Below are positions 1 through 64,000 of a stretch of DNA of 64,000 nucleotides, one piece after another. The position numbers and the translations under genes are program-made. Under the pieces are notes generated by a model. It searched no databases. It was not told the origin of the DNA and saw nothing but the letters and a program-made list of their open reading frames with translations. How positions within the stretch are numbered: position 1 is the stretch's first letter; each line of letters starts with the position of its first letter. Where the stretch lies: positions 1-64,000 of the IMG/VR virus record IMGVR_UViG_3300007516_000014; one strand, written 5' to 3'. Source of the stretch: a virus.

Positions 1-56
1 GCACGACTGGACGAGGCCGACGTAGTGCACTCAGTTGCACGACTGGACGAGGCCGA
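1..56. repeat. 36-bp direct repeat cut by the window edge
   Basis: The 20-mer gcacgactggacgaggccga occurs at 1-20 and again at 37-56, giving a period of 36 bp. The spacer between the two contains one copy of the dispersed 16-bp palindrome (25-40). The first unit starts exactly at the window edge, so the array may continue upstream. Function is unknown; a binding-site cluster, origin or terminal-repeat region are all possible. Confidence 0.7.
25..40 (+). repeat. 16-bp dispersed palindrome, copy 1 of 23
   Basis: The sequence is GTGCACTCAGTTGCAC. The family consensus is GTGCAATCARTTGCAC: 6-bp inverted arms GTGCAA/TTGCAC around an asymmetric TCAR centre, which gives each copy an orientation. This copy has one arm substitution and sits inside the 36-bp direct repeat. 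Confidence 0.7.
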
Positions 57-96
57 GATAGCGATGAGAATAATCGAGGAAATCGACGGATAATCC

Positions 97-124
97 TTGC
101 CTAGCTCGCTGCTAAGATTAGGGT
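97..124 (+). promoter_or_regulatory. putative sigma70-like promoter
   Basis: TTGCCT (97-102), a 16-bp spacer and TAGGGT (119-124) lie upstream of the ribosome-binding site of the BRCT gene. The same spacing and -10 box recur at 16030-16057, which supports the call. No transcription data are available. Confidence 0.4.
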
Positions 125-158
125 GCCTATGTCAATCAGGACCAGGGAGGGTCACGAC

Positions 159-491
159 ATGGGAACCAAAAAGCAAATCGAGATCGTGTTCACCGGAGCG
201 GCGGCGACCAAGATGGGCGTGCCGATTGTCCGAGCCGATCTGATCAAGCACGCCGAGACGATGGGGTATGTCGTCGCCAAGCGCGTCAAGGCCAGCACCA
301 AGGTGCTTGTCGCAAGCCGGACCGATACCATCAAGGCGGAAGCCGCCCGTCGTTTCGGGGTGTGCGTCCTGACGTACGGCGCGTTCCTCGAACAGTTCGG
401 CGGTGACGTGCCTCGCACCGGCAAGAAGCCCGACAGCTGGGTCGATATGGGCGTCAAGATGGCGAACGGCGAACAGGTCGAGTACCTGTGA
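159..491 (+). CDS. stand-alone BRCT-domain protein
   Basis: This 110-residue protein is essentially one BRCT fold like the C-terminal domain of NAD-dependent DNA ligases. It has the IVFTGA opening strand, a helix beginning RADLIKHAETMG, the VSASTKVLVA-like strand (here VKASTKVLVASR) and the closing helix VLTYGAFLEQF. BRCT domains bind DNA ends or phosphoproteins. ATG 159 was chosen because AGGGAGGG lies about 8 nt upstream; an in-frame ATG at 123 lacks such a site. No ligase catalytic domain is adjacent, so it may act in trans with a host or phage ligase. The stop overlaps the next gene by 4 nt. Confidence 0.7.
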   Translation: MGTKKQIEIVFTGAAATKMGVPIVRADLIKHAETMGYVVAKRVKASTKVLVASRTDTIKAEAARRFGVCVLTYGAFLEQFGGDVPRTGKKPDSWVDMGVKMANGEQVEYL

Positions 492-829
492 ACCGCATCG
501 ACGCTCTGTGGCAAGTCATCGACTTGGCGTCGGGCAAGAAAGCCATCAACGACGATGACCCGGAAGCACTGGCCCTCGTGGAGGGGATGCTCGACGAGGT
601 CCAAGCCGAAGAGAGCGAAGTAAAACACGCCATCAAGGTGCTTCACCGGAACGGAATGGTGCCACTCGTCTGGGGTGAAATCGAGGCCGGGCTTGACCCT
701 GTCGTTGCCGAGGCTAAAGCTAAAGACATGATCTTCTGGTGGGAAGAATTGACCACCGATGCTTTTTATTCCGATGTCTCGGAGGCTTTGGACATGATCG
801 CAGAAAAGATGGGAGACCATGCAGCATGA
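488..829 (+). CDS. hypothetical acidic protein
   Basis: A 113-residue acidic, mostly helical protein that begins at a GTG overlapping the upstream stop (GTGA), so it is probably translationally coupled to the BRCT gene. No recognisable motif. The C-terminal half (FWWEELTTDAFYSDVSEALDM) looks amphipathic. Function unknown. Confidence 0.65.
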   Translation: MNRIDALWQVIDLASGKKAINDDDPEALALVEGMLDEVQAEESEVKHAIKVLHRNGMVPLVWGEIEAGLDPVVAEAKAKDMIFWWEELTTDAFYSDVSEALDMIAEKMGDHAA

Positions 830-884
830 TCTGACTGTTTAGACCAGCCCCTTTAACCAGGACACCTACCAAGGATGGTACGTC

Positions 885-1136
885 TTGCCACAAGAAAAAA
901 CTTCGAGTCGCGTCGCCGTAGTAATGAGCGCAGGGCAAACGCCCGTAGTGATTGTCGATGGAGAGGCCGTGTCGGTGCTGATCATCGATATGGGCACAGT
1001 ACCCGCCGGGCCTGTCACGCATGAAGGGCTCAGCGATCTGCTCACGTGGACGACTGTCCATCCGAACCAAGCCGCGATGCACGAACTGTTCGATGTCATC
1101 GTCGCCATTTACAAAAAAGCGGGACTGACTTTTTAG
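885..1136 (+). CDS. hypothetical protein
   Basis: An 83-residue protein with a TTG start preceded by AAGGATGG at 871-878. The N-terminal half is a likely beta sheet (RVAVVMS, TPVVIVDG, SVLIIDMG) and the C-terminus is helical. No family was recognised. It lies in a short gap between the coupled BRCT pair and the RarA-like gene, with a spacer of about 60 nt on each side. Confidence 0.5.
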   Translation: MPQEKTSSRVAVVMSAGQTPVVIVDGEAVSVLIIDMGTVPAGPVTHEGLSDLLTWTTVHPNQAAMHELFDVIVAIYKKAGLTF

Positions 1137-1197
1137 TCAAATCCTTTGACTTCAAGGTGGCTTCAGCCAGCTTAGACGAACCAGGGAGGGTTTTGTT

Positions 1198-2433
1198 TTG
1201 TCCATTTTGAATACGCCTATCGCGACGGCCAAATACGTGGCCGCCGTTCCGCAGATGTCGGAGCTGCTCCTCAAGCAATGGCCGGGATTGCCCGACGTGT
1301 CAGCCGAGCTGTTCGAAGATCACGGTGCACTGGAAACCAGTCTGATCCAGTACGTCACTGCCCAGCTTGCGGAGTACACGCCCGCGCATCAGGTCGAGAC
1401 CGTGCTTCGTCACAAAGGCCACAAGTGGCGGGCGATGTCTGCGCTTCAGAAGGCGATCCGCCGTAGCGACACGCTTCTCGCGTACAAGGCCGGACGCGCC
1501 ATGCTGTTCGGCGGTGTGTCGTCTGACTTGTGGCGGCGACTGGCCGTCATCTCGCTGGAGGACATCGGTCTGGCCGACCCGTACCAGTCGGCGTTCGCCA
1601 GCCTGTTCGCCGGCAACAAGGCTCTGCGTCTCAAGCTAGGCGAAGAGAAGCTAATGTTCTGGCTGTTGGACAAGATGTGCGGAGCAGCCAAGTCCCGCGA
1701 CTTGTGCGATCTGATCTTCTCAGCCTGGTGCGATCCTCCGTGCAAGGCCGTCGAGCCTGGTGTTCGCGCGCTTTCAACTGCCGAGGTGCTAGAGGTCGCG
1801 TGCGATGACGGGGCTCCGCTGATGGAACGGCTCTGGGCGTACCGCCACATGTGGGATCGCTGGAAGGACAAGAAGGAGGAGGCGCATCCAGCAGGCCTCA
1901 AGAAGGAGTTCTACGACAGGATCAAGCTGCCGTCGCTTTTCCAGTACATAGCAATGCAGAACATCAGGGCCACAAACGAGTCCTTGGCGATCTGCATCCC
2001 GGTGACCTGGCAGCTCATGCTTTCAAGCGAGTGGGCAGAAGCAGGACCCGATCCATTCGAGGGCTACGAGGGTGCGCTGGACAAGATCGGTGCCGTCTAC
2101 GCAGCGACGTATGACAAGCACACACAGGAAGGCAAGGCAGCGGCGAAGACCTTCCTGAACAGTTCTCCCGAGCTGATCCAGGCGGCCAATGACTTGTGCC
2201 TCGGCCAGGGCCTGGCTTCTGTGGAGCGGGCGATCTTCTATGTCGAGGGAGCCCTGTTGCTGCCCAGGTTCGGCTTCGCGGGCGCAAAGACGATCTTCGA
2301 CGACGTCCTGGACTCCAAGTTCAAAACGACCGGCTTCAAGACCTTCGAGGACGGTATGGAGTTCTTCCACATGGTAGGGCATCGCCTGCCGCATCTGAAC
2401 CAAATCCGCAAGAACATCGTGGGCGGGCCATGA
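1198..2433 (+). CDS. RarA/MgsA C-terminal-like protein
   Basis: A 411-residue protein whose centre (roughly residues 65-130) resembles the C-terminal tetramerisation region of the RarA/MgsA/WRNIP1 AAA+ family, with AMSALQKAIRRSD, a conserved Leu-Trp-Arg-Arg-Leu stretch and the signature SLEDIGLADP. The AAA+ ATPase part, including Walker A, is absent. RarA proteins act at stalled replication forks with SSB, so interference with or mimicry of fork processing is conceivable. The start is TTG 1198, 7 nt after AGGGAGGG. The stop overlaps the WbqC-like gene (ATGA). Confidence 0.5.
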   Translation: MSILNTPIATAKYVAAVPQMSELLLKQWPGLPDVSAELFEDHGALETSLIQYVTAQLAEYTPAHQVETVLRHKGHKWRAMSALQKAIRRSDTLLAYKAGRAMLFGGVSSDLWRRLAVISLEDIGLADPYQSAFASLFAGNKALRLKLGEEKLMFWLLDKMCGAAKSRDLCDLIFSAWCDPPCKAVEPGVRALSTAEVLEVACDDGAPLMERLWAYRHMWDRWKDKKEEAHPAGLKKEFYDRIKLPSLFQYIAMQNIRATNESLAICIPVTWQLMLSSEWAEAGPDPFEGYEGALDKIGAVYAATYDKHTQEGKAAAKTFLNSSPELIQAANDLCLGQGLASVERAIFYVEGALLLPRFGFAGAKTIFDDVLDSKFKTTGFKTFEDGMEFFHMVGHRLPHLNQIRKNIVGGP

Positions 2434-3146
2434 TCACACGGGTCAGCAGTCACCAGCCCTCTTTTTTTCCGTGGGCCGGCTACTGGAACAAGTTCGCCCA
2501 GTCCGACGTCCACGTCATGTCCTGCGGCGTCCAGTTCGATGCTCACGGTTGGCAGAACCGAGTGAAGGTCACGGACTTCATGGCCGTGCTTCCGGTGGAA
2601 GGTGGTTCCACGCACAAGCTCCTGAAGCACGTGTGCTACAAGGCTGAGGCATTGCCCAAGGTCTTAGCGTCGATACGTCAGGCGTTGACCGGTAAGAAAT
2701 GGCCCGGTCGCTGGGCCGTCGAACAAGCCCTCTACGAAACCGAGCACGAGACGGCGAAGAACCGTAATCACTGTTTGATGGACCTGAACATCGACAGCAT
2801 GCTGGCCACAGCCGGCGCGCTGAAACTGCTCGGCAAGACTCAGTACGTGATCGACACCGAGGAGTCTCTGCCCGAGCTGTCGAAGACCCAGCGCCTCGTC
2901 GCGCGTGTTCGACGTCATGTGCCCGAAGGTCGGATACACTATCTTGCCGGTTCCGGTGCTCTGGGCTATATAGATAGTAGTCAGGTACCGGCAGATTTTG
3001 AGCTGTATGTTCAGAAGCCCAAGGATGGGGCTCCGCCGCACTCGATATTGCAATCAATTGCACAGGGGGATGTGGCCGAGGCCATGTCTGAGCGGTGGTT
3101 CGAATGGACGAAAATCAGCCCAAGGAGGGGCGCAAGCGAGTCCTAG
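2430..3146 (+). CDS. WbqC-like family protein
   Basis: A 238-residue protein opening with SSHQPSFFPWAGYWNKF followed by QFDAHGWQNRVKV, the N-terminal hallmark of the WbqC family (usual pattern HQPnYlPWlGyf...vqf....W.nRn). These proteins accompany sugar-nucleotide and O-antigen genes; their exact chemistry is poorly defined. The start overlaps the upstream stop. A copy of the dispersed palindrome near the 3' end encodes LQSIAQ. It is the first member of an overlapping cassette with a deacetylase and two glycosyltransferases, which implies a shared sugar-modification role. Confidence 0.75.
   Translation: MITRVSSHQPSFFPWAGYWNKFAQSDVHVMSCGVQFDAHGWQNRVKVTDFMAVLPVEGGSTHKLLKHVCYKAEALPKVLASIRQALTGKKWPGRWAVEQALYETEHETAKNRNHCLMDLNIDSMLATAGALKLLGKTQYVIDTEESLPELSKTQRLVARVRRHVPEGRIHYLAGSGALGYIDSSQVPADFELYVQKPKDGAPPHSILQSIAQGDVAEAMSERWFEWTKISPRRGASES
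3048..3063 (+). repeat. dispersed palindrome, copy 2
   Basis: TTGCAATCAATTGCAC inside the WbqC-like gene, read as LQSIAQ. Confidence 0.8.
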
Positions 3147-3772
3147 TTGTTGCTCCGCACGCGGATGACGCTGAGCTGGGTCTCGGCGGATACCTGCATC
3201 GAGAAATCTCCGGTGGCCGAACGACTGCCAGAATAGTCGTCGTGGCCGAGACAGGGCCGTCTCGGAAGACCGAGCAGTTCGCAGCGGCGAAGTACCTCGA
3301 CATCGAGAACGTGCATTTCCTGGCAGAGGCCAAAGACAGCGAGTTCAACCTCGCCCCCATGGGTCGGCTTGTGAAGCGCCTCGAAGATGTAATCTTCAAC
3401 CACGGGCACTATGACGAGCTATTCGTTCCGCTGCCGTCGTTCCATGAAGACCATGACGTCACGCATCGAGCCTGCGTAGCGGCGCTTCGCCCGCATAAAG
3501 GCCGCCAGTTCCCATCCAGCATATTCTGTTACGAGTACCCCGCCCAGAGTTGGGGTCCGCAGGTTCCGGCCTGGGGCCGGGTCTACGCACCGCTGTCCCG
3601 AGAGTCGGTAGACGCCAAGCTCGCTGCACTCAAGCTCCATGGCTCCCAGTGGGTGTCTGACGACCAGTCCCTGTTCGGCCGGAAGGGTGTTCTGTCGCTC
3701 GCCAACATGCGCGGCGCTGAATGCCTGACCGACTTTGCCGAGCTTTTCTATGTGCTGCGAGGCGTGAAATGA
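3104..3772 (+). CDS. PIG-L/LmbE-type N-acetyl-sugar deacetylase
   Basis: A protein of about 222 residues with the PIG-L zinc motif PHADDAELGLGG (residues 18-29; family pattern hPDDe) and a downstream SFHEDHDVTH segment that supplies the third metal ligand. Such enzymes remove N-acetyl groups from GlcNAc-containing substrates or conjugates. The start is uncertain: ATG 3104 or GTG 3095, both overlapping the WbqC-like gene. A perfect AAGGAGGG at 3122-3129 lies inside the frame with no start codon at useful distance behind it. The stop overlaps the next gene (ATGA). Confidence 0.85.
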   Translation: MDENQPKEGRKRVLVVAPHADDAELGLGGYLHREISGGRTTARIVVVAETGPSRKTEQFAAAKYLDIENVHFLAEAKDSEFNLAPMGRLVKRLEDVIFNHGHYDELFVPLPSFHEDHDVTHRACVAALRPHKGRQFPSSIFCYEYPAQSWGPQVPAWGRVYAPLSRESVDAKLAALKLHGSQWVSDDQSLFGRKGVLSLANMRGAECLTDFAELFYVLRGVK

Positions 3773-5277
3773 AAATCCTGTTCGATCCGATCTTTTCAGC
3801 CCAGCCGAACAAGTGCTCGTCGTCGGCCAAGTACAAGCGTATCGCGGAGCGTCTTCTGGCCGAGAAGCCGGACACGTTCATCTACTGGTTGATCCCGGAT
3901 TGGATCGACGAAGCGGCGACTGCCTGGCTCCCTGATAGTCCGCGAATTCATTACGTCAAGCAGGCGAAGTGGCGAGACCGGGTGCGCGAGTATCAGATCC
4001 TGTACCGGGAGCTGGAAGACGCGATCTGCTTCAACGGATCGCTGTGGGATTTTGACGTCATCATCACGATGCGGACCCAGCAGGTCGCAAGCATGCGCGT
4101 CCTGATGATGTCGACCCGCAACCGGAAGAACGACTGGACCAAGAAGCTCATCCTGCTGGAGGAGATGGCCGTCTTTTCGTGGCGTAAGACGGTGCCAGTC
4201 TCCTACCCGGCCAGTCAGGATATGTTGTCCGTCCTCGGCTACCTGTACGCCGACCGCTCGCTGATCACGATCAAGCACGTCCGTGACGGCATCATGCGGA
4301 CGGCACGTTCCGAGCTGCCACCGTCCAAGGCGAAGGAGATCGACAAGCGACTGACCCTGGTCAGCCCCGCCCTGATCGAAGGCTACAACACGAAGCCGGA
4401 AGAGGATTGGTTCAAGCGTGGCGTCGAGCCGTTCTGCCTGGGCTTCGTCGGCCGAATGTCCAACTCGATGACCAGGCTGCCGGAAATCTATGACGTCATG
4501 GAGAAGCACTGGATCACCAAGGGCGACCTGGGCTTCAAGGTCATCATCTCGACCGTGTCGACGGCGACCAAACTGCCTCCGCCGGAGTTCGTTGTCATGG
4601 AGAACAACCCGCGCGATGTGTTCTGGGCACGGGTCAAGAAGGACATGCACCTGATCATCTCGATGTCCATCGACGCCGAGTTCAGCATGTCCCTGATCGA
4701 GCCGCTGATCCTGGGCACGCCTCTGGTCGTCGCCCGCGAGCCGTGGACGGAGGCCCTGCTGGGTGTCGATTATCCGTTCTTCATTAACGGCGCGCTCCAG
4801 GCATACGCCATGATCAAGGAGTTCCACGACAACTATGCGGTGATGTACGGCCAGTTCGTCGAATGGCGCGAGACGATCTTCAAGCCCCGCTTCCTGCCGG
4901 GCGGCGCCTACCAGAACAACATGTATGACGTCGTGTCCGACGATCTGAAGACCTGGGAGGACGACACGTCTGCCCGTATCCGTGACGCCGCCAGCGAGGC
5001 CAAGGCCAACAATGAGATCGTCGGATACCTGGTCAAGGAGGCTGACAAGCACGGTGGCGAGTTGCATCTGTTCGCAGCGGTGGCGAGCCTGATCGAACAG
5101 AAGCTGGTCGGCCCCGACATGCGAGTCCATCTGGCCGAGGATGCTCGCAACGTCGGTGGTCGGTTCATGCCGTTCATGGCCGACTGGAACAATTACCGCC
5201 TGCTGCTCAAGGCGTTCCACGGCTTCGAGGATGCCAGCATCGAGCGCGGCCATCTCCGTCGAAAGGCTGTGTCATGA
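3769..5277 (+). CDS. GT-B-fold glycosyltransferase-like protein
   Basis: A 502-residue protein with a two-domain GT-B look. The N-terminal Rossmann half starts MKILFDPIF. The C-terminal half begins near LGFVGRMSNSMTRLPEIYDVM and includes FSMSLIEPLILGTPLVVA, equivalent to the donor-binding E-x7-E region (E...EPLILG). About 80 residues follow as a helical extension (from AASEAKANNEIVGYL). The donor sugar is unknown. It overlaps its neighbours on both sides and sits between the PIG-L deacetylase and a second glycosyltransferase. Confidence 0.65.
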   Translation: MKILFDPIFSAQPNKCSSSAKYKRIAERLLAEKPDTFIYWLIPDWIDEAATAWLPDSPRIHYVKQAKWRDRVREYQILYRELEDAICFNGSLWDFDVIITMRTQQVASMRVLMMSTRNRKNDWTKKLILLEEMAVFSWRKTVPVSYPASQDMLSVLGYLYADRSLITIKHVRDGIMRTARSELPPSKAKEIDKRLTLVSPALIEGYNTKPEEDWFKRGVEPFCLGFVGRMSNSMTRLPEIYDVMEKHWITKGDLGFKVIISTVSTATKLPPPEFVVMENNPRDVFWARVKKDMHLIISMSIDAEFSMSLIEPLILGTPLVVAREPWTEALLGVDYPFFINGALQAYAMIKEFHDNYAVMYGQFVEWRETIFKPRFLPGGAYQNNMYDVVSDDLKTWEDDTSARIRDAASEAKANNEIVGYLVKEADKHGGELHLFAAVASLIEQKLVGPDMRVHLAEDARNVGGRFMPFMADWNNYRLLLKAFHGFEDASIERGHLRRKAVS

Positions 5278-6299
5278 CCCGTCTCACGATAATCACCGAC
5301 AAGATGGAAGGCATGTCCATCGACCACATAGCCAATGCGCTGGCCGCAGCGGCGATGGAGCTAGGCGCGGACGTGAAGATCGTTCGGGCCGGCAAAGTCC
5401 ACGGGGAGGAGGTCGCCGGCGCGCATGTCATCAGCCTGCTGCCGACCGAACTGTTTCGTTACGTCGCGGGGTTCCGGTTCGCCAGGCCCGCGACGTTCAC
5501 GACTGTCATCGCCTCGAACTGGGAGGAGCGGGAGCTACCGGACCAGCTCAAGTTGCTGGCGTATCACATGGCTCCGACCTGGAGCGGCGTCCCAGTGCAA
5601 TTGGTTGCACACTCGAAGCACACGACGGACCTGGTTCAGAAGCTCCTCCGCTCGATGATGTCACCGTCCTTCGCACGCGCGGTGTCTGCCCAGCTTGAGA
5701 CGGTCATGTACGGCATCGAGTCGGGCTTCGAACCGGGCACGAACGATCCCGATAGCCTGGTGGTGCCGTACAACCGCATCAACCAGACGCAGAAGCGGTG
5801 TGGCCTACAGGCTACAATCACGCACGAGTACAATCTGATGTCGCTGTCGCGCGGCCGTAATGTGACGAGCACGTTCTACCGAGGGGCCGCTGACTACGCG
5901 ATGTCCGACGTACCGGCCGAGATGGTCGGCGTGCATGAGTTCCAGCAGGAGCCGGCCAGCCGCGAAGTCTTCAAGGTGAATGCCCGCACGCACGGTATGT
6001 TCGTGTGCACGTCGCTGTTCGAGAGCTTCGGAATTTACTATCTGGAGCTGCTGGCCAGCGGCGTCGTGGGTGTCTTCGCGGACGCCCCGTGGCACAAGTC
6101 GCTGCTTCCTGGCTATCGCTACACGGCAAAGTCGCAGCATCTGTCAGCCATGATGATGCACGTCCGGGAAAACTACGACGAGGCACGGCGATATTTGCTC
6201 GACGAGGTCCGTCCGGCTATCATCGAGAAGTATTCGATCAGCCGGTTCAACGCCGAGCTGCTTGCTCACGCCCAAGGAGGGGTATCATGGGTAGCCTAG
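5274..6299 (+). CDS. glycosyltransferase, GT4-like
   Basis: A 341-residue protein. The N-terminal segment MTRLTIITDKMEGMSIDHIA matches the acceptor-domain start of GT-B enzymes. Near residue 250, SLFESFGIYYLELLASG is the classic GT4 E-F-G-x5-E donor-site motif, followed by a switch to a C-terminal helix. The substrate is unknown. A palindrome copy encodes VQLVAH near residue 108. The 3' end overlaps the ParB-like gene, whose ribosome-binding site lies within this frame. Confidence 0.75.
   Translation: MTRLTIITDKMEGMSIDHIANALAAAAMELGADVKIVRAGKVHGEEVAGAHVISLLPTELFRYVAGFRFARPATFTTVIASNWEERELPDQLKLLAYHMAPTWSGVPVQLVAHSKHTTDLVQKLLRSMMSPSFARAVSAQLETVMYGIESGFEPGTNDPDSLVVPYNRINQTQKRCGLQATITHEYNLMSLSRGRNVTSTFYRGAADYAMSDVPAEMVGVHEFQQEPASREVFKVNARTHGMFVCTSLFESFGIYYLELLASGVVGVFADAPWHKSLLPGYRYTAKSQHLSAMMMHVRENYDEARRYLLDEVRPAIIEKYSISRFNAELLAHAQGGVSWVA
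5595..5610 (-). repeat. dispersed palindrome, copy 3
   Basis: GTGCAATTGGTTGCAC, reverse orientation with a CCAA centre, in the GT4-like gene; read as VQLVAH. Confidence 0.75.
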
Positions 6300-7132
6300 A
6301 CAAGACTGAGAGCATTCGGCGCGAGAACGTGTCCATCGACCTGCTCGTCGTCAATTCGATGAACCCGAACAAGATGAAGGCGCGCGAGTTCGATCTGCTC
6401 GTCGACAATATCCAGCGCACCGGGTTGACCGACCCGATCCTTGTCCGCCCCATCGAAGACGGCAAGTATCGCATCGTTGGAGGCCATCATCGGTTCGATG
6501 CCGCGAAGTATCTTGACTTCAAGGAGGTGCCTTGCACGATCATCACGGATGTTGAGTTCGACGACGACGCGGAGAAGTTCCAGCTCGTTCGTATGAACGC
6601 CATCCACGGCAAGCTCGACCCGGAAGCGTTCTTCAAGCTCTACAACTCGATGGCCGGCAAGTACCAGGACGACGTCTTGCAGGAGAGCTTCGGCTTCGCG
6701 GACGACAAGGAGTTCCAACGCCTGATCGCCCAGATGTCCAAGGACATGCCGGACGACATGAAGAAGAAGTTCAAGGCAGCGGCGAAGGAAGTGAAGACCA
6801 TCGACGGCCTCGCCAAGCTGATGAACGAGCTGTACACGAAGTACGGCGATACACTCCCGTATGGCTTCATGGTCATCGATTTTGGCGGCAAGGAGTCGAT
6901 CTGGCTCCAGGTGACCAAGCCGACCATGAAGGCCGCCCACGCTTTCGGCGAGGTCTGCCGGGCCAACAAGCGCAGCATGGACGACATGATGGGCGCGCTT
7001 ATGCAATCAATTGCACTGCCGGAAGCGGCGGAGTTGCTGGCCTCGCTGCTCGCCATGACCCCGGAGATGGTAATTCCGGATAACGTGGGTGACCCGACCA
7101 AGAACAACATTCACGAAGCCAACCAGTTCTAG
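6287..7132 (+). CDS. ParB/Srx-fold protein
   Basis: A 281-residue protein starting at ATG 6287 behind AAGGAGGGG. Residues 16-85 form a ParB N-terminal-type domain: VNSMNPNKM, LVDNIQRTGLTDPILVRP, then YRIVGGHHRFDAAKYL, where GGHHR stands in place of the canonical GERR CTP/nuclease motif, and the VPCTIITD strand. No clear ParB helix-turn-helix was found; the rest is helical. Such phage proteins can be nucleases, CTP-dependent clamps or accessory factors in DNA modification. It lies just upstream of the terminase genes and carries a palindrome copy (MQSIAL). Confidence 0.7.
   Translation: MGSLDKTESIRRENVSIDLLVVNSMNPNKMKAREFDLLVDNIQRTGLTDPILVRPIEDGKYRIVGGHHRFDAAKYLDFKEVPCTIITDVEFDDDAEKFQLVRMNAIHGKLDPEAFFKLYNSMAGKYQDDVLQESFGFADDKEFQRLIAQMSKDMPDDMKKKFKAAAKEVKTIDGLAKLMNELYTKYGDTLPYGFMVIDFGGKESIWLQVTKPTMKAAHAFGEVCRANKRSMDDMMGALMQSIALPEAAELLASLLAMTPEMVIPDNVGDPTKNNIHEANQF
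7001..7016 (+). repeat. dispersed palindrome, copy 4
   Basis: ATGCAATCAATTGCAC in the ParB-like gene; read as MQSIAL. Confidence 0.8.
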
Positions 7133-7207
7133 AACAGGGTAGTCAGCAGCCTTCACGACTGCATGACCATCAACTACCCACGGACTTGAAGCCCAAGGAG
7201 GGGCGGG

Positions 7208-7816
7208 ATGGCTAAGAAGAAGCCGGCAATGTGGACGACCTTGGTACCGGTAGAGACGGTAGAGGAAATCCATCGTCAGTTGTTTGCCGGTATCGGCCCA
7301 GGAGAATTGGCCACGAAAGTCCAGTCCATGAGCCCGCCCATGTTCGCGGACAGGACTGCCCACACCGTTACCCAGTGGTTCAACGACTACAGGAAAAAAT
7401 CGGTCCTGCACGAGCAGACCAAGGCGCTGCTGGAAGCGGCGAAGTTCCGGGGCACATCGGCGCTCCGCAAGCGCGTCGATGTCGTGGGCGAGATGGAAGA
7501 ACTGGTCGCCATCAATCGCGCCAGGCTGGCCAAAGGCCTGAACACAGAGGCGGGATCTCCGATCCCCCTGGATGCGGTGTCCAAGCTGGCCCTGGCGCTG
7601 GGCGTCACGCTGGAGCGTCTGGCGCACTTGTATCTGGAGACAGGGCTCATCCATCGGGTGCCCAAGCAGGTGAACGCCACGCTGACCACGCTCATGGGCG
7701 GACGCCCGGTCTTCGAGTTCACTGAGGAGGAGTCGCGTCGCTTCTCCGAAGCCAGGATGCTGGAGCACGTCGCCGAGGTCATCGACATCGAGGAAGGTAA
7801 CGATGTCGGCATTTAA
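7208..7816 (+). CDS. probable small terminase subunit
   Basis: A 202-residue basic-to-acidic helical protein placed directly before and overlapping the large terminase gene by 14 nt, the usual position of a small subunit. The N-terminus contains a possible DNA-binding helical segment (ETVEEIHRQLFAGIGPGELATKVQ), and the middle is strongly helical. The C-terminus is acidic (VAEVIDIEEG). The assignment rests on position and size rather than a motif. The start is ATG 7208 behind AAGGAGGGG. Confidence 0.5.
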   Translation: MAKKKPAMWTTLVPVETVEEIHRQLFAGIGPGELATKVQSMSPPMFADRTAHTVTQWFNDYRKKSVLHEQTKALLEAAKFRGTSALRKRVDVVGEMEELVAINRARLAKGLNTEAGSPIPLDAVSKLALALGVTLERLAHLYLETGLIHRVPKQVNATLTTLMGGRPVFEFTEEESRRFSEARMLEHVAEVIDIEEGNDVGI

Positions 7817-9773
7817 GGCGGCGCGTGCCCTGATCGCCAAGGTGCCGATTAGCGGTGAAATCGTGCTGTCCCACGCTACGGCGACGAAGAACGAAGCGGG
7901 CGTCATCTCCTCAATCATGACGCCACGCCAGACGTATGACTATGTCATGCGAGCCGCGACCCATTTTCAGGCGCTCGCGAAGGAGCCGTCCGACAAGTAC
8001 ATCGTGTTCCCGGTCGACATCCAGACGTTCATCGAGAGCGAGAAGTTCCTGAACCGGCGGGACATTATCTATCCGAAGATCGTCACCGAGCTGATGGAGC
8101 TGAACTCGGGCCGGTACACGGAAGCGGTGTTCACCGGAGCCATCGGCACAGGCAAGACCACGGCAGCCCTGCTGACCATGGCCTACCAGCTGTATCTGGT
8201 TTCGTGCCTCAAGAACCCGCACGCGACGTTCACACCGCCGCTCGATCCGGCGTCGGAAATCCTGTTCGTGTTCCAGTCGCTGAACGCCCGAGTGGCCAAG
8301 CAGAACGACTACACGCGTTTTAGATCGATGATCGCCAACTCGCTGTACTTTGCGGAGCACTTCCCGTTCGACCAGGGCCTGGAGTCGGAGATGATTTTCC
8401 CGAACCGGATAGTCGTCCGCCCGCTCTCGGGTGGCGTGAATGCCGCCATCGGATCGAACGTCTACTCGGCCCTGATTGACGAGATTAACTTCATGCAGCG
8501 TGTAGAAAACTCCAAGCACGCAACGGACGGTGGCGTCTTCGACCAGGCGATGGAGATGTACAACGGCCTGTCTCGTCGTCGCGAGTCCCGCTTCATGTCC
8601 AACTACGGGAAGATGGACGGTATGGTGTGCCTGGTATCGTCCAAGCGATACCCAGGTGAGTTCACGGAGCGCAAGGCCAAGGAGGCCGCTCGGCAGATCG
8701 AGAAGACAGGGCGCACCGGAATTTTCATCTATGACCGGCGCGTGTGGGAGGTAAAGCCGGATGGCTCGTTCCGCCCTGAGCGCTTCAACCTGTTCCTCGG
8801 AGACCTGTCGCGCAAGCCGCACATCATGGCAGAGGACGAGGTCGTCGATGCGCGAGACCAGCACCTCGTATTAGCGGTGCCCATGGAGTTCAGGCATCAG
8901 TTCGAGAACGACATGCTGTCGGCCATTCGTGACGTAGCCGGGTCGTCTACCTTCGCCATGAACCCGTATATCATCAACCCGGAGAAGATTGCGGAGGGCT
9001 TCGGGACGTACCAGTCGATCCTATCGATCTCCGAGACCGACTTCGTGACGTCACGCCCGTCGATCTATCCGAACCGTATCCTCAAGCCCAACGAGCCGCG
9101 CTACGCGCACGTTGACTTGTCGGTGTCCGGTGACAGCTCGGGAGTGGCCATAGGCTACGTGGATGGCTTCACGTCGGTGCCTCGCGGCGACAACACGGCG
9201 GAGATGATGCCCAAGATCAACTTCGACATGATCCTGCGCGTCAAGCCTCCCCGCAATGGCGAGATCGAATTCGAAAGCATCCGAACCCTGTTCTACAAGC
9301 TCAAGGAGCTTGGCATGAACCTGAAGTGGGTCAGCTTCGATACGTACCAGTCTCGCGACAGCATGCAGTTGCTGCGGCAGAAGGGCTTCGTGACAGGCTC
9401 GGTGTCCATGGACACGGACTCGACCGCGTACGACGTCATGAAGTCTGCGTTCTACGACGGGCGCGTGAAGGCACCGGAGCACGACCTGGCCCGCGCTGAG
9501 ATCGTTCGCCTTGAGCGCGATCCGTTGACTGGTCTCATCGATCATCCACCCGACTGGTCGAAGGACTGTTCGGACGCGATGGCCGGTGTAGTGTTTGGGC
9601 TGACGTATCGACGTGAACTGTGGGTCCGCCACGGAGTGTCGATGCGGGATATGCTGGTGAAGCTGGCCGACCGCGAAGCGAAGAAGGACGCGAAGTCCGA
9701 GATCGCAGCAAAAGCTGGACTTAACCGTCATGTAAGCTACGCAGATGTTGTTGGCCACGGAGGGCCGTCATGA
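7803..9773 (+). CDS. terL: large terminase subunit
   Basis: A 656-residue packaging ATPase/nuclease. Walker A is GAIGTGKT (112-119) and Walker B is LIDE (224-227). The C-terminal RNase H-like nuclease shows HVDLSVSGDSSG with Asp438, WVSFDTYQSRDS, and HPPDWSKDCSDA as the last acidic cluster. It cuts concatemers and drives DNA into the prohead through the portal. The start ATG overlaps the upstream gene, and GAGGAAGG precedes it. The stop overlaps the next small gene (ATGA). Confidence 0.92.
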   Translation: MSAFKAARALIAKVPISGEIVLSHATATKNEAGVISSIMTPRQTYDYVMRAATHFQALAKEPSDKYIVFPVDIQTFIESEKFLNRRDIIYPKIVTELMELNSGRYTEAVFTGAIGTGKTTAALLTMAYQLYLVSCLKNPHATFTPPLDPASEILFVFQSLNARVAKQNDYTRFRSMIANSLYFAEHFPFDQGLESEMIFPNRIVVRPLSGGVNAAIGSNVYSALIDEINFMQRVENSKHATDGGVFDQAMEMYNGLSRRRESRFMSNYGKMDGMVCLVSSKRYPGEFTERKAKEAARQIEKTGRTGIFIYDRRVWEVKPDGSFRPERFNLFLGDLSRKPHIMAEDEVVDARDQHLVLAVPMEFRHQFENDMLSAIRDVAGSSTFAMNPYIINPEKIAEGFGTYQSILSISETDFVTSRPSIYPNRILKPNEPRYAHVDLSVSGDSSGVAIGYVDGFTSVPRGDNTAEMMPKINFDMILRVKPPRNGEIEFESIRTLFYKLKELGMNLKWVSFDTYQSRDSMQLLRQKGFVTGSVSMDTDSTAYDVMKSAFYDGRVKAPEHDLARAEIVRLERDPLTGLIDHPPDWSKDCSDAMAGVVFGLTYRRELWVRHGVSMRDMLVKLADREAKKDAKSEIAAKAGLNRHVSYADVVGHGGPS

Positions 9774-9949
9774 AGTTCAAGTTCTGGTCAGATACCAACA
9801 TGGTGAACTGCGCGGCCAGGATGGAGGACCAAGGTGTCCCGTTCAGATCCGACCTCCTGAAGAACGTCATCAGCGTAGACGATTATGACGAAGCGGCGGG
9901 TGATATTGCCCGTGAAGAAGGCGGCGAGGAGTTGCGACATGGACAATAA
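9770..9949 (+). CDS. small hypothetical protein
   Basis: A 59-residue reading frame starting at an ATG that overlaps the terL stop. It runs MKFKFWSDTNMVNCAA to a charged end EEGGEELRHGQ. It overlaps the next gene by 11 nt, so the three genes look translationally coupled. Function unknown; too short for a family assignment. Confidence 0.55.
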   Translation: MKFKFWSDTNMVNCAARMEDQGVPFRSDLLKNVISVDDYDEAAGDIAREEGGEELRHGQ

Positions 9950-10415
9950 GCATGAAGCCGCCATCATAGAGCGCATGGTCCCGGCCATGTGCCAGCTAAC
10001 GGCCATCAACGGCCTGGCGTCGGAGAACGTCCACGTTGACATGCAGACGGTCATGGCCCCTCTGGCTCTGTCTGTTCGCGCTTCGATGAAGGGCTGTACG
10101 CCCATCGAGATGGAAGTGCTGCTGGTGAAGGCCCAGCGCGTGGCCAAGCTGCTGCTCAACGGAGAGCCCGGCAGTTACCGCCAGATGCTTCTCGCCTCCT
10201 GTATGTTCGTGATGAAGCTGGTGGACGAGGGGGCGGGCCTCGATCCCAGGTCACAGCCCGTGCTGATCGGCCTGTCCATGATCGAGGACGCCAAACACGA
10301 CGAGGACAATTCGTGGGGCTACGACAGGAAGAAGCTGAGTGAAGCAGGCTCTCGCATGCTGACGCGAGCGCGCCTTCTCGGGTTCTTTATGAACAAATCC
10401 CTTTACATACAGTAG
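9939..10415 (+). CDS. hypothetical protein
   Basis: A 158-residue protein, mostly alpha-helical, with no motif recognised. ATG 9939 was chosen because GAGGAG lies 6-9 nt upstream. It is coupled to the terminase-linked small gene and ends within the promoter-like site at 10402-10429. This closes the terminase block. Confidence 0.6.
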   Translation: MDNKHEAAIIERMVPAMCQLTAINGLASENVHVDMQTVMAPLALSVRASMKGCTPIEMEVLLVKAQRVAKLLLNGEPGSYRQMLLASCMFVMKLVDEGAGLDPRSQPVLIGLSMIEDAKHDEDNSWGYDRKKLSEAGSRMLTRARLLGFFMNKSLYIQ

Positions 10416-10429
10416 GGCCTAGCTAAGGT
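10402..10429 (+). promoter_or_regulatory. putative sigma70-like promoter
   Basis: TTTACA (10402-10407), a 16-bp spacer and TAAGGT (10424-10429). It immediately precedes a start-codon hairpin and the dikinase unit. The -35 box overlaps the end of the preceding gene. Confidence 0.45.
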
Positions 10430-10464
10430 CCGCATCGGAACCAAGGAGGGTTTTTCCGATGCGG
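10430..10464 (+). promoter_or_regulatory. hairpin with ribosome-binding site in the loop and start codon in the stem
   Basis: CCGCATCGGA (10430-10439) is perfectly complementary to TCCGATGCGG (10455-10464). The 15-nt loop contains the entire AAGGAGGG, and the start codon ATG 10459-10461 lies in the 3' arm. In RNA the 10-bp stem would hide the start codon while exposing the ribosome-binding site, a plausible translational switch. No U-tract follows, so a terminator is unlikely. Confidence 0.6.
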
Positions 10465-10677
10465 GTTTTAGATCTCAAGCGTGAACTTCGTCAGCCGCAC
10501 ATTCACGGCGTGAATGCTGTTGTGTCGATCCCGGCTGGTCCCGGCATGACACCGCAGCCCGTCGTGGTGGCGGTGACGAAGACTGCCATGAAGAGGGCCG
10601 TCGCCCATCTTCCTAGCAAGACGGAAATTTTCGTGACAGTCGAAGGCAATCAGCTTACGATTGGCGAAATCAAGTAG
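10459..10677 (+). CDS. small hypothetical protein
   Basis: A 72-residue protein (MRVLDLKREL...) with probable beta-rich middle VVVAVTKTAMKRAVAHL and end TVEGNQLTIGEIK. No family was recognised. It is the leader gene of the dikinase unit and its start is embedded in a 10-bp hairpin. It ends about 16 nt before the dikinase start. Confidence 0.6.
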   Translation: MRVLDLKRELRQPHIHGVNAVVSIPAGPGMTPQPVVVAVTKTAMKRAVAHLPSKTEIFVTVEGNQLTIGEIK

Positions 10678-10693
10678 ACCAAGGAGGGTCGCA

Positions 10694-12766
10694 GTGAGCA
10701 AATTTCATTCTTTCGGACCGTTCATCCAGCCAGGCAATCTGGCGGTGGATGACAAGATGCACCTCGGTGGCAAGGGTGCTGGTCTGGTCCGCATGTCGTC
10801 CATGGGCATCCCGGTGCCTCCCGGCTTCACGATCCCCACTCCGTTCTGTGCGGCCTTCGAGAAGGCGGCGCTCGATAAGGGCGGCTTCATCGACAGCCTG
10901 ATGAAGGATGTCCACGAGCACATGCAGGAAGTAGAGGCCGCGCTGGGCTATGCCCCGCTCGTCTCGGTCCGCTCGGGCGCACCGGTCTCGATGCCGGGCA
11001 TGATGGACACGATCCTCAACGTCGGCCTGACGAACGCCACCATGGACGCCTGGAAGGCACGGATTGGCGAGCGAGCGGCGCTCGACAGCTACCGCCGACT
11101 GATCCAGATGCTGGGCTGCACAGCCTACGGCGTCGACCACTCGCTGTTCGAAGCGGAGCTGGTTGCTGCTCGGACTGCCGCGAAAGTGGCCGCCGACAAT
11201 CAGCTGAACCCCGTGCAACTGGTTGCACTGATCGCCAAGTACCTCACCATCTTCCACAAGCAGACCGGTTCGACGTTCCCCGACACTGTCGAGGCGCAGC
11301 TTCACGCGTCCATCGGAGCGGTGTTCGCTTCGTGGCACAACGAGCGGGCCGTGATCTATCGCAAGATGAACGGGATCGATGCCTCGATGGGCACTGCGGT
11401 GACCGTCCAGGCAATGGTGTTCGGCAACATGAATGACAACAGCGGGTCGGGCGTCCTGTTCTCCCGGAACCCGTCGACCGGCGTCAACGAGCTGTACGGT
11501 GAGTTCCTGCCGAATGCTCAGGGCGAGGACGTGGTAGCCGGCATCCGGACGCCCCTCCAGCTGATCGACATGCAGCCGCTGTGGCCGGAAGTTCTCGACC
11601 AGCTGAACGATATCGCCTGCAAGCTCGAAGGCGAGTATGCGGATATGGTCGATCTGGAGTTCACGGTGCAGGACAAGGTTCTGTATCTGCTCCAGTGCCG
11701 GCCCGGTAAGCGCGGTGCCATGGCCGCCTTCCGGATTGCGCGTGATCTGGAGCACGAGACGGTGATCGACAAGAAGACGGCGATCAGCCGCCTGTCCTCC
11801 AGGGAGTACAAACTGACCCGCCAGCCGGTGGTCGATCCCAAGTTCAAGGTTGCTCCCGTGGCGACCGGGCTGTTCGGTTCGACGGGTGTAGCGGTGGGCA
11901 AGCCGGTCTACACGGCAGCTGCTGCAATTGATTGCAAAGAACCCTGCATCCTGGTCACTCACGAGACCGACCCGGATGATGTCGGCGGAATGTACGCCGC
12001 CAAGGGTGTTCTGACCGCCACCGGTGGCCAGACCTCCCACGCTGCGGTGGTAGCGCGCGGAATGAACAAGCCCTGCGTGGTCGGCTGCATCGGGATCGTC
12101 GAGCTGATCAAGAAGTCTCAGGCGAAGATGGTGACCATCGACGGCGCGACGGGCCAGGTATGGCTCGACGTGGTTGTACCGGTTGTGGATAATTCGGCGG
12201 ATGAAGCGGTGGCTGAAATCGTCAGCTGGATCGTCAAGTCCGACGTTAGCCCGGTCTGCAAAATACCTTCGAGCGGTCCGGCCATTGTGCAGGTCGCTGA
12301 CTGGAAGATGGAGCAGCTCAACATAATGGCCCTTATGTCGCACCCGGACCCTTCGCAGCTCACCTTGGATTTCAGGGCGGCGACACAAATCAGTTGCGAG
12401 GAAGACGAACCTCTGGCAAGCCTCTACGGAGACGTTGCGCCAATCGGTACACCTGATTTAAGGTGGCTGCTAAAGGCTATTGAGGGCCTGGGAAGTGCAA
12501 TGTCTGGTCTCACCGTTATTGGCGCTCCGAGTTCCGAGAAGATGAAAAAGGCTGGCGTGATATTCCTGGCTCGTCCGGTATCGACTCTGGTCGATATGCT
12601 GGACGGGGGTGACATGGCTGTCAGCCCTGCCTTCTCGGCGGTGCTGGAGATGGCCGTGTATGACAAGATCGCTGGCCTGCTCAAGGACGCGGGCAAGGAG
12701 ATCAAAGCGACGGTGCCCGTCTATGGGTTGCCCGCTGAGTATCAGGTTTTCAAGGCATTGAGTTAG
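10694..12766 (+). CDS. pyruvate phosphate dikinase-like phosphotransferase without PEP barrel
   Basis: A 690-residue protein starting at GTG 10694 behind AAGGAGGG. Residues 1-350 match the PPDK ATP-grasp domain: GGKGAGLVRMSSMGIPVPPGF, SVRSGAPVSMPGMMDT, VFGNMNDNSGSGVLFSRNPSTG and AQGEDVVAGIRTP. The swivelling phosphohistidine domain has TGGQTSHAAVVARGMNKPC with catalytic His449. The usual C-terminal PEP/pyruvate TIM barrel of about 350 residues is missing. In its place are about 190 residues unlike that barrel (from DNSADEAVAEIV to VYGLPAEYQVFKALS). ATP-dependent His phosphorylation should be possible, but the acceptor is unknown, as in rifampicin phosphotransferases that share the first two domains. 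It is followed after 9 nt by a CsrA-like gene. Confidence 0.85.
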   Translation: MSKFHSFGPFIQPGNLAVDDKMHLGGKGAGLVRMSSMGIPVPPGFTIPTPFCAAFEKAALDKGGFIDSLMKDVHEHMQEVEAALGYAPLVSVRSGAPVSMPGMMDTILNVGLTNATMDAWKARIGERAALDSYRRLIQMLGCTAYGVDHSLFEAELVAARTAAKVAADNQLNPVQLVALIAKYLTIFHKQTGSTFPDTVEAQLHASIGAVFASWHNERAVIYRKMNGIDASMGTAVTVQAMVFGNMNDNSGSGVLFSRNPSTGVNELYGEFLPNAQGEDVVAGIRTPLQLIDMQPLWPEVLDQLNDIACKLEGEYADMVDLEFTVQDKVLYLLQCRPGKRGAMAAFRIARDLEHETVIDKKTAISRLSSREYKLTRQPVVDPKFKVAPVATGLFGSTGVAVGKPVYTAAAAIDCKEPCILVTHETDPDDVGGMYAAKGVLTATGGQTSHAAVVARGMNKPCVVGCIGIVELIKKSQAKMVTIDGATGQVWLDVVVPVVDNSADEAVAEIVSWIVKSDVSPVCKIPSSGPAIVQVADWKMEQLNIMALMSHPDPSQLTLDFRAATQISCEEDEPLASLYGDVAPIGTPDLRWLLKAIEGLGSAMSGLTVIGAPSSEKMKKAGVIFLARPVSTLVDMLDGGDMAVSPAFSAVLEMAVYDKIAGLLKDAGKEIKATVPVYGLPAEYQVFKALS
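11213..11228 (-). repeat. dispersed palindrome, copy 5
   Basis: GTGCAACTGGTTGCAC, the most diverged centre (CCAG on the reverse strand), in the dikinase gene; read as VQLVAL. Confidence 0.65.
11922..11937 (-). repeat. dispersed palindrome, copy 6
   Basis: CTGCAATTGATTGCAA in the dikinase gene; read as AAIDCK, a different frame from the VQ-type copies. Confidence 0.65.
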
Positions 12767-12775
12767 GAGCTTCAG

Positions 12776-13054
12776 ATGGGTTTGGTTCTCACCATTCGAC
12801 AGGGCGAAGACTTCTTCGTCGACAACGATCAGTTCTTTTTGGAGAAGATCATATCGGAAGACGAAGTCCGCATCTTCCGCCCCAAGGATGGGAAGAAGAT
12901 CACGGCGTCGACCAAAGACATGACCGATATTCAAGACGACGTGAGCGTCCAAGTCGCGGATCGCATCACGAGCAAGGCAGCCCGTCTGGTTATCGAGGCA
13001 CCACGGACGAAGCTGATACTGACTGGTGTTAAATTTCGTACACCGCGAACATAG
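12776..13054 (+). CDS. CsrA-like small protein
   Basis: A 92-residue protein starting 10 nt after the dikinase stop. MGLVLTIRQGEDFFVDND followed by VRI resembles the CsrA start (M-L-x-L-T-R-k-x-G-E-s-i-x-I-g-d), and ARLVIEAPR resembles the CsrA strand VRLGIdAP. The His-Arg pair of the CsrA RNA-binding face was not found, and the protein is longer than usual CsrA (about 60 residues). It could be a diverged RNA-binding regulator of phage or host carbon metabolism. The match is by eye and needs a profile search. Confidence 0.4.
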   Translation: MGLVLTIRQGEDFFVDNDQFFLEKIISEDEVRIFRPKDGKKITASTKDMTDIQDDVSVQVADRITSKAARLVIEAPRTKLILTGVKFRTPRT

Positions 13055-13094
13055 GGAGACATCGCGGCTAACCCTGAAAGACTGGGACTGATAC

Positions 13095-13394
13095 ATGGCT
13101 AGGACATACACGGTATCACCCGCAGTTTTGGAAAGGGCTGTGGAGCTGGGGCTTTATGGGGAGACTGCTGAAGCCCGCATCTTGGAGATGGCGCGGCGAT
13201 CAGCCAGGTTCACTCACCCCGATGCCAATCGGCGCTTCAGGCAATACATCATGTTCCTGGAAGCCGATGGTATGGTGACCATGCTGGACATTATGTCCGG
13301 GGAGGAAGCCGACTATTACGACAACCGTTCGTACGCCGAACGCAAAGCCGAGGATGATCCCGGCGAGGCCGAGGTGATCAAGAAGAAGAGATAG
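13095..13394 (+). CDS. hypothetical protein
   Basis: A 99-residue charged helical protein ending in a basic tail (VIKKKR). No motif recognised. No strong ribosome-binding site is visible; GGGAC lies near the start. Placed between the CsrA-like gene and the first phosphatase. Confidence 0.55.
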   Translation: MARTYTVSPAVLERAVELGLYGETAEARILEMARRSARFTHPDANRRFRQYIMFLEADGMVTMLDIMSGEEADYYDNRSYAERKAEDDPGEAEVIKKKR

Positions 13395-13451
13395 CCATTT
13401 GCAACAAGCCTGGCCTCAAGCCACAGTAGCTGCCTAACCAAGGAGGGTTTT

Positions 13452-13961
13452 GTGAACAAACACTATGTACCATCGCGTCCCCAGCCTGTCGGCTTCATGC
13501 CGATCCCGGTCGGCCATGGGCGAATGTTCGCCATCGAAGGTGGACCGTTCATCGCGTTCGACCGCAACACGGCGAAGGACGCGTTCGCCTTGTGCCTCGA
13601 AGCCCGGTCAGGAAACGTGGCGACGGCCAGCGTGGCGCTCGATGTGCCGGACTTCAGCACGCCCGATCCCAAGGGCCTCGACAGCGCGCTCTCCAAGATG
13701 GTCGACGCGCTCTACAAGGGCCGCCCGGCGTACATCGGCTGCATGGCAGGGCAGGGCCGAACAGGCCTTGCGATGGCCTGCCTCGCCCGCGAGTTCGGCG
13801 TCATCGAGCCGATCAAGCACGTCCGCCGTTACTACACGTCCCATGCGGTGGAGACGTCCAATCAGGCAGCCTTCGTCAAGGACACCCCGCTGCCCAAGAC
13901 CAGGTGGCGCATCCGGATCAACCGTCTCCGCGCTTCTTTGCCCTGGCTCTGGATTTCTTAA
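13452..13961 (+). CDS. protein tyrosine/dual-specificity phosphatase-like protein
   Basis: A 169-residue protein with GTG start 4-5 nt after AAGGAGGG. The PTP loop CMAGQGRT (Cys97, CX5R) is preceded by the strand PAYIG and followed by GLAMACLAREFGV, the normal PTP helix. An upstream acidic loop (DVPDFSTPDP) could supply the general acid. The enzyme would dephosphorylate proteins, nucleotides or sugars by a cysteinyl-phosphate route. The C-terminus is basic and hydrophobic (RINRLRASLPWLWIS). A second, different phosphatase lies 1.1 kb downstream. Confidence 0.8.
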   Translation: MNKHYVPSRPQPVGFMPIPVGHGRMFAIEGGPFIAFDRNTAKDAFALCLEARSGNVATASVALDVPDFSTPDPKGLDSALSKMVDALYKGRPAYIGCMAGQGRTGLAMACLAREFGVIEPIKHVRRYYTSHAVETSNQAAFVKDTPLPKTRWRIRINRLRASLPWLWIS

Positions 13962-14020
13962 TTGACACTGGTTGGCTCCTAGCCACAGTCGAAGACTGAA
14001 ACGAGACCAAGGAGGGTCCC

Positions 14021-15088
14021 ATGCAACTCGCCCCGACCGACACGCTGGCCTATTTCAAAACGAGAGCGCTGACGGCAGCGCGCTCGATGACCGGCGTGCC
14101 GTGTGCCACCGTAGCCCAGAAGATTAAATGGGCGACGGACAGTATGGGAGGAGTCCATCCCGAGACCGAGGCGCTGTGGTTCTACATGATGAACCACGGC
14201 ATGTCGGAGATTAGCAAGAATTACGCTGATCTGGAGCCGCTGCCCGACGACGTGCTCAAGTTCGTCAAACACTACTATGACGAGGGGGCGAAGAAGGCCC
14301 TGCGAGCGATGTCGTACCTGATGCTGATCTGCGTGCGCGAGGCTCGCCATCTGAAGAACAAGACGGAGATGAAGTCCGCCATCGTGGCGTCATCGTCCTT
14401 GGAGATGTGGCAGTATTTGGGCCTCGTCCCGGACGACGCCATGATGGCCCAGGAGATGTTCGCCAGCAGCCCTCCCAAGTGCGATGTGGCGACCTTCTGC
14501 AAGGGGCTGGCCTTCCAGTTCTACAACGGTTCGTATAGCAACAGCTACGGCGGCGCGAAGTGGGGTGTAGTCGCAGACTGCCTCAAGAAGTTCGTGACCG
14601 GCGAGGTGACTGCCGAGATTATGCTCGATACGATCTGGACTCTATGCCATAACGGAGGCCCTATATTCAACAAGGGCGTTTTGTATCAGCACCACGATAA
14701 GGCTGCCCTGACGCGCATTCTCGACGTCCAGCGCGGTGGTCAGATACCGCAGATGATCGCCACGTACGACAAGGTCGAGCATTACCTGTTGCCCGACATG
14801 ATCGTACGGAACAACTGGCTGCGGTCGAGGTTCCCGGCGACGACAACGGGTGATCTCGATTGGGAAATCATTCAGAAACTCGGCGCGGTCGGCGATTATA
14901 AGGCCGAGATCCATAACGCCAAGATGATGACGCCTGAGTACAAGGCGCAGCTGGCTGCGGAGAAGGTTGCTGCTCAGGCCGCTGCGATCAAGCATGCGGC
15001 GGACCAGGCGAAGAAATTCGCCAACATGTATCAAGTCACCACGGACGTATGGGTGGACAAGTTCCAGCCAGAGCGGGAGGCAGTGTGA
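14021..15088 (+). CDS. hypothetical protein between two phosphatases
   Basis: A 355-residue, mainly helical protein starting at ATG 14021 behind AAGGAGGG. A central segment, FYNGSYSNSYGGAKWG, then CLKKF and TLCHNGGPIFNKGVLY, looks like conserved core, and residues 305-340 are an Ala/Lys-rich coiled coil. No family was recognised. Its stop overlaps the second phosphatase start (GTGA), which suggests that the two products are made together, perhaps as substrate or partner. Confidence 0.65.
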   Translation: MQLAPTDTLAYFKTRALTAARSMTGVPCATVAQKIKWATDSMGGVHPETEALWFYMMNHGMSEISKNYADLEPLPDDVLKFVKHYYDEGAKKALRAMSYLMLICVREARHLKNKTEMKSAIVASSSLEMWQYLGLVPDDAMMAQEMFASSPPKCDVATFCKGLAFQFYNGSYSNSYGGAKWGVVADCLKKFVTGEVTAEIMLDTIWTLCHNGGPIFNKGVLYQHHDKAALTRILDVQRGGQIPQMIATYDKVEHYLLPDMIVRNNWLRSRFPATTTGDLDWEIIQKLGAVGDYKAEIHNAKMMTPEYKAQLAAEKVAAQAAAIKHAADQAKKFANMYQVTTDVWVDKFQPEREAV

Positions 15089-16026
15089 GCAAGTTTGAAA
15101 TTCGGTACATGAACATGGCCGGGAAGGACTGGAGTCACTCGATGGTCAACGACAACAAGAAGGAGGCCAGTCCGCTTACCGCTGAGGAGTACGACGCGCT
15201 CAAGTCGAACGTGTCGGCCCGTCGTGATCGCTCATATACCCAGCCGAACCTCCCCGCTATCACCAGCTCGCACAAAGATGACGGCATAGGCCAGTATGAG
15301 CCCTGGGACGATGATTTGATCGACACGGCCACTACCCCCCACGCAGGGGAGCCAAAGGCCAAGACCGAGGGAATTTCAGCCCCTTACGTCCGTTGTTACG
15401 AAAGCCACACACCACTTCAACTCGGTGACGGTATGGTGGTGTACGGCGGCTCCTGCCACAGCCCGGTCGTCACGGATGCCAACATTTACGTGGCGCTCGA
15501 CGGTGGCTTCAAGAATACGACCCGCCACTGGCCGTGGACGGAGTCTCCCGCCCTGGAGATCAGGTTCCCGATTGACGACATGCAGATACCGAAGTCGAAG
15601 AAGGACTTCGTGCAATTGATTGCATGGCTGGCCGAGGGGATTAAGGCCGGGAAGAAAGTCCATGTCGGCTGCATCGGAGGCCATGGCCGGACCGGTATGG
15701 TCCTCACAGCCCTGCTAGCGGCGTTCAATCCGGAAATGAAGGATGTGATCCAGCAAGCTCGGGCTGGCTACTGCACCAAGATCGTCGAGTCTGACAAGCA
15801 GGTGAAGTTCCTGATGGAAGTCACCGGCTGTGATACGGCAGCCGCCGCCAAGTCATCGGACTCGACGTACGCAAGCTGGAGCAAATCCGGCGCGGGCAAG
15901 CAAGGTTCGCTGTGGAGTGCCGGTGGTAAGTATCAGGGTGGCAGCACGAGCATAGGCTCGAAGGTTGCCTTCGCGGTGAACAGCGACACCTGCGTGTGGG
16001 GAAATAACGCAATAAGCAAGAAATAA
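15085..16026 (+). CDS. second CX5R phosphatase-like protein
   Basis: A 313-residue protein from GTG 15085. The catalytic loop CIGGHGRTG (Cys196) follows KVHVG and precedes MVLTALLAAF, the PTP signature. Upstream, MQIPKSKKDFVQLIAWLAEGI matches the helix before the P-loop in dual-specificity phosphatases. The N-terminal 100 residues are low-complexity, and the C-terminal 70 residues are Ser/Gly/Lys-rich, possibly disordered. A palindrome copy encodes VQLIAW within the helix before the loop. Confidence 0.8.
   Translation: MSKFEIRYMNMAGKDWSHSMVNDNKKEASPLTAEEYDALKSNVSARRDRSYTQPNLPAITSSHKDDGIGQYEPWDDDLIDTATTPHAGEPKAKTEGISAPYVRCYESHTPLQLGDGMVVYGGSCHSPVVTDANIYVALDGGFKNTTRHWPWTESPALEIRFPIDDMQIPKSKKDFVQLIAWLAEGIKAGKKVHVGCIGGHGRTGMVLTALLAAFNPEMKDVIQQARAGYCTKIVESDKQVKFLMEVTGCDTAAAAKSSDSTYASWSKSGAGKQGSLWSAGGKYQGGSTSIGSKVAFAVNSDTCVWGNNAISKK
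15610..15625 (-). repeat. dispersed palindrome, copy 7
   Basis: GTGCAATTGATTGCAT in the second phosphatase gene; read as VQLIAW. Confidence 0.75.
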
Positions 16027-16029
16027 CTC

Positions 16030-16057
16030 TTGCTTATGCTCGTCTAATAGCTAGGGT
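16030..16057 (+). promoter_or_regulatory. putative sigma70-like promoter
   Basis: TTGCTT (16030-16035), a 16-bp spacer and TAGGGT (16052-16057), the same arrangement as at 97-124. It is located in the 56-nt gap before the next unit, which then has AAGGAGGG. Confidence 0.5.
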
Positions 16058-16082
16058 TCGGCGGAGACCAAGGAGGGTCCTG

Positions 16083-16925
16083 ATGGCAATCATCATAAAT
16101 TCAATCAACGGTTACGCGCTACTTGAGAAAGCGGTGGCCGGACTCTCTACGAGTTCGTGCGTCGCAGACCTGAAGGCCGCGTCGGTGTCGATCCATATTA
16201 CGCCGACGAAGGTCGTGTTCAGGCAGGGGCCGGAGACCTTGTCGGCCTTCATGTGCAAGTCGAGCGATCTTGAAAAGATCAGCAAGGGCGGCCCGATGTC
16301 ACCCGGAGTGGCCGCTTCGTTCAAGAACGCTCTGAACCATGCCTGGAGCGCCTTGCAACACGAAAATAGCGGCGCTGAACCGCTCACGCCGACCGGCACT
16401 GTGCAGGCCGGTCCGGCGCACAGTGTGAAGTCTCACGAGATTAAGACCGTGATCGACATGCTGCTCCAAAGTTCCCCGAAGAATACGGCGTCGACCGACA
16501 CTGTGCAGGTCGGTCCGGGACATACAGCTCCGCTGTCGGTTGGACTGTTCCCGGTCGCTCAGATGCAGACGGCTCCGCTGGTTCCCCTGGAGACTGCCGA
16601 CAGGCTGTATCAGCCGGTCAATGGCAGCAGCGGTGGCAGCCGCTATTTCGTGGTCGCCCTGCGTAGCGATCTGAAGGTCGCTGCCCGCTATCGTGGCGAC
16701 AAGCTGTCCATCCGGGTCGAGGGCAAAGCGCTCAAGGTGTTCTCCAAGGCTCTGGATGTCGCGGGCTTTGCCAGCAGCAACGGACCGTATCGGTCGCTCC
16801 ATCTTGGGCCGCTCGGCGGACCGGTGATGGCAGGGCGCACTCTAGGCTCCGTCCTCTGCGGGATGAATATCGACTTCGTGTCGACTACTCCGCAGATCGG
16901 GGTGATCGCCAACAAGGGTAACTGA
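16083..16925 (+). CDS. hypothetical protein
   Basis: A 280-residue protein. Two similar segments, TGTVQAGPAHS and TDTVQVGPGHT (about residues 105-145), form an internal repeat encoded by similar DNA (actgtgcaggycggtcc). The C-terminal 90 residues are beta-rich (SRYFVVALR, KLSIRVEGKALKVF). No family was recognised. It starts a unit leading to the DNA polymerase. Confidence 0.6.
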   Translation: MAIIINSINGYALLEKAVAGLSTSSCVADLKAASVSIHITPTKVVFRQGPETLSAFMCKSSDLEKISKGGPMSPGVAASFKNALNHAWSALQHENSGAEPLTPTGTVQAGPAHSVKSHEIKTVIDMLLQSSPKNTASTDTVQVGPGHTAPLSVGLFPVAQMQTAPLVPLETADRLYQPVNGSSGGSRYFVVALRSDLKVAARYRGDKLSIRVEGKALKVFSKALDVAGFASSNGPYRSLHLGPLGGPVMAGRTLGSVLCGMNIDFVSTTPQIGVIANKGN

Positions 16926-16927
16926 TC

Positions 16928-17164
16928 GTGGTCAAGGCAATCAAGGACATGGAAGTTGGCGAGGCGATGGTAGGCAAGCCGCTGATGGTCAACATGAGTA
17001 GCGAGCCTGTCGTCCTGACCCTCATCGAGAAACGCGCTGAGGGCGAGGCTAAATTCAAGGCCACGTACATGGGCATCGACATCGGTGACTTCGTCAGTGA
17101 GCCCAAGGGCAAGAAGACGTTGTGGCGGCGAACGACCAAGCCCAGAAAGGCGGTGGCGTCATGA
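16928..17164 (+). CDS. small hypothetical protein
   Basis: A 78-residue protein from GTG 16928, 2 nt after the previous stop. Beta-rich (PVVLTLIEK, AKFKATYMG) with a basic C-terminus (KKTLWRRTTKPRKAV). It overlaps the next gene by 4 nt. Unknown function; the basic tail might contact nucleic acid. Confidence 0.55.
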   Translation: MVKAIKDMEVGEAMVGKPLMVNMSSEPVVLTLIEKRAEGEAKFKATYMGIDIGDFVSEPKGKKTLWRRTTKPRKAVAS

Positions 17165-17625
17165 GCCATACATCTGAGTTCTACCCGTTGGCCGACGCGC
17201 TAGCGATGCGGTTCAAGGTTGACCTGGAGGTCTTCCAGCTCGAAGGATCAGGCGATGTCACTGTCGACATCGGCCAGTTCAGCATCAAGCTGTCCCTCAC
17301 CACGATCAGCTCAGTCATCGACAATGATGGTTCTGTCGCCATGCTGATCGAAACAAAATCTGGCAACCTTGGGTTGTTCGTGGTATATCGACCGTCCACC
17401 AAGAGGATCGAAGTGTCGCCCGTCGACCTTTCGATCTTGCCCAAGGAGGGGCAGGTCTTCTTCGAAGATTTAACCGTCATCTCGGTGGCTGTCGCCCGCG
17501 AACTGTCTCTGTCCATGATGCGAGCCTATCGGACGTTCGTCATGGACTACAAACAAGGATGGTCTGAAGTATGTCACGAACACTCGTCTTCTGGTACGCC
17601 CAGCACGGAACCGCCCACGCCCTGA
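17161..17625 (+). CDS. hypothetical protein overlapping the polymerase start
   Basis: A 154-residue beta-rich protein from ATG 17161. No recognised family. Its last 55 nt overlap the DNA polymerase gene in another frame, an unusually long overlap for this genome, so the two are probably translationally coupled. Confidence 0.55.
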   Translation: MSHTSEFYPLADALAMRFKVDLEVFQLEGSGDVTVDIGQFSIKLSLTTISSVIDNDGSVAMLIETKSGNLGLFVVYRPSTKRIEVSPVDLSILPKEGQVFFEDLTVISVAVARELSLSMMRAYRTFVMDYKQGWSEVCHEHSSSGTPSTEPPTP

Positions 17626-19940
17626 TCACGAAGGCGCTACAGGCGTACGAGACCAAGCCCGCGTACCGCTTGCACACATATAGCGGTGCCTTGTACGTCC
17701 CGGCCCCTGACGAAGTCGTCCTGGCCATGGGCAAAGACCTGCTCGACACGCTGGCCGCCGCCGGCATCACGCCAAAGAAGCGCACCGTAGACAGCGTGCG
17801 CGGCAAGGCGTTCAAGGCCTCCAGCGGCGGCGAGTATCTGGTGACGTACAGCCCCGCGATGACGGCCATCGACTCCGCCAAGACGGATGAGATTGCCTGG
17901 GACATTCGCCTCGCGGAGCGGTTGGTTCGCACCGGGCAACTCAAGCCTGAGACAGGCACGTATCGCTGGGTGCAAGACTTCAGCGAGCTGGTCAGTGCAA
18001 TTGAATGCACGTACGCGAAGACCGGCAAGCCCGTCACGGTGGGTGGTGACACGGAGACGCTCGGGCTTCAACCGTATGATGGAGCGCCGCTGGTAGCGGT
18101 GGGCTTCACGGATCGAGCCAGGTTCGCGGACTGCCTGCACCTGCACGACATCCAGACCGAGGCGCAGGCGATCAAGGTGATCGAGACCTTGCAGTTCCTG
18201 CTGACGTCCCCGAAGGTCAAGATGGTCGGGGCCAACTTCAAGTTCGACATGATGTGGTTCGGTGTGCGGCTCCAGGTCGAATGCACGAACTTCGCCTTCG
18301 ACACCCTGTTGGCCGGCAGCCTGCTGGACGAGAACCGCAGCAACAGCCTGAACAACCACGCCAAGATTTACACGACCATGGGCGGATACGACGACGCCTT
18401 CAATGACAAGTACGACAAGTCGCGGATGGACCTGGTGCCAAAGGCGGACATGCTCGAATATCTGGGCGGTGACGTAGACGCAGTCTTCCGGTCCGCAACC
18501 AAGATCAGGGAGGAACTGCTTGCCGTACCGGCGCTCGCCAATTTCTACATCAACCTGCTGCATCCAGCGGCGCTCACCTTCGGCCGCATGGAGCGGCGCG
18601 GCATCCTCGGGAGCCCGGAACGGTTCGAGGCGTTGCGCGTAGAGTTGGAAGGGCAGGACGGCAAGGGCGGCGCTCTCGGGGCGCTGGACGAGAAGGCCAT
18701 CAGCCTGCTGCCTGCTCGTATCCGGATGAAGTATGCCGACGATCTGTCGATGAACCGGGGAGCCTTGTTGAAGGATTACTTCTTCAGCCCTCTAGGGCTC
18801 AATCTAAAGCCCCTGGTGGTGACACCAAAGACTGGTGAACCCTCGACATCAAAGACTCATCTTTCCATGTTCTACGACCGTCCCGAGGCCAAAATGATGG
18901 TCGAGACCATGGCGGCTCGCGGCAGCGCGTCGAAGGTGCTCACGACGTACGTCAAGGGCTTCCTGAAGCACCTGCGGTCCGATGGATATTTCCATCCGTC
19001 GTACATGCTGTTCGCCGGCAAACTGTTCGACAACGACAACGACGATAGCGGCACGAACACCGGTCGGACGTCGGCCAAAGACCCGGCGATCCAGACCGTG
19101 CCCAAGCGGGGAGAGTGGGCCAAGAAGTTGCGGCAATGCTTCCCGGCCCCTCCCGGCATGGCCTACTGGTCAACAGACTGCATGCAGGGTGAATTGAAAA
19201 TTGCAGCCTGTCTGTCGAACGAAGAGAACATGCTAGCGGCGTATCTCGCCGGTCTCGATCTCCACGCTGTCACCGGCGCATCGATGATGGACATGGAGTA
19301 CGAGGAGTTCATGCTTCTGTCGGATGACGTGAACAACAAGGAGCAGATGGGCATCTTCGAACTGGGTCGGTACAGGGCCAAGGCCGCCAACTTCGGTCTG
19401 CTGTACGAGATGCAAGCGGCGGGCTTTGTCCGGTACGCGTGGGCGACGTTCAAGATGATCCTGACCCTCGACCAGGCCCAGGACATCATCGACAAGTTCT
19501 TCACCAAGTATCCTGGATTGCTCGACTGGCATGCGGCGTACAAGAGCATGGCCAAGCGGGACGGTTACATCTGCAATCCGTTTGGCCGGGTCCGTCATCT
19601 GCCGCTGATCCATAGCTCGGAGTGGCACGTCGCCGGCAAGGCCCAGCGTCAGGCGATCAACGCCCCGGTGCAGTCGTCCCTGTCCGAGATCACTTGCTGG
19701 GCGCTGACCAATATCGACAAGTACGTCGGACAGGCCCAGGCGGTAGCTATGATCCATGACGCCGGACTGGGCTACGCCCCGGAAGATCAGATCGAGGAAG
19801 TCGGCCGGAGGATCGTCGAGGTCGCCAGCACCCTGCCGATCAAGGAGACGTTCGGCTGGGACCATCAACTCCAGTTCACGTTCGATCTGGAGATCGGCCC
19901 GGACATGGGCAGCATGACGAAGGTCAAGATCGCCGCCTGA
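17571..19940 (+). CDS. family A DNA polymerase with 3'-5' exonuclease
   Basis: A 789-residue replicative polymerase. The exonuclease residues are DTE (160-162), NFKFD (Asp226) and GGDVDAVFR (Asp301/303). Polymerase motif A is STDCMQGELKIA (Asp536). Motif B is RYRAKAANFGLLYE (Lys604, Phe608, Tyr612), where Tyr is followed by Glu rather than the usual Gly. Motif C is MIHDAG (His729, Asp730) with Ala731 replacing the widely conserved Glu of HDE. The exonuclease is intact, so proofreading is expected. The first 150 residues are a phage-specific extension; there is no 5'-nuclease domain. Confidence 0.92.
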   Translation: MSRTLVFWYAQHGTAHALITKALQAYETKPAYRLHTYSGALYVPAPDEVVLAMGKDLLDTLAAAGITPKKRTVDSVRGKAFKASSGGEYLVTYSPAMTAIDSAKTDEIAWDIRLAERLVRTGQLKPETGTYRWVQDFSELVSAIECTYAKTGKPVTVGGDTETLGLQPYDGAPLVAVGFTDRARFADCLHLHDIQTEAQAIKVIETLQFLLTSPKVKMVGANFKFDMMWFGVRLQVECTNFAFDTLLAGSLLDENRSNSLNNHAKIYTTMGGYDDAFNDKYDKSRMDLVPKADMLEYLGGDVDAVFRSATKIREELLAVPALANFYINLLHPAALTFGRMERRGILGSPERFEALRVELEGQDGKGGALGALDEKAISLLPARIRMKYADDLSMNRGALLKDYFFSPLGLNLKPLVVTPKTGEPSTSKTHLSMFYDRPEAKMMVETMAARGSASKVLTTYVKGFLKHLRSDGYFHPSYMLFAGKLFDNDNDDSGTNTGRTSAKDPAIQTVPKRGEWAKKLRQCFPAPPGMAYWSTDCMQGELKIAACLSNEENMLAAYLAGLDLHAVTGASMMDMEYEEFMLLSDDVNNKEQMGIFELGRYRAKAANFGLLYEMQAAGFVRYAWATFKMILTLDQAQDIIDKFFTKYPGLLDWHAAYKSMAKRDGYICNPFGRVRHLPLIHSSEWHVAGKAQRQAINAPVQSSLSEITCWALTNIDKYVGQAQAVAMIHDAGLGYAPEDQIEEVGRRIVEVASTLPIKETFGWDHQLQFTFDLEIGPDMGSMTKVKIAA
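17995..18010 (-). repeat. dispersed palindrome, copy 8
   Basis: GTGCAATTGAATGCAC in the polymerase gene; read as SAIECT. One arm base differs from the consensus. Confidence 0.6.
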
Positions 19941-20015
19941 AGCTGCTACGTTGTCGCCCTTGGGTCGTAGCCTACCATTACCCAGGGGCCAAAGTAGGCG
20001 AAGCCAAAATCTCTT

Positions 20016-20031
20016 GTGCAATCAATTGCAT
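20016..20031 (+). repeat. dispersed palindrome, copy 9
   Basis: GTGCAATCAATTGCAT in the 160-nt gap after the polymerase, just upstream of a promoter-like site. Confidence 0.75.
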
Positions 20032-20036
20032 TTTCT

Positions 20037-20078
20037 TTGACTTGGTCTGTTGGGGAGCTACGAAGAAGGTGCCCCAAC
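20037..20078 (+). promoter_or_regulatory. promoter-like site within a short inverted repeat
   Basis: TTGACT (20037-20042), a 16-bp spacer and TACGAA (20059-20064). GTTGGGG (20049-20055) and CCCCAAC (20072-20078) flank the -10 box, so an operator or hairpin may control this start. The upstream remainder of the gap (19941-20015) shows nothing else recognisable. Confidence 0.35.
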
Positions 20079-20100
20079 GGGCCGACCAAGGAGGGCTCAA

Positions 20101-20373
20101 ATGACAAACCAAATTCACTGGAGCAAGAAGACGCTGGTAGCCGAGAAGAAGTCGGCCTGGCACGATCACTCGTTCTTCGAAGTGCCGTTCACCGGAGAGT
20201 ATGACTGGGCGAAGATTTCGAACGCCCTGTTCAGCCGCTTGACGAACAACTTCGTCAGCCGCTTCGGAGGCCAGACGGCCCTGGGTGAGGTCAGCCTGCT
20301 TCGACAATCCCCGACTTTCAGAAATGCTGCGCCTGGCTTAATCTCTGGCGCTTCTATCGGGCTGGTTCTATAA
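20101..20373 (+). CDS. hypothetical protein
   Basis: A 90-residue protein starting at ATG 20101 behind AAGGAGGG. The sequence SAWHDHSFFEVPFTGEYDWAKISNALF has no family I recognise. It stands alone between the polymerase and the head genes. A 9-bp hairpin overlaps its stop. Confidence 0.55.
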   Translation: MTNQIHWSKKTLVAEKKSAWHDHSFFEVPFTGEYDWAKISNALFSRLTNNFVSRFGGQTALGEVSLLRQSPTFRNAAPGLISGASIGLVL

Positions 20374-20385
20374 AGCAACCAGCCC
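20359..20385 (+). other. 9-bp hairpin at gene end
   Basis: GGGCTGGTT (20359-20367) pairs with AACCAGCCC (20377-20385) around a 9-nt loop holding the stop codon. No T-run follows, so it is not a standard intrinsic terminator; transcript stabilisation or a factor-dependent end is possible. Confidence 0.5.
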
Positions 20386-20432
20386 GGCTGGGGTAGGTCC
20401 AACTGGGGGCGATCATCGTCTAGCTTCGGCGT

Positions 20433-22343
20433 ATGGCCGCAAATAAAATCACGAAGACTCCTGTCTCCAAGGCGGAAGCCACCGTTTCGCTGATTGCGGC
20501 GGCGCTCCCTCCCGCAATGGCGTCGAACGCCTTGCAGGTCGAGGATGAGTTCAACCCGTTCTACATGACCGGCACGAACGCTACGACCGGCCAAATCCTG
20601 CGCCCGCCCTACGATCCCCGCGTTCTGGAGCGCCTGACCCAGGAGAACAACACGCTCGGCAGCTGCGTCGAAGCCATGGTCGTCAACGTAGACGGCACCG
20701 GCCACGTCATCGAGCTAGCGGTGAAGGACCCGGATGCCGATCCGGAAGAGGAAGACGACGAGGTCAAGAACAAGCTGGAGGCGTTCTTCAAGGAGCCGTT
20801 CCCCGGTGTGTCGTTCATGTCCATGCGCCGCGATCTGCGTCGGGATCTGGAGCGTGTTGGCTACGGTGCCCTGGAGGTGATGCGGAATTCGAACGGGAAG
20901 ATCGTCTTCCTTCGCAATGTGCCGGGCCGCACGATCCGCGTCGTCAAGCTGGATGCCCCGGTGTCGGTCAAGAAGACCGTGACCCGCGACGGCGTCGAAG
21001 TCTCGTACGACGTCATGATGCGCGAGCGGCGCTTCGTTCAGATGATGTCCGGCCAGATGCTGTTCTTCAAGGAGTTTGGAGCCACCCGAGACCTCCACAA
21101 GAGCGACGGCCTGTGGGCCTCACCCGGCCACCCGGTCACAGCGAAAAACCGGGCCACGGAGCTTATTTTCTTCCAGGTCGGTCAGGACCCGAACAGCCCG
21201 TATGGCGTGCCGCGCTGGGAAGGTCAGATCCCGTCCGTGGTCGGTTCGCGGTCCGCCGAAGAGATGAACCTGACGTTCCTTGAGTCCGGCGGTCTGCCGC
21301 CTGCACTGATCATCGTTCAGGGCGGCACGATGGCCGGTGAGGCTCGCCAGGCTCTGGAGCGCCAGTTTGCTCCCGGCCATAAGGTACGAGCGGCGATCCT
21401 GGAAGTCCCGTCCTCGGAAGGCACCATCGACAAGGCCGGTACGGTCAAGGTGTCGGTCGAGCGCTTCGGTGCCGAACGCGCCAACGACTCGATGTTCGAA
21501 AAGTACGACGACAAGTGCTTCGAGCGCGTGCTGCGGGCGTTCCGCATCCCGTCCATGTTCCTCGGCAAGACGTCCGATTACAACTTCGCCACGGCGCAGA
21601 CGTCGTATCTCGTCGCCGAAGCCCAGGTGTTCGGCCCGGAGCGGGCGCATTTCGACGAGATCATCACCCGCAAGCTGCTCCCGGCTCTCGGCGGGGCCGA
21701 CTACGTCTTCAAGTCCAAACCGATCCAGATCAAGGACGTCACCCAGCAGATCGAAGGTCTGAAGCTGGCCGCGATGATGGCGGGTGCAGACCCGGAGAGC
21801 CTGATCGAGCAGGTCAATGAGATTGCGAAGGTCGATGTTGAGTTCTCGCAGGACGAGATCGACAAGGGAGACGCGCTGGCCCAGCAGCAGGCTGATGCCC
21901 AGTTGCAGGCCACGCTCATGGGTGCGCAGGCCAAGCTCGGCCCTGACGGCAAGCCCGTAGCAGGCCCGCCAGCCCCGTTTGGAGCCAAGCCCGGCGGTGC
22001 TGGGTTTGGTCAGAAGCCCGGTCAGGAGCCCGTAGCGAAGCCAGGAGCTGCTAAGGGTCAGGATGGCAAGCCCGCGATGCCCGGCAAGGCCAAGCTGACC
22101 GTCGTGAAGAATGAAGTCGTGCAATCAGTTGCACAGGATTTGGCCGACCGCGCGATGGTCGCTATGCGTCTGGCCAAGCTCGAAGACCTGGCTGACGTCA
22201 TGGGCCAGGCCGACCAGCTCAGTATCGAGGAACAGACCGCATTCCGCCGGGCCGTGGCGGTGCGTCAGTTCCTGTCCGTATCCGCAGACCCGGAAGGTCT
22301 TGGAGAACTTGCCGGCTGTACTGCCGAATTGATGAGAGGCTAA
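20433..22343 (+). CDS. portal protein, PBSX type
   Basis: A 636-residue protein of the phage portal family. It has the N-terminal RPPYDPRVLERLTQENNTLG, central SPYGVPRWEGQIPSVVGSRSAEEMNLTFLESGG and DYNFATAQTSYLVAEAQVF, all typical of PBSX/XkdE-like portals. After about residue 480 comes a Gln/Ala helical segment and a Pro/Gly/Lys low-complexity tail. The portal ring is the DNA channel and terminase docking site. No strong ribosome-binding site precedes ATG 20433. A palindrome copy encodes VQSVAQ in the tail region. Confidence 0.88.
   Translation: MAANKITKTPVSKAEATVSLIAAALPPAMASNALQVEDEFNPFYMTGTNATTGQILRPPYDPRVLERLTQENNTLGSCVEAMVVNVDGTGHVIELAVKDPDADPEEEDDEVKNKLEAFFKEPFPGVSFMSMRRDLRRDLERVGYGALEVMRNSNGKIVFLRNVPGRTIRVVKLDAPVSVKKTVTRDGVEVSYDVMMRERRFVQMMSGQMLFFKEFGATRDLHKSDGLWASPGHPVTAKNRATELIFFQVGQDPNSPYGVPRWEGQIPSVVGSRSAEEMNLTFLESGGLPPALIIVQGGTMAGEARQALERQFAPGHKVRAAILEVPSSEGTIDKAGTVKVSVERFGAERANDSMFEKYDDKCFERVLRAFRIPSMFLGKTSDYNFATAQTSYLVAEAQVFGPERAHFDEIITRKLLPALGGADYVFKSKPIQIKDVTQQIEGLKLAAMMAGADPESLIEQVNEIAKVDVEFSQDEIDKGDALAQQQADAQLQATLMGAQAKLGPDGKPVAGPPAPFGAKPGGAGFGQKPGQEPVAKPGAAKGQDGKPAMPGKAKLTVVKNEVVQSVAQDLADRAMVAMRLAKLEDLADVMGQADQLSIEEQTAFRRAVAVRQFLSVSADPEGLGELAGCTAELMRG
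22119..22134 (+). repeat. dispersed palindrome, copy 10
   Basis: GTGCAATCAGTTGCAC in the portal gene; read as VQSVAQ. Confidence 0.85.
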
Positions 22344-22347
22344 GACC

Positions 22348-22521
22348 ATGTCGTTTTTTACACGCCTGAAGCACGTAGCGGCGCATGTCACGTTCGCCAA
22401 GCAGGACCGGCTGATGGCGAAGGCTCAGAAATTTAAGAACAAGGGCTTCTCGCGTGAGAAGGCTGGAGTAGAGTTCTCGGGCGGCCTAACCGACGCCGAG
22501 CTGGACTCTGTGTACAAGTAG
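22348..22521 (+). CDS. small MSxFTR-family protein 1
   Basis: A 57-residue lysine-rich protein starting MSFFTRLKHVAAHV. It shares an MS-x-(F/Y)-T-R start with the three other small genes at 22556, 22843 and 23876. It follows the portal stop by 4 nt. Function unknown; expected to be a virion- or head-assembly-associated peptide from its location. Confidence 0.55.
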   Translation: MSFFTRLKHVAAHVTFAKQDRLMAKAQKFKNKGFSREKAGVEFSGGLTDAELDSVYK

Positions 22522-22555
22522 GTTGGCGCAGAACGCCACAGACAGGAGCAAGCCC

Positions 22556-22840
22556 ATGAGCAATTTCACTCGCCTGCCCCGCGTCCAGAAGGCCGAGCAG
22601 CCTCGCGTAATGATCCGTAAGGGTCTGTACGAAGTGAGCCGCATCGCCAGTCTGACCCAGGAGCTGTCGTACCTGCGCGGCTGTTGCGGCGACAGCGACC
22701 CGGAGCTGTACAACCAGGTGGCCAATCTGTGCGACTTGCTGACCGACATGGTCGCAGAAGCCAAGGAGAACCTGGTCATGGGCGATATTCCGAGCGGGGC
22801 GTACGTGGCGGACACCGTCCCGGCCCCGCGCCCGTACTAG
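22556..22840 (+). CDS. small MSxFTR-family protein 2
   Basis: A 94-residue protein starting MSNFTRLPRVQKAEQ, with AGGAG 9 nt before ATG 22556. Helical middle (GLYEVSRIASLTQELSYLRG), a CC pair and a proline-rich end. It shares only the N-terminal hexapeptide pattern with its neighbours. Confidence 0.6.
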   Translation: MSNFTRLPRVQKAEQPRVMIRKGLYEVSRIASLTQELSYLRGCCGDSDPELYNQVANLCDLLTDMVAEAKENLVMGDIPSGAYVADTVPAPRPY

Positions 22841-22842
22841 CC

Positions 22843-23067
22843 GTGTCGTTCTATACACGCCAGGCCCAGGTAGCTGCCGCCGTTCATCGCGTGAAGGACG
22901 GTAAGTTCGCGTCGCCCGCTACGGGGCACGCGTTTGGTAGCGGCGGGAGCCACCACAAGAACATGACGCTCGCCGGTCGTGTAGTCGACGGCAAGCCAGA
23001 GACGATCCCGCCAATTGAAGACGGCCTGATCGACAGTCGGGTCGACGCGAGCATCGAACAGAGCTAG
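22843..23067 (+). CDS. small MSxFTR-family protein 3
   Basis: A 74-residue protein from GTG 22843, 2 nt after the previous stop. It starts (M)SFYTRQAQVAAAVHRVKDG and has a Gly/Ser/His stretch (GSGGSHHKNM). The rest is acidic and probably disordered. Unknown role. Confidence 0.55.
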   Translation: MSFYTRQAQVAAAVHRVKDGKFASPATGHAFGSGGSHHKNMTLAGRVVDGKPETIPPIEDGLIDSRVDASIEQS

Positions 23068-23093
23068 AAGTAGTCATGGCCAAGGAGGGCTTG

Positions 23094-23483
23094 ATGTACA
23101 AGAAATTGAAAATCCTCGTCATGTCGCTGCTCATGCTGTTCGCGTTCAGCATCACGCCGATTGCGGCGCAGCCCGCCCAGCCCAAGCCGTGCGCGGTCCC
23201 GATTGGCGCTGAGATCAAGAAGCTCCAGAGCAAGTTCGGAGACCTGATGGTCCTCATGTTCTCGGAGCATGAGGCCGTGTTCATGGTAGCGGCGTACAAC
23301 GCCATGGACCCCAAGAGCACGTTCGAGGCCGACCAGGTGTTCATCATCACGGCACCCAGCCAGCCGGTCACCATTATCGCCTTGGCCAATGAAGGCTGTG
23401 TGGTCGATAGCAGCTCCGGTCCAGACCATTACGTTCGGGCGTTCATCAGTCTTGCCCGCCGCCGCGCTGGTCGCGAGACCTGA
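23094..23483 (+). CDS. exported small protein with signal peptide
   Basis: A 129-residue protein. MYKKLKILVMSLLMLFAFSITPIAAQP is a textbook signal peptide (basic n-region, hydrophobic core, A-A-Q cleavage zone near residue 24). The mature part has two Cys residues (C33, C104-ish) that might form a disulfide in the periplasm. AAGGAGGG lies only 4 nt before ATG 23094. It sits immediately upstream of the spanin genes, so a lysis or superinfection role in the periplasm is plausible but unproven. Confidence 0.65.
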   Translation: MYKKLKILVMSLLMLFAFSITPIAAQPAQPKPCAVPIGAEIKKLQSKFGDLMVLMFSEHEAVFMVAAYNAMDPKSTFEADQVFIITAPSQPVTIIALANEGCVVDSSSGPDHYVRAFISLARRRAGRET

Positions 23484-23484
23484 A

Positions 23485-23739
23485 ATGTTCGTCACGCTGC
23501 AAGCCAAGATCATCGCGGGCCTGGTGGCCTTCGTGCTCGTCATGGGCCTCGCGGGCGGAGCCTATTTTTACGTCTATCACAAGGGTCAGACCGATGAGCG
23601 CAATAGCAATGCCGGGAGTGTTCTCCAGGAGTCGGAGTCGAGCCGCAAGCTTCGCGAAAGCAATGACGTTATCACTCGCAATCTTGATGACGAGCGTGCT
23701 CTTGTCTGCCTGCGCAACCCCGCAGGTTGTTCAAAATAA
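23485..23739 (+). CDS. i-spanin (Rz-like)
   Basis: An 84-residue protein with an N-terminal membrane segment (about residues 6-28, IIAGLVAFVLVMGLAGGAYFYVY) followed by a charged helical region (DERNSNAGSVLQESESSRKLRES) and a C-terminal CLRNPAGC. This is the layout of an inner-membrane spanin. It overlaps the lipoprotein gene below in a different frame, as Rz and Rz1 do. Spanins fuse the inner and outer membranes in the last step of lysis. Confidence 0.75.
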   Translation: MFVTLQAKIIAGLVAFVLVMGLAGGAYFYVYHKGQTDERNSNAGSVLQESESSRKLRESNDVITRNLDDERALVCLRNPAGCSK

Positions 23740-23872
23740 CGGCTGCCAATGGGCGAAGCCCTTGGTCGTGTCCGAAGAACAGGTCGAAGTGTTCGCCGCG
23801 AACCTGCGCGTCATGCGTCCGCTGATGGATCAGATCAACAGCCAGAACACAACCCGCGCCGAGAAGTGCTGA
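23594..23872 (+). CDS. o-spanin lipoprotein (Rz1-like)
   Basis: A 92-residue protein with lipobox LLSAC (Cys at about 40) after the hydrophobic segment MTLSLAILMTSVLLSA. The mature part, CATPQVVQNNGCQWAKPLVVSEEQ, resembles Rz1-type C-W-x-KP-x-x-S segments. Most of the first half overlaps the i-spanin gene in another frame. The actual start may be the inner ATG that encodes MTLSLA rather than 23594. Confidence 0.75.
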   Translation: MSAIAMPGVFSRSRSRAASFAKAMTLSLAILMTSVLLSACATPQVVQNNGCQWAKPLVVSEEQVEVFAANLRVMRPLMDQINSQNTTRAEKC

Positions 23873-23875
23873 GTC

Positions 23876-23956
23876 ATGAGTTGGTTTACCCGCATGTCGG
23901 CCAGCTTGCCACAGGCGAACCTTCCGACGTCGAGAAGATCGACAAGAAGTAGTTAG
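23876..23956 (+). CDS. 26-residue MSxFTR-family peptide
   Basis: A very short frame starting MSWFTRMSASLP, 3 nt after the o-spanin stop. Its N-terminal MSWFTR repeats the start of three other small genes upstream, which is the main reason to consider it real. It may be a truncated member. Confidence 0.4.
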   Translation: MSWFTRMSASLPQANLPTSRRSTRSS

Positions 23957-23980
23957 CAGCTACCGGCCAAGGAGGGCCAA

Positions 23981-25147
23981 GTGAACCGTCCACTGCACCA
24001 GGCGTACAACGCTATCGAGGACACGATGCAGGCCGCAGTGCGCGCCGCCGTGGACACGCGTGCCCAGAAATTGCTCGACGCCGTGCGCAAGGCCTTGGCC
24101 AGCGATGACTTCAAGGAGGCCCACGATCTCGTCAACCGGTTTACGTTGGGTCCGGCCGTAGAGGCCAGCAAGACCAAGTGGCGGCAGCTCGGTATCTCGG
24201 CCCTGTTGTTTGGAGCTTCCCGGCACAAGCCCGTAGCGGAGACCGGACCAGTCAAAGGCAAGAAGGTCCCGGCGATTGTCGACCTGGCGGTGACCCAGCT
24301 CGGCAACATGCTCAAGCACAACTGCGAGCTTCGTATTCGAGCGGCGGCCCTGTTGCTGATCGGCACGTGGGAAGACCAGCATACGAAGTTTGTCGCCCTG
24401 CACAAGCAGGACCGTGATCCAGCTACAGGAGAGTTTGTTAGTAGTGGAGCGTCTGACCAGGTCACTTCGGAGAAGTTTGCCTGGGGTTCGGGCGACCTGA
24501 TCGTGACCAAGTCTGTGCAATCAATTGCAAAAGCTGATGACGACCTGACGGCCGACGAGATTGGTGCCGCACTCGCGGCGGCTGTCATGGGTAACGCCAA
24601 GATGGTGTCCGACATTGGCGGCAACCTCATCACCAGCCGGCTGGCATCGTACGGCTTTCTGGCGGAAGCGCGGGCTGACGGCGTCACGACGTACAGGATC
24701 AGCGCCGTGCTGGACGACCGGACCTGCCCAGTCTGTGAGAGCCTGGACGGTACGGAGTTCGAAGTCGACAAGGCGTTCGCCCGCGTGGAAGCGGCGCTGG
24801 GCATGGACGACCCGGACGATCTGAAGGTAGCAGCTCCGTGGCCCGACAAGGATGAAGACCTGGCTATTTCTCCGGAGGAGCTTCAGGCCGCTGGTTATGA
24901 CGCCCCGCCGTTTCATCCCGGCTGCCGCTGCATTCTGGTCCCGGTCGAAGACAAGCCCGCCGAAAAGGAGTCGACCCCGACGACAGCACCAAAAGACGAG
25001 TTCACTGACGAAGCAGCCCCCGAGATTGCCCCAGTGTTGTCGACTGCCGATTTCATGACGCTGTCCTACGCCGAGAAGATCTCGGCCATAGCCGAAGGCA
25101 TAGCCCCAGAAGGCTGGCAGGCGCTGCTGGCAGGCGCTGCTGGCTGA
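23981..25147 (+). CDS. MuF-like minor head protein
   Basis: A 388-residue protein from GTG 23981 behind AAGGAGGG. The C-terminal half carries the MuF/SPP1 gp7 signature: YRISAVLDDRTCPVCESLDG, then APPFHPGCRCILVP, giving a C-x2-C ... H-x3-C-x-C set. These proteins attach to portal and can be ejected with DNA. The N-terminal half is helical. The last 90 residues are an acidic Pro/Thr tail. A palindrome copy encodes VQSIAK. Confidence 0.8.
   Translation: MNRPLHQAYNAIEDTMQAAVRAAVDTRAQKLLDAVRKALASDDFKEAHDLVNRFTLGPAVEASKTKWRQLGISALLFGASRHKPVAETGPVKGKKVPAIVDLAVTQLGNMLKHNCELRIRAAALLLIGTWEDQHTKFVALHKQDRDPATGEFVSSGASDQVTSEKFAWGSGDLIVTKSVQSIAKADDDLTADEIGAALAAAVMGNAKMVSDIGGNLITSRLASYGFLAEARADGVTTYRISAVLDDRTCPVCESLDGTEFEVDKAFARVEAALGMDDPDDLKVAAPWPDKDEDLAISPEELQAAGYDAPPFHPGCRCILVPVEDKPAEKESTPTTAPKDEFTDEAAPEIAPVLSTADFMTLSYAEKISAIAEGIAPEGWQALLAGAAG
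24515..24530 (+). repeat. dispersed palindrome, copy 11
   Basis: GTGCAATCAATTGCAA in the MuF-like gene; read as VQSIAK. Confidence 0.8.
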
Positions 25148-25184
25148 CAAGTAGGTCGCATACTGCGTCCACTGCGGTGGAGCG

Positions 25185-26318
25185 TTGGTCCGCCAATGTT
25201 CGATGGCCGTTATGGTCGAACGCATGATCACCGAACGTCAGATGGGCTTGGCCATGCCTGCCGCACTCGCGGCTGGGCGCATTTCAACGTGGTACGGACC
25301 GCTGGTCGCCGCCATGGAGCGGTTCAAGATCACGACGCCGACCGACATACAGTTCTTTCTGGCGAACATTGCCGAGGAGACGGGCCAGCTCCAGGCCAGG
25401 TCCGAGAACCTGCATTATAGCGGCGACCGGCTGCTCCAGGTGTTCCCGTCGCTGTTCGACGGTAATCCGGCAGGCTCGGAGAAGGCTTACGAACTCGCCG
25501 CCGCTGGCCCCGAAGCCATCGCCAACTTCATCTACGCCGACGTCTATCGCCCCGCCGGCTACCGCATGGGCAATACGCAGCCTGGTGACGGCTGGAAGTA
25601 TCGTGGTCGCGGCCCGATGCAGACCACCGGTGGTGACAATTATCGCCGGTTTTTCCGCTCCATCGGCCTGCCCGAGAACAGCGACCCCGATATGCTCCTG
25701 GAGCCGAAATGCGGTGCCATGGCCGCTGCCCAGTTCTGGTCGTCCAATGGATGCAGCCAATTCTCTGAAGCGGAGGACTTCCAGGGCGTCGTCCAGCGCG
25801 TCAATGGCGGGCTGAATGGCTTTGCTGCCCGCAAGACGTACCTCGGCCGCTTCGTAGCGGCGATGGCCAATCCCGATCCGACACCGAAGGTCGTGGCCGC
25901 GCAGGAAGCAGCCGCCCGTCCAATGGCGACGTTGGAGCCGCTGCCTCCCGTTCTGACAGAGAGCTTCAAGCCGCTTCCGCCGAAGCTAGAACCGGTTCCG
26001 CCGATGGCCCCGGTCCCGCCGCCGGGCTTCAGCGTCGCCCCGACCGGCAACGTGGTCCGTGACAACGTCGAAGAGAGTACCATCGTCAAGGCGTCGAAGA
26101 TCGGCCAAGGTTTGGTCACCGCTGGAACCGGTATCGCTGCTGTGGGCACGGCTGCCGCCGCAGCTCGCGACTCGTTCAAGGGCCTGTTCGGCCACATCGA
26201 TCCGCTCTGGTTCCTGTCCGTCACGGTCATCGGCATCCTGCTGACCTGCGTGGCCTGGTTCTATTTCCGCACAATCAAGAACGACCGCAAGAAGATGAAC
26301 GCGGACGGCATCGCATAA
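25185..26318 (+). CDS. GH19-like endolysin with C-terminal membrane anchor
   Basis: A 377-residue (or slightly shorter) protein. Residues 20-240 match chitinase/lysozyme family GH19: FFLANIAEETGQL with the catalytic Glu pair, NLHYSGDRLLQVFPSLF and KYRGRGPMQTTGGDNYRRF. It should cleave peptidoglycan glycan strands. A proline-rich linker (PLPPVL...PVPPMAPVPPPG) leads to a single membrane helix, WFLSVTVIGILLTCVAWFYF, near residue 355, and a basic tail. The start is uncertain: TTG 25185 or ATG 25203/25224. Signal-anchor or pinholin-like release could be used; no separate holin gene was recognised. Confidence 0.82.
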   Translation: MVRQCSMAVMVERMITERQMGLAMPAALAAGRISTWYGPLVAAMERFKITTPTDIQFFLANIAEETGQLQARSENLHYSGDRLLQVFPSLFDGNPAGSEKAYELAAAGPEAIANFIYADVYRPAGYRMGNTQPGDGWKYRGRGPMQTTGGDNYRRFFRSIGLPENSDPDMLLEPKCGAMAAAQFWSSNGCSQFSEAEDFQGVVQRVNGGLNGFAARKTYLGRFVAAMANPDPTPKVVAAQEAAARPMATLEPLPPVLTESFKPLPPKLEPVPPMAPVPPPGFSVAPTGNVVRDNVEESTIVKASKIGQGLVTAGTGIAAVGTAAAAARDSFKGLFGHIDPLWFLSVTVIGILLTCVAWFYFRTIKNDRKKMNADGIA

Positions 26319-26331
26319 CCCCGAGGAAGAT

Positions 26332-26667
26332 ATGACGACTTTCAATGCCTACGGGCAGGACATGGGCGCTGTTGGCGCGATCTCCAACAAGATCAACACG
26401 ATTGTCGGCACGACTGCGACGTTGCTGACGCGGCCCGATGGCTTCGTCAGCACTCTCGTGATCGTGTCCGAGCTCCACAACTGGCGTTATGCGCTGGGTG
26501 ATCGCACGGACAGCATGTCGGCCGCAGTCACCGGACCAGCCTACACGATCACTGACGATAGCGGCGATATGCTGCTTCGCGCGTATGAAACGGCCCGTTT
26601 CCGCGTCAGCTCCGTGACGGTCAAAGGGTATCAGGCAAGTTCGAAGCTGACATATTTCTGGGTCTAG
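26332..26667 (+). CDS. hypothetical protein
   Basis: A 111-residue beta-rich protein, 13 nt after the endolysin. No membrane segment or motif. The Thr/Ser-rich composition and late position fit a minor structural protein, but this is inference. Confidence 0.55.
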   Translation: MTTFNAYGQDMGAVGAISNKINTIVGTTATLLTRPDGFVSTLVIVSELHNWRYALGDRTDSMSAAVTGPAYTITDDSGDMLLRAYETARFRVSSVTVKGYQASSKLTYFWV

Positions 26668-26678
26668 CCGGATACTAC

Positions 26679-26719
26679 TTGCACCTCTGACGTTGTGTGC
26701 TATCCATGTAAGCACACAA
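26679..26719 (+). promoter_or_regulatory. promoter overlapped by a 9-bp inverted repeat
   Basis: TTGCAC (26679-26684), a 16-bp spacer and TATCCA (26701-26706). TTGTGTGCT (26693-26701) and AGCACACAA (26711-26719) form a perfect 9-bp inverted repeat straddling the -10 box, as an operator would. A ribosome-binding site follows at once. Confidence 0.5.
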
Positions 26720-26736
26720 ACCACGGAGGGTTTAGT

Positions 26737-27219
26737 ATGGAAAAGACTATCGTTACCGTTGCCCAGTTGCTCACGGCCGAACCTGTTGTCGCAGCGGTGG
26801 CCGAGAAGCCCGTCGCCGCCCGGCACGCTTATGCGCTCGCCCGCATCAACCGGTTCGTCAGCGAGGAGAAGGCGTTCTTCGGCGCGCTGCGAGACAGTCT
26901 GATCACGAAGTACGGCGAGCCGCTGCTCAGTGAGCAAGGTCTCGTGGTCAAAGGCAGCTTCCAGATTTTGCCGACCATGGAGAAGTTCCCGCTGTACATG
27001 GGGGCGATCAAGGAAATCCTGGACCAGGAGGTCGTCTTTCCGTTCAAGAAGCTCGATGTAGCGGCGTTCGGCGACGACACGCTGACCGCCTCGCAGATGG
27101 GTTCGCTGGAGTTCATGCTGACCGGCTTCGACGCCGAGGGTGATGAAGCCCAGGATGCTTCGCTGGCCGACCGCGCCAGAGAGCGGCAGAAGGCTCTCGA
27201 CAAGGTTCACGACGCCTAG
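26737..27219 (+). CDS. hypothetical protein in a self-contained unit (moron candidate)
   Basis: A 160-residue, mostly helical acidic protein from ATG 26737 behind GGAGGG. The middle (ALARINRFVSEEKAFFGALRDSLITKYGE) suggests a long helical hairpin. The C-terminus is charged (DRARERQKALDKVH). No family was confirmed. It has its own promoter/operator upstream and an intrinsic terminator 26 nt downstream, a layout that marks independently expressed cargo genes inside late operons. Confidence 0.6.
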   Translation: MEKTIVTVAQLLTAEPVVAAVAEKPVAARHAYALARINRFVSEEKAFFGALRDSLITKYGEPLLSEQGLVVKGSFQILPTMEKFPLYMGAIKEILDQEVVFPFKKLDVAAFGDDTLTASQMGSLEFMLTGFDAEGDEAQDASLADRARERQKALDKVHDA

Positions 27220-27245
27220 ACTATCCTGATAGACTGCCGCGAAGG

Positions 27246-27278
27246 AACCCGTCTTAACTTTGTTAAGGCGGGTTTTTT
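27246..27278 (+). terminator. intrinsic terminator
   Basis: AACCCGTCTTAA (27246-27257), loop CTTTG, and TTAAGGCGGGTT (27263-27274), a 12-bp stem with one G-T wobble, followed directly by a T-run (six T's at 27273-27278). Confidence 0.9.
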
Positions 27279-27340
27279 CATGTCGCTACTAACGGCGTCG
27301 CGCGCAGCCGCAGAGGTGGCTCTAAAACAGAGCCAATATC

Positions 27341-27356
27341 GTGCAATCAATTGCAC
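27341..27356 (+). repeat. dispersed palindrome, copy 12
   Basis: GTGCAATCAATTGCAC at the 5' end of the protease gene; its GTG could serve as start codon. A 6-bp hairpin (GGCTCT/AGAGCC, 27318-27334) lies just upstream. Confidence 0.85.
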
Positions 27357-28018
27357 AGCCACTAGAAGCAGTCGTAGCGGCGGCTACTGTCCCAGGTGTG
27401 GATGTACCATCGCGGGACGAAATGACTTCTCCGGTCGAAATTCTTTTCAAGAAGCAGGACGCCGAGCAACAGGTCGTCTTCGGTGAGGTGTTTGCCCCCG
27501 GAGTGACTGACTCTCAGGGCGACCGCATGTCGGCTGAGGAAATTCAGAAGGCCGCTTACCATTTCATGGAGATGGGGCGGTTGACGAAGATCGATACCAA
27601 CCATGATCTCAAGGTCAACGGTTCGTATGTGGTCGAGAACTTCATCGCCCGCGATGGTGACCCGGTGTTCATTCCCGGTTCATGGGTCGTCGGTATCAAA
27701 GTGCCGGACCCAAAAATCTGGTCGCTGATCAAGTCAGGTGAGCTGAACGGCTTCAGCTTCGGCGGGCGGGGCTACCGGGAAGAGATCGTCGTGTCGATTG
27801 AAGTGCCGGACCATGTGTCTGGCCTGTCCGACAACGTCGCCGGTCACGCGCACCAGTTCGTCGTCAAGTTCGACGAGGACGGCAACTTTCTGGGCGGCGA
27901 GACCGACACGGTCGCCGGCCACACGCACAAGATCACCAAAGGCACGCTGACCGATGAAGTTAACGGTCACGCGCACCGGTTCAGCTACGTCGAGGGGTTT
28001 TTGAATGCGCGATATTAA
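27341..28018 (+). CDS. XkdF-like prohead serine protease
   Basis: A 225-residue protein (fewer if the start is ATG 27422). VVFGEVFAPGVTDSQGDRMSAEEI, then AAYHFME and IDTNHDLKVNGSYVVE, then IPGSWVVGIKVPDPKIWSLIKSGELNGFSFGG are the XkdF/capsid-protease hallmarks, with His in TNHD and Ser in GFSFGG as likely catalytic residues. The C-terminal third has three G-H-x-H repeats (GHAHQF, GHTHKI, GHAHRF). The start is unclear: no ribosome-binding site precedes GTG 27341. It overlaps the scaffold gene by 14 nt, as expected for protease-scaffold pairs. Confidence 0.8.
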   Translation: MQSIAQPLEAVVAAATVPGVDVPSRDEMTSPVEILFKKQDAEQQVVFGEVFAPGVTDSQGDRMSAEEIQKAAYHFMEMGRLTKIDTNHDLKVNGSYVVENFIARDGDPVFIPGSWVVGIKVPDPKIWSLIKSGELNGFSFGGRGYREEIVVSIEVPDHVSGLSDNVAGHAHQFVVKFDEDGNFLGGETDTVAGHTHKITKGTLTDEVNGHAHRFSYVEGFLNARY

Positions 28019-28919
28019 GGCGAACGCCCTCACCGACGTAAAGGTCGAACTCATTTCACTCGTCAAGCGGGGCGCAAACCGCATCCCGTTTCGTCTAACC
28101 AAAGAGGACACAGGTTCCATGCTCGATTTCACGAAGTTCTTCCAGAAGGCCGACGACGCAGGCGTCGTGGCTGCCAAGGCTGCTCTCAACGAGAAGCTCA
28201 AGAAGGAAGCGGCGGCTGCCGAGGCAGCGAAGACCGTTCCGACTGCATCCGACGCGGCTTCGGCCCTGGTCAATGCTCAGGAGATCCTGAGGGCGGCCGG
28301 TTACACGGTCATGCTGGCCGAGGCCCCGCAGAATTCGGACACCCCGGAAGCGAAGGCCGCAACTGCGTCCGACAAGGCTGCGGCGTCCGACAAGGCTGCG
28401 GCGTCCGACAAGGTCAAGAAGGACGAAGAGGCGGCTGCCCTCGTCGTCGAGATCGAGAAGGCCGAGGCCGTTCTGGCCGCGCTGAAGAAGTCGAGCCCGG
28501 TCGCCCTGGCGGACGGTGTCAACAAGTCCAAGAACAAGCAGACGGTCATCGGTGACGGCGTCGCGGCTGCGGACGGTTCCGAAGAGGGCGGAGACGGTGA
28601 TGAAGAGATCGCTGACAAGCCGGTCGTCGGCGACAAGGACAGCACTGCCGCGACCCGCAAGGTCGTAGCGAAGATCGAAGAGGGCCAGCTTGCCCTCGCC
28701 AAGTCGATTGGTGAGCTGACGGCGTTCGTCAAGGCGACGTCGGCGGCCACGGACAAGCGCATGGGCGTCGTCGAGTCCGCGATGAAGAAGGCCGAAGAGG
28801 CCGTCAACGGCACCGTCCACGGCGCTGCCAATGACGACGACACCACGATCCGCGTGCGCAAGTCCGCTGGCGTGGTGCCGCCCCTGCTCGATACCGCGTT
28901 CGCTCACGGCCGCGTCTAA
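28005..28919 (+). CDS. probable scaffold protein
   Basis: A 304-residue acidic, Ala/Lys-rich coiled-coil protein between protease and capsid. The first 35 residues (ALTDVKVELISLVKRGANRIPFRLTKED) are the conserved start found downstream of XkdF-type proteases. Near residue 125 an 18-bp tandem repeat gives ASDKAA-ASDKAA-ASDKVK. Long helical segments and no globular motif fit a scaffolding role with removal by the protease. Confidence 0.65.
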   Translation: MRDIKANALTDVKVELISLVKRGANRIPFRLTKEDTGSMLDFTKFFQKADDAGVVAAKAALNEKLKKEAAAAEAAKTVPTASDAASALVNAQEILRAAGYTVMLAEAPQNSDTPEAKAATASDKAAASDKAAASDKVKKDEEAAALVVEIEKAEAVLAALKKSSPVALADGVNKSKNKQTVIGDGVAAADGSEEGGDGDEEIADKPVVGDKDSTAATRKVVAKIEEGQLALAKSIGELTAFVKATSAATDKRMGVVESAMKKAEEAVNGTVHGAANDDDTTIRVRKSAGVVPPLLDTAFAHGRV

Positions 28920-29013
28920 CCCAGAACCTACCTCACTTCCGCAACCTCAAGAACTTTACTGACGTCTCCTAACCCCGTTTAAGAACGGACCAGCCCAAGG
29001 AGGGGCTCGAAAA

Positions 29014-30015
29014 ATGACCGCCAATGCAACTCTACTCCAGAAGGCCGATCTGGCCCTGGCCGATCTCAGCGCGAACGGCGGCTTGATGCAGCCGGAGCAG
29101 GGCGCAGCTTTCATCCGGAAGCTGATCCTTGAGCCGACCCTGATCAAGCAGGCGCGTATCGTCGAGATGACGTCGCCCCAGCGCAAGATCAACAAGATCG
29201 GCTTCTCCAAGCGCATCCTGCGCAAGGGCACGCAGGGCACCGCCCTGAGCGCGCCGAGCGCCTCGGGCCTCGGTGGCCGCGCCAAGCCCGCGACCGAGCA
29301 GATCACGATGACGACTTCGGAAGTCATCGCGGAAGTCCGGCTGCCGTATGACGTCCTCGAAGACAACATCGAGCGCACGACCGTTGCCGACAACGCGGCT
29401 TCCAACAGCCCGTGGTCGAGCGGCCTCCAGGAGACCCTGGTCACCCTGATCGCCGAGCGCGGTGCTCTCGATCTGGAGGAGCTGGCGCTCCTCGCCGACA
29501 CGTCCTACACGAACGGCGCGGACGCGGACGACGAGGCCTACCTGTCCATGTTCGACGGCTGGCTGACGCTCGCGGGCGACACCGGCAGCAACATCGTCGA
29601 TGTGGCGGACGCGACCATCTCCAAGGAGATGTTCAAGGCCGGCATGAAGGCGATGCCGAAGCAGTACCTCCGCAACATGAACTCGATGCGGACGTACACC
29701 TCGGTGAACCAGCGCATCGAGTACCGCGATGGCATTGCCAACCGCGTCGGCGCGATGGGCGACGCTGCGGTGAACGGTAACGGCGAGCTTGCCCCGCACG
29801 GCGTGCCGCTCGAAGCCGCTCAGCTGATGCCGGAAGACATCGGCCTGATGACGAACCCGATGAACCTGATCTTCGGCATCCAGCGCCAGGTCAGCCTTGA
29901 GTTCGACAAGGACATCACGGCTCGCGTGTACATCGTCGTCCTCACTGCCCGCGTTGCGGTGCAGATCGAGGAGGTCGGTGCGACCGTGAAGTACACGAAC
30001 ATCGGCACGGTCTAG
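29014..30015 (+). CDS. major capsid protein, HK97-like fold
   Basis: A 333-residue protein with its own AAGGAGGG 8 nt before ATG 29014. N-terminal helix (ADLALADLSANGGLMQPEQGAAF), E-loop region with FSKRILRKGTQG, and a long central helix (SSGLQETLVTLIAERGALDLEELALLADTSY) preceding P-domain sequences (MPEDIGLMTNPMNLIFGIQR, ARVYIVVLTARVAVQIEE). This matches the capsid family accompanying XkdF proteases. A terminator follows within 35 nt. Confidence 0.85.
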   Translation: MTANATLLQKADLALADLSANGGLMQPEQGAAFIRKLILEPTLIKQARIVEMTSPQRKINKIGFSKRILRKGTQGTALSAPSASGLGGRAKPATEQITMTTSEVIAEVRLPYDVLEDNIERTTVADNAASNSPWSSGLQETLVTLIAERGALDLEELALLADTSYTNGADADDEAYLSMFDGWLTLAGDTGSNIVDVADATISKEMFKAGMKAMPKQYLRNMNSMRTYTSVNQRIEYRDGIANRVGAMGDAAVNGNGELAPHGVPLEAAQLMPEDIGLMTNPMNLIFGIQRQVSLEFDKDITARVYIVVLTARVAVQIEEVGATVKYTNIGTV

Positions 30016-30048
30016 TTGCACTAAGCGGCAACACCAGCTATCTGTAGA

Positions 30049-30074
30049 GGGCGAGGAGAAATCCTCGCCCTTTT
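30049..30074 (+). terminator. intrinsic terminator after the capsid gene
   Basis: GGGCGAGGA (30049-30057), loop GAAA, TCCTCGCCC (30062-30070), then TTTT. A perfect 9-bp stem with a GNRA tetraloop. Confidence 0.93.
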
Positions 30075-30098
30075 CATTGTCGGCCAAGGAGGGCTGTT

Positions 30099-30347
30099 AT
30101 GGCTACTGTCACATTGCAAATCGCTTCCACGCTGCATTCGCACGGTCACAAGTTCGAACTGGGCAAGCCCCAGGTGGTATCCGATGACACCGCCAAGGCG
30201 CTGGAGGAGTACTTCGAGAAGTACTTCAAGGTGAAGTACGACGGCACCATCCCCGCTCCTGTGCAATCAGTTGCACAGGAAAAGAAGAAAGGTGGCGTGA
30301 TCATCAAGACGGCGGCACCAGCTGTCGAACCCGAAGTAAAGGTCTAG
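30099..30347 (+). CDS. small head protein, hypothetical
   Basis: An 82-residue protein from ATG 30099 behind AAGGAGGG. FELGKPQVVSDDTAKALEEYFEKYF is helical; a palindrome copy encodes VQSVAQ in the linker before a Lys/Val-rich tail. It sits between capsid and connector, where decoration or connector-like small proteins often lie; unassigned. Confidence 0.6.
   Translation: MATVTLQIASTLHSHGHKFELGKPQVVSDDTAKALEEYFEKYFKVKYDGTIPAPVQSVAQEKKKGGVIIKTAAPAVEPEVKV
30261..30276 (+). repeat. dispersed palindrome, copy 13
   Basis: GTGCAATCAGTTGCAC; read as VQSVAQ. Confidence 0.85.
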
Positions 30348-30351
30348 TCCC

Positions 30352-31008
30352 ATGCTCCTAGCGACCGTGACGTCGGTCCGGGAAGCCATGGGTATGGACT
30401 CCGGGCAGGACACCGAGAACGCCATCTCCGACGCGCTGGAAGCCGCCACCGATGATTTGGCGGCCCAGATCAGTAACTCGTTCGAACCTGGTAGTCGTCA
30501 GGATGACTTCGTTGTGTCGTTCAAAGAAATCCCGGAGACCAGTCCGATCATCAAGCTCGGTCTGAGGCGGGGTTTCCTGTCGGCCAGTCCGACAGTAGTG
30601 GCGGCTCGCGGTCCTGACGAGTTCGGCACCAGCACGGAGGTCTCCGTCACCTCCTTCGACGTGGACGTCGAGAATGGTGTCGTGTCGTTCTGGAAGAGTG
30701 TCGATCTAGGGGATGGCGCTTACGTCTCCAGTAGGAACCAGCCTAACCGTTCGACCTGGTGGTTCCGGGTCAGCTACGATCACGGCTTCGCGTCTGGTGA
30801 CGGCCTGACATACGACGACGTACCGGGCTGGTTGACGCGCGCCGCCCAGCTACAGGCCCGCATCAGCCTGAACGCTCATCCGTCGTTCGTGCAGGCCCAG
30901 GCGGTTACTGACGTCAAGTCACTGCTCAGCCAGCTGTCCCGTATCGTTGCCAGCAAGACCCGCTATCTGCCGTGGGCGATGCTTCCGGCGAACAGTCGGG
31001 CAGTCTAG
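30352..31008 (+). CDS. head-tail connector/adaptor protein
   Basis: A 218-residue protein placed first in the connector series. The N-terminal helices (SVREAMGMDSGQDTENAISDALEAATDDLAAQI) resemble gp6-like adaptor rings, followed by a large beta insertion (residues 50-145) and a C-terminal helix bundle. Role inferred mainly from gene order. Ends overlapping the next start. Confidence 0.55.
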   Translation: MLLATVTSVREAMGMDSGQDTENAISDALEAATDDLAAQISNSFEPGSRQDDFVVSFKEIPETSPIIKLGLRRGFLSASPTVVAARGPDEFGTSTEVSVTSFDVDVENGVVSFWKSVDLGDGAYVSSRNQPNRSTWWFRVSYDHGFASGDGLTYDDVPGWLTRAAQLQARISLNAHPSFVQAQAVTDVKSLLSQLSRIVASKTRYLPWAMLPANSRAV

Positions 31009-31649
31009 TGGCGTCGGACTATGTTCTGGAGTTCGAGTTCAGGTCGCAGCGTTACAAGGATGCTGCGGCTGGACTGGGCGCGTTTGCTCGCGCGATCAAG
31101 GACGATTGGGAGCGGGTTACGCCCGTGCTCAAGCGAGAGCTGGAGACGTTCCTGAAGGGCGTGTCGGCCAGCATGGTGGCTCGTCATAGCGGCTCATGGC
31201 CCGGCGGCACGACCGCCAAGACGCTCAGCAGCCGCTCCGGGAGGGCGCTCCGGTCCATCGAAGAGAGCATCAAAGTCACTGGCGACACCATGGACACAGT
31301 CCAGGGCCAGATCGGTGGCGTCCATTATCTTCGCATCCAGGAGTTCGGCGGCACCATTGTCCCGAAGACGGCCAAGTACCTGACGGTGCCACTGCCCGCA
31401 GCGCTCGACGGCGCAGGCGTGCCGATCCACAAATCCGCCCGTGACTGGGACAACACGTTCGTTGCCCGGTCGAAGGCTGGGAACCTGCTGATCTTCCAGA
31501 AGAGAGGCAAGGACGTCGTCCCGCTCTACGTCCTGGTGAAGTCGGTGACCATTCCGCCCCGGCTGGGTATGCGCGACACCCTGAACGAGGGCCGCAGCTA
31601 CTTCGTCGAGCGTGCCATGAAGAACATGCTCAAGGAGATGCGCGGATGA
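31008..31649 (+). CDS. HK97 gp10-like head-tail joining protein
   Basis: A 213-residue protein from GTG 31008. It contains YLRIQEFGGTIVPKTAKYLTVPLP and a late IPPRLGMRDTLNEGRSYF, similar to the E-F/Y-G...IPARPF...pattern of gp10-type tail completion proteins. It overlaps both neighbours, and the order (adaptor, gp10-like, terminator, tube) is standard. Confidence 0.65.
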   Translation: MASDYVLEFEFRSQRYKDAAAGLGAFARAIKDDWERVTPVLKRELETFLKGVSASMVARHSGSWPGGTTAKTLSSRSGRALRSIEESIKVTGDTMDTVQGQIGGVHYLRIQEFGGTIVPKTAKYLTVPLPAALDGAGVPIHKSARDWDNTFVARSKAGNLLIFQKRGKDVVPLYVLVKSVTIPPRLGMRDTLNEGRSYFVERAMKNMLKEMRG

Positions 31650-32131
31650 CCGCCTTCGTAGCCAATCAGTACACCGTCCGCGAACGCGCCATGGTGGCCC
31701 TGAAGACGATCTTCGATACCCAGACTGCTGTGGAGCCCAGCGTCGACCCCTACGGCTTTGCCTGGGATCTTGTACTGCGCTCGCCGCTCAAGGACTGGGC
31801 GTTCAAGAAGCAGCGGTCCCTCGGCATCTTCGACATGCACGAGTCAAAGGTGGACCGCACGTCGCTCAAGGAGTGCACGCTCCGGATCGCCCTGGAAATT
31901 CATCTGGTTATTCAGAGTGACGAAAATCCGTCCGTCGAGATGAATGCCTTGTTCGGCTCAATCCAGCGGCGTATCCAGGAGGATTATTCGTTGGGTGGCC
32001 TGGTGATCGACATCCAGGAAGTCAGCAACGACTTGCAGCTGGACGACGTGAACAACAAGTACGTCGTCGGCGTGATGTTCCTGAACATGAAGTACCGGCA
32101 TTCTCTCCGAGACCCTCGCCAGCTGGTGTAA
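31646..32131 (+). CDS. probable tail terminator protein
   Basis: A 161-residue alpha/beta protein in the tail-terminator slot. Early helix (VRERAMVALKTIF), central strands with CTLRIALEIHLVIQ, and a late helix followed by strand VGVMFLNMKYRH, consistent with gpU/HK97 gp10-11-type terminators. Position is the main support. Confidence 0.5.
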   Translation: MTAFVANQYTVRERAMVALKTIFDTQTAVEPSVDPYGFAWDLVLRSPLKDWAFKKQRSLGIFDMHESKVDRTSLKECTLRIALEIHLVIQSDENPSVEMNALFGSIQRRIQEDYSLGGLVIDIQEVSNDLQLDDVNNKYVVGVMFLNMKYRHSLRDPRQLV

Positions 32132-32209
32132 TCCAGCAACCACGGCGGCTGGAGGCTATAACAGTCAAAGCTAGGGGCACGTAAATCTAGTGGGCATGGA
32201 GGGTTAATT

Positions 32210-33346
32210 TTGACCCGCATCCTAACTCTAGGTGCTCCAATGACTGTCAAGATCACGCCGACCCATTTCAAGGGCGGCAGCGAAATCTACCGAGTCGACC
32301 AGAATGGTCTGACCCCCGTTATTCGCGCCCTGCTCCAGGACGTTTCCAAGATCGCTGCGGCGGCTGTCACGGGCCTGACCGACAACAGCGCCGGAGCTGC
32401 TGCCGATGGCGTCATTGGGGTGATCCCCGCCGTCACGCCGGCCCAGGTCAATCAGGGCGACTACGCCACTGGCTCGATCACGGTCGCCATCAACCCGGCT
32501 GCTGACGAGACGTTCACGCTGAACGGCACCGTCTTCACCATGAAGGCTTCGGGCGCTGCGGGCGCGCAGGTCAACATCGGGGGCACGGCGGCTCTGACCG
32601 CCGCTGCTATCGTCACGGTGCTGAACGCCTCGGTGAACGCCGAAGTGGCGAAGGCCACGTACGCCAATCCGTCCGGCGCTCTCATCACCATCGTGTCCGA
32701 CACGTACGGCACGGCGATGAACGCGTGGACGGTCGCCACGAACGCTCCGACCAAGTTCACTGTGTCGGGCGCTACGCTCAGCGGCGGTGTCGCTGAAGTC
32801 GGCGTGCAGGCGGCTGCGACGGACTCGGCCCTCGTGACCGTTCGTTCGGCCATTGGCGAGCTGATCGCCCAGTGCTCGGCCATCGCTGCCAAGGTCCCGG
32901 TGTTCAGCGCGCTGACCGACAGCACGGGTTCGGTTGCTGCGGACGGCACCATCGGTGCGGTCACGAAGACCTTCACCGCCGTTGACACGTCGTTCGCGAA
33001 CGCGACGACCCTCAACACGGTTCTCACGGCCTACAAGAGCCGCATCGCCCAGCTGGCTGTCCACGTCAACCAGCTTTGCGTCGCCTGCGGCGTCGAGGGT
33101 GCGGAAGACAACAGCGGCGGTGAGCCCGTCTATTCGAACACGTACGCCGCACTCGCCGTCACGGTGGGCGCTGTTGTTACCGGTGTCAGCTCTGCGGCTG
33201 CCTACGGTGGTTGCTCCAAGACGGAAGGCGACGCGTCGTTCGCCGCAATGGCCGCAGCGGTCAAGGAGCTGGCGACGGCTCTCAATCGCTGCACGCTCGC
33301 GACCACGGGTTATCTCGTGCCGCACGCCGTGGCTGTCTCCGCCTAA
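32210..33346 (+). CDS. virion structural protein, unassigned
   Basis: A 378-residue Ala/Thr/Val-rich protein. TTG 32210 is preferred since GGAGGG ends 6 nt upstream; ATG 32240 is an alternative. Two related segments, LTDNSAGAAADGVIGVI and LTDSTGSVAADGTIGAV, suggest domain duplication. A central 90-residue module (residues 80-190) with ETFTLNGTVFTMKA looks like a sugar-binding or Ig-like insert. It precedes the tail tube gene; it could be a tube partner or decoration protein. Confidence 0.5.
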   Translation: MTRILTLGAPMTVKITPTHFKGGSEIYRVDQNGLTPVIRALLQDVSKIAAAAVTGLTDNSAGAAADGVIGVIPAVTPAQVNQGDYATGSITVAINPAADETFTLNGTVFTMKASGAAGAQVNIGGTAALTAAAIVTVLNASVNAEVAKATYANPSGALITIVSDTYGTAMNAWTVATNAPTKFTVSGATLSGGVAEVGVQAAATDSALVTVRSAIGELIAQCSAIAAKVPVFSALTDSTGSVAADGTIGAVTKTFTAVDTSFANATTLNTVLTAYKSRIAQLAVHVNQLCVACGVEGAEDNSGGEPVYSNTYAALAVTVGAVVTGVSSAAAYGGCSKTEGDASFAAMAAAVKELATALNRCTLATTGYLVPHAVAVSA

Positions 33347-33386
33347 GCCCCAACTCAACCGCTCAAGATATTAGGAAGGTTTTCCA

Positions 33387-34661
33387 GTGCCCATTCTCAC
33401 TCGTAAGACGATGGTCTACGCCGAGACCGAGTCCACGTACGGCACGGCTGCGGTGATGGCCGACGCCACCAGCCCGATGCTCGTCGAAGACGCGAGCTTC
33501 ATGCTCGACATCAACAAGATCGAGCGCAATCCGTACCGCAGCGATCTCGGCAACCTCGCCAGCATCGTCGGTCGCAAGGTCGGCAAGATGAAGTTCTCGC
33601 ACGAACTTCGCAACAACGGTGTTGCTGCCACCGAGTGCCGTATCATGCGCCTGATGCGCGGTTGCACGTTGGTCGCCACCAACAAGGTCGCCGGCTGGGT
33701 GGGTGCCTTCATCAGCGCCAACTCGGCTCCGACGACCCCGGTCGTGACCTGGACCAACGGTGGTTCGATCACGATCACCGAGCCCAAGACGGCGCTCATC
33801 AACGTGACGACCGGTGGTGCCACGACCGTGGCCCGCTTCAGCGTCACGTGGGACGACGGCACGGCGACCCAGACCGGCTTGGGTGCCTCGGGCACTGGCG
33901 TCAGCTTGGGCCCTCTGACCCCGACCGGTCTGACGGCCTGCACGTTCATTCCGACCTGGTCCGGCGCGCTCCTGGTGACCCAGGCCTGGGTGGTCACTGT
34001 CTGGCCCATCGGCATCCAGTATCTGCCGTCGAGCATCGCCACGAACTACGCGTCGCTGACGATCAACATGTACAAGGACGGCCTGCTGCACCAGCTCACC
34101 GGTGCGTACGGTACGTTCAAGATCAATGCGCAGGCTGGTCAGCGTGCCATGGTGGAGTTCGAGTTCACGGGCTTCTACACCACGCCCACGGACGTAGCCT
34201 TCCCGGCGAGCCCCATCTTCGAGAGCACGCTGCCTGTCCAGGTCGAACTCGGCCGCCTGCACATGGACAACTTCGGTGTCATGACTCCGGTCGCGAACAC
34301 CTGCGCCGTCGATGCCTTCAGCTTCGACATCGGCAACAAGATCGAGCCCCGCTCGTCCATCAACGCCGCGAACGGCTGGACCGGCCTGGTCGTCTCGGAC
34401 CGTAACGCCTCTGGTGGTATCGATCCGGAAGCGACCCTGGTTGCTACCCAGGACTTCTGGACCAAGCTGTCGGCTGCCAACCAGATGCACTTCGGCATGA
34501 AGGTCGGCGTCACGACGGGCAACATCCTCGCCTTCCATGCGCCAGCAGCCCAGTACACCGGGCTGACCTACAAGGACCGTACTGGTATTGTGGCGCTCGA
34601 CGCGGCCATCCAGTTCAATCGCGTGTCGGGCGACGATGAGTTCTTCATCTACTCTTGCTAG
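33387..34661 (+). CDS. major tail tube protein
   Basis: A 424-residue protein from GTG 33387. The opening TRKTMVYAETESTYGTAAVM and DINKIERNPYRSDLGNLAS, with a C-terminal FEFTGFY segment, match siphophage tube proteins. Between about residues 110 and 205 is a Thr/Gly-rich Ig-like insertion (TPVVTWTNGGSITITEPK ... TFIPTW), which would decorate the tube surface. A terminator lies 64 nt after the stop, as befits a highly expressed gene. Confidence 0.75.
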   Translation: MPILTRKTMVYAETESTYGTAAVMADATSPMLVEDASFMLDINKIERNPYRSDLGNLASIVGRKVGKMKFSHELRNNGVAATECRIMRLMRGCTLVATNKVAGWVGAFISANSAPTTPVVTWTNGGSITITEPKTALINVTTGGATTVARFSVTWDDGTATQTGLGASGTGVSLGPLTPTGLTACTFIPTWSGALLVTQAWVVTVWPIGIQYLPSSIATNYASLTINMYKDGLLHQLTGAYGTFKINAQAGQRAMVEFEFTGFYTTPTDVAFPASPIFESTLPVQVELGRLHMDNFGVMTPVANTCAVDAFSFDIGNKIEPRSSINAANGWTGLVVSDRNASGGIDPEATLVATQDFWTKLSAANQMHFGMKVGVTTGNILAFHAPAAQYTGLTYKDRTGIVALDAAIQFNRVSGDDEFFIYSC

Positions 34662-34724
34662 AAGTGTCTAGCCGGCCCCTTAGAAGGTTAGGTACTGGGT
34701 TCCTGACAAGGAGCTAAAACTTGG

Positions 34725-34757
34725 GGCTGTGCAATCAATTGCACAGCCTCTCTTTTT
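34725..34757 (+). terminator. intrinsic terminator built on a palindrome copy
   Basis: GGCTGTGCAA (34725-34734), loop TCAA, TTGCACAGCC (34739-34748), then TCTCTTTTT. The 10-bp stem contains the whole 16-bp dispersed element extended by GGCT/AGCC-type bases. Confidence 0.85.
34729..34744 (+). repeat. dispersed palindrome, copy 14
   Basis: GTGCAATCAATTGCAC, forming the core of the terminator after the tail tube gene. Confidence 0.85.
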
Positions 34758-34767
34758 GGGGGACGCC

Positions 34768-34944
34768 ATGAGTTTCGAGGTCAAAATCTACGTCGTTCAG
34801 GCGGAAGATGGTCGGCTCTTGAGTGCCAAATTGACCCGCGAAGCTGCCCAGACCATCGCCCGGCTGAATGCTCCGGCTCGCGTGACGGTGATGCTGGCCG
34901 ACAAAGTGGTGGCAGCGGAGAACCAGAGCCGCCGGACGGCGTAG
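34768..34944 (+). CDS. small hypothetical protein
   Basis: A 58-residue protein (MSFEVKIYVVQAEDG...) from ATG 34768, directly after the terminator T-run; GGGGG lies 5-9 nt upstream. Looks like a short beta-alpha-beta unit. Between tube and chaperone genes; unassigned. Confidence 0.5.
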   Translation: MSFEVKIYVVQAEDGRLLSAKLTREAAQTIARLNAPARVTVMLADKVVAAENQSRRTA

Positions 34945-35008
34945 TTCCACGGGCAGGGCCGGTTATGTTGAGTATACCGTAACAGCATCTCTGAAGGAGA
35001 AGCAGATC

Positions 35009-35446
35009 ATGGCCATCGCAGCCCTCACAATGTCCGCCGTGAAGACCATCGAGTCCGTCCTCGATCCGGCCAAGGGCACGCCCGACGCGACGAAGTTCAC
35101 CATCGGCGCTATCGACACGTTCGTCTGGACTTACGTCCACGACCGGACCCTGGTGTTCGGCGAGAACGAAGAGACCGGCAAGCAGACCGCCCAGGTCAAG
35201 CTCAACGAAGTCAATCTGGAGCTGGTCCGTTTCGGTCTCAAGGACTGGGCCAATTTCAAGGACGAGAAGGGCAACGACGTCGAGTTCAAGACGGTCGAGC
35301 GCTTCGTCATGGGCAAGAAGTACCAGGTGGTTGCCGACGACTGCTTGCTCCGGTTCGACGTCATGCTGGTCCGCGAGATCGCCAACGCCATCCGCGACAT
35401 CAACGAGGTCAAGGAGATCGACGCGGGGAAATCCGAGGCGGCGTAA
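35009..35446 (+). CDS. probable tail assembly chaperone (gpG-like)
   Basis: A 145-residue protein in the chaperone slot before the tape measure. GAAGGAGA precedes ATG 35009. Residues 55-145 (VKLNEVNLELVRFGLKDWANF ... MLVREIANAIRDINEV) are alpha/beta as in G-type chaperones. The next frame is -1 relative to this one and stays open back through the end of this gene, so a frameshift extension is possible, but no canonical slippery heptamer in the right frame was found. Confidence 0.5.
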   Translation: MAIAALTMSAVKTIESVLDPAKGTPDATKFTIGAIDTFVWTYVHDRTLVFGENEETGKQTAQVKLNEVNLELVRFGLKDWANFKDEKGNDVEFKTVERFVMGKKYQVVADDCLLRFDVMLVREIANAIRDINEVKEIDAGKSEAA

Positions 35447-35457
35447 TCGCGCTCGTC

Positions 35458-35790
35458 ATGTATCCGGAGCGGGTTTGTTCGACCTGCACCGACCGGAACA
35501 AGAAGGAGTGGGGTTGCGACGCTAAGCAAGACGAGAACGGTGTGTGGACCAACAGGTCCATGATGCCTGAACGCATTGACGACGTAGACACCTGGGTGTG
35601 TCCGCGTCGTCCGATCAAAGACGAACCGTTTATGTTCGGCGAGATCATGAGTTTGTACAGCCTCTACAAAGAAGGCGTGTTGGCCAATGAGGGCTCGATC
35701 ACTTCGCAAGCCCTTAGATACGTAACGACGATGCGGCTGGTAGCCGGGACTGTTTCCGAATGCCAGGCGGTTAAGATGGAAGACACCTAA
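35458..35790 (+). CDS. probable second tail assembly chaperone
   Basis: A 110-residue protein from ATG 35458, starting 11 nt after the previous stop and ending directly at the tape measure start. It has CSTC near the N-terminus and further Cys (C20, C48), which could bind zinc, and a helical C-terminal half (FGEIMSLYSLYKEGVLANEGSITSQALRYV). Assignment is by position (gpT-like). Confidence 0.45.
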   Translation: MYPERVCSTCTDRNKKEWGCDAKQDENGVWTNRSMMPERIDDVDTWVCPRRPIKDEPFMFGEIMSLYSLYKEGVLANEGSITSQALRYVTTMRLVAGTVSECQAVKMEDT

Positions 35791-38700
35791 ATGGCCGACA
35801 GCGACCAGCTGCTATTCATCCTCAAAATGAGGGACGAGGCTTCTTCAGTACTGAAGCAGGCCACAGCAGCGGTGAAAGACCACGGTAAGGCGCACGAAGA
35901 AAGCGCAAGGCACGTTGGTACTTGGCGCGGCCTGATTTCCCATGCCACGGGAAATGCCGGCACGTTTGGCGGAGCGGTCCGGAACGTCGCCAGCAGCATG
36001 ATCTCGCTGGGTGCCCCTATCGCTGGTGGTATCCTGGCCGCTCACTCGTTGGAAGCGGCGTATGCTGGTGTCGTACGTGTATTCAAGGAGATGATCAGCA
36101 ACACGGTTGATTACGAGAAGTCGCAAAAGGCCCTTGGTATGGCCATGCGGGTGACCGGAAATGCCGTAGGTATGACGAAGTCTGAAGTTAACGAAGTCGT
36201 TGACAAGCAGTCGCAGGGCACACTGACCGACGACACGGATGTTCGTAACGCTGCGGCGAAGCTCATGATTATGGGCCGAGTCACGAACGAGACGTTCAAG
36301 CCCGCTATGGACATGTCCGTCCAGCTGTCCAAGGTCATGGGTGGCGATCTGGTTTCCGCCTCCCGCATGCTGGCCCGAGCCCTGGCTGATCCAGAGCGCG
36401 GCATGAGTATGCTGCGTCGTGCGGGCATCATGCTCAACGAGGCGGAGAAAGAACGCATCAAGCTGATGGGCATCAGCGGTGGGCGTTCCGCCGCTCAGGC
36501 CGAAGCCTTGCGCATCCTGGCTGAGCGCCTTGGAACTTCGGACAATTCCGCCGTGGGCAAGGGGCTGAGTGGTGCTCTAAAGCAGGCCGCCTTTGCCTGG
36601 GACGAGTTTCTCGACCAGTTCAACGACAGCATTCTGTCAAAGGCCACTGAGCAATTGATCAAGCTGACGGCCGAAGGCGTCAACATGATCACGTTCTTCA
36701 ACAAGTCACCTACCGCTCCCGACACGGAGACGGACCTGGACGAGAAGATCGCCAAGCAGCGTAAGTACGTGGAGCAGCTCAAGGCGATACAGAACCCGAA
36801 TGCACAGGTACGCAATGTCGCCATACCCGGCGCGATAGCAGCGCTGGTCAGTCTCGAAGAACGCCTGAACAAGGTAGCGGAGGCGAGCAAGAAAGCCTTC
36901 GATGTGGGCGAAGCGACTGCGTTCAAAAACATGATGGACGAGTTGTCCAACGGAGTGACCAAACTCGGTGTCGCGTATGACGACACGACCGGTAAAATGG
37001 TGGAGAGTGCTGCTAAACAGGCGGACGGTGCCGTCGACCGGGCCAAGGCAATCTACGCAGCAGCTTCTAAGAGACTGACTGAGGTTAGCAACGACAGTAC
37101 TGGGTTTTATTCCCGCGCTGATCTCAACAAGGCCAGGCAAAGTATTGAGGAGGCGAACAACCTGCTTACTGGGGCCGAAGAGGCCGCCAAAAAAGCGGGT
37201 GCGACTCGCGCCGCTACCGCCAAAGATGAAGACGCTTTGGAGATCGCGCGCACGGCGCAGAGCCAGAGGCGTATTAAAGCGGCCGAGCAAGAAGCTAAGG
37301 CGCGGATGGGAGCCCTTGGCTTCAAGGCGGGTGACGCGGCTTACGATACCGAGGTTTTGAGGGCCAAAGGCGACGCTGCCAAAAAGATAGCCTTGGAATT
37401 TGCCGACGTGAATGCGGCGACGTCACGTGAAGTCCAGTATCAGATGGACCTGGCGAAGGCCTATGGTGTGTCCACACAGGCCGCCAATAATCTCATCAAT
37501 GTGCAGAAGTCTAAGGAGGCCCAGGCCACCGGAAAGGGCAATCCGGACGCCGACGATGCTCAAACGCTAGAGTTCATGAAGAACTACGTGAAGCTGTCGG
37601 CCGATCTCCGCAAAGAGCAGGAGGCCATGCCAGACCTGGCGGCGGCTGCCGCAGCGGCGAAGGACCCGGTTGAGGCGTTTTGGAACGGCATCGTTGCCAC
37701 TGTGACGGCCAAGCAGCGTGAACTCGCCGCCCTCGCGGTGACGGGTGACGAGGGCCAGCAGGAGATGGCCAAGAAGAAGGGTGAGGAGCTTTTACAGTCT
37801 GCCAGACAGGCCGCCGCTTTGAAGTTGCAGCAGTCCTCGAACGAGGCTGCCGCGTCGTTGCGCACCGACATTGAACTCAATGAACGCAAGATCAGCGTAG
37901 CCGGGCAGAGCCAGGTACAGCAGGACATCGCCGTTGGCCTGCTTGCGGTGGAGATAGACCGCCGCCGTATGCTAAAAGTAGCCATAGACGGGCAGCTGTC
38001 GTCTCAGGAGGAGTTGGACCTTTCGAAGCGCCGAGAAGCGGTGACCGCCAAGGCCAATTCAGACGAGGACGCCCGTCGAGCCAATGGTCCGATGGCTCAG
38101 TACATTCAGAGCAGCAAAGACCAGTTTGCCGACTATGAGAATGCCGGGGTCAAGGCATTCCACGGCGTCGAAGAAGCCATGGCCGATGCACTGGACGGCA
38201 CCAAGAGCATTGGCGAGTCCATGCACGGTGTCATCAAGGCGATGATCCACGACCTGGAGGTCTTGGCCATCCGTCGTATGGTGATAGGCCCTATAGCTGA
38301 CAGTCTGTTTGGCGGTGGCGGCGGTAGCGGGGGTGGAGGCGGCGGGGGCGGCATGCTGGGCGGCATCCTGGCCAAGGGCGCTGGCATGTTCATGGGTATG
38401 TTCGCCGATGGTGGCGTCATGACCAAGGATGGTCCGATCCCGCTGCGCAAGTACTCCACTGGTGGTATCGCGAACAGCCCGCAGATGGCCATGTTCGGAG
38501 AAGGCTCGGTTCCGGAGGCGTATGTCCCGGTTCCCAGCGGACGTATCCCGGTCGAACTGCGCATGCAGGCCGGGCCGTCGATGAACGACCACAGCGTGGA
38601 GACCGTCAAGAACGTCGTGCAGTCGGCGGTCGATCACCTGACCAACGTCTTCCAGACGAGCAACGTGTCGAATTCCTCGGTGTCCAACAGCGTCTCGAAC

Positions 38701-39555
38701 GTGAGTGCGCCGGCTGGAGCGGTGACGGCCAACGTCGAGATCGACGGCCTGGATGCCCTGTTTTCGTGGGTGCAGAAGACCGTTACTTCGGCCGCCCCGC
38801 AGGCGATCCTCACGCAGGTCCTGCCGCAGGCAGATCCCGTGCAATCAGTTGCACAGCAGCGCGCGGCTGACGTCACGACCACGAACAACGCTGTGTCGGT
38901 CCTGAAGGAAGTCCGCGACCTTCGACAGTCCACCCTGAACAAGACCGGTTACAACACGTCGGTCGTCACGAACATCGAGGGAGACCGCGACAACAGCACG
39001 TCGCTGCGCAAGCTGGTAGACGAACGCCGCTCGGATCGCTCGACCCAGTCGGACAAGTCTTCGTCCAGCACCAGCCGCGCATCTCTGACGTCTGTAGCCC
39101 GCAGCACGTTTAGTGACATGGCCCAGTCGATTGTCGACCAGACCATCAGCAACAAGTCGACGGTCAAGGAGACGATCCGCGACCGCGAGAACGTCTCCGT
39201 CAAGAACAAGGGGTCGGATCGAGATGTACCGAGGGGTGTCACGCCGACGTTCTCAGCGGTGCCTGATCCGCAATTGACGCCATACGTCCCGTCTATGCAG
39301 GCCGGGCGTATCCCGGTTGGCTTGCGTGGCGGCGGTGCCAGCAACGCGTCGATCACGACCAACGTGACTGTGAACATGCCTGTATCCAGCGGCGGTGGCA
39401 GCTCAGGCGGCAACAAGAATGGCGGCTTCGATAGCCGCGCGCAGTCCCAGGAGCTGGGCGCACTGGTTACCGCGATGGTCAACAAGAACCTGACGGACCA
39501 GATGCGACCAGGCGGCATCCTGAACCCGAACGGCTCTAATCGCGGCGGTATGTAA
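35791..39555 (+). CDS. tape measure protein
   Basis: A 1254-residue protein; by the usual 0.15 nm per residue the tail would be near 190 nm. Long helical stretches dominate residues 1-800. A hydrophobic N-terminal region (MISLGAPIAGGILAAHSLEAAYAGVV) is followed by RAGIMLNEAEKERIK, typical of lambda-H-like proteins. Near residue 845 comes GGGGSGGGGGGGG and then the conserved ADGGVMTKDGPIPLRKYSTGGIANSPQMAMFGEG. The last 350 residues are Ser/Asn/Val-rich. It overlaps the M gene by one base. Confidence 0.92.
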   Translation: MADSDQLLFILKMRDEASSVLKQATAAVKDHGKAHEESARHVGTWRGLISHATGNAGTFGGAVRNVASSMISLGAPIAGGILAAHSLEAAYAGVVRVFKEMISNTVDYEKSQKALGMAMRVTGNAVGMTKSEVNEVVDKQSQGTLTDDTDVRNAAAKLMIMGRVTNETFKPAMDMSVQLSKVMGGDLVSASRMLARALADPERGMSMLRRAGIMLNEAEKERIKLMGISGGRSAAQAEALRILAERLGTSDNSAVGKGLSGALKQAAFAWDEFLDQFNDSILSKATEQLIKLTAEGVNMITFFNKSPTAPDTETDLDEKIAKQRKYVEQLKAIQNPNAQVRNVAIPGAIAALVSLEERLNKVAEASKKAFDVGEATAFKNMMDELSNGVTKLGVAYDDTTGKMVESAAKQADGAVDRAKAIYAAASKRLTEVSNDSTGFYSRADLNKARQSIEEANNLLTGAEEAAKKAGATRAATAKDEDALEIARTAQSQRRIKAAEQEAKARMGALGFKAGDAAYDTEVLRAKGDAAKKIALEFADVNAATSREVQYQMDLAKAYGVSTQAANNLINVQKSKEAQATGKGNPDADDAQTLEFMKNYVKLSADLRKEQEAMPDLAAAAAAAKDPVEAFWNGIVATVTAKQRELAALAVTGDEGQQEMAKKKGEELLQSARQAAALKLQQSSNEAAASLRTDIELNERKISVAGQSQVQQDIAVGLLAVEIDRRRMLKVAIDGQLSSQEELDLSKRREAVTAKANSDEDARRANGPMAQYIQSSKDQFADYENAGVKAFHGVEEAMADALDGTKSIGESMHGVIKAMIHDLEVLAIRRMVIGPIADSLFGGGGGSGGGGGGGGMLGGILAKGAGMFMGMFADGGVMTKDGPIPLRKYSTGGIANSPQMAMFGEGSVPEAYVPVPSGRIPVELRMQAGPSMNDHSVETVKNVVQSAVDHLTNVFQTSNVSNSSVSNSVSNVSAPAGAVTANVEIDGLDALFSWVQKTVTSAAPQAILTQVLPQADPVQSVAQQRAADVTTTNNAVSVLKEVRDLRQSTLNKTGYNTSVVTNIEGDRDNSTSLRKLVDERRSDRSTQSDKSSSSTSRASLTSVARSTFSDMAQSIVDQTISNKSTVKETIRDRENVSVKNKGSDRDVPRGVTPTFSAVPDPQLTPYVPSMQAGRIPVGLRGGGASNASITTNVTVNMPVSSGGGSSGGNKNGGFDSRAQSQELGALVTAMVNKNLTDQMRPGGILNPNGSNRGGM
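38839..38854 (+). repeat. dispersed palindrome, copy 15
   Basis: GTGCAATCAGTTGCAC in the tape measure gene; read as VQSVAQ. Confidence 0.85.
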
Positions 39556-40415
39556 TGACAACTCTCAACTTCCCTGCAATTGATTGCACTTTCGGTACGC
39601 CGGTCAACATCAAGCCGCGTACCATCGACAATGAATACGGTAACGGATACCGCCAGTCTGTAGGCGACGGCTTCAATACGATGCCCGAGACCTGGTCAGT
39701 GTCGTGGGATAACGTGACGTGGAATGACGCCCAGGCCGTCAACACGTTCCTGAAGAACTGCGGTGGCACGTTGGCCTTCAACTGGGTGCCGCCCGACTGT
39801 GGCCTGAACCAGCTTCTGTACACGCAGCAGATAGACCTGTGGACGCTGAACGCGGCGACCATCACCGCCGACGCAGTAGACGGACCTCTCGGCACGATCC
39901 TCGACGCCGACAAGCTGTGCGAGACTACCGCAACCGCCGAGCATTATGCCAAGCAGGCCATTCCGGGTGCCCTGACCATCGGCAACAAATGGTATGTCTC
40001 GGCATACGCCAAGCAAGCGGAGCGCTCGAAGCTGTTCATCACCATGACAGGGGAAGGTTACTCAGTATTCGACCTGTCGGCTGGCACGATCACGCAGGCG
40101 GGTGGCAACACCTGTTTGATCCAGAACATGGGTGGCGGTTGGTTCTGGTGCGCCGCACGTATCACCAAGACGAACACCAGCTCAGATGTGTTCATCGGAA
40201 ATTGGACGACGGTCAGCAGTTATCTGGGAGTGCTCGGCAGTGGTTTGTACCTTTGGGGTGCCCAGGCCGACCTGTCCGACACTTTGCGGGCGTACAAAAA
40301 GAACACGACGGCTCTAAATAACAACCAGTTTGTCTGTAAGAACTGGTCCGTAGAGAAAATGTCAGCGGCGACTGGTACTGTACGGGCAGAATTCAAACAG
40401 GTGTTCGACCTCTAG
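39555..40415 (+). CDS. minor tail protein M-like with inserted jelly-roll domain
   Basis: A 286-residue protein, more than twice the length of lambda M (about 110). Residues 1-82 (ending GTLAFNWVPPD) and 255-286 (NNQFVCKNWSVEKMSAATGTV) together make a complete M-like protein. In between, about residues 85-254 form a module starting LLYTQQIDLWTLNAATITAD and including GNKWYVSAYAKQ and LYLWGAQADL, which resembles carbohydrate-binding jelly-roll domains of tail fibres. The insertion should project from the distal tail and could bind surface glycans. Confidence 0.75.
   Translation: MTTLNFPAIDCTFGTPVNIKPRTIDNEYGNGYRQSVGDGFNTMPETWSVSWDNVTWNDAQAVNTFLKNCGGTLAFNWVPPDCGLNQLLYTQQIDLWTLNAATITADAVDGPLGTILDADKLCETTATAEHYAKQAIPGALTIGNKWYVSAYAKQAERSKLFITMTGEGYSVFDLSAGTITQAGGNTCLIQNMGGGWFWCAARITKTNTSSDVFIGNWTTVSSYLGVLGSGLYLWGAQADLSDTLRAYKKNTTALNNNQFVCKNWSVEKMSAATGTVRAEFKQVFDL
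39575..39590 (-). repeat. dispersed palindrome, copy 16
   Basis: CTGCAATTGATTGCAC near the start of the M-like gene; read as PAIDCT. Confidence 0.7.
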
Positions 40416-40442
40416 TCGGGCTGCCTGACCCAAGGAGGGGTT

Positions 40443-42182
40443 ATGGCTTTCATCAACAAGGCGCGCGTCAAGGACACAACGTCGACCACGGGCAACGGCC
40501 CGTACACGATGATCGGCACGTCCGTGACGAATTTCCAGAACATCGTCACCGCGATGGCCATCGGCGACACGGCCTATGTCATGATGGTGAACCGGAGCGC
40601 CGGCGAGTGGATGGGCGCGTACATGACCCGTACCGACTCTACGCTGGTCTACAACTCACTCGTCGAAAGTTCGACCGGCGCACGCATCACCTTCGGCGCG
40701 GGGATCAAAGACTGCTACATTTACGATCCTGCGGCCATATCGGGCAGTCTCAAGACGATTGTCGGCTTGACGGTCGACAGCACCGACTTCACGACCAGCC
40801 AGCTCACATTGCGAGGCGCGCGTGCCGCAGTTGGTGCAGGCATAACCGTCGCCATGCTAGGTGGCATCAACTTCGACAGCAATGACACTTCCATCGTCTC
40901 CATTCTGGGTGCCACGGTTGCCTCCATCCGTGCCATCGCAACGGGCAACCACAACGTAAGCAGCCTCCCGACCGTGCTTGTGTTCTACGCCACTGCGGCG
41001 GCCCTGATTGTTCCGGAGGAGGTACTGCGCCTCGCCACCCCCAGCAGCACGTTCAGCTCGAATGTGATTGTGGCATCCGGCGAACGCGTCGTGTTGGGGC
41101 CAACGATCAGCGCATCCACCCTGTTGTATATATCCAGCCCCATCGTGGGGGCCACTACCTCGTACGGTATGTATGTAAACTCTGTCGTGCAGGACACGGT
41201 CGCGACCGCATACGCCCACCGCACATTACTGGCCACTTTGGCCGCAGCCTTCACACTGGCCAATATGCACCATTATTCGACGGCCCAAGGAACGATTGGT
41301 GTGGGGTCGGTGGTCACCCACCAAACCGGGTTCTACGTAGACCCCTCTTTGGTTGGCGCGACCAATAATTATGGCTTTTTTAGCAACATCCCCACGGCGA
41401 CCAATCGCTGGAATGTTTATGCGGCCGGCACCGCGTGGAACTACTTCGCCGGCAGCGTGGGCATCGGCAGCACCGCTCTCACGCAGTTCAGCTTGCGCGT
41501 CACCCAGAGCATCGTCGGCTCGACCACGGCGTACGGTATCGCTGTGGATGCTACCGTGGCCAGTACCGTGACTTTGGCGGCCTACGCGCACCACTCGTCG
41601 GTCACCACGTCAGCAGCGGCCTTCACGCTCACGACTCTGGCGCACTACGTCGTGGTGTCTCCGGCGAAGGGTGCGGGATCGACGATCACCAACCAGTACG
41701 GCTTCCACGTCACTGCGGCCATGACGACGGGAACGAACAACTACGCCTTCTCAAGTCTTCTTGCCGCTGCTACCGGCGTCTGGAATATCTACGCTAGCGG
41801 TACTGCACAGAACGCGCTCGCCGGCCTGACTCGATTTGGTGGTGTTACGGTCCCCGTCAATACGGTGGACATCACCGGCAGCTTTGGTCGTGGCGCACCG
41901 GTTACAAAAGCGGCCGACTTCACGCTGGCCGTTACTGAAAACTGGATCATCAATAACAAGGCAGCGGCGACCTGTACCGCCACCCTGCCTGCCGCCTCGA
42001 CATGTCTTGGTAGAGAAATCGCCATCCTGAATTACGTGGCTTTCACCGTGGTATCGGCGTCCGCGAATGTAGTGCCTTTGGGTGGCGGCGCTGCTGCTAC
42101 GGCTATCTTGGCGGGTACTGTTGGCAAATGGGCCATACTTGTTTCTGACGGCACCAATTGGGTGATTATGGCTGCTGGCTAA
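40443..42182 (+). CDS. tail fibre-like protein with tandem repeats
   Basis: A 579-residue protein behind AAGGAGGGG. The first 95 residues (KARVKDTTSTTGNGPYTMIG ... CYIYDP) are the N-terminal domain common to many phage fibres. About residues 225-460 hold two copies of a repeat of roughly 115 residues (SPIVGATTSYGMYVN / QSIVGSTTAYGIAVD; NNYGFFSNIPTATNRWNVYAAGTAWN / NNYAFSSLLAAATGVWNIYASGTAQN). The last 100 residues are a beta end domain. Located between M and L, where lambda has no fibre. Confidence 0.7.
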   Translation: MAFINKARVKDTTSTTGNGPYTMIGTSVTNFQNIVTAMAIGDTAYVMMVNRSAGEWMGAYMTRTDSTLVYNSLVESSTGARITFGAGIKDCYIYDPAAISGSLKTIVGLTVDSTDFTTSQLTLRGARAAVGAGITVAMLGGINFDSNDTSIVSILGATVASIRAIATGNHNVSSLPTVLVFYATAAALIVPEEVLRLATPSSTFSSNVIVASGERVVLGPTISASTLLYISSPIVGATTSYGMYVNSVVQDTVATAYAHRTLLATLAAAFTLANMHHYSTAQGTIGVGSVVTHQTGFYVDPSLVGATNNYGFFSNIPTATNRWNVYAAGTAWNYFAGSVGIGSTALTQFSLRVTQSIVGSTTAYGIAVDATVASTVTLAAYAHHSSVTTSAAAFTLTTLAHYVVVSPAKGAGSTITNQYGFHVTAAMTTGTNNYAFSSLLAAATGVWNIYASGTAQNALAGLTRFGGVTVPVNTVDITGSFGRGAPVTKAADFTLAVTENWIINNKAAATCTATLPAASTCLGREIAILNYVAFTVVSASANVVPLGGGAAATAILAGTVGKWAILVSDGTNWVIMAAG

Positions 42183-42215
42183 TCTTTCAACGAATTCGAT
42201 CAAGGAGGATCGATT

Positions 42216-42542
42216 ATGGCTACCGTCTACAAGTGGAACTTCTACGAGTTCGATTGCGACCCTCTCGTCGGCAACATGGTGAACGTGGTTCGCGCCATTC
42301 ACTGGCGTTATTCGGCCATCGAGGGCAACGCCACGGTCGATATTGCCGGATGCACGGGGCTGGCTCTGCCCACGACCGAGGACGGTTTCGTGGCGTACGA
42401 GAACATCACGGAAGCGTGGTGCCAGAACATCGTGGAGGGCGATGCGGACAAGCTGGCCATCGTGCGTGCCGACCTGGACGCGCAGCTGGCCACTCTCCTG
42501 GTGCCTGCATCCGTGCCAATGGCACCTCCGTTCGGCGAGTAA
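42216..42542 (+). CDS. small tail-associated protein
   Basis: A 108-residue protein from ATG 42216 behind AAGGAGG. VYKWNFYEFDCDPLVGNMVNVVRAIHWRYSA followed by an acidic helical end matches small virion proteins found after fibre genes in other phages; the role is not known to me. Confidence 0.6.
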   Translation: MATVYKWNFYEFDCDPLVGNMVNVVRAIHWRYSAIEGNATVDIAGCTGLALPTTEDGFVAYENITEAWCQNIVEGDADKLAIVRADLDAQLATLLVPASVPMAPPFGE

Positions 42543-42547
42543 CTTAG

Positions 42548-43300
42548 ATGTACGGCGTAGCAGCTATTGGAACGCTTGCTATCGGTGACTTCATCAGCAC
42601 CGCTAGCTCACTTGCGTCCGACGCCCAGTCGTTTGCGCCGGGTGATATTGTTACGCTGTATGACATCGACACGACGCCCATCGGCGGCACCGACATCTGG
42701 TATTTCTGCTCTGGCCTGATCGATGGCGTTGCGCCGCAATGGAAGGGGAACACGTACGTACCGTTCCCGATTGAGGCTTCGGGCTTCGAGTGGACTGGTC
42801 GCGGCGCGCTGCCTCGTCCGAAGATCACCGTAGCGAATGCCGGCACAAACCTGCTTAGCTCAGTCATCCAGTATCACGATCTGCTGGGCGTGAAGGTTAC
42901 GCGCTGGAAGACCCTGGCCAAGTACCTGGACGGCCAGCCGAACGCCGATCCTGAAGCCTACTTCGTTCCCGACATTTATTTCGTCGACCGAAAGTCCGGC
43001 CACACGAAGACGATGATCGAGTTCGAGCTAGCGGCGTCCCTGGATCAGCAGGGCGTCATGCTGCCTTCCCGCCAGGTCATCCGCGACAGCTGCACCTGGA
43101 CGTATCGCCAGTATGTGAACGGGGAGTTCGTCTACGGCAGCTGCCCGTACGCTGGGACGACCTACCTGACCGTGGCGGGGTACGCCACCACAGAGAGTGG
43201 TGACGTGTGCCCGAAGTCGGTCGTAGGATGCAAGGCGCGCTTCGGTGACGACGCTGATCTGCCCTATGGCGGCTTTCCCTCAGTTTCACGGGTGCGGTGA
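42548..43300 (+). CDS. minor tail protein L-like, Fe-S cluster type
   Basis: A 250-residue protein of the lambda L family: VTLYDIDTTPIGG, the middle GRGALPRPKITVAN, and a C-terminal domain with four Cys at 182, 199, 221 and 228 (DSCTW, GSCPY, DVCPKSVVGC). Lambda L uses four such Cys for a 4Fe-4S cluster, so the same is expected here. It overlaps the K-like gene. Confidence 0.85.
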   Translation: MYGVAAIGTLAIGDFISTASSLASDAQSFAPGDIVTLYDIDTTPIGGTDIWYFCSGLIDGVAPQWKGNTYVPFPIEASGFEWTGRGALPRPKITVANAGTNLLSSVIQYHDLLGVKVTRWKTLAKYLDGQPNADPEAYFVPDIYFVDRKSGHTKTMIEFELAASLDQQGVMLPSRQVIRDSCTWTYRQYVNGEFVYGSCPYAGTTYLTVAGYATTESGDVCPKSVVGCKARFGDDADLPYGGFPSVSRVR

Positions 43301-44031
43301 TGCTTGTCAGTCCCGCCGTCGAAGCCGAGATCATCGCGCACGCCAGGGAAGAAGCGCCAAAGGAGGCGTGTGGCCTTGTGATTGCCAGCGCTTACGTGCG
43401 CTGCATCAACGTGGCGGAAGACCCGCTGACCGAGTTCCGGATCGACGACCACGTCATGGCGGCAGCCTACGCCAGTGGCCAGCTCGTAGCGGTGATCCAT
43501 TCCCATCCGGACGGCCCGAACTCTCCGACCAAGGTCGACATGCAGCAGCAGCAGATTGGCGAGGTGCCTTGGGGCATCTGCTACATCAACGATGAACGAG
43601 GCCACCGCCCCGAGCTGTTCTTCTGGGGCGATAACCTGCCCATCGCGCCGTACGAAGGCCGCGTATTCCGGCATGGCATTGCCGACTGCTTCGCTCTGGT
43701 TCGTGACTGGAAGCGCAAGGAGGAGGGCCTGATCCTGCCCTTCACGCCGCGCGACGACGAGTGGTGGTCCAAGGGCCAGAACGTGGTCGAAGAGGGCATT
43801 CTGGCCATGCCGTGCGAGGTCGTGGATGACGCGCCGCGCATTGGCGACGTGCTGATCGCCAAGATCGGTTCGCAGGTGGTCAATCACACCGGGGTCTACG
43901 TCGGCAACGGCCTGGTGTTGCACCATCTGAGTTACCGCCTGTCCAGGATCGACGTCCTTGGCCCCTGGTCCAGGTTCGTCATCAAGCGGGTACGGACGTT
44001 TCCCGTGCAATCAGTTGCACAGGTGGCCTGA
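43300..44031 (+). CDS. tail tip K-like peptidase (JAMM plus NlpC/P60)
   Basis: A 243-residue protein. The N-terminal half has the JAMM metalloprotease motif HSHPDGPNSPTKVD. The C-terminal half has the NlpC/P60 Cys-His pair: GIADCFALVRDW and NHTGVYVGNGLVLHH. Such tail-tip enzymes cut peptide cross-links in the wall during DNA entry. GTG 43297 is an equivalent start. The last codons come from a palindrome copy (VQSVAQVA then stop). Confidence 0.88.
   Translation: MLVSPAVEAEIIAHAREEAPKEACGLVIASAYVRCINVAEDPLTEFRIDDHVMAAAYASGQLVAVIHSHPDGPNSPTKVDMQQQQIGEVPWGICYINDERGHRPELFFWGDNLPIAPYEGRVFRHGIADCFALVRDWKRKEEGLILPFTPRDDEWWSKGQNVVEEGILAMPCEVVDDAPRIGDVLIAKIGSQVVNHTGVYVGNGLVLHHLSYRLSRIDVLGPWSRFVIKRVRTFPVQSVAQVA
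44005..44020 (+). repeat. dispersed palindrome, copy 17
   Basis: GTGCAATCAGTTGCAC at the extreme 3' end of the K-like gene; read as VQSVAQ. Confidence 0.85.
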
Positions 44032-44813
44032 TGCTCCGCACCGTATATCTCCACGGCGATCTAGGCCGGAAGTTCGGCTGGAAGCATCGGTTCGATGTCG
44101 AGACGCTGCCCGAAGCCGTGTTCGCCTTGTCGGCAAATTACCCGAAGTTCAAGCCGTACTTCATGCGCGGCCCAGGCTACAGCTTCGTCAAGGGTACAAC
44201 TCGCCGCGAAGGTCAGTATCTGGATCTTGCCGAACTGACCATGCGGCTGGGACAGAACGACATCCACATCATTCCGGCCGCCTACGGTAACGGTGGTGGT
44301 GATAGCGGCAAGTCTATCGGTAAGATCATCCTCGGCGTTGTGATGATCGCGGGTGCCTTCCTCACCGCCGGAGCCTCGCTGGCGGCTTCCAGCGCCTTGC
44401 TGGCCGCTGACATCGGTGTTGGTGTGGCTGGTCTGGGTGCCTCGGCTGCGGCAGCGACCGGAATGGGAGCCGCTGCGTTCTCACTTCCGTTAATCGGCGC
44501 GATCTCCTACGGGCAGATCGCCGCGACTGGCTTCATGATGGCCCTGGGCGGTGTGTCGAGCTTGCTGAGCGCTACGCCGCAGGCTTCGGGTAGCAACTAC
44601 TCGCAGATGGAACGCCCGGAAGCCCGCGCTTCGTTTATCTATGCCGGTCCGGCCAATACAACGGAGCAGGGCGGCCCGGTGCCTGTTCTATACGGGCAAA
44701 TGCGTGTGGGCTCGCTGCTGGTCAGCGGTTCGGTAACGTCTGAAGATATTACCGAAGTGGCCACTTCGGGCGCTACGGCCGGCGTGACGTCGGAGGTGAG
44801 CAATGGTTACTAA
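44031..44813 (+). CDS. tail assembly protein I-like
   Basis: A 260-residue protein. The first 90 residues are ubiquitin-like as in lambda I (TVYLHGDLGRKFGWKHRFDVETLPEAVFALSANYP). Then a hydrophobic Gly/Ala region (KIILGVVMIAGAFLTAGASLAAS and further) and a C-terminal GGPVPVLYGQMRVGSLLVSG that precedes J proteins. It overlaps J by 11 nt. Confidence 0.82.
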   Translation: MLRTVYLHGDLGRKFGWKHRFDVETLPEAVFALSANYPKFKPYFMRGPGYSFVKGTTRREGQYLDLAELTMRLGQNDIHIIPAAYGNGGGDSGKSIGKIILGVVMIAGAFLTAGASLAASSALLAADIGVGVAGLGASAAAATGMGAAAFSLPLIGAISYGQIAATGFMMALGGVSSLLSATPQASGSNYSQMERPEARASFIYAGPANTTEQGGPVPVLYGQMRVGSLLVSGSVTSEDITEVATSGATAGVTSEVSNGY

Positions 44814-47800
44814 GACAGTTTACCGGCCCATCTTCGGCAGAGGCGGCGGCGGCAAGCAACCGGAACCGTCTGCTGGCCGTGGAGGGCAAGCGCCCGTCGA
44901 AGACGCCAACACGCTTCAGTCACGCTCGATGGCGCGGTTCCTGGACTTGTGGTGCGAAGGCCCCATCGAGGGCTTGGTGGACGCCGACAAGTCGATCTAT
45001 TTCGACGATACGCCGCTGTTGAACAGCGACGGGTCGTACAATTACCAGGGTGTGTCTTGGAGTAAGCGCCTCGGCCTGCCGTATCCGAGCCAAACCTATA
45101 TGCCTGGCTTTCCGTCCTCGGAGAACGTCGTCTCCTTGGGCGGTAGCGGTGTAAAGGTCACTGTTGTCAGTGGCGGCATCGTTAGGACGGTCACCAATCC
45201 TGAAGCCAATGCCGTCATCATCAAGCTGGCGGTGCCCTCGCTCACCCAGCAAGACACACAGAACGGCAACCTGCACGGTGCGACAGTGGACTTTACTGTT
45301 TACGTCGCGACTGACGGCGGGGCCTACGTCGATGTGATTACCAGTTCGTTCTCAGGTAAGTGCACGTCGTCTTATCAGCGCGACTACCGCATCAAGCTGC
45401 CTACCAGTGCGACCAGCAACTGGCAGATCAAGGTCGTCCGTGAGACCGCCGACAACGTCGATCTGAGCATCCACAACGATCTCTATTGGTACTCATACAC
45501 GGAAGTCGTCGACAGCAAGTTCTCGCATCCGAACAGCACGTACATCGGTATGCAGATCGACACGTCGCAGTTCAGCGGCGGCTCGCCCACACGCTCGTAC
45601 GAGCTGAAGGGCATGCAAATCCGCATCCCGAGCAATTACGACCCGGTGACCCGAAACTACACCAGCGCTTGGGATGGTTCGTTTACGACCGCCTACAGCA
45701 ATAACCCGGCCTGGTGCTACTACGATATGCTGACGAGCACGCGCTACGGCCTGGGCCTGCCCGAAAGTGCGGTTAACCCATGGAAGTGGGATCTGTACAC
45801 CATCGGGCAGTATTGCGACGGTGTGGATGCGGACGGCTTCTTTGTCGGCGTGCCCGATGGCCTCGGCGGCGGCGGTATGGAACCTCGCTACCAGTGCAAC
45901 ATGCTGCTCAATTCACGTCAGGAAGCCTACGCCGTCATCAACACGATGTCGGCCATCTTCCGGGGTATGTCGTTCTGGAGTTCTGGTGCTATCCGCGCGA
46001 CTGCGGACATGCCCAAGTCGCCGACGAAGCTGTTCACGAACAGCAATGTCATCACTGGCGAGTTCAAGTATGAGGGTTCGGCGCTCAAGGCCCGCCACAC
46101 CGTCTGCAAGGTCATCTGGAACGATCCTAACGACGGCTACCGCCCTTCGGTCGAGTACGTGGACGACCAGGAGAGCATCAACCGTTATGGTGTCAGGCAG
46201 ACCGACGTGGTGGCCTACGGTGCCACGTCACGTAGCCAGGCTATACGCGCCGGCAAGTGGCTGCTTGACACCGAAAAGACCCAGACCGAGACGGTGCATT
46301 TCCGTAGCGGTCTGGAGCTGGCCGACGTATTCCCTGGAGATGTCGTCAATATCGCGGACGAGAACTACGCTCAGGCGGGCTTTAGCGGACGCGCAACCTC
46401 GGCCACGCTCACGAGTATTGTCACCGATAATCCGTTCACCGTCCTCGCGGCGACAACTTACACGCTCAACATCATGATCCCGACTGGCACGCTGGAGACA
46501 CGCGTGCTGACCAATGCCGAAGGTGTGACCAGCCAGCTTACATGGGCGGAAGATCTGCCGGATGTACCGCTCAGCGGTGCCGTTTACATCATATCATCGG
46601 CTACGGTGGTGCCCCGCCAATTTGTCATCCTGTCGAACATCGAGATTAACCCCGCTACGTTCGAGGCCATGGCCTTGTTCTACGATCCGGCCAAGTTCGA
46701 CCGCGTCGAGCAGGGGATCACGGTCCCGGCTCCGCCCTACAACGCGACTCCGACTGGGATTATCTCGGCACCCAGCTCCATGACGGCCGATCCGCGTCTG
46801 TATATCAGTGGTTCGTCCATTCGTGCGGCGGCGATCATTTCTTGGGAGCCCGCTGCTGACGCTCGCGTGTATATGTACCAGATACAGGCGAAGAATTCGG
46901 ACGACTCTCAGTACAACGACGTCGGCGAGACGTCCCTGACCAGCATCGAGTACCGCGACAATATCGAAGGCTTGCACAGTTTCCGGGTGCGCTCCAAGGC
47001 ATTGACCGGCAAGTACAGCGGCTGGCTGGAGCTTGTCGATGTGGATATGACCACAGCGGTGGCCCCGTCTGACATATCGGGGCTCATCGAGGTGTATGAT
47101 CCGCAGGGCCTGGCGTTCAAGTGGACGCCCAACACGGACTTGAACCTGGATCACTACGAAGTGCGCCAGGGTGCTTCGTGGAACGCCGGGACGATGGTGT
47201 CAGAGGCGAACGAGAGCAGCTACTACCAGAAGAATGCCATCGCAGGTGTCCAGATTTACTGGGTAGCGGCGGTGTCGGCCCCACAAGGCATTTACAGCGT
47301 CACGCCTACCTCCATCGCGCTGACTGTCACGGCTGCCCCAGCCCCGTCCCCAGCGGCGGCATTCGCAGGCACAGACTACGCCCTGACGTGGACCGCCGTG
47401 AACGGCAGCTTCGCGACAGATCACTACGAAATCCGCTATGGGGCTTCGTGGGCGGCCGGCACGGTTATTGGCACGACGAAGTCCACGATCTGGCAGGCTC
47501 CAGTGAATTGGGGTGGCCTTCGCACGTTCTATGTCGCCGCGATTGACGGGGCAGGCAACGTAGGTGATGCGGGTGAGGTCGGATTGTTTGTCGTCAGTCC
47601 CGCCGTCGCCACGGGTTTGACGGCCCAGGTGATCGACAACAACGTGCTGCTGAGATGGACAGCGCCGGCGGCTGGCAGCGTGCCTATCGACCACTTTCTG
47701 GTCAAGAAGGGTGCCACATACGGCTCCGCTGTGTCGATTGGCGAGAAGGCCGGTACGTTCACTTTTGTCTTCGAGATGCTTGCAGGTACGTACGTCTACT

Positions 47801-49029
47801 GGGTCGTAGCGGTGGACTCGGCTGGAAACGAAGGTACGCCGACGAGTGTGGTCGCCATCGTGGCCCAGCCGCCGGACTACCTGCTTAATCAGTCGTGGAC
47901 CAGCAGCTTTGGCGTGACCATGACGGGAGATAAGCTGACACGCACGGGAGCGGGCTCCAGCTGGGCCGGCTTCTTGACACCTGTTGCCTCACCCGTTGGC
48001 CGCACGTTCAAGTGGGGTATCTGGATGAAGTCCGGCACGGAAACCGGCAATGTAACCCTGCGTCTTCGCAACGGCGCTGGTACGGAGTATGCGGCGACCT
48101 CGTTCGCCCTGACCGGTTCATGGGCGTACTACTCGGTGAGTGGCACGATCCTGGCAGGCACCGACCTGCTCACCTATGTCGATCCGGACAACAACGCGGG
48201 TACGATAGGCGCGACAATCTTCGTTGCGGCTCCGGAGATTACCGAAGGCGGCGGCGCTAACATGCTGATCGCAGCCAATAACTTCGCTGACGTCACGTAC
48301 GGCATCCTCGCGCTGCTGACCTACGCGGCTGATGCGGTGGCTGGTCCGTTTGATGCTGTGCTGACCAACCTCACCGTCTCAGGTGGTGTTATGTCTGGTC
48401 CGGCCAACGCGACGGAGACGTGGCAGGCCCACTTCACGAGTAATGGTTGGTCCACGCCCCAGGATCAGATCACGGCCGGGTACCCGATTTATCTGGAGCC
48501 CTCGCCCGCGACCGCTTCGTACGTGGAGATTTTTGACTACGGCATCAACCTGGACCAGACGCTGATCAGCGTCACCATGACGAAGACCGACGTGGCCGGT
48601 ACCGTGGGCAGCACGATCACGACCTACACGAGCAGCAACGGTAGCACGTGGAGCCTCCTCGGTACCGGCACGTCCCAGTTCGCTGCCAACTTTCGGTTCC
48701 TGAAGGTCACTGTGGATCTGACCAGCTCGGGTGGAGACGACATATGCAATATATCGTCGCTCAATGTTCTGCTATCTTCGAAGCTGCGTGCCGACAGCGG
48801 AACTTGTGCGGCAGTTGCGGGTGATGTGGGAGGGACGACGGCGACCTTCTCGATCCCGTTCATCTCAGTCTCGTCCATCACGCTTACCCCGGCTGGCACT
48901 ACGTCGTCGCAGGCCGTCTATGACTTCGCGGGCGGGGCTAATCCGACCACGTTCAAAGTTCTTCTGTTCGACAGCGCGGGAGACCGCAAGACCGGTACCG
49001 TAAGCTGGTCTGCTCGCGGCTTCTCGTAA
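44803..49029 (+). CDS. central tail fibre/host specificity protein J-like
   Basis: A 1408-residue protein. The N-terminal 650 residues follow lambda J (SRSMARFLDLWCEGPIEGLVDADKSIYFDDTPL, PDGLGGGGMEPRYQCNMLLNSRQEAY, FPGDVVNIADENYAQAGFSGR). Next come fibronectin-III-like repeats, three of which share DHYEVRQGASWNAGT / DHYEIRYGASWAAGT / DHFLVKKGATYGSAV. Around residues 1025-1150 is a jelly-roll-like module similar to the insertion in the M-like protein. The C-terminus is variable beta structure. It determines receptor choice with the following fibre genes. Confidence 0.88.
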   Translation: MVTKTVYRPIFGRGGGGKQPEPSAGRGGQAPVEDANTLQSRSMARFLDLWCEGPIEGLVDADKSIYFDDTPLLNSDGSYNYQGVSWSKRLGLPYPSQTYMPGFPSSENVVSLGGSGVKVTVVSGGIVRTVTNPEANAVIIKLAVPSLTQQDTQNGNLHGATVDFTVYVATDGGAYVDVITSSFSGKCTSSYQRDYRIKLPTSATSNWQIKVVRETADNVDLSIHNDLYWYSYTEVVDSKFSHPNSTYIGMQIDTSQFSGGSPTRSYELKGMQIRIPSNYDPVTRNYTSAWDGSFTTAYSNNPAWCYYDMLTSTRYGLGLPESAVNPWKWDLYTIGQYCDGVDADGFFVGVPDGLGGGGMEPRYQCNMLLNSRQEAYAVINTMSAIFRGMSFWSSGAIRATADMPKSPTKLFTNSNVITGEFKYEGSALKARHTVCKVIWNDPNDGYRPSVEYVDDQESINRYGVRQTDVVAYGATSRSQAIRAGKWLLDTEKTQTETVHFRSGLELADVFPGDVVNIADENYAQAGFSGRATSATLTSIVTDNPFTVLAATTYTLNIMIPTGTLETRVLTNAEGVTSQLTWAEDLPDVPLSGAVYIISSATVVPRQFVILSNIEINPATFEAMALFYDPAKFDRVEQGITVPAPPYNATPTGIISAPSSMTADPRLYISGSSIRAAAIISWEPAADARVYMYQIQAKNSDDSQYNDVGETSLTSIEYRDNIEGLHSFRVRSKALTGKYSGWLELVDVDMTTAVAPSDISGLIEVYDPQGLAFKWTPNTDLNLDHYEVRQGASWNAGTMVSEANESSYYQKNAIAGVQIYWVAAVSAPQGIYSVTPTSIALTVTAAPAPSPAAAFAGTDYALTWTAVNGSFATDHYEIRYGASWAAGTVIGTTKSTIWQAPVNWGGLRTFYVAAIDGAGNVGDAGEVGLFVVSPAVATGLTAQVIDNNVLLRWTAPAAGSVPIDHFLVKKGATYGSAVSIGEKAGTFTFVFEMLAGTYVYWVVAVDSAGNEGTPTSVVAIVAQPPDYLLNQSWTSSFGVTMTGDKLTRTGAGSSWAGFLTPVASPVGRTFKWGIWMKSGTETGNVTLRLRNGAGTEYAATSFALTGSWAYYSVSGTILAGTDLLTYVDPDNNAGTIGATIFVAAPEITEGGGANMLIAANNFADVTYGILALLTYAADAVAGPFDAVLTNLTVSGGVMSGPANATETWQAHFTSNGWSTPQDQITAGYPIYLEPSPATASYVEIFDYGINLDQTLISVTMTKTDVAGTVGSTITTYTSSNGSTWSLLGTGTSQFAANFRFLKVTVDLTSSGGDDICNISSLNVLLSSKLRADSGTCAAVAGDVGGTTATFSIPFISVSSITLTPAGTTSSQAVYDFAGGANPTTFKVLLFDSAGDRKTGTVSWSARGFS

Positions 49030-49060
49030 TTCTCAAAGTGCCCAAGGAGGGGCATCGACC

Positions 49061-49753
49061 ATGGCTGATTGGAACACCCCGACCGTTACCTCGACGTATG
49101 CAAACGTCATCTCGTATCTGAATGATCGTGATCTCGACGCCACGACGATGCACGGTGCTGGCACGGCGACGAATATCCCGACCGGTGCCATGAAGTGGAA
49201 CACGTCAACCAACCTGCTCGCACGCTACAGCGGCGGTTCGTTCGGTACGGTGCTCCTGTCGCAGGCAGGCGGTGGGACCGGCTATGCCACGCTCAATGCC
49301 GCGCTCGATGGTGTGTTCGGTTCGACACGCGGCCAGTTTCTGCTGCGCGGCGCTGCGGTGTGGGCGGTCTACGCACTGGGCACATCAGAGTACGTACTGA
49401 AGTCGAACGGTACCGATCTGGTCTACGGCCAGGTCAACTTGGCCGGAGTTGGTGTCACAGGAACTTTGCCAGTCACTCTGGGTGGCACAGGCGGCGCAAC
49501 TCAGGCCACTGCGCGCACGGGCTTGGGCCTGGGTGGCCTGGCCATCCTGAACGCCGTCACGTCCGCCGAAATCGGGACCAACGCCGTGGTGACGGCTGGT
49601 ATCTCAAACGACGCGGTGACCACGGCGAAGATTTTGGACGCCAACGTGACCGACGCCAAACTGGCGTCAGGCATCAACGGAAAGGGCGTTCGCACGGTAT
49701 CGGCGTCCGCACCCAGCGGCGGGGCTAACGGCGACATCTGGTACCAGGTGTAG
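49061..49753 (+). CDS. tail fibre protein
   Basis: A 230-residue protein behind AAGGAGGGG. The sequence has fibre repeats such as LVYGQVNLAGVGVTGTLPVTLGGTGGATQATARTGLGLG, common in phage fibres, and ends in the SAPSGGANGDIWYQV motif. Ends 3 nt before the adhesin-like gene. Confidence 0.75.
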   Translation: MADWNTPTVTSTYANVISYLNDRDLDATTMHGAGTATNIPTGAMKWNTSTNLLARYSGGSFGTVLLSQAGGGTGYATLNAALDGVFGSTRGQFLLRGAAVWAVYALGTSEYVLKSNGTDLVYGQVNLAGVGVTGTLPVTLGGTGGATQATARTGLGLGGLAILNAVTSAEIGTNAVVTAGISNDAVTTAKILDANVTDAKLASGINGKGVRTVSASAPSGGANGDIWYQV

Positions 49754-49756
49754 GTC

Positions 49757-50653
49757 ATGCCCACGACCCTCACATTCGTTAAAGACGCTGGCGTCTGGAA
49801 GCAGACCGCGACACTCTCCGTCAAGGATGCCGGCACATGGAAGACCGTGCAGTCGACATGGGTGAAGGATGCTGGTGTTTGGAAGCAGGTTTACCAGTAC
49901 GCTTACAGGTACACTGCGAACATCGGTGGCGCTAACGTCAACGTCAACACGCTGGCCCTGGCCGCCGGGTGGAATGGCATCGTTCCGCTGATTGCCACGC
50001 TGACGGTGACTTCGAACATCACATCTAGCAGCACCGCGACGCCCGCCTTCACGTCCGATACGCTTCCGGCGCTATCAACTATTGCCCTATCCGTTGGCAG
50101 TGGTTTGTATATCGCCGGCAAGGGCGGCGCTGGTGGTTCAAGCGCAGGTAGCGGTTACGTGGGTGGCACAGGTCTGTATACCCGCACGGCAATCAGGATC
50201 ACGAACGCCGGCACCATCGGTGGTGGTGGTGGTGGCGGCGGCAGCGGACAAAACGTCGAAGTCCCGGGCTCCCATGGTGGTGGTGGTGGTGGTGGTGCTG
50301 GCTCCGGAGCGGGGGGTGCGCCTTACAGCTATGACCACGGCGCTACTAACGGCGTTGCTGGCACGATCAGTGCCGGCGGAGCTGGTGGTGCTGGTGGTTA
50401 TGCGATTGAAGAGTATCCATACCTGTCGTACCAGTTCATCGAGGCGTATTCTGGCGGTGGCGGGGCCGGTGGTGGTTTGGGTGCTGCCGGCACGGCGGGC
50501 AGCGCGTGGGTGCCTGTGTCCGACCCCGACCTAGGTGGTATGGGTACGGGTACAGGCCCCGGCGGCGGCGGTGCGGCAGGCTGGGCGGTCGATGGCGAGT
50601 CATATGTGACGTGGGCCGCGTCAGGCACGCGCCTTGGCACACGAGGCAATTAA
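49757..50653 (+). CDS. glycine-rich tail tip adhesin
   Basis: A 298-residue protein. The first 45 residues hold three copies of VKDAG(V/T)WK(Q/T), a 12-15 residue repeat. After a beta linker, residues 115-290 are up to half glycine with runs such as TIGGGGGGGGSG and GGGGGGGAGSGAGG separated by short variable loops. This looks like polyglycine-II adhesin tips (for example gp38 of T2/S16-type phages), where the loops contact the receptor. Probably the receptor-binding protein. Confidence 0.75.
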   Translation: MPTTLTFVKDAGVWKQTATLSVKDAGTWKTVQSTWVKDAGVWKQVYQYAYRYTANIGGANVNVNTLALAAGWNGIVPLIATLTVTSNITSSSTATPAFTSDTLPALSTIALSVGSGLYIAGKGGAGGSSAGSGYVGGTGLYTRTAIRITNAGTIGGGGGGGGSGQNVEVPGSHGGGGGGGAGSGAGGAPYSYDHGATNGVAGTISAGGAGGAGGYAIEEYPYLSYQFIEAYSGGGGAGGGLGAAGTAGSAWVPVSDPDLGGMGTGTGPGGGGAAGWAVDGESYVTWAASGTRLGTRGN

Positions 50654-50655
50654 TC

Positions 50656-50671
50656 GTGCAATCAGTTGTAC
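50656..50671 (+). repeat. dispersed palindrome, copy 18
   Basis: GTGCAATCAGTTGTAC, one arm base changed, between the adhesin and the phosphoesterase genes. Confidence 0.75.
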
Positions 50672-50678
50672 AGTTCTT

Positions 50679-50727
50679 CCGCTGGTAGCAGCACCGAACA
50701 ACCAGCGGTGGGCGGGCGTAGTATAAT
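50679..50727 (+). promoter_or_regulatory. hairpin followed by a TATAAT box
   Basis: CCGCTGGT (50679-50686) pairs with ACCAGCGG (50701-50708) at the end of the tail gene block, without a T-run. A perfect TATAAT at 50722-50727 lies before the phosphoesterase gene, but no good -35 hexamer is at 16-18 bp, so an activator or another sigma factor may be needed. Confidence 0.35.
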
Positions 50728-50776
50728 CCCGACAATCCGATACTCAGGTGACTAGGTCCATTTGAACCGAGGTCAC

Positions 50777-52066
50777 ATGCCCAGTCCTGCGATCCCCGCC
50801 GCGACCGTTAAGAAGTATGTGACGGTCGTCGAGAAATGCCTGGCGGAGGGTTACGGCTCACCAGGCCTCAAGTCGCCGTTAGGTTCAGCTGTTGTTGAGG
50901 CAGCAAAACGGCTGGGTGTCACCGAGAGCAAGCTAAAGCACCAGCTCAGGACCAGCAAGCCCAACTGGAAACTGTTCAAGCCCGCTACGATAGTCGTAGG
51001 CGGGGCATCGGCCGACAAGACCAAGATCGAGAACAAGGAGCTGCACAAGGCTCTGAAGAAAAAGGCCGCCGAGCACCAGGCTTCGGAGACCGCGCTTGCA
51101 GCCTTGATGGGTCTGAAAGACCGGCTGCCGAGCGAGCCCAGCTGGACGCTGCCGCCGCGCAAGGCCAGCGCCCAAGAGTCGATGGTGCCCACGACGATCT
51201 GGTCCGATTGGCAGATCGGCGAAGTCATCCATCCCGAGGAGGTCGGAGGCCTGAATTCGTTCGACCAGGAAATCGCCTTGGCTCGCGTCAAGCTCCTGGT
51301 CGAGAACACGCTCAAGCTCTGCTTCGACTACATGACCCACCCCACGTATCCCGGCCTCTGCCTGATGCTTGGCGGTGACATGATCTCCGGACAGCTTCAC
51401 CCGGAACTCGCGGAGACGGATTGGGGTACGGCCCTCGATCAGATGCACTGGTGCTACGACAACATCGGCACCGCCATCACCGAGCTGCGCAAGCATTTCC
51501 CGAAAATCCTGATCCCCTGTGTGTTCGGCAATCACGGTCGCAACACGCACAAGCCGCACTTCAAGAATGCGGCGGGGCACAATCACGAGCACACGCTCTA
51601 CAAGTTCCTGGCGGAGAAGTTCGCCGGAGACCCGAACATCCGCTTCCTGCGCTCGCGGGATGTGGATTGTTACTTCCGTCTGTACGGGCATCGTTACCGG
51701 CTGACCCACGGTGACAATCTCGGAACGGCTGGTGGTGATGGTATCATCGGCATCTATGGTAAGGTGAAGCGCGGCGACGTTAAAATTCGCAACGCAGAAG
51801 CCCCCATGGGGCGGGACCATGACACGCTTGTCATCGGTCACTTCCACCAGTGCTTCATCACGCCGCCCATGGTCGTGAACGGTTCGCTTCCCGGCTACAG
51901 CGAGTACGCCAAGCTGAAGCTACGTGTCACGCCCGAGCCGCCAGCCCAGGCGATGTGGTTCACGCATCCCGAACTTGGCCTGGTGTTCCCGAACCGCGTG
52001 TTCGTCGACAAGCCGCTACTGCACCGCGCCCCGATTGACTGGGCGAGTTGGCCGGAGGTCGCGTGA
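50777..52066 (+). CDS. calcineurin-like metallophosphoesterase
   Basis: A 429-residue protein from ATG 50777 (TTG 50762 is possible). The first 130 residues are helical with a helix-turn-helix-like SAVVEAAKRLGVTESKLKHQLRTS. The phosphoesterase core shows IWSDWQIGE (Gln in place of His of the D-x-H motif), LGGDMISG, VFGNHGRNTHK, THGDN and IGHFHQ. The combination resembles phage homologues of SbcD/Mre11-type enzymes, so DNA processing is likely. Confidence 0.8.
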   Translation: MPSPAIPAATVKKYVTVVEKCLAEGYGSPGLKSPLGSAVVEAAKRLGVTESKLKHQLRTSKPNWKLFKPATIVVGGASADKTKIENKELHKALKKKAAEHQASETALAALMGLKDRLPSEPSWTLPPRKASAQESMVPTTIWSDWQIGEVIHPEEVGGLNSFDQEIALARVKLLVENTLKLCFDYMTHPTYPGLCLMLGGDMISGQLHPELAETDWGTALDQMHWCYDNIGTAITELRKHFPKILIPCVFGNHGRNTHKPHFKNAAGHNHEHTLYKFLAEKFAGDPNIRFLRSRDVDCYFRLYGHRYRLTHGDNLGTAGGDGIIGIYGKVKRGDVKIRNAEAPMGRDHDTLVIGHFHQCFITPPMVVNGSLPGYSEYAKLKLRVTPEPPAQAMWFTHPELGLVFPNRVFVDKPLLHRAPIDWASWPEVA

Positions 52067-52521
52067 GCAAGCCATCGCCCTATCGCATCTATCAGGTCGA
52101 TCCGTCGCACACGGATGTCCAGACGCAGTTGGCGTTTATGCACCTGACGTGCTTCCCCGACGTCGAGCAGGTGACACAGGTGGGCGACTGGTGGTTCGCG
52201 TACGCGATTGGCACCACGGAGCCGGTAGCGTTCGCCGGGTTATGGAAGTCGCAGCGCGAGGAGAGTGCCGGTTATCTGGCTCGTGCCGGCGTCATGCCGA
52301 GCGCACGAGGCCACGGCCTACAGAAGCGATTGATCAAATCGCGCGAGGTCGCCGCCAGGAAGAAGGGGTGGCATCTGCTGTTCTCCGACACGTTCCCCGG
52401 CAACGCCCACAGTCTCAACAATCTGTTCGCGGCGGGTTTCCGCTGCTTCGTCCCGAAGACGCCATGGAGCGGTGACGAATGGATCTACATGAAGAAGATC
52501 ATCAGCGACGGTGTCGGCTGA
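52063..52521 (+). CDS. GNAT-family N-acetyltransferase
   Basis: A 152-residue protein starting at GTG 52063, overlapping the phosphoesterase stop. RAGVMPSARGHGLQKRLIKS is the acetyl-CoA-binding motif A (Q/R-x-x-G-x-G/A here R-G-H-G-L), and GNAHSLNNLFAAGFRCF the motif B region. The substrate is unknown; protein, aminosugar or modified-base acetylation are possible. Confidence 0.82.
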   Translation: MSKPSPYRIYQVDPSHTDVQTQLAFMHLTCFPDVEQVTQVGDWWFAYAIGTTEPVAFAGLWKSQREESAGYLARAGVMPSARGHGLQKRLIKSREVAARKKGWHLLFSDTFPGNAHSLNNLFAAGFRCFVPKTPWSGDEWIYMKKIISDGVG

Positions 52522-52525
52522 TTTC

Positions 52526-52541
52526 GTGCAATCAGTTGCAC
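52526..52541 (+). repeat. dispersed palindrome, copy 19
   Basis: GTGCAATCAGTTGCAC extended by GATTTCG (52519 on) and CGAAATC, giving a 12-bp stem with a 3-nt bulge. Confidence 0.85.
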
Positions 52542-52606
52542 GACGAAATCCTGGTCGCAGACTCATTTACACCTAGCCTTAGACTCAAAGTATTGTATCT
52601 TCGGTT
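52542..52606 (+). promoter_or_regulatory. AT-rich promoter-like interval between two palindromes
   Basis: Between copies 19 and 20 lies the AT-richest short intergenic stretch, with TTTACA (52566-52571) and TATTGT (52591-52596) 19 bp apart. The spacing is long for a sigma70 promoter. Two flanking binding-site-like elements make this the best candidate for an operator-controlled start. Confidence 0.35.
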
Positions 52607-52622
52607 GTGCAATCAGTTGCAC
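52607..52622 (+). repeat. dispersed palindrome, copy 20
   Basis: GTGCAATCAGTTGCAC, ending 8 nt before the ribosome-binding site of the DUF4406 gene; 81 bp from copy 19. Confidence 0.85.
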
Positions 52623-52642
52623 AGCACACCAAGGAGGGTGGC

Positions 52643-52996
52643 ATGAAGGTCTATCTAGCAGGTCCGATGCGGGGCATTGCCCAGTTCAACGCCCCGGCAT
52701 TTCACGAAGCGGCGGCACGCCTTCGGGCAGAAGGGCACGAAGTCTTCAGCCCTGCGGAGCAAGGTATCAAATTGTTCGGAGAAGAAGTGCGGGATAGCGC
52801 GGGCGGAGATGAAGGCAAGATGGCTGGCGATGAGATGACCATCGCCCGTACGGTGTTCCATGTCGACCTCGCCTACATATGCCTGCAAGCCGAAACGGTG
52901 GTCCTGCTGCCAGGGTGGGAGCGTAGTAGGGGCGCTAAGGCAGAGCGAGCGGTAGCTTACGCGCTGGGCCTCGAAGTTCGTGAGTACGTGGCATGA
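52643..52996 (+). CDS. DUF4406 / nucleoside deoxyribosyltransferase-like protein
   Basis: A 117-residue protein from ATG 52643 behind AAGGAGGG. MKVYLAGPMRGIAQFNAPAFHEAAARLRAEGHEVFSP is the DUF4406 signature, a family related to nucleoside 2-deoxyribosyltransferases. VVLLPGWERSRGAKAERAVAYALG completes the fold. Likely handles nucleotides or a nucleotide-like signal. It overlaps the nucleotide kinase gene by 4 nt, which supports a nucleotide-metabolism role. Confidence 0.8.
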   Translation: MKVYLAGPMRGIAQFNAPAFHEAAARLRAEGHEVFSPAEQGIKLFGEEVRDSAGGDEGKMAGDEMTIARTVFHVDLAYICLQAETVVLLPGWERSRGAKAERAVAYALGLEVREYVA

Positions 52997-53574
52997 GCCT
53001 CGTAATCGCCCTGTGTGGCACTATCGGGTCAGGCAAGACCACAGTCGCCGACCATCTCGTCCTTCGCCATGGCTTCCAGCGCGTGAAGTTCGCTGACGGT
53101 CTGAAGAACATGCTCGCGGCGTTCCTGCGGATGCAGGGCTGTACCGACGAGTACATCAAGCGGTGCATCGAGGGAGATCTCAAGACCAAGCCGATCCCCG
53201 AGCTGGGCGGACGCACACCACGGCACGCCATGGTGACTCTCGGCACCGAATGGGGCCGTAACTGCATGAACACGGATCTGTGGGTGATAGCCTGGCGCGG
53301 TGCCACTCAGGGGGTTCTGGCCAATCGCACGCCCGTGGTGGTCGACGACTGCCGGTTCCTGAACGAGTACGACGCGATCCGCAGCATGAACGGCCTGGTG
53401 TGGCGAGTAGCTCGCGAAGGCGGTGAAAAAAGCAATCACGTCAGCGAGACCGAGCAGTTGCTATTTGACGTCGATGCCAACAAGCTGAACAACGCCTCGA
53501 TCAATCAGCTACTGCTGTGGGTCGACCAGCAGCTCCGGGCGTACCAGAAGAAGGTCTACGCTGCGGCGGTGTAA
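52993..53574 (+). CDS. P-loop deoxynucleoside monophosphate kinase-like protein
   Basis: A 193-residue protein. Walker A GTIGSGKT (9-16), then FADGLKNMLAAFL, TLGTEWGRN and VVVDDCRFLNEYDAI with the acidic pair of Walker B. This matches T4 gp1-type dNMP kinases; related P-loop kinases phosphorylate 5-hydroxymethyluracil in phage DNA. Which substrate applies cannot be read from the sequence. Given the sugar cassette elsewhere, a DNA-modification role is worth keeping open. Confidence 0.78.
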   Translation: MSLVIALCGTIGSGKTTVADHLVLRHGFQRVKFADGLKNMLAAFLRMQGCTDEYIKRCIEGDLKTKPIPELGGRTPRHAMVTLGTEWGRNCMNTDLWVIAWRGATQGVLANRTPVVVDDCRFLNEYDAIRSMNGLVWRVAREGGEKSNHVSETEQLLFDVDANKLNNASINQLLLWVDQQLRAYQKKVYAAAV

Positions 53575-53580
53575 TTCCTA

Positions 53581-53608
53581 TTGCCCCAGGTACGGACATG
53601 ACTATGCT
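53581..53608 (+). promoter_or_regulatory. putative sigma70-like promoter
   Basis: TTGCCC (53581-53586), a 16-bp spacer, TATGCT (53603-53608), in the 57-nt gap before the AAA+ gene. Confidence 0.5.
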
Positions 53609-53631
53609 CTCCGAACTGCCAAGGAGGGCAC

Positions 53632-54816
53632 ATGGACGGATCACTCGTAGCACTGGCAATCAAGGCGAACATGCCGATGATTGCGGTGACAACTGACGAC
53701 CGGCTCAATCTCGAAGCCGTGCTGAAGCATATCACCGGCAGGGAGGTCGAGAAGACGATCACGCCGGGCGCAGGGAAGATGCCTAATGGCAGCCTGTTCG
53801 TCGGCCCCGACAACCTGCCGATGCCTGCGGCCATGTATGGCGACATGGTGAAGAACGAGTGCGTGTACGTAGCGGTGAACCTGAAGAAGGTACCGACGCA
53901 CTTCTTCGACGCTGGCGAGGTGCCGGTCCCGAAGGACATGCTGGAGCAGCTTCTACTGTCTGGCCTCAAGTCCAAGAAGATCGTCGACAGCGTGATGCCG
54001 GTGCTGGGTGGCCTGACCATCGCCCGAGCCGTCGAGGTGGTCCGGCTGACCATGAGCCGCGACGGTTCGCTGACCAGCTCCGGGATCGCCAAGACACGGC
54101 GCGACATCACGCGAGACGCTCGCGGCGTCACCCTGATCGACACCAAGGATGATGCGTACATGCCGCCCAGCGAGCTGGCCGGTTACATGAAAGCCGAGAA
54201 GGATTACTTCCTGACCGGAACCGACCCGCGTCTGATGCCTCGCGGCCTGTTGTTCGACGGCCCTCCCGGTACAGGCAAGACAGCGGCGGCCAAGCACATA
54301 GCCCACGAGTTCGGTATCCCGCTGTATCGCGTGGACTTCGGCACCGTCCAGGAGAAGTGGGTGGGGTCGAGCGAGGAGCATATGACCCGCGCCCTGTCGC
54401 AGCTCGATGCGGCGGAGCCGTGTGTCGCCCTGTTCGACGAGATCGAGAAGATGGTCTCGGGCTCTGACTCGACCGGGATCGGCGGCAAGATGATGGCCCA
54501 GGTTCTGTGGTGGATGCAGGAGCGGGACAGCCGGGTGTTCGTCGTCATGACGACCAACAAGATCAAGAACATTCCGCCCGAGCTGTTCAGGCCCGGACGC
54601 ATCGACGATGTCATGGTGTTCAATGGCCTCAAGAGCGCCGCCGAGGTGAATGCGTTCATTGGGCATGTTTTGAAGCAGTTCCCGGCCGATCTCCAAATGC
54701 CGGTGAAAGACGTGAAGTACTCGAAGCCCGCCAGCCAACTCTTCGCCACGCAGGCCGACGTCACGGTAGCCGTCTACAAGGCTATAAAAATGAAAGCCGC
54801 AGCAAATAAAAATTGA
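53632..54816 (+). CDS. AAA+ ATPase, FtsH/Cdc48-like core
   Basis: A 394-residue protein behind AAGGAGGG. Walker A GPPGTGKT (210-217), Walker B ALFDEIEKM (Asp269, Glu270), sensor 1 MTTN, and ELFRPGRID with the arginine finger of classic AAA proteins. The N-terminal 180 residues are phage-specific; no protease domain follows. Similar proteins act as remodelling ATPases. As first gene of the replication block it may unfold replication or host proteins. Confidence 0.85.
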   Translation: MDGSLVALAIKANMPMIAVTTDDRLNLEAVLKHITGREVEKTITPGAGKMPNGSLFVGPDNLPMPAAMYGDMVKNECVYVAVNLKKVPTHFFDAGEVPVPKDMLEQLLLSGLKSKKIVDSVMPVLGGLTIARAVEVVRLTMSRDGSLTSSGIAKTRRDITRDARGVTLIDTKDDAYMPPSELAGYMKAEKDYFLTGTDPRLMPRGLLFDGPPGTGKTAAAKHIAHEFGIPLYRVDFGTVQEKWVGSSEEHMTRALSQLDAAEPCVALFDEIEKMVSGSDSTGIGGKMMAQVLWWMQERDSRVFVVMTTNKIKNIPPELFRPGRIDDVMVFNGLKSAAEVNAFIGHVLKQFPADLQMPVKDVKYSKPASQLFATQADVTVAVYKAIKMKAAANKN

Positions 54817-54841
54817 TCTTTGTCAATACCAGCCCTATCGT
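54813..54841 (+). promoter_or_regulatory. putative sigma70-like promoter
   Basis: TTGATC (54813-54818), a 17-bp spacer and TATCGT (54836-54841). It overlaps the AAA+ stop and lies 28 nt before the next ribosome-binding site. Confidence 0.5.
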
Positions 54842-54881
54842 CCGTCCCGCTTCCAACAACTCATGGCCAAGGAGGGCCACT

Positions 54882-55430
54882 ATGGAAAAAGTATTTATCG
54901 AGGGCACCGGCAAGAAGCCCGACTATCTCGTCATCGCCAGTAAGGGCCACATCGTTCTCGGCCTGAAGCCTGTGCTGGAGAACCTCGTGGGCAAGGACTA
55001 CGAGCATCTGTCGGTGATCGGCTTCCGGCTGCGCTCCGTGTCGAAGGTCAAGGTCATCGACACGGGCGTGCTGATCGCCCCGTGGCCCAAGATCACTTTC
55101 AACGCCCGTGACACAACCCGCGCGTCGTGCACGGTGGGTGCCGGCGTCGAGCGTGTCCACGTCTCGACTGTCGAGATGCTTGGCCAGTTCCTGGCGGAGC
55201 ACAATGCGGCGACCAAGCTGGCCCAGCAGGTCATCGACATGGTCGGAGACGACTGCCTGTATTCGGTCGTCGAGTTGTCTGACTTCATCGCGGCGACCTA
55301 CGCCGAAGTCATCGACAAGAACAAGCCCGAGGAAGACTTCGACAAGGCAGCGGTGGTCGCCGGTGCCAACGTGATCGACCTTCAGGCCGCTGCGCTCAGC
55401 AAGGCCATCGACAAGTACAAGTTCAACTGA
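54882..55430 (+). CDS. hypothetical protein
   Basis: A 182-residue protein from ATG 54882 behind AAGGAGGG. Beta-rich N-terminal half (DYLVIASKGHIVLGL, LSVIGFRLRSVSKVKVI) and helical C-terminal half. No family recognised. The next gene starts 2 nt after its stop, so it belongs to the replication-initiation unit. Confidence 0.6.
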   Translation: MEKVFIEGTGKKPDYLVIASKGHIVLGLKPVLENLVGKDYEHLSVIGFRLRSVSKVKVIDTGVLIAPWPKITFNARDTTRASCTVGAGVERVHVSTVEMLGQFLAEHNAATKLAQQVIDMVGDDCLYSVVELSDFIAATYAEVIDKNKPEEDFDKAAVVAGANVIDLQAAALSKAIDKYKFN

Positions 55431-55431
55431 G

Positions 55432-56430
55432 TTGGCTCTTACCGCTCACCTCGACCGTTGTGTCGAGGTAGCGGGGAGCGACCGTGTCGGTCATTTCCTG
55501 CACCGTCTCGTGCGGTGGCAACCGCATACCAACGTAATACGTAGCGGCCGTGCCTGGGTAGGCTGGCCACGCTCAAGATGGCAGAAGGAGCTGAAGCTCT
55601 CGGCCGACCAGTTCCGACTGGTCTTGTTGAAGGCCGCCGCTGCCGGCCTGATCTACCGGTGCCAGATGCTTCGCGGTGGACTGAATGTGCTGCACATAGC
55701 ACTCACCGACGAGTGCATCCTGAAGCTAGTAAACGGCGTCGAACCCCTCACTCCAGTGAGGGAAAAACCCCTCACTCCAGTGAGGGGAAAACCCCTCACT
55801 CTATATAAGAACCCTAAGAAAGAACCCGGAGAAAGTACCAAGATAGCGACCGACTTCGCGGTCGCGAGTTCGGAGTCCGAGAAAACCATCGAGAAGAGTT
55901 CCGGGAACGTAGTCCTGTTCCCAGGTCAAGGAGGACCGATGAACAAGCTCAGCGCTGATATTGGAAAGAAGTTTGCGGACGCTTCGTCGTACGCCCAGAA
56001 AATCGACACGCTCAAGCCGGACAGGACCGCGTCCTTGGTTCAGGCGTGGAGGGGGTCCACCAAGGCCACGGTTACCGACAAGATGGCCGGGCAGTTGAAG
56101 TACCTGCTCAAGACCCGGCCCAACGCTCTGAAGATCGTCCGGTTCGCCCTGAAGAATTGGGGCGATCTGACGTACCGGGCCGAGAAGCATCACGGTGCGT
56201 TCAAGTCTCCCAGCGCTCCGAACCTCGGCTATCTGGTAAAGTTCGCCCATGTAGCGGTGGAGCTGATGAACCAGGCCGCCAGCAAGCCGGTCGTGGTTGT
56301 GGCCCCGCCAGTGCAATCAATTGCACAGACAGCCCCGGTCAAGGTCAAGGTCAAGCCCGCGACCTTCGCCGAGATCCTCGCCATAGAGGCAGAACTGGAA
56401 GCCCTCGAAGCATTGAAGGCCGCATCGTGA
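55432..56430 (+). CDS. lambda-O-like replication initiator
   Basis: A 332-residue protein with TTG start 1 nt after the previous stop. Residues 1-100 look like a winged helix (TNVIRSGRAWVGWPRSRWQKELKLSADQFRLVLLKAAAAGLIYRC) for binding origin DNA. Residues 104-127 are encoded by 24-bp iterons. The C-terminal part is basic and helical (SLVQAWRGSTKATVTDKMAGQLKYLLKTRPN), where lambda O binds the helicase loader complex. Architecture, internal origin and position before a loader and a DnaB gene support the call; sequence similarity to O is not evident. Confidence 0.65.
   Translation: MALTAHLDRCVEVAGSDRVGHFLHRLVRWQPHTNVIRSGRAWVGWPRSRWQKELKLSADQFRLVLLKAAAAGLIYRCQMLRGGLNVLHIALTDECILKLVNGVEPLTPVREKPLTPVRGKPLTLYKNPKKEPGESTKIATDFAVASSESEKTIEKSSGNVVLFPGQGGPMNKLSADIGKKFADASSYAQKIDTLKPDRTASLVQAWRGSTKATVTDKMAGQLKYLLKTRPNALKIVRFALKNWGDLTYRAEKHHGAFKSPSAPNLGYLVKFAHVAVELMNQAASKPVVVVAPPVQSIAQTAPVKVKVKPATFAEILAIEAELEALEALKAAS
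55744..55810 (+). other. iteron array, candidate replication origin
   Basis: Units of 24 bp begin at 55744, 55768 and 55792. Each of the first two is CCCCTCACTCCAGTGAGGG, an inverted repeat with 9-bp arms, separated by A-runs; the third has only the left arm CCCCTCACT and runs into the AT-rich CTATATAAG. Iterons with inverted symmetry inside the initiator gene next to AT-rich DNA are the design of the lambda origin. Confidence 0.65.
56311..56326 (+). repeat. dispersed palindrome, copy 21
   Basis: GTGCAATCAATTGCAC in the initiator gene; read as VQSIAQ. Confidence 0.85.
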
Positions 56431-56996
56431 CCTCCCCTTGGTATACGATGCCGCACGGCGTCTTGACGGAAGAGAAGCACCACATGTTGGTGGCCAGCCG
56501 TGAGGCTATCGCCAAGGACGCAGGCATACCCCAGGAGCTGCTGTGGAGGCCGCTACCGGCCATTACCGCCGGCGAGCGCACTTGGATAGCCAAATTCAAG
56601 CAACATCGCTCAGCGGGCTTCTGTGGCCTTCTGCTGACGGGTGAAAAGCCGTCTCCTGATCCGCTCTCCCGGATCGGGGCAATCGCCGGGTGTTTGTCCC
56701 GTAATTTCGTCCGGGCACGGGTGTTCTCGTTGCTCGAAGTGCTGGCCGCCACGAACGACAACAATCCTGTCGAGGCGACCTGCCTGCTGATCCCGGACTT
56801 CATTCCGGACAAAAAGACCGCTTCGGCGACGCCGAGTTGGAAAGTGCAGCAGATCACGGCCCTACTGACTGAGCGCTGGAGCGCGAGCAACATGCAGACC
56901 GTCTTGTACGCCCCGAGCATGGCGGACATTCAGTCCGAATATGGTTCCTACGTCGGAAGTCTCATTCAGAACCATTATCAGCCGGTAGCCATCTGA
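56427..56996 (+). CDS. degenerate DnaC-like helicase loader
   Basis: A 189-residue protein from GTG 56427, between the initiator and the DnaB helicase and overlapping both. The middle has a DnaC/AAA+ shape: LLLTGEKPSPDPLSRIGAIAGCL where a Walker A should be, CLLIPDFIPD where Walker B (LLIIDDF) should be, and KVQQITALLTERWSASNMQTVLYAP like the region after it. The G-K-T/S residues are lost, so it probably does not hydrolyse ATP. The role as loader is inferred from context and fold pattern. Confidence 0.5.
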   Translation: MTSPWYTMPHGVLTEEKHHMLVASREAIAKDAGIPQELLWRPLPAITAGERTWIAKFKQHRSAGFCGLLLTGEKPSPDPLSRIGAIAGCLSRNFVRARVFSLLEVLAATNDNNPVEATCLLIPDFIPDKKTASATPSWKVQQITALLTERWSASNMQTVLYAPSMADIQSEYGSYVGSLIQNHYQPVAI

Positions 56997-59284
56997 TGCT
57001 CAGTTCAGCACAGCGCTACGTCGCGTCGATCATCCAGATCGGCAAAGTCGAGGCGATGCTCAAGCATGGCCCGGTCAAGCACCTGTTCAAAGGAGAAGAA
57101 GCGAAGCTCTGGAGCTATTTCGACGCGCACATCAAGAAGTACGGCACGACGCCCGACTTCGCTCTGGTCAAGGCGGACACCGGCTTCGATCTGGCGGCTC
57201 AGTTGCAGCCCGCCGAGTTCTACCTGGATCGAGCCCGCGCCAACTACACGCAGCAAGAGCTGATCTCGACGATGGGCCAGGTTCAGCAGAAGTACCTGAC
57301 GGGCGCATCCGCCGTGCCCGCCGAAGGCCTCGTCGCCCTTGGCAACGCGGTGATGGCCCTGTCGGTCCAGAACATGGGCCAGCAGGTCATGGACTACCGG
57401 CAGGCCGAAGACATCATCATGCAGGCATACAAGGCCAAGTCGACCGAAGGCAATAACATAGGCTTGCAGCTTGGCTGGCCCACGCTCGATGCGGCGACCG
57501 GCGGCCTGAGCATCGGCGATCTGGTCTCGCTCGTCGCAAGACCCGCAATGGGCAAAGCTCAGCCTCTGACGGCTAAGATCTTGATGGCTGATGGGTTGTT
57601 CAGAGCCATGGGCGATCTGCAAGTCGGAGACGACTTGGCGTCGATCGATGGCCACCCATCGAAAGTCGGCGCGATCCATCCGCAGGGTAGCAGGCCTGTT
57701 TATCGGGTGACTTTTGGAGACGGACGAGCCACCGAGGCCGACGAAGAGCATTTGTGGAAAGTCGGGTGTAAGTATTGGGACGAGCCACGCCTCATGACAA
57801 CCAAGGAAATCATGGCGCTTCGTGCCCGAGCAACGAGATACGCGCGCACTCTGTACGTGACCACGTTCTCGGGCGAGTTCGGGGGGCTGAAGCCCAAGCT
57901 TGATCCTTACTTGTTGGGGGCACTGCTCGGGGACGGTGGTTTGACCAAGAACGTCGTGCTGACTTCGATGGACAAAGACATAGTCGCGCGTGTGCGCGAC
58001 GCATTGCCAAAGTGGCATTATTTAGTGCCCGCGACCGCCACCGCGTCTAAATCCACGGACTACCACATAACGTCTGTGCGTCGGACGGTAGACAACGAAG
58101 TTTTGCGACAGCTTCGTGAATGGGGATTGATGGGCAGCAAATCGGAACAGAAGTTTGTGCCCGTGGAGTGCTTCCAGTGGTCGTCCAAAGATCGTTGGGC
58201 ACTCCTACAAGGCTTGATGGACACAGACGGGACTATCGACAAGCGTAAATGCTCGGCCACGTTTAGTTCGTCCAGTAAGCACCTGATCGACGGTGTCCGA
58301 CGACTTGTGCATTCGTTGGGCGGCAAGGCATCGGCTGCGGCCGAGAAGCAAACTTCTTGCCTGCTACATTATCGCCTGACGATCACGATCCGCAGTCGAG
58401 AGCAGTTGTTCTTTGTCGAGCGTAAAAGAGCACGAGCCAAGCCGTACACCACACACAATCCAGAAAATTTGCGGTTTGTGTCTATCGACTATGTGGGCGA
58501 CAAGCCCTGCCAGTGTATATCGGTGACGCACCCCACGAAGATGTACGTCACAGACGACTACATACCGACGCATAACACCTGGTTTGTCTTGTGGATGGCA
58601 ATGCACGCCTGGGCCAATCAAGGCAAGGTACCGCTGTTTGTCTCGATGGAAATCAAGCCGTTGCAGATCGCGCAGCGCCTGCTCGCCATTCAGGCACAGT
58701 TGCCGGCCAAGGAATTGCGCGATGCCAAGCTGACAAGCCCTCAGCTCAAGCACATGAAGTCGTTGCTCATGAAGACGGCCAAGGGCGAAGTGCCGTTTCA
58801 TATTGTTGACGGCAACCTGACCGCCAACGTGGGTGACATCTACGCCTTGACACGCCAACTCAAGCCCGACCTGGTGATCATTGACGGCGCGTATCTGCTC
58901 CAGCATCCGACCGAGCGCGACCGGTTCAAGCGGGTGGCCGAGAACGCCGATCTGTTGAAGAAGCAGATTGCCGATCTTGCCCCGACCATCACGTCATGGC
59001 AGTTCGCGCGTCCGCCCAAGTTGCAGAAGGGTCAGAAGAAGACCCCGCAGACGCTCGACGACATCGGCTACTCGGACGCCATCGGCCAGCATTCCTCGCT
59101 GGCTCTGGCCTTACAGCAGCCCGAGAGCGCCGAGACCATGAAGCAGCGCGTCGTGTCGATCATCAAGGGTCGTAACGGCGAGGAAGGCAGCTTCAACGTA
59201 AACTGGAATTTCGAGTGGACGACCGACTTCTCGGAAGTCATGCCCGATCACCCGGACAACAACGAAGAACTGTACGTCGATTAA
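56996..59284 (+). CDS. DnaB-like replicative helicase interrupted by an intein
   Basis: A 762-residue precursor. The N-extein (1-187) has the helicase N-terminal collar and LQLGWPTLDAATGGLSIGDLVSLVARPAMGK. The C-extein begins TWFVLWMAMHAW, so the intein splits Walker A (ARPAMGK-T). After splicing, a helicase of about 422 residues remains, with LFVSMEIKPLQIAQRL and LVIIDGAYLL (Walker B). It unwinds DNA at the fork with the primase encoded downstream. Start ATG overlaps the loader stop. Confidence 0.9.
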   Translation: MLSSAQRYVASIIQIGKVEAMLKHGPVKHLFKGEEAKLWSYFDAHIKKYGTTPDFALVKADTGFDLAAQLQPAEFYLDRARANYTQQELISTMGQVQQKYLTGASAVPAEGLVALGNAVMALSVQNMGQQVMDYRQAEDIIMQAYKAKSTEGNNIGLQLGWPTLDAATGGLSIGDLVSLVARPAMGKAQPLTAKILMADGLFRAMGDLQVGDDLASIDGHPSKVGAIHPQGSRPVYRVTFGDGRATEADEEHLWKVGCKYWDEPRLMTTKEIMALRARATRYARTLYVTTFSGEFGGLKPKLDPYLLGALLGDGGLTKNVVLTSMDKDIVARVRDALPKWHYLVPATATASKSTDYHITSVRRTVDNEVLRQLREWGLMGSKSEQKFVPVECFQWSSKDRWALLQGLMDTDGTIDKRKCSATFSSSSKHLIDGVRRLVHSLGGKASAAAEKQTSCLLHYRLTITIRSREQLFFVERKRARAKPYTTHNPENLRFVSIDYVGDKPCQCISVTHPTKMYVTDDYIPTHNTWFVLWMAMHAWANQGKVPLFVSMEIKPLQIAQRLLAIQAQLPAKELRDAKLTSPQLKHMKSLLMKTAKGEVPFHIVDGNLTANVGDIYALTRQLKPDLVIIDGAYLLQHPTERDRFKRVAENADLLKKQIADLAPTITSWQFARPPKLQKGQKKTPQTLDDIGYSDAIGQHSSLALALQQPESAETMKQRVVSIIKGRNGEEGSFNVNWNFEWTTDFSEVMPDHPDNNEELYVD
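57557..58576 (+). other. intein in the DnaB helicase (340 residues, class 3-like)
   Basis: The intein begins with Ala (AQPLTAKILMADGLFRAMGDLQVGDD), not Cys or Ser, and ends DDYIPTHN before Thr. Block B has DEEHLWKVG and block F has PCQCISVTHPTKMYV. Trp in block B, Cys in block F and Thr in the last block match the W-C-T set of class 3 inteins, which do not use residue 1 as nucleophile. LLGALLGDGGL and LLQGLMDTDGT are the two LAGLIDADG helices of a homing endonuclease. Confidence 0.82.
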
Positions 59285-59288
59285 TCTC

Positions 59289-59316
59289 TTGCATCATGCC
59301 TGTCCAAGCGTAGAAC
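59289..59316 (+). promoter_or_regulatory. putative sigma70-like promoter
   Basis: TTGCAT (59289-59294), a 16-bp spacer, TAGAAC (59311-59316), in the gap after the helicase. Confidence 0.45.
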
Positions 59317-59341
59317 ACGTTACCAATCAAGGAGGATTGCG

Positions 59342-59866
59342 GTGGCCGTTGTAATCAAGAAACCCATTGCGCCAAAGGTCGATCCCGCCAACGAGAATGT
59401 GGGCCTTACCGCCATGCAGCAGTCGATGGCGAGCCTGTCGCTCCTGGTGGACCCCGACAACGACGACCTGGATGAAGAGGTTGCCGTAGAACCGGACGAA
59501 CTGGACGAGTTGGCCCAGGAGATCGATGACCTCGGAGCCATGGAGTCCGTGATCGCCGGAATGAAGAAGCAGATCGCGGAGCATGGCAAGCGGTTGTCCG
59601 TCGTGCGTGACAAGCTCGTGGACATGCAGATGCTGGTCAAGACCGGCGATCACTACTACGCGCAGGTCAAAGAGACCGGCAATCAGGTGCGAACGGTGAA
59701 GGACATGCCGCTTGCCATCAAACATCTGGGCGTCGAGACGTTCCTTCAGGTTGCCAAAGTCAGCCTGTCGGACATCGACAAATATCTGAACGATGCCCAG
59801 AAGGCGGAGGTTATCGAGACCTCGGAGAGTACGACCCGCTCGATGAAGATTATGAAACGGGTTTAG
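59342..59866 (+). CDS. hypothetical protein sharing its N-terminus with the SSB
   Basis: A 174-residue acidic protein from GTG 59342 behind AAGGAGG. It begins MAVVIKKPIAPK; the SSB-like gene at 61460 begins MAIVVKKPIAAK, with similar DNA in this stretch only. The rest is helical (LDELAQEIDDLGAMESVIAGMKKQIAEHGKRLSVVRDKL) and may be a coiled coil. Unknown function in the replication block. Confidence 0.6.
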   Translation: MAVVIKKPIAPKVDPANENVGLTAMQQSMASLSLLVDPDNDDLDEEVAVEPDELDELAQEIDDLGAMESVIAGMKKQIAEHGKRLSVVRDKLVDMQMLVKTGDHYYAQVKETGNQVRTVKDMPLAIKHLGVETFLQVAKVSLSDIDKYLNDAQKAEVIETSESTTRSMKIMKRV

Positions 59867-59869
59867 TTA

Positions 59870-59885
59870 CTGCAATCAATTGCAC
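59870..59885 (+). repeat. dispersed palindrome, copy 22
   Basis: CTGCAATCAATTGCAC in the 20-41 nt gap before the next gene. Confidence 0.8.
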
Positions 59886-59886
59886 A

Positions 59887-60378
59887 ATGATCAACGAGGA
59901 TCGAGAAATGTTGAACCGCTATCGGATCACGCTCGCCAGCATTTACAGCGACGACCAGCTCGCCCTGATGCTGACCCGCGCCGGCTTTGCCGTCACCGGA
60001 GTCGAGACGGTGGGCACCGAAGCCCCTGCGGAAAAGATCGCGGAAAAAACTGCGGCCCAGCCCAAGAGCATGGTGAAGGCCGCACTGGCGCTGGCAGAAG
60101 ATCGCCGCCGCAAGTACACCGCCTCGCAGATGCACACGCCGGAAGCCAAGGCCAAGGCTGTCGTCAGTCGTATGAAGGCAAGCGCTCGACGGTCGAACAT
60201 AGTGATCCGTCGTATCGCGGAAATCCTGGTCGAGAAGCAAGACCTGGATATGCCGGCCACGCACGTCACGTCCATGATCAACTCGCGTCGCGCGGACAAC
60301 AAGCGCCTGTCTGTCGTGAGAGTCCGTGGCTTCATGGATGCCGCTCGCAGCTTGGTGACGCAGCCCTCCATGATCTAA
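59887..60378 (+). CDS. hypothetical basic protein
   Basis: A 163-residue protein from ATG 59887, or 156 residues from ATG 59908, which has GAGG at better spacing. The middle is basic and helical (RRRKYTASQ, AVVSRMKASARRSNIVIRRIAEIL), suggesting nucleic-acid binding. Its stop overlaps the primase start (TAATG). Confidence 0.6.
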   Translation: MINEDREMLNRYRITLASIYSDDQLALMLTRAGFAVTGVETVGTEAPAEKIAEKTAAQPKSMVKAALALAEDRRRKYTASQMHTPEAKAKAVVSRMKASARRSNIVIRRIAEILVEKQDLDMPATHVTSMINSRRADNKRLSVVRVRGFMDAARSLVTQPSMI

Positions 60379-61385
60379 TGGACCTGCAAACCAGCAAGTC
60401 CTTTCTTCGTTGCCTGGGAGTGGCGGGTTACGATGATCGACGCAACGGGTGGGTGACGTGCGCCTGCCCGTTGGCCCCGTGGCGTCATCCGGACGGCTCG
60501 GGCAAGAGCGCATTTGGACTGAAGCTCGGTGCAGGGCGCGTGTTCGTGAAGTGCTTCTCGTGCGACTATCATGGCACGCCCCTGGACCTGTTGTATGAGC
60601 TGCGCGACACGAACAAGGCGTCGCCCAGCGGCAAGGTCTACGACTTCGGCAAGGCCATGGGCATCCTGAATGCAAATCCGGCCGATCTGGTTGAGAAGGT
60701 CGACTCGCTCGACGAGCTGGCCTTCAACGCCAAGCCCACGTTCGTGTACCCCGAAGACTGGTTGGCCGAGTTCGAACCGGCCTACAGCGGCGATCAGGTT
60801 CATCCGTATCTGGTTAGTCGGCAGATGCCGTACGAAGTCGCTCGTGATCTGGACATCAGATACGACAACGTCGCGAGCCGTGTGTGCTTCCCCATCCGGG
60901 ACTACAACGGCCAGCTTCGAGGTCTTCATGGCAGGTCAGTCTGGCCGCATGTCGAGTTGAAGTACCTCATGTACACGATTGCCGATCCCGAAAGACCGGG
61001 CCAGAAGCACTGCAATCCCGACGTGTGGTTGGGCGAGGCGTGGGTAGACCCGGAGCAGCCCGTGGTGATAGCCGAGTCGGTATTCGACCTGGCTCGCGTG
61101 TACCAGGTCTACCGCAACGTCATGTGTCCGCTGATGGCATCGCTCAACGAGGCCAAGATGAAGCGGCTGCTCGGTATCAGCCGGCTCGTGACCATGTTCG
61201 ACGCAGATAACGCGGGCAAGATAGCCCGTGATAAACTCAGGAATAGGTTTCCCGCGATAGAGATGCACAATGTAGTACTGCCCGCAGGCTTCAAAGACCC
61301 AGGGAGCATGGCGGTGGAAGACGTGGCTGCATTACTCGACCAGTACGTCATTTTAGACCCTATTTTATTGCACAACGCGGGGTAG
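60378..61385 (+). CDS. DnaG-type primase
   Basis: A 335-residue protein. The N-terminal zinc ribbon has Cys28/Cys30 (TCACP), His37, Cys59 and Cys62 (KCFSC). The Toprim domain shows PVVIAESVFDLARVYQV with the catalytic Glu, and TMFDADNAGKIARDKL with the Asp pair. It makes RNA primers with the DnaB helicase. The helicase-binding C-terminal domain of cellular DnaG is not evident. The 3' end overlaps the promoter of the SSB gene. Confidence 0.85.
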   Translation: MDLQTSKSFLRCLGVAGYDDRRNGWVTCACPLAPWRHPDGSGKSAFGLKLGAGRVFVKCFSCDYHGTPLDLLYELRDTNKASPSGKVYDFGKAMGILNANPADLVEKVDSLDELAFNAKPTFVYPEDWLAEFEPAYSGDQVHPYLVSRQMPYEVARDLDIRYDNVASRVCFPIRDYNGQLRGLHGRSVWPHVELKYLMYTIADPERPGQKHCNPDVWLGEAWVDPEQPVVIAESVFDLARVYQVYRNVMCPLMASLNEAKMKRLLGISRLVTMFDADNAGKIARDKLRNRFPAIEMHNVVLPAGFKDPGSMAVEDVAALLDQYVILDPILLHNAG

Positions 61386-61396
61386 CGGAGTATAAA
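61368..61396 (+). promoter_or_regulatory. sigma70-like promoter before SSB
   Basis: TTGCAC (61368-61373), a 17-bp spacer and TATAAA (61391-61396), the best match in the window to a host-type promoter. It drives the SSB-like gene 64 nt downstream. Confidence 0.65.
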
Positions 61397-61459
61397 GGAT
61401 ATGTTCTGCGCACCCTAGTTCACCGCGCTGTCCACGGAAGGTCATGGAGGACCATCACA

Positions 61460-62293
61460 ATGGCTATCGTCGTCAAGAAGCCCATCGCTGCCAAGCTCGA
61501 AGCTCCGGCAGTCGCCACGCCACCCGCTGCAAATGGGGACGTCAAATCGTCTACGCCCAGCTGGATGATGCAGGGCAAGGCCACCGTAGCGGCGTACGCG
61601 GCCGAGAAGGCCAAGTCCGAGGTCGCCTACGAAAACTCCAAGAAGCTGCACCGTTTCCGGCTGAAGGTCGGTGAGGCGCGCACGATCACTTTCATCGACG
61701 GCTTTCTGGATGACGACGGCATGCTCGCCGCTCGCTCGTACTACGAGCACACTGTCCCGCTCGGAGCGCGGTACGAAAACTTCGTCTGCCTGGCAGCCAA
61801 CCACGTTCCCGGTCAGCCCCAGGAGCCGTGTCCCATCTGCGAGGCGTCGAGCGATAACAGACCCTCGCTCGTGACGGTCCTGACCGTGCTCGATCACACG
61901 CCCTACACGATCCAGAAGGGTCCGAAGCAGGGCCAGGTCATCCCGTTCCAGCGCAAGCTGTTCGTGGCCAAGGGTGGCACGATGGAGAAGCTGCGTTACA
62001 AGGCCAACAAGATGGGCGGCCTCGCAGGTTGGACGTTCTCGGCCGCTCGCATCGGTGACAACAAGTCGCCGGCTGCCGGTAACGAGTTCGACCGTGACGA
62101 GGAGCAGGCCCGCGCGTCCACGGAGGAGCTGATCGCTCAGTTCGCCGAGGACGGGAAGGTCGCCGACTACGAGGCCGAGATCGTCATGCTGTCCGCCGCC
62201 AAGCTGATCGAGCTGGGCGCGGGCAAGGCTCCTGCCGGTCCCGGTTACGGCGGCAGCAAGTTCGACTCGAACAAGATGGGCGAACAGATCTAG
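61460..62293 (+). CDS. single-stranded DNA-binding protein (gp32/gp2.5-like)
   Basis: A 277-residue protein from ATG 61460; GGAGG is 11 nt upstream. KLHRFRLKVGEARTITFIDGFL and HTVPLGARYENFVCLAA, then EPCPICEASS, match phage SSBs with an OB fold and a Cys pair or zinc site. The residues 145-190 continue the fold, followed by an acidic helical part and a Gly-rich end. It coats single-stranded DNA for polymerase, helicase and primase. The N-terminal 12 residues are shared with the gene at 59342. Confidence 0.75.
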   Translation: MAIVVKKPIAAKLEAPAVATPPAANGDVKSSTPSWMMQGKATVAAYAAEKAKSEVAYENSKKLHRFRLKVGEARTITFIDGFLDDDGMLAARSYYEHTVPLGARYENFVCLAANHVPGQPQEPCPICEASSDNRPSLVTVLTVLDHTPYTIQKGPKQGQVIPFQRKLFVAKGGTMEKLRYKANKMGGLAGWTFSAARIGDNKSPAAGNEFDRDEEQARASTEELIAQFAEDGKVADYEAEIVMLSAAKLIELGAGKAPAGPGYGGSKFDSNKMGEQI

Positions 62294-62321
62294 TTCGCTT
62301 GCAGGGCGCGGCTGTGCAGTT

Positions 62322-62337
62322 GTGCAATTGATTGCAC
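62322..62337 (-). repeat. dispersed palindrome, copy 23
   Basis: GTGCAATTGATTGCAC, 13 nt before the ribosome-binding site of the last gene. An alternative 10-bp stem CGGCTGTGCA (62309-62318)/TGCACAGCCG (62333-62342) overlaps it. Confidence 0.8.
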
Positions 62338-62383
62338 AGCCGTCCTCACCAAGGAGGGTGATCTGGTTAGTATAAATTCGCTG

Positions 62384-64000
62384 ATGATGAGTGATGCCCC
62401 GGACAGCTACGGGGCGACCGCGTCGTACAAATACTCCAACGCGCTGGCCAAGAAGTTCTCGGCCCTGTCGCGCTACGGCGACCCCTACATGCTCTATCGC
62501 AAGACGGGCGACGTCATTCATCTGCCGCGTGCCGTATGCCCGGTCGGGGTTAACGACAATCGCAGCGCAGGACAGGACGTAAAGTTCGACTGCAAGTTCA
62601 CACCGCGCACCGCAGACCAGACGCAGTGGGTGCATAATTCCTCGGGCTTCCTGCTGGCCGGTCTGTCCGGTATCAGCCAAGCCTATACCGGCTTCGGCAA
62701 ATGTTTAGCAAAAGGCACGCAGGTGCTTATGCACGATGGCCGCCGCGTAAATGTAGAGAATGTCGAAGTAGGAGACTATCTGATGGGGCCTGACGGAGAG
62801 CGCCGTACTGTCCTGTCCACAACTACGGGCGTAGGTCCCATGTACCGCGTCAGCCCGACGATGGGCGAGGATTTCGTGTGTAACGACGTGCACGTATTGT
62901 CGCTCAAAAAAACTAATGTGGGCGACAATCCAACGCTTCAACGCTGCTCCGATATGGTTAACGTTCCATTGGACGAGTACCTGGGATGGCCGTCTTGGAA
63001 GAAGCACATATACAAATTGTGGCGCACCGGAGTGGAGTGGGAGCCTAGAAATCTAGCGCCTATGATCGACCCGTACTTCATGGGGGTCCTGCTCGGCGAT
63101 GGCAGCACGAAAGGTTCGATTGCCGTAACGACGGCTGACGACGAGATCGTTGCCGAGGTGCATAGGCAGGCGGCCCTGTGGGGTTTGAAGGTTCGCAAAG
63201 AGGATCAGGAAGACAGCAAGTCCAGCACTTACTATCTGTCTCAGTTGGAGGGCCACGCTGTAGGCGGTAACCGATTGCGTACCGCCGTACAGTCTCTAGG
63301 ACTTGGAGCCGCCGCATGTGGCGACAAATTCATACCGTACAGGTATTTGACGGGCTCTCGCGAAGAACGCTTGCAGTTGTTAGCAGGACTGATCGACACG
63401 GATGGCACACATATCCGTACTTGTTTTGACTTCACAGTTAAGTCGAGGCGCCTGGCCGATGACGTAGCGTTCCTGGCCCGTAGTCTGGGTATGGCAGCTA
63501 CCAGACAGACCAGGACCGGAGGCAAAGTTGCTCCGAACACCACATACCACCGCGTCGTCATATCCGGCAGCACTCACCAGGTGCCAACTCGGCTAGTGCA
63601 TAAGAAGGCACCAGTGCGCGTGCAGAAGAAAGACGTGCTGCGAACGGGGTTCAAAGTAGAGGCGTTAGGCGCCGGTGATTATTATGGCTTCGCGCTGGAC
63701 GGCGACCACCTGTTTCTATTGGGCGACTTCACGGTGACGCACAACACCGCGTGCTCGATGCCCGTCATCGCGGCGGTCGCCAAGAAGACCCTGATCGTCT
63801 GCACCAAGGAAGACTTGATGCTGGATGACAAGCAGTGGCTTGGCTCGCTCAAGACCTTCCTGAACCTGACCGACAAGGACATCGGCGTCGTTCGCCAGGA
63901 TCGCTGCGATGTGGCGGGTAAGAAGGTGGTCATCGGCCTCGTTCATTCGCTCTCCATCGAAGGCCGTTATCCGCCCGGTACGTTTGACGATTTCGGCCTG
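62384..64000 (+). CDS. superfamily 2 helicase interrupted by an intein, partial
   Basis: The frame runs off the window. The N-extein has TADQTQWVHNSSGFLLAGLSGISQAYTGFGK; the C-extein starts TACSMPVIAAVAKKTLIVCTKED and continues QWLGSL, KKVVIGLVHSL, so Walker A is TGFGK-T and the family is UvsW/RecG/XPB-like. It may drive branch migration or recombination. AAGGAGGG at 62351-62358 is 25 nt from ATG 62384; the only in-frame codon at normal spacing is CTG 62363, so the start could be non-standard. Confidence 0.82.
   Translation, partial: MMSDAPDSYGATASYKYSNALAKKFSALSRYGDPYMLYRKTGDVIHLPRAVCPVGVNDNRSAGQDVKFDCKFTPRTADQTQWVHNSSGFLLAGLSGISQAYTGFGKCLAKGTQVLMHDGRRVNVENVEVGDYLMGPDGERRTVLSTTTGVGPMYRVSPTMGEDFVCNDVHVLSLKKTNVGDNPTLQRCSDMVNVPLDEYLGWPSWKKHIYKLWRTGVEWEPRNLAPMIDPYFMGVLLGDGSTKGSIAVTTADDEIVAEVHRQAALWGLKVRKEDQEDSKSSTYYLSQLEGHAVGGNRLRTAVQSLGLGAAACGDKFIPYRYLTGSREERLQLLAGLIDTDGTHIRTCFDFTVKSRRLADDVAFLARSLGMAATRQTRTGGKVAPNTTYHRVVISGSTHQVPTRLVHKKAPVRVQKKDVLRTGFKVEALGAGDYYGFALDGDHLFLLGDFTVTHNTACSMPVIAAVAKKTLIVCTKEDLMLDDKQWLGSLKTFLNLTDKDIGVVRQDRCDVAGKKVVIGLVHSLSIEGRYPPGTFDDFGL
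62702..63745 (+). other. intein in the SF2 helicase (348 residues, class 1)
   Basis: It begins with Cys (CLAKGTQVLMHDGRRVNVENV) and ends LLGDFTVTHN before Thr, the normal Cys1 and His-Asn ends of class 1. LAGLIDADG helices are FMGVLLGDGST and LLAGLIDTDGT. The insertion point is again between Lys and Thr of Walker A, as in the DnaB helicase. Confidence 0.87.

What the first reader, a model, noticed from the sequence alone, without database searches (positions are those of the whole stretch)
10694..12766. Phage pyruvate-phosphate-dikinase relative lacking the PEP/pyruvate domain
ATP-grasp and phosphohistidine domains are intact (His449 in TGGQTSHAAVVARG), but the TIM barrel that defines PPDK is replaced by about 190 unrelated residues. 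The enzyme may move phosphate from ATP to a new acceptor, as rifampicin phosphotransferase does. A dikinase of this kind in a siphophage is unusual and could inactivate a host factor or alter energy metabolism.
Basis: partly seen in the sequence, partly recalled or inferred. Interest (0 to 1): 0.78.

Follow-up and report, generated by a model that had tools for sequence, protein, structure and literature searches.

The report
Phage dikinase missing its pyruvate domain
A family of large tailed phages carries a working-looking copy of the ATP-to-histidine half of pyruvate phosphate dikinase without the half that binds pyruvate, always in one block with a CsrA-like protein, two phosphatases and two proteins of unknown function, so it is probably not the sugar-metabolism gene it has been published as.

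Summary
The 690-aa protein (10694-12766, GTG start behind AAGGAGG) matches pyruvate phosphate dikinase (PPDK) over residues ~18-516 and then stops matching. Pfam finds the ATP-grasp and phosphohistidine domains in all 68 phage relatives scanned and the PEP/pyruvate barrel in none. Host PPDKs put through the same tests keep the barrel. His449 and the ATP-grasp residues are essentially invariant in intact copies, so the gene is not decaying.

It is not rare. At least 39 sequenced phage genomes and over 80 distinct viral contigs carry it, published as a 'PPDK' metabolic gene. One paper (PMC12038007) claims a TIM barrel in 168 residues.

New here: the gene belongs to a fixed block, PPDK-like / CsrA-like / DSP phosphatase / phrog_20946 / DSP phosphatase / ~280-aa protein / DNA polymerase, in 78 of 86 distinct loci. 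The phrog_20946 protein has a confidently predicted all-helical fold with no PDB match.

Best reading: a self-phosphorylating phosphohistidine kinase, as VadK (Rv1127c) was shown to be in 2026 (PMC13400623). It probably passes phosphate to an acceptor belonging to the block, and the phosphatases oppose or follow it. The acceptor is unknown. A DNA-modification role is possible but weakened by EcoRI/XbaI-ended clones from one carrier phage.

The parts
10681..10688 (+). Shine-Dalgarno sequence AAGGAGGG before GTG start
   Evidence: read directly
10694..12766 (+). barrel-less PPDK-like dikinase, 690 aa (phrog_18609)
10694..11728 (+). ATP-grasp (PPDK_N) region, residues 1-345; K27 R93 D320 E322 Q334 R336 conserved
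11867..12163 (+). swivelling phosphohistidine domain (PEP-utilizers), residues ~392-490
12038..12040 (+). catalytic His449 codon (CAC)
   Evidence: H in 88 of 89, the exception being a frameshifted copy
12239..12763 (+). C-terminal domain, residues ~516-690, in place of the PEP/pyruvate barrel; fast-evolving
12776..13054 (+). CsrA-like small protein, 92 aa
   Evidence: PF02599 E 2e-4, below cut-off; relative L008 above cut-off; in 84 of 86 distinct loci
13452..13961 (+). DSP/PTP-type phosphatase 1 (PTP-SAK); Cys97 in GCMAGQGRTG, Asp67
14021..15088 (+). phrog_20946 protein, 355 aa, predicted all-helical fold with no PDB match; invariant RExR, GGxxW, HN, K, LDxQxxG
15049..16026 (+). DSP/PTP-type phosphatase 2; Cys208 in GCIGGHGRTG, Asp177 (true start may be 15109 or later)
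16083..16925 (+). ~280-aa protein of unknown function (phrog_25950-like); the family published as 'pyruvate decarboxylase' or 'transporter' in Vibrio phages
17571..19940 (+). family A DNA polymerase that closes the block

Best explanation
The protein is a barrel-less descendant of PPDK that still binds ATP and phosphorylates its own His449 on a swivelling domain, but cannot make PEP. It hands the phosphoryl group to a non-pyruvate acceptor that belongs to, or is bound by, the proteins encoded in the same block (most likely via the phrog_20946 enzyme), and the two DSP-type phosphatases remove or process that phosphate. Shown here: the architecture, conservation of catalytic residues, one common origin in the phages, and near-invariant linkage to the other genes. 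Inferred: autophosphorylation (shown experimentally only in VadK), transfer onward, and the acceptor's identity.
For: ATP-grasp residues and His conserved in all intact relatives, apart from one Asp-to-Glu in phage G; no barrel in 68 of 68, with positive controls. All phage-block copies form one clade apart from cellular PPDK (SH-aLRT 95), so this is an old inherited gene, not a recent capture. Block order identical in 130 of 139 loci and, counting each distinct phrog_20946 sequence once and adding the CsrA-like gene, 78 of 86, always on one strand. phrog_20946 lies in 40 phage records, whose 39 genomes all hold the PPDK-like gene (the fortieth is a VHS1 fragment); its relatives in bacterial contigs carry the block too. 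Phosphatases keep CX5R and a conserved Asp. Precedent: VadK, a PPDK relative lacking the pyruvate/PEP domain, autophosphorylates His422 with ATP and Mg and binds partner enzymes (PMC13400623).
Against: No biochemistry on any phage member. All carriers share polymerase, portal and mostly terminase genes, so some of the fixed gene order is shared descent and not by itself proof of joint function. The C-terminal domain varies strongly (mean column identity 19%), which is odd for an acceptor site. No tool links the phosphatases to the kinase's product.
Confidence: 0.6

Rival explanations
1. The block makes a modified nucleotide or modified DNA: the dikinase phosphorylates or pyrophosphorylates a nucleotide or base, the phosphatases trim phosphates, phrog_20946 does the chemistry, and the neighbouring DNA polymerase uses or tolerates the product.
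For: Block nearly always ends at the DNA polymerase gene. DLP3, a carrier, has DNA resistant to 15 restriction enzymes, nature of modification unknown (PMC7326821). Sugar and glycosyltransferase genes lie upstream in carriers.
Against: Two GenBank clones of carrier phage VHS1 end in EcoRI and XbaI sites (GAATTC...GAATTC; TCTAGA...GAATTC), which suggests that DNA is cut by enzymes that fail on DLP3. DLP3 resistance may come from its glycosyltransferase. No known base-modification family was recognised in the block.
Confidence: 0.2
2. VadK-like regulator: the phosphorylated protein works by binding and modulating a host or phage enzyme, with no onward transfer of phosphate; the phosphatases reset it or act separately.
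For: VadK precedent: its authors propose control of methylcitrate synthase by binding (PMC13400623). The variable C-terminal domain could be the binding part.
Against: Does not explain why phrog_20946 and two phosphatases travel with it. DSP phosphatases that remove phosphate from His are not a usual finding (general knowledge).
Confidence: 0.15
3. Published reading: an auxiliary metabolic gene that interconverts pyruvate and PEP to boost host glycolysis.
For: 43% identity to PPDK over the first ~500 residues; stated in PMC12038007 and PMC9229204.
Against: No barrel domain, none of its motifs (including the J26 protein itself). The neighbouring 'pyruvate decarboxylase' cited with it has no Pfam match and belongs to the ~280-aa family.
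Confidence: 0.03
4. Split enzyme with a host or phage protein supplying a PEP/pyruvate or other barrel in trans.
For: Bacterial genomes usually encode barrel-bearing PEP enzymes.
Against: No barrel protein recognised in the block; the C-terminal extension occupies the junction; the VadK authors reject the same idea for their protein.
Confidence: 0.02

Closest known systems
VadK (Rv1127c, Mycobacterium tuberculosis; PMC13400623)
   Same: PPDK-derived ATP-grasp plus phospho-His domain, no pyruvate/PEP domain, conserved catalytic His
   Different: VadK has no extra C-terminal domain like the ~175 residues here, is cellular, and acts on the methylcitrate cycle; no phosphatase or phrog_20946 partner is described. 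The paper does not mention phages
Pyruvate, phosphate dikinase (TIGR01828, EC 2.7.9.1)
   Same: 43% identity over residues ~18-516 with the ATP-grasp and His residues
   Different: PEP/pyruvate TIM barrel absent; 518 bits against an 843-bit family cut-off
phrog_18609 'kinase' / 'PPDK' of Vibrio phages SIO-2, VHS1, J26, Stenotrophomonas DLP3/DLP5, Rhizobium RHph_TM16, Rhodobacter RcZahn
   Same: same gene, same block, same gene order; RcZahn is homologous over the full length
   Different: in the records and papers seen it is named PPDK, PEP-utilizing enzyme or kinase; the missing barrel and the gene block are not noted in the papers read
Rifampicin phosphotransferase (NF041857)
   Same: ATP-grasp plus phospho-His engine serving a non-pyruvate acceptor
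   Different: different domain order; 65 bits against a 999-bit cut-off
Alpha-glucan water dikinase with DSP-type glucan phosphatases (general knowledge)
   Same: a barrel-less dikinase paired with DSP-type phosphatases on one substrate is a working analogy
   Different: only 7 of 68 members show a weak match to a GWD domain model (best E 0.0013); no glucan-binding domain found

Membership tests
Pyruvate, phosphate dikinase | ATP-grasp nucleotide domain with catalytic residues | tested here: met
   PF01326 E 7e-48; residues conserved
Pyruvate, phosphate dikinase | swivelling domain with catalytic His | tested here: met
   PF00391 E 4e-25; His449 invariant in intact copies
Pyruvate, phosphate dikinase | C-terminal PEP/pyruvate-binding TIM barrel | tested here: not met
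   PF02896 in 0 of 68; barrel motifs absent; profile comparison 2.6%; positive control
Pyruvate, phosphate dikinase | score above TIGR01828 cut-off | tested here: not met
   518 against 843 bits
VadK-type truncated PPDK | PPDK ATP-grasp and His domains, no barrel | tested here: met
VadK-type truncated PPDK | protein ends after the His domain | tested here: not met
   about 175 further residues here; VadK described as only the two domains (PMC13400623)
VadK-type truncated PPDK | ATP- and Mg-dependent autophosphorylation of the catalytic His | not testable with these tools
   needs purified protein
Rifampicin phosphotransferase | His domain at the C-terminal end after a substrate domain; family score | tested here: not met
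   His domain at residues 392-490 of 690; 65 against 999 bits
PEP synthase | family score with PEP barrel | tested here: not met
   TIGR01418 105 against 740 bits
DSP/PTP-type phosphatases (13452-13961, 15049-16026) | CX5R loop with conserved general-acid Asp | tested here: met
   PTP-SAK / Tc-R-P Pfam matches; C, R and an Asp conserved in nearly all of 81

The most novel reading that the evidence does not exclude
The six-gene block is an undescribed phage phosphotransfer system: ATP charges a PPDK-derived phosphohistidine carrier, an enzyme of a new fold (phrog_20946) moves the phosphate to a nucleic-acid, nucleotide or protein target at the replication stage, and two dedicated phosphatases edit or complete the product.
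Probability: 0.35. Interest if true: 0.82.

Novelty: new variant of a known kind. Interest (0 to 1): 0.6.

Why it matters
It corrects an auxiliary-metabolic-gene claim repeated in several phage papers. It gives phages a counterpart of the newly described VadK, suggesting that PPDK has been turned into a phosphohistidine kinase more than once. It also points to a conserved gene block with a predicted enzyme of unmatched fold, whose function can now be tested as a unit in cultured phages such as RcZahn.

Tried and rejected
Decayed gene: rejected, catalytic residues conserved; the one His exception (L044) is a frameshifted copy. Recent capture from a host: rejected by one phage clade (the deep placement of phage G and of the 1,430-aa cellular proteins is unreliable because of long branches). 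Chance gene order: 78 of 86 distinct loci, though shared phage descent contributes. Fold search for the C-terminal domain: no significant PDB match, weak TIM-barrel-like neighbours. Fold search for phrog_20946: no PDB match; in the viral library four strong matches, unnamed there and presumably phage relatives (not checked), plus one partial match, Q0WX59, not followed. Pfam scan of 66 phrog_20946 members: no recurring family. Sequence-profile search of PDB with either alignment: nothing convincing. Plasmids: none. Literature for a phage DNA-hypermodification link to a dikinase: none found. NF004531 (534-position short PPDK model): 416 bits against a 456-bit cut-off, but that model also accepts full-length PPDKs, so it does not diagnose VadK-type proteins. 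One malformed submission was returned and corrected.

Full report
WHAT IS THERE. The ORF at 10694-12766 is real: GTG start preceded by AAGGAGGG, 690 aa. It matches PPDK_N and the PEP-utilizers mobile domain and nothing else in Pfam. Its best PDB relatives are true PPDKs (397 bits), far above PEP synthase (81 bits) and the chains 5fbs, 5hv1 and 5hv2 deposited as PEP synthase (about 42 bits), which I take from memory to be rifampicin phosphotransferase structures. Against TIGR01828 it aligns to positions 14-523 of 865.

THE BARREL IS MISSING, NOT HIDDEN. Of 68 phage relatives, all have both N-terminal domains and none has PEP-utilizers_C. A cellular PPDK run the same way shows that domain at E 9e-79, and cellular PPDKs cover the whole TIGR01828 model, including those in four bacterial genomes whose assemblies also contain the short phage-type copy. 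Profile-profile alignment gives 43% identity over 510 columns and then ends. The C-terminal region does not align to the barrel (2.6% probability). Seven barrel motifs are present in 12 of 12 cellular proteins and absent from 83 phage C-termini but for one weak match. Distinct full-size phage ORFs are 616-809 aa stop to stop, against about 870-890 aa for cellular PPDK. The C-terminal domain alone models as a small alpha/beta domain (pLDDT 82.6). Its best Foldseek neighbours are mostly TIM barrels but none is significant (best E 0.14), so a rebuilt barrel remnant remains possible.

IT IS NOT DECAYING. R93, E322, Q334 and R336 are invariant, K27 is invariant wherever the sequence reaches it, and His449 is invariant in intact copies; D320 is E once (phage G). 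The only non-His sequence is a frameshifted ORF. The phage-block copies form a single group (SH-aLRT 95) separate from 27 cellular PPDKs.

IT BELONGS TO A BLOCK. In 139 loci with enough downstream sequence (some contigs counted twice), all have phrog_20946 and at least one DSP phosphatase, all on the same strand, and 130 have the exact order PPDK-like, phosphatase 1, phrog_20946, phosphatase 2, ~280-aa protein, DNA polymerase. Counting each distinct phrog_20946 sequence once and adding the CsrA-like gene, 78 of 86 share the full order and 84 have the CsrA-like gene. Genes that merely sit nearby, such as the 176-aa gene upstream, are found by BLAST in only 26 of 89 loci. Among annotated phages phrog_20946 is in 40 records (Vibrio, Stenotrophomonas, Rhizobium, Rhodobacter); the 39 genomes among them also hold the PPDK-like gene (compare), the fortieth being a VHS1 fragment. 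More distant phages with related portal or polymerase genes (for example RcDurkin, Agrobacterium JP1, Aeromonas HJ05, Rhizobium RHph_I4) appear in neither list, so the block seems absent as a unit there. Caution: carriers are one phage lineage, so shared descent contributes to the fixed order.

THE PARTNERS. Both phosphatases keep the CX5R loop and a conserved Asp. Some records call them thymidylate synthase, which Pfam does not support. The phrog_20946 protein has 18 invariant positions over 66 sequences, including R106, E107, R109, W181, D203, H210, N211, K218, D235 and Q237, and a very confident all-helical model (pLDDT 94) without any PDB match. It looks like an enzyme of unmatched fold (inference). 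The ~280-aa protein has no known domain and is the one published as 'pyruvate decarboxylase' in J26. The CsrA-like protein is near or above the Pfam cut-off depending on the member.

HOW IT MOST LIKELY WORKS. By analogy with PPDK and with VadK, where loss of the pyruvate/PEP domain leaves ATP- and Mg-dependent phosphorylation of the catalytic His (PMC13400623), the phage protein should phosphorylate His449 and then serve an acceptor other than pyruvate. The tight linkage suggests that the acceptor is reached through the block's own proteins. That step, and what the phosphatases act on, is inference.

DNA MODIFICATION? DLP3, a carrier, has DNA resistant to 15 restriction enzymes including EcoRI and XbaI (PMC7326821), and carriers have sugar-processing genes upstream. 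Against this, GenBank clones of carrier VHS1 begin and end with EcoRI or XbaI sites, which suggests that this phage DNA is cut by those enzymes. So the block does not by itself give that resistance, though a subtler modification is not excluded.

WHAT IS NEW. The gene is known and published as PPDK (PMC12038007, PMC9229204, PMC10671443, PMC10272388). PMC12038007 assigns a TIM barrel to residues 524-691 of J26 with only four strands; my Pfam run on that protein finds no barrel domain. Barrel loss in cellular PPDK relatives is known from VadK. The phage family as a VadK-like but separate architecture with a C-terminal extension, and the six-gene block, were not described in the papers I could read; subscription papers were not searched.

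Noticed in passing
12776-13054: Small CsrA-like protein directly after the dikinase in 84 of 86 distinct loci; most relatives keep the ILRG-type Arg near the C-terminus, the window copy has Thr there.
   Followed up: partly
2196-3143, 3095-3769, 6005-7129: Upstream genes: WbqC-like, PIG-L/LmbE deacetylase, ParB-like; related phages add dehydratase, aminotransferase and glycosyltransferase genes, suggesting sugar modification of DNA or surface.
   Followed up: partly
L244:1151-2005: 'Pyruvate decarboxylase' of Vibrio phage J26 is a member of the ~280-aa family with no Pfam domain; likely misannotation.
   Followed up: yes
L241:11593-12369 and phrog_17568: 'Thymidylate synthase' annotation on DSP/PTP-type phosphatases in Stenotrophomonas phages and in PHROGs looks wrong.
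   Followed up: partly
L093-L098: The whole block also lies in bacterial assemblies (for example Roseococcus pinisoli, 668-kb contig; Azospirillum sp. RU38E), probably prophages of the same lineage.
   Followed up: partly
L215, L216, L217: Cellular proteins of ~1,430 aa end in a barrel-less PPDK-like ATP-grasp plus His module after a long N-terminal region; L215 sits between two GAPDH-like genes. Common in Pseudomonadota genomes sampled.
   Followed up: partly
L214:6397-8265: A stand-alone barrel-less PPDK-like protein ending right after the His domain, next to a glutamine synthetase gene, in a bacterial genome; not linked to the phage block.
   Followed up: partly
L010:7965-9062: Bacillus phage G gp139 is a still shorter PPDK relative that lacks two internal stretches and ends after the His domain; no block partners nearby.
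   Followed up: partly
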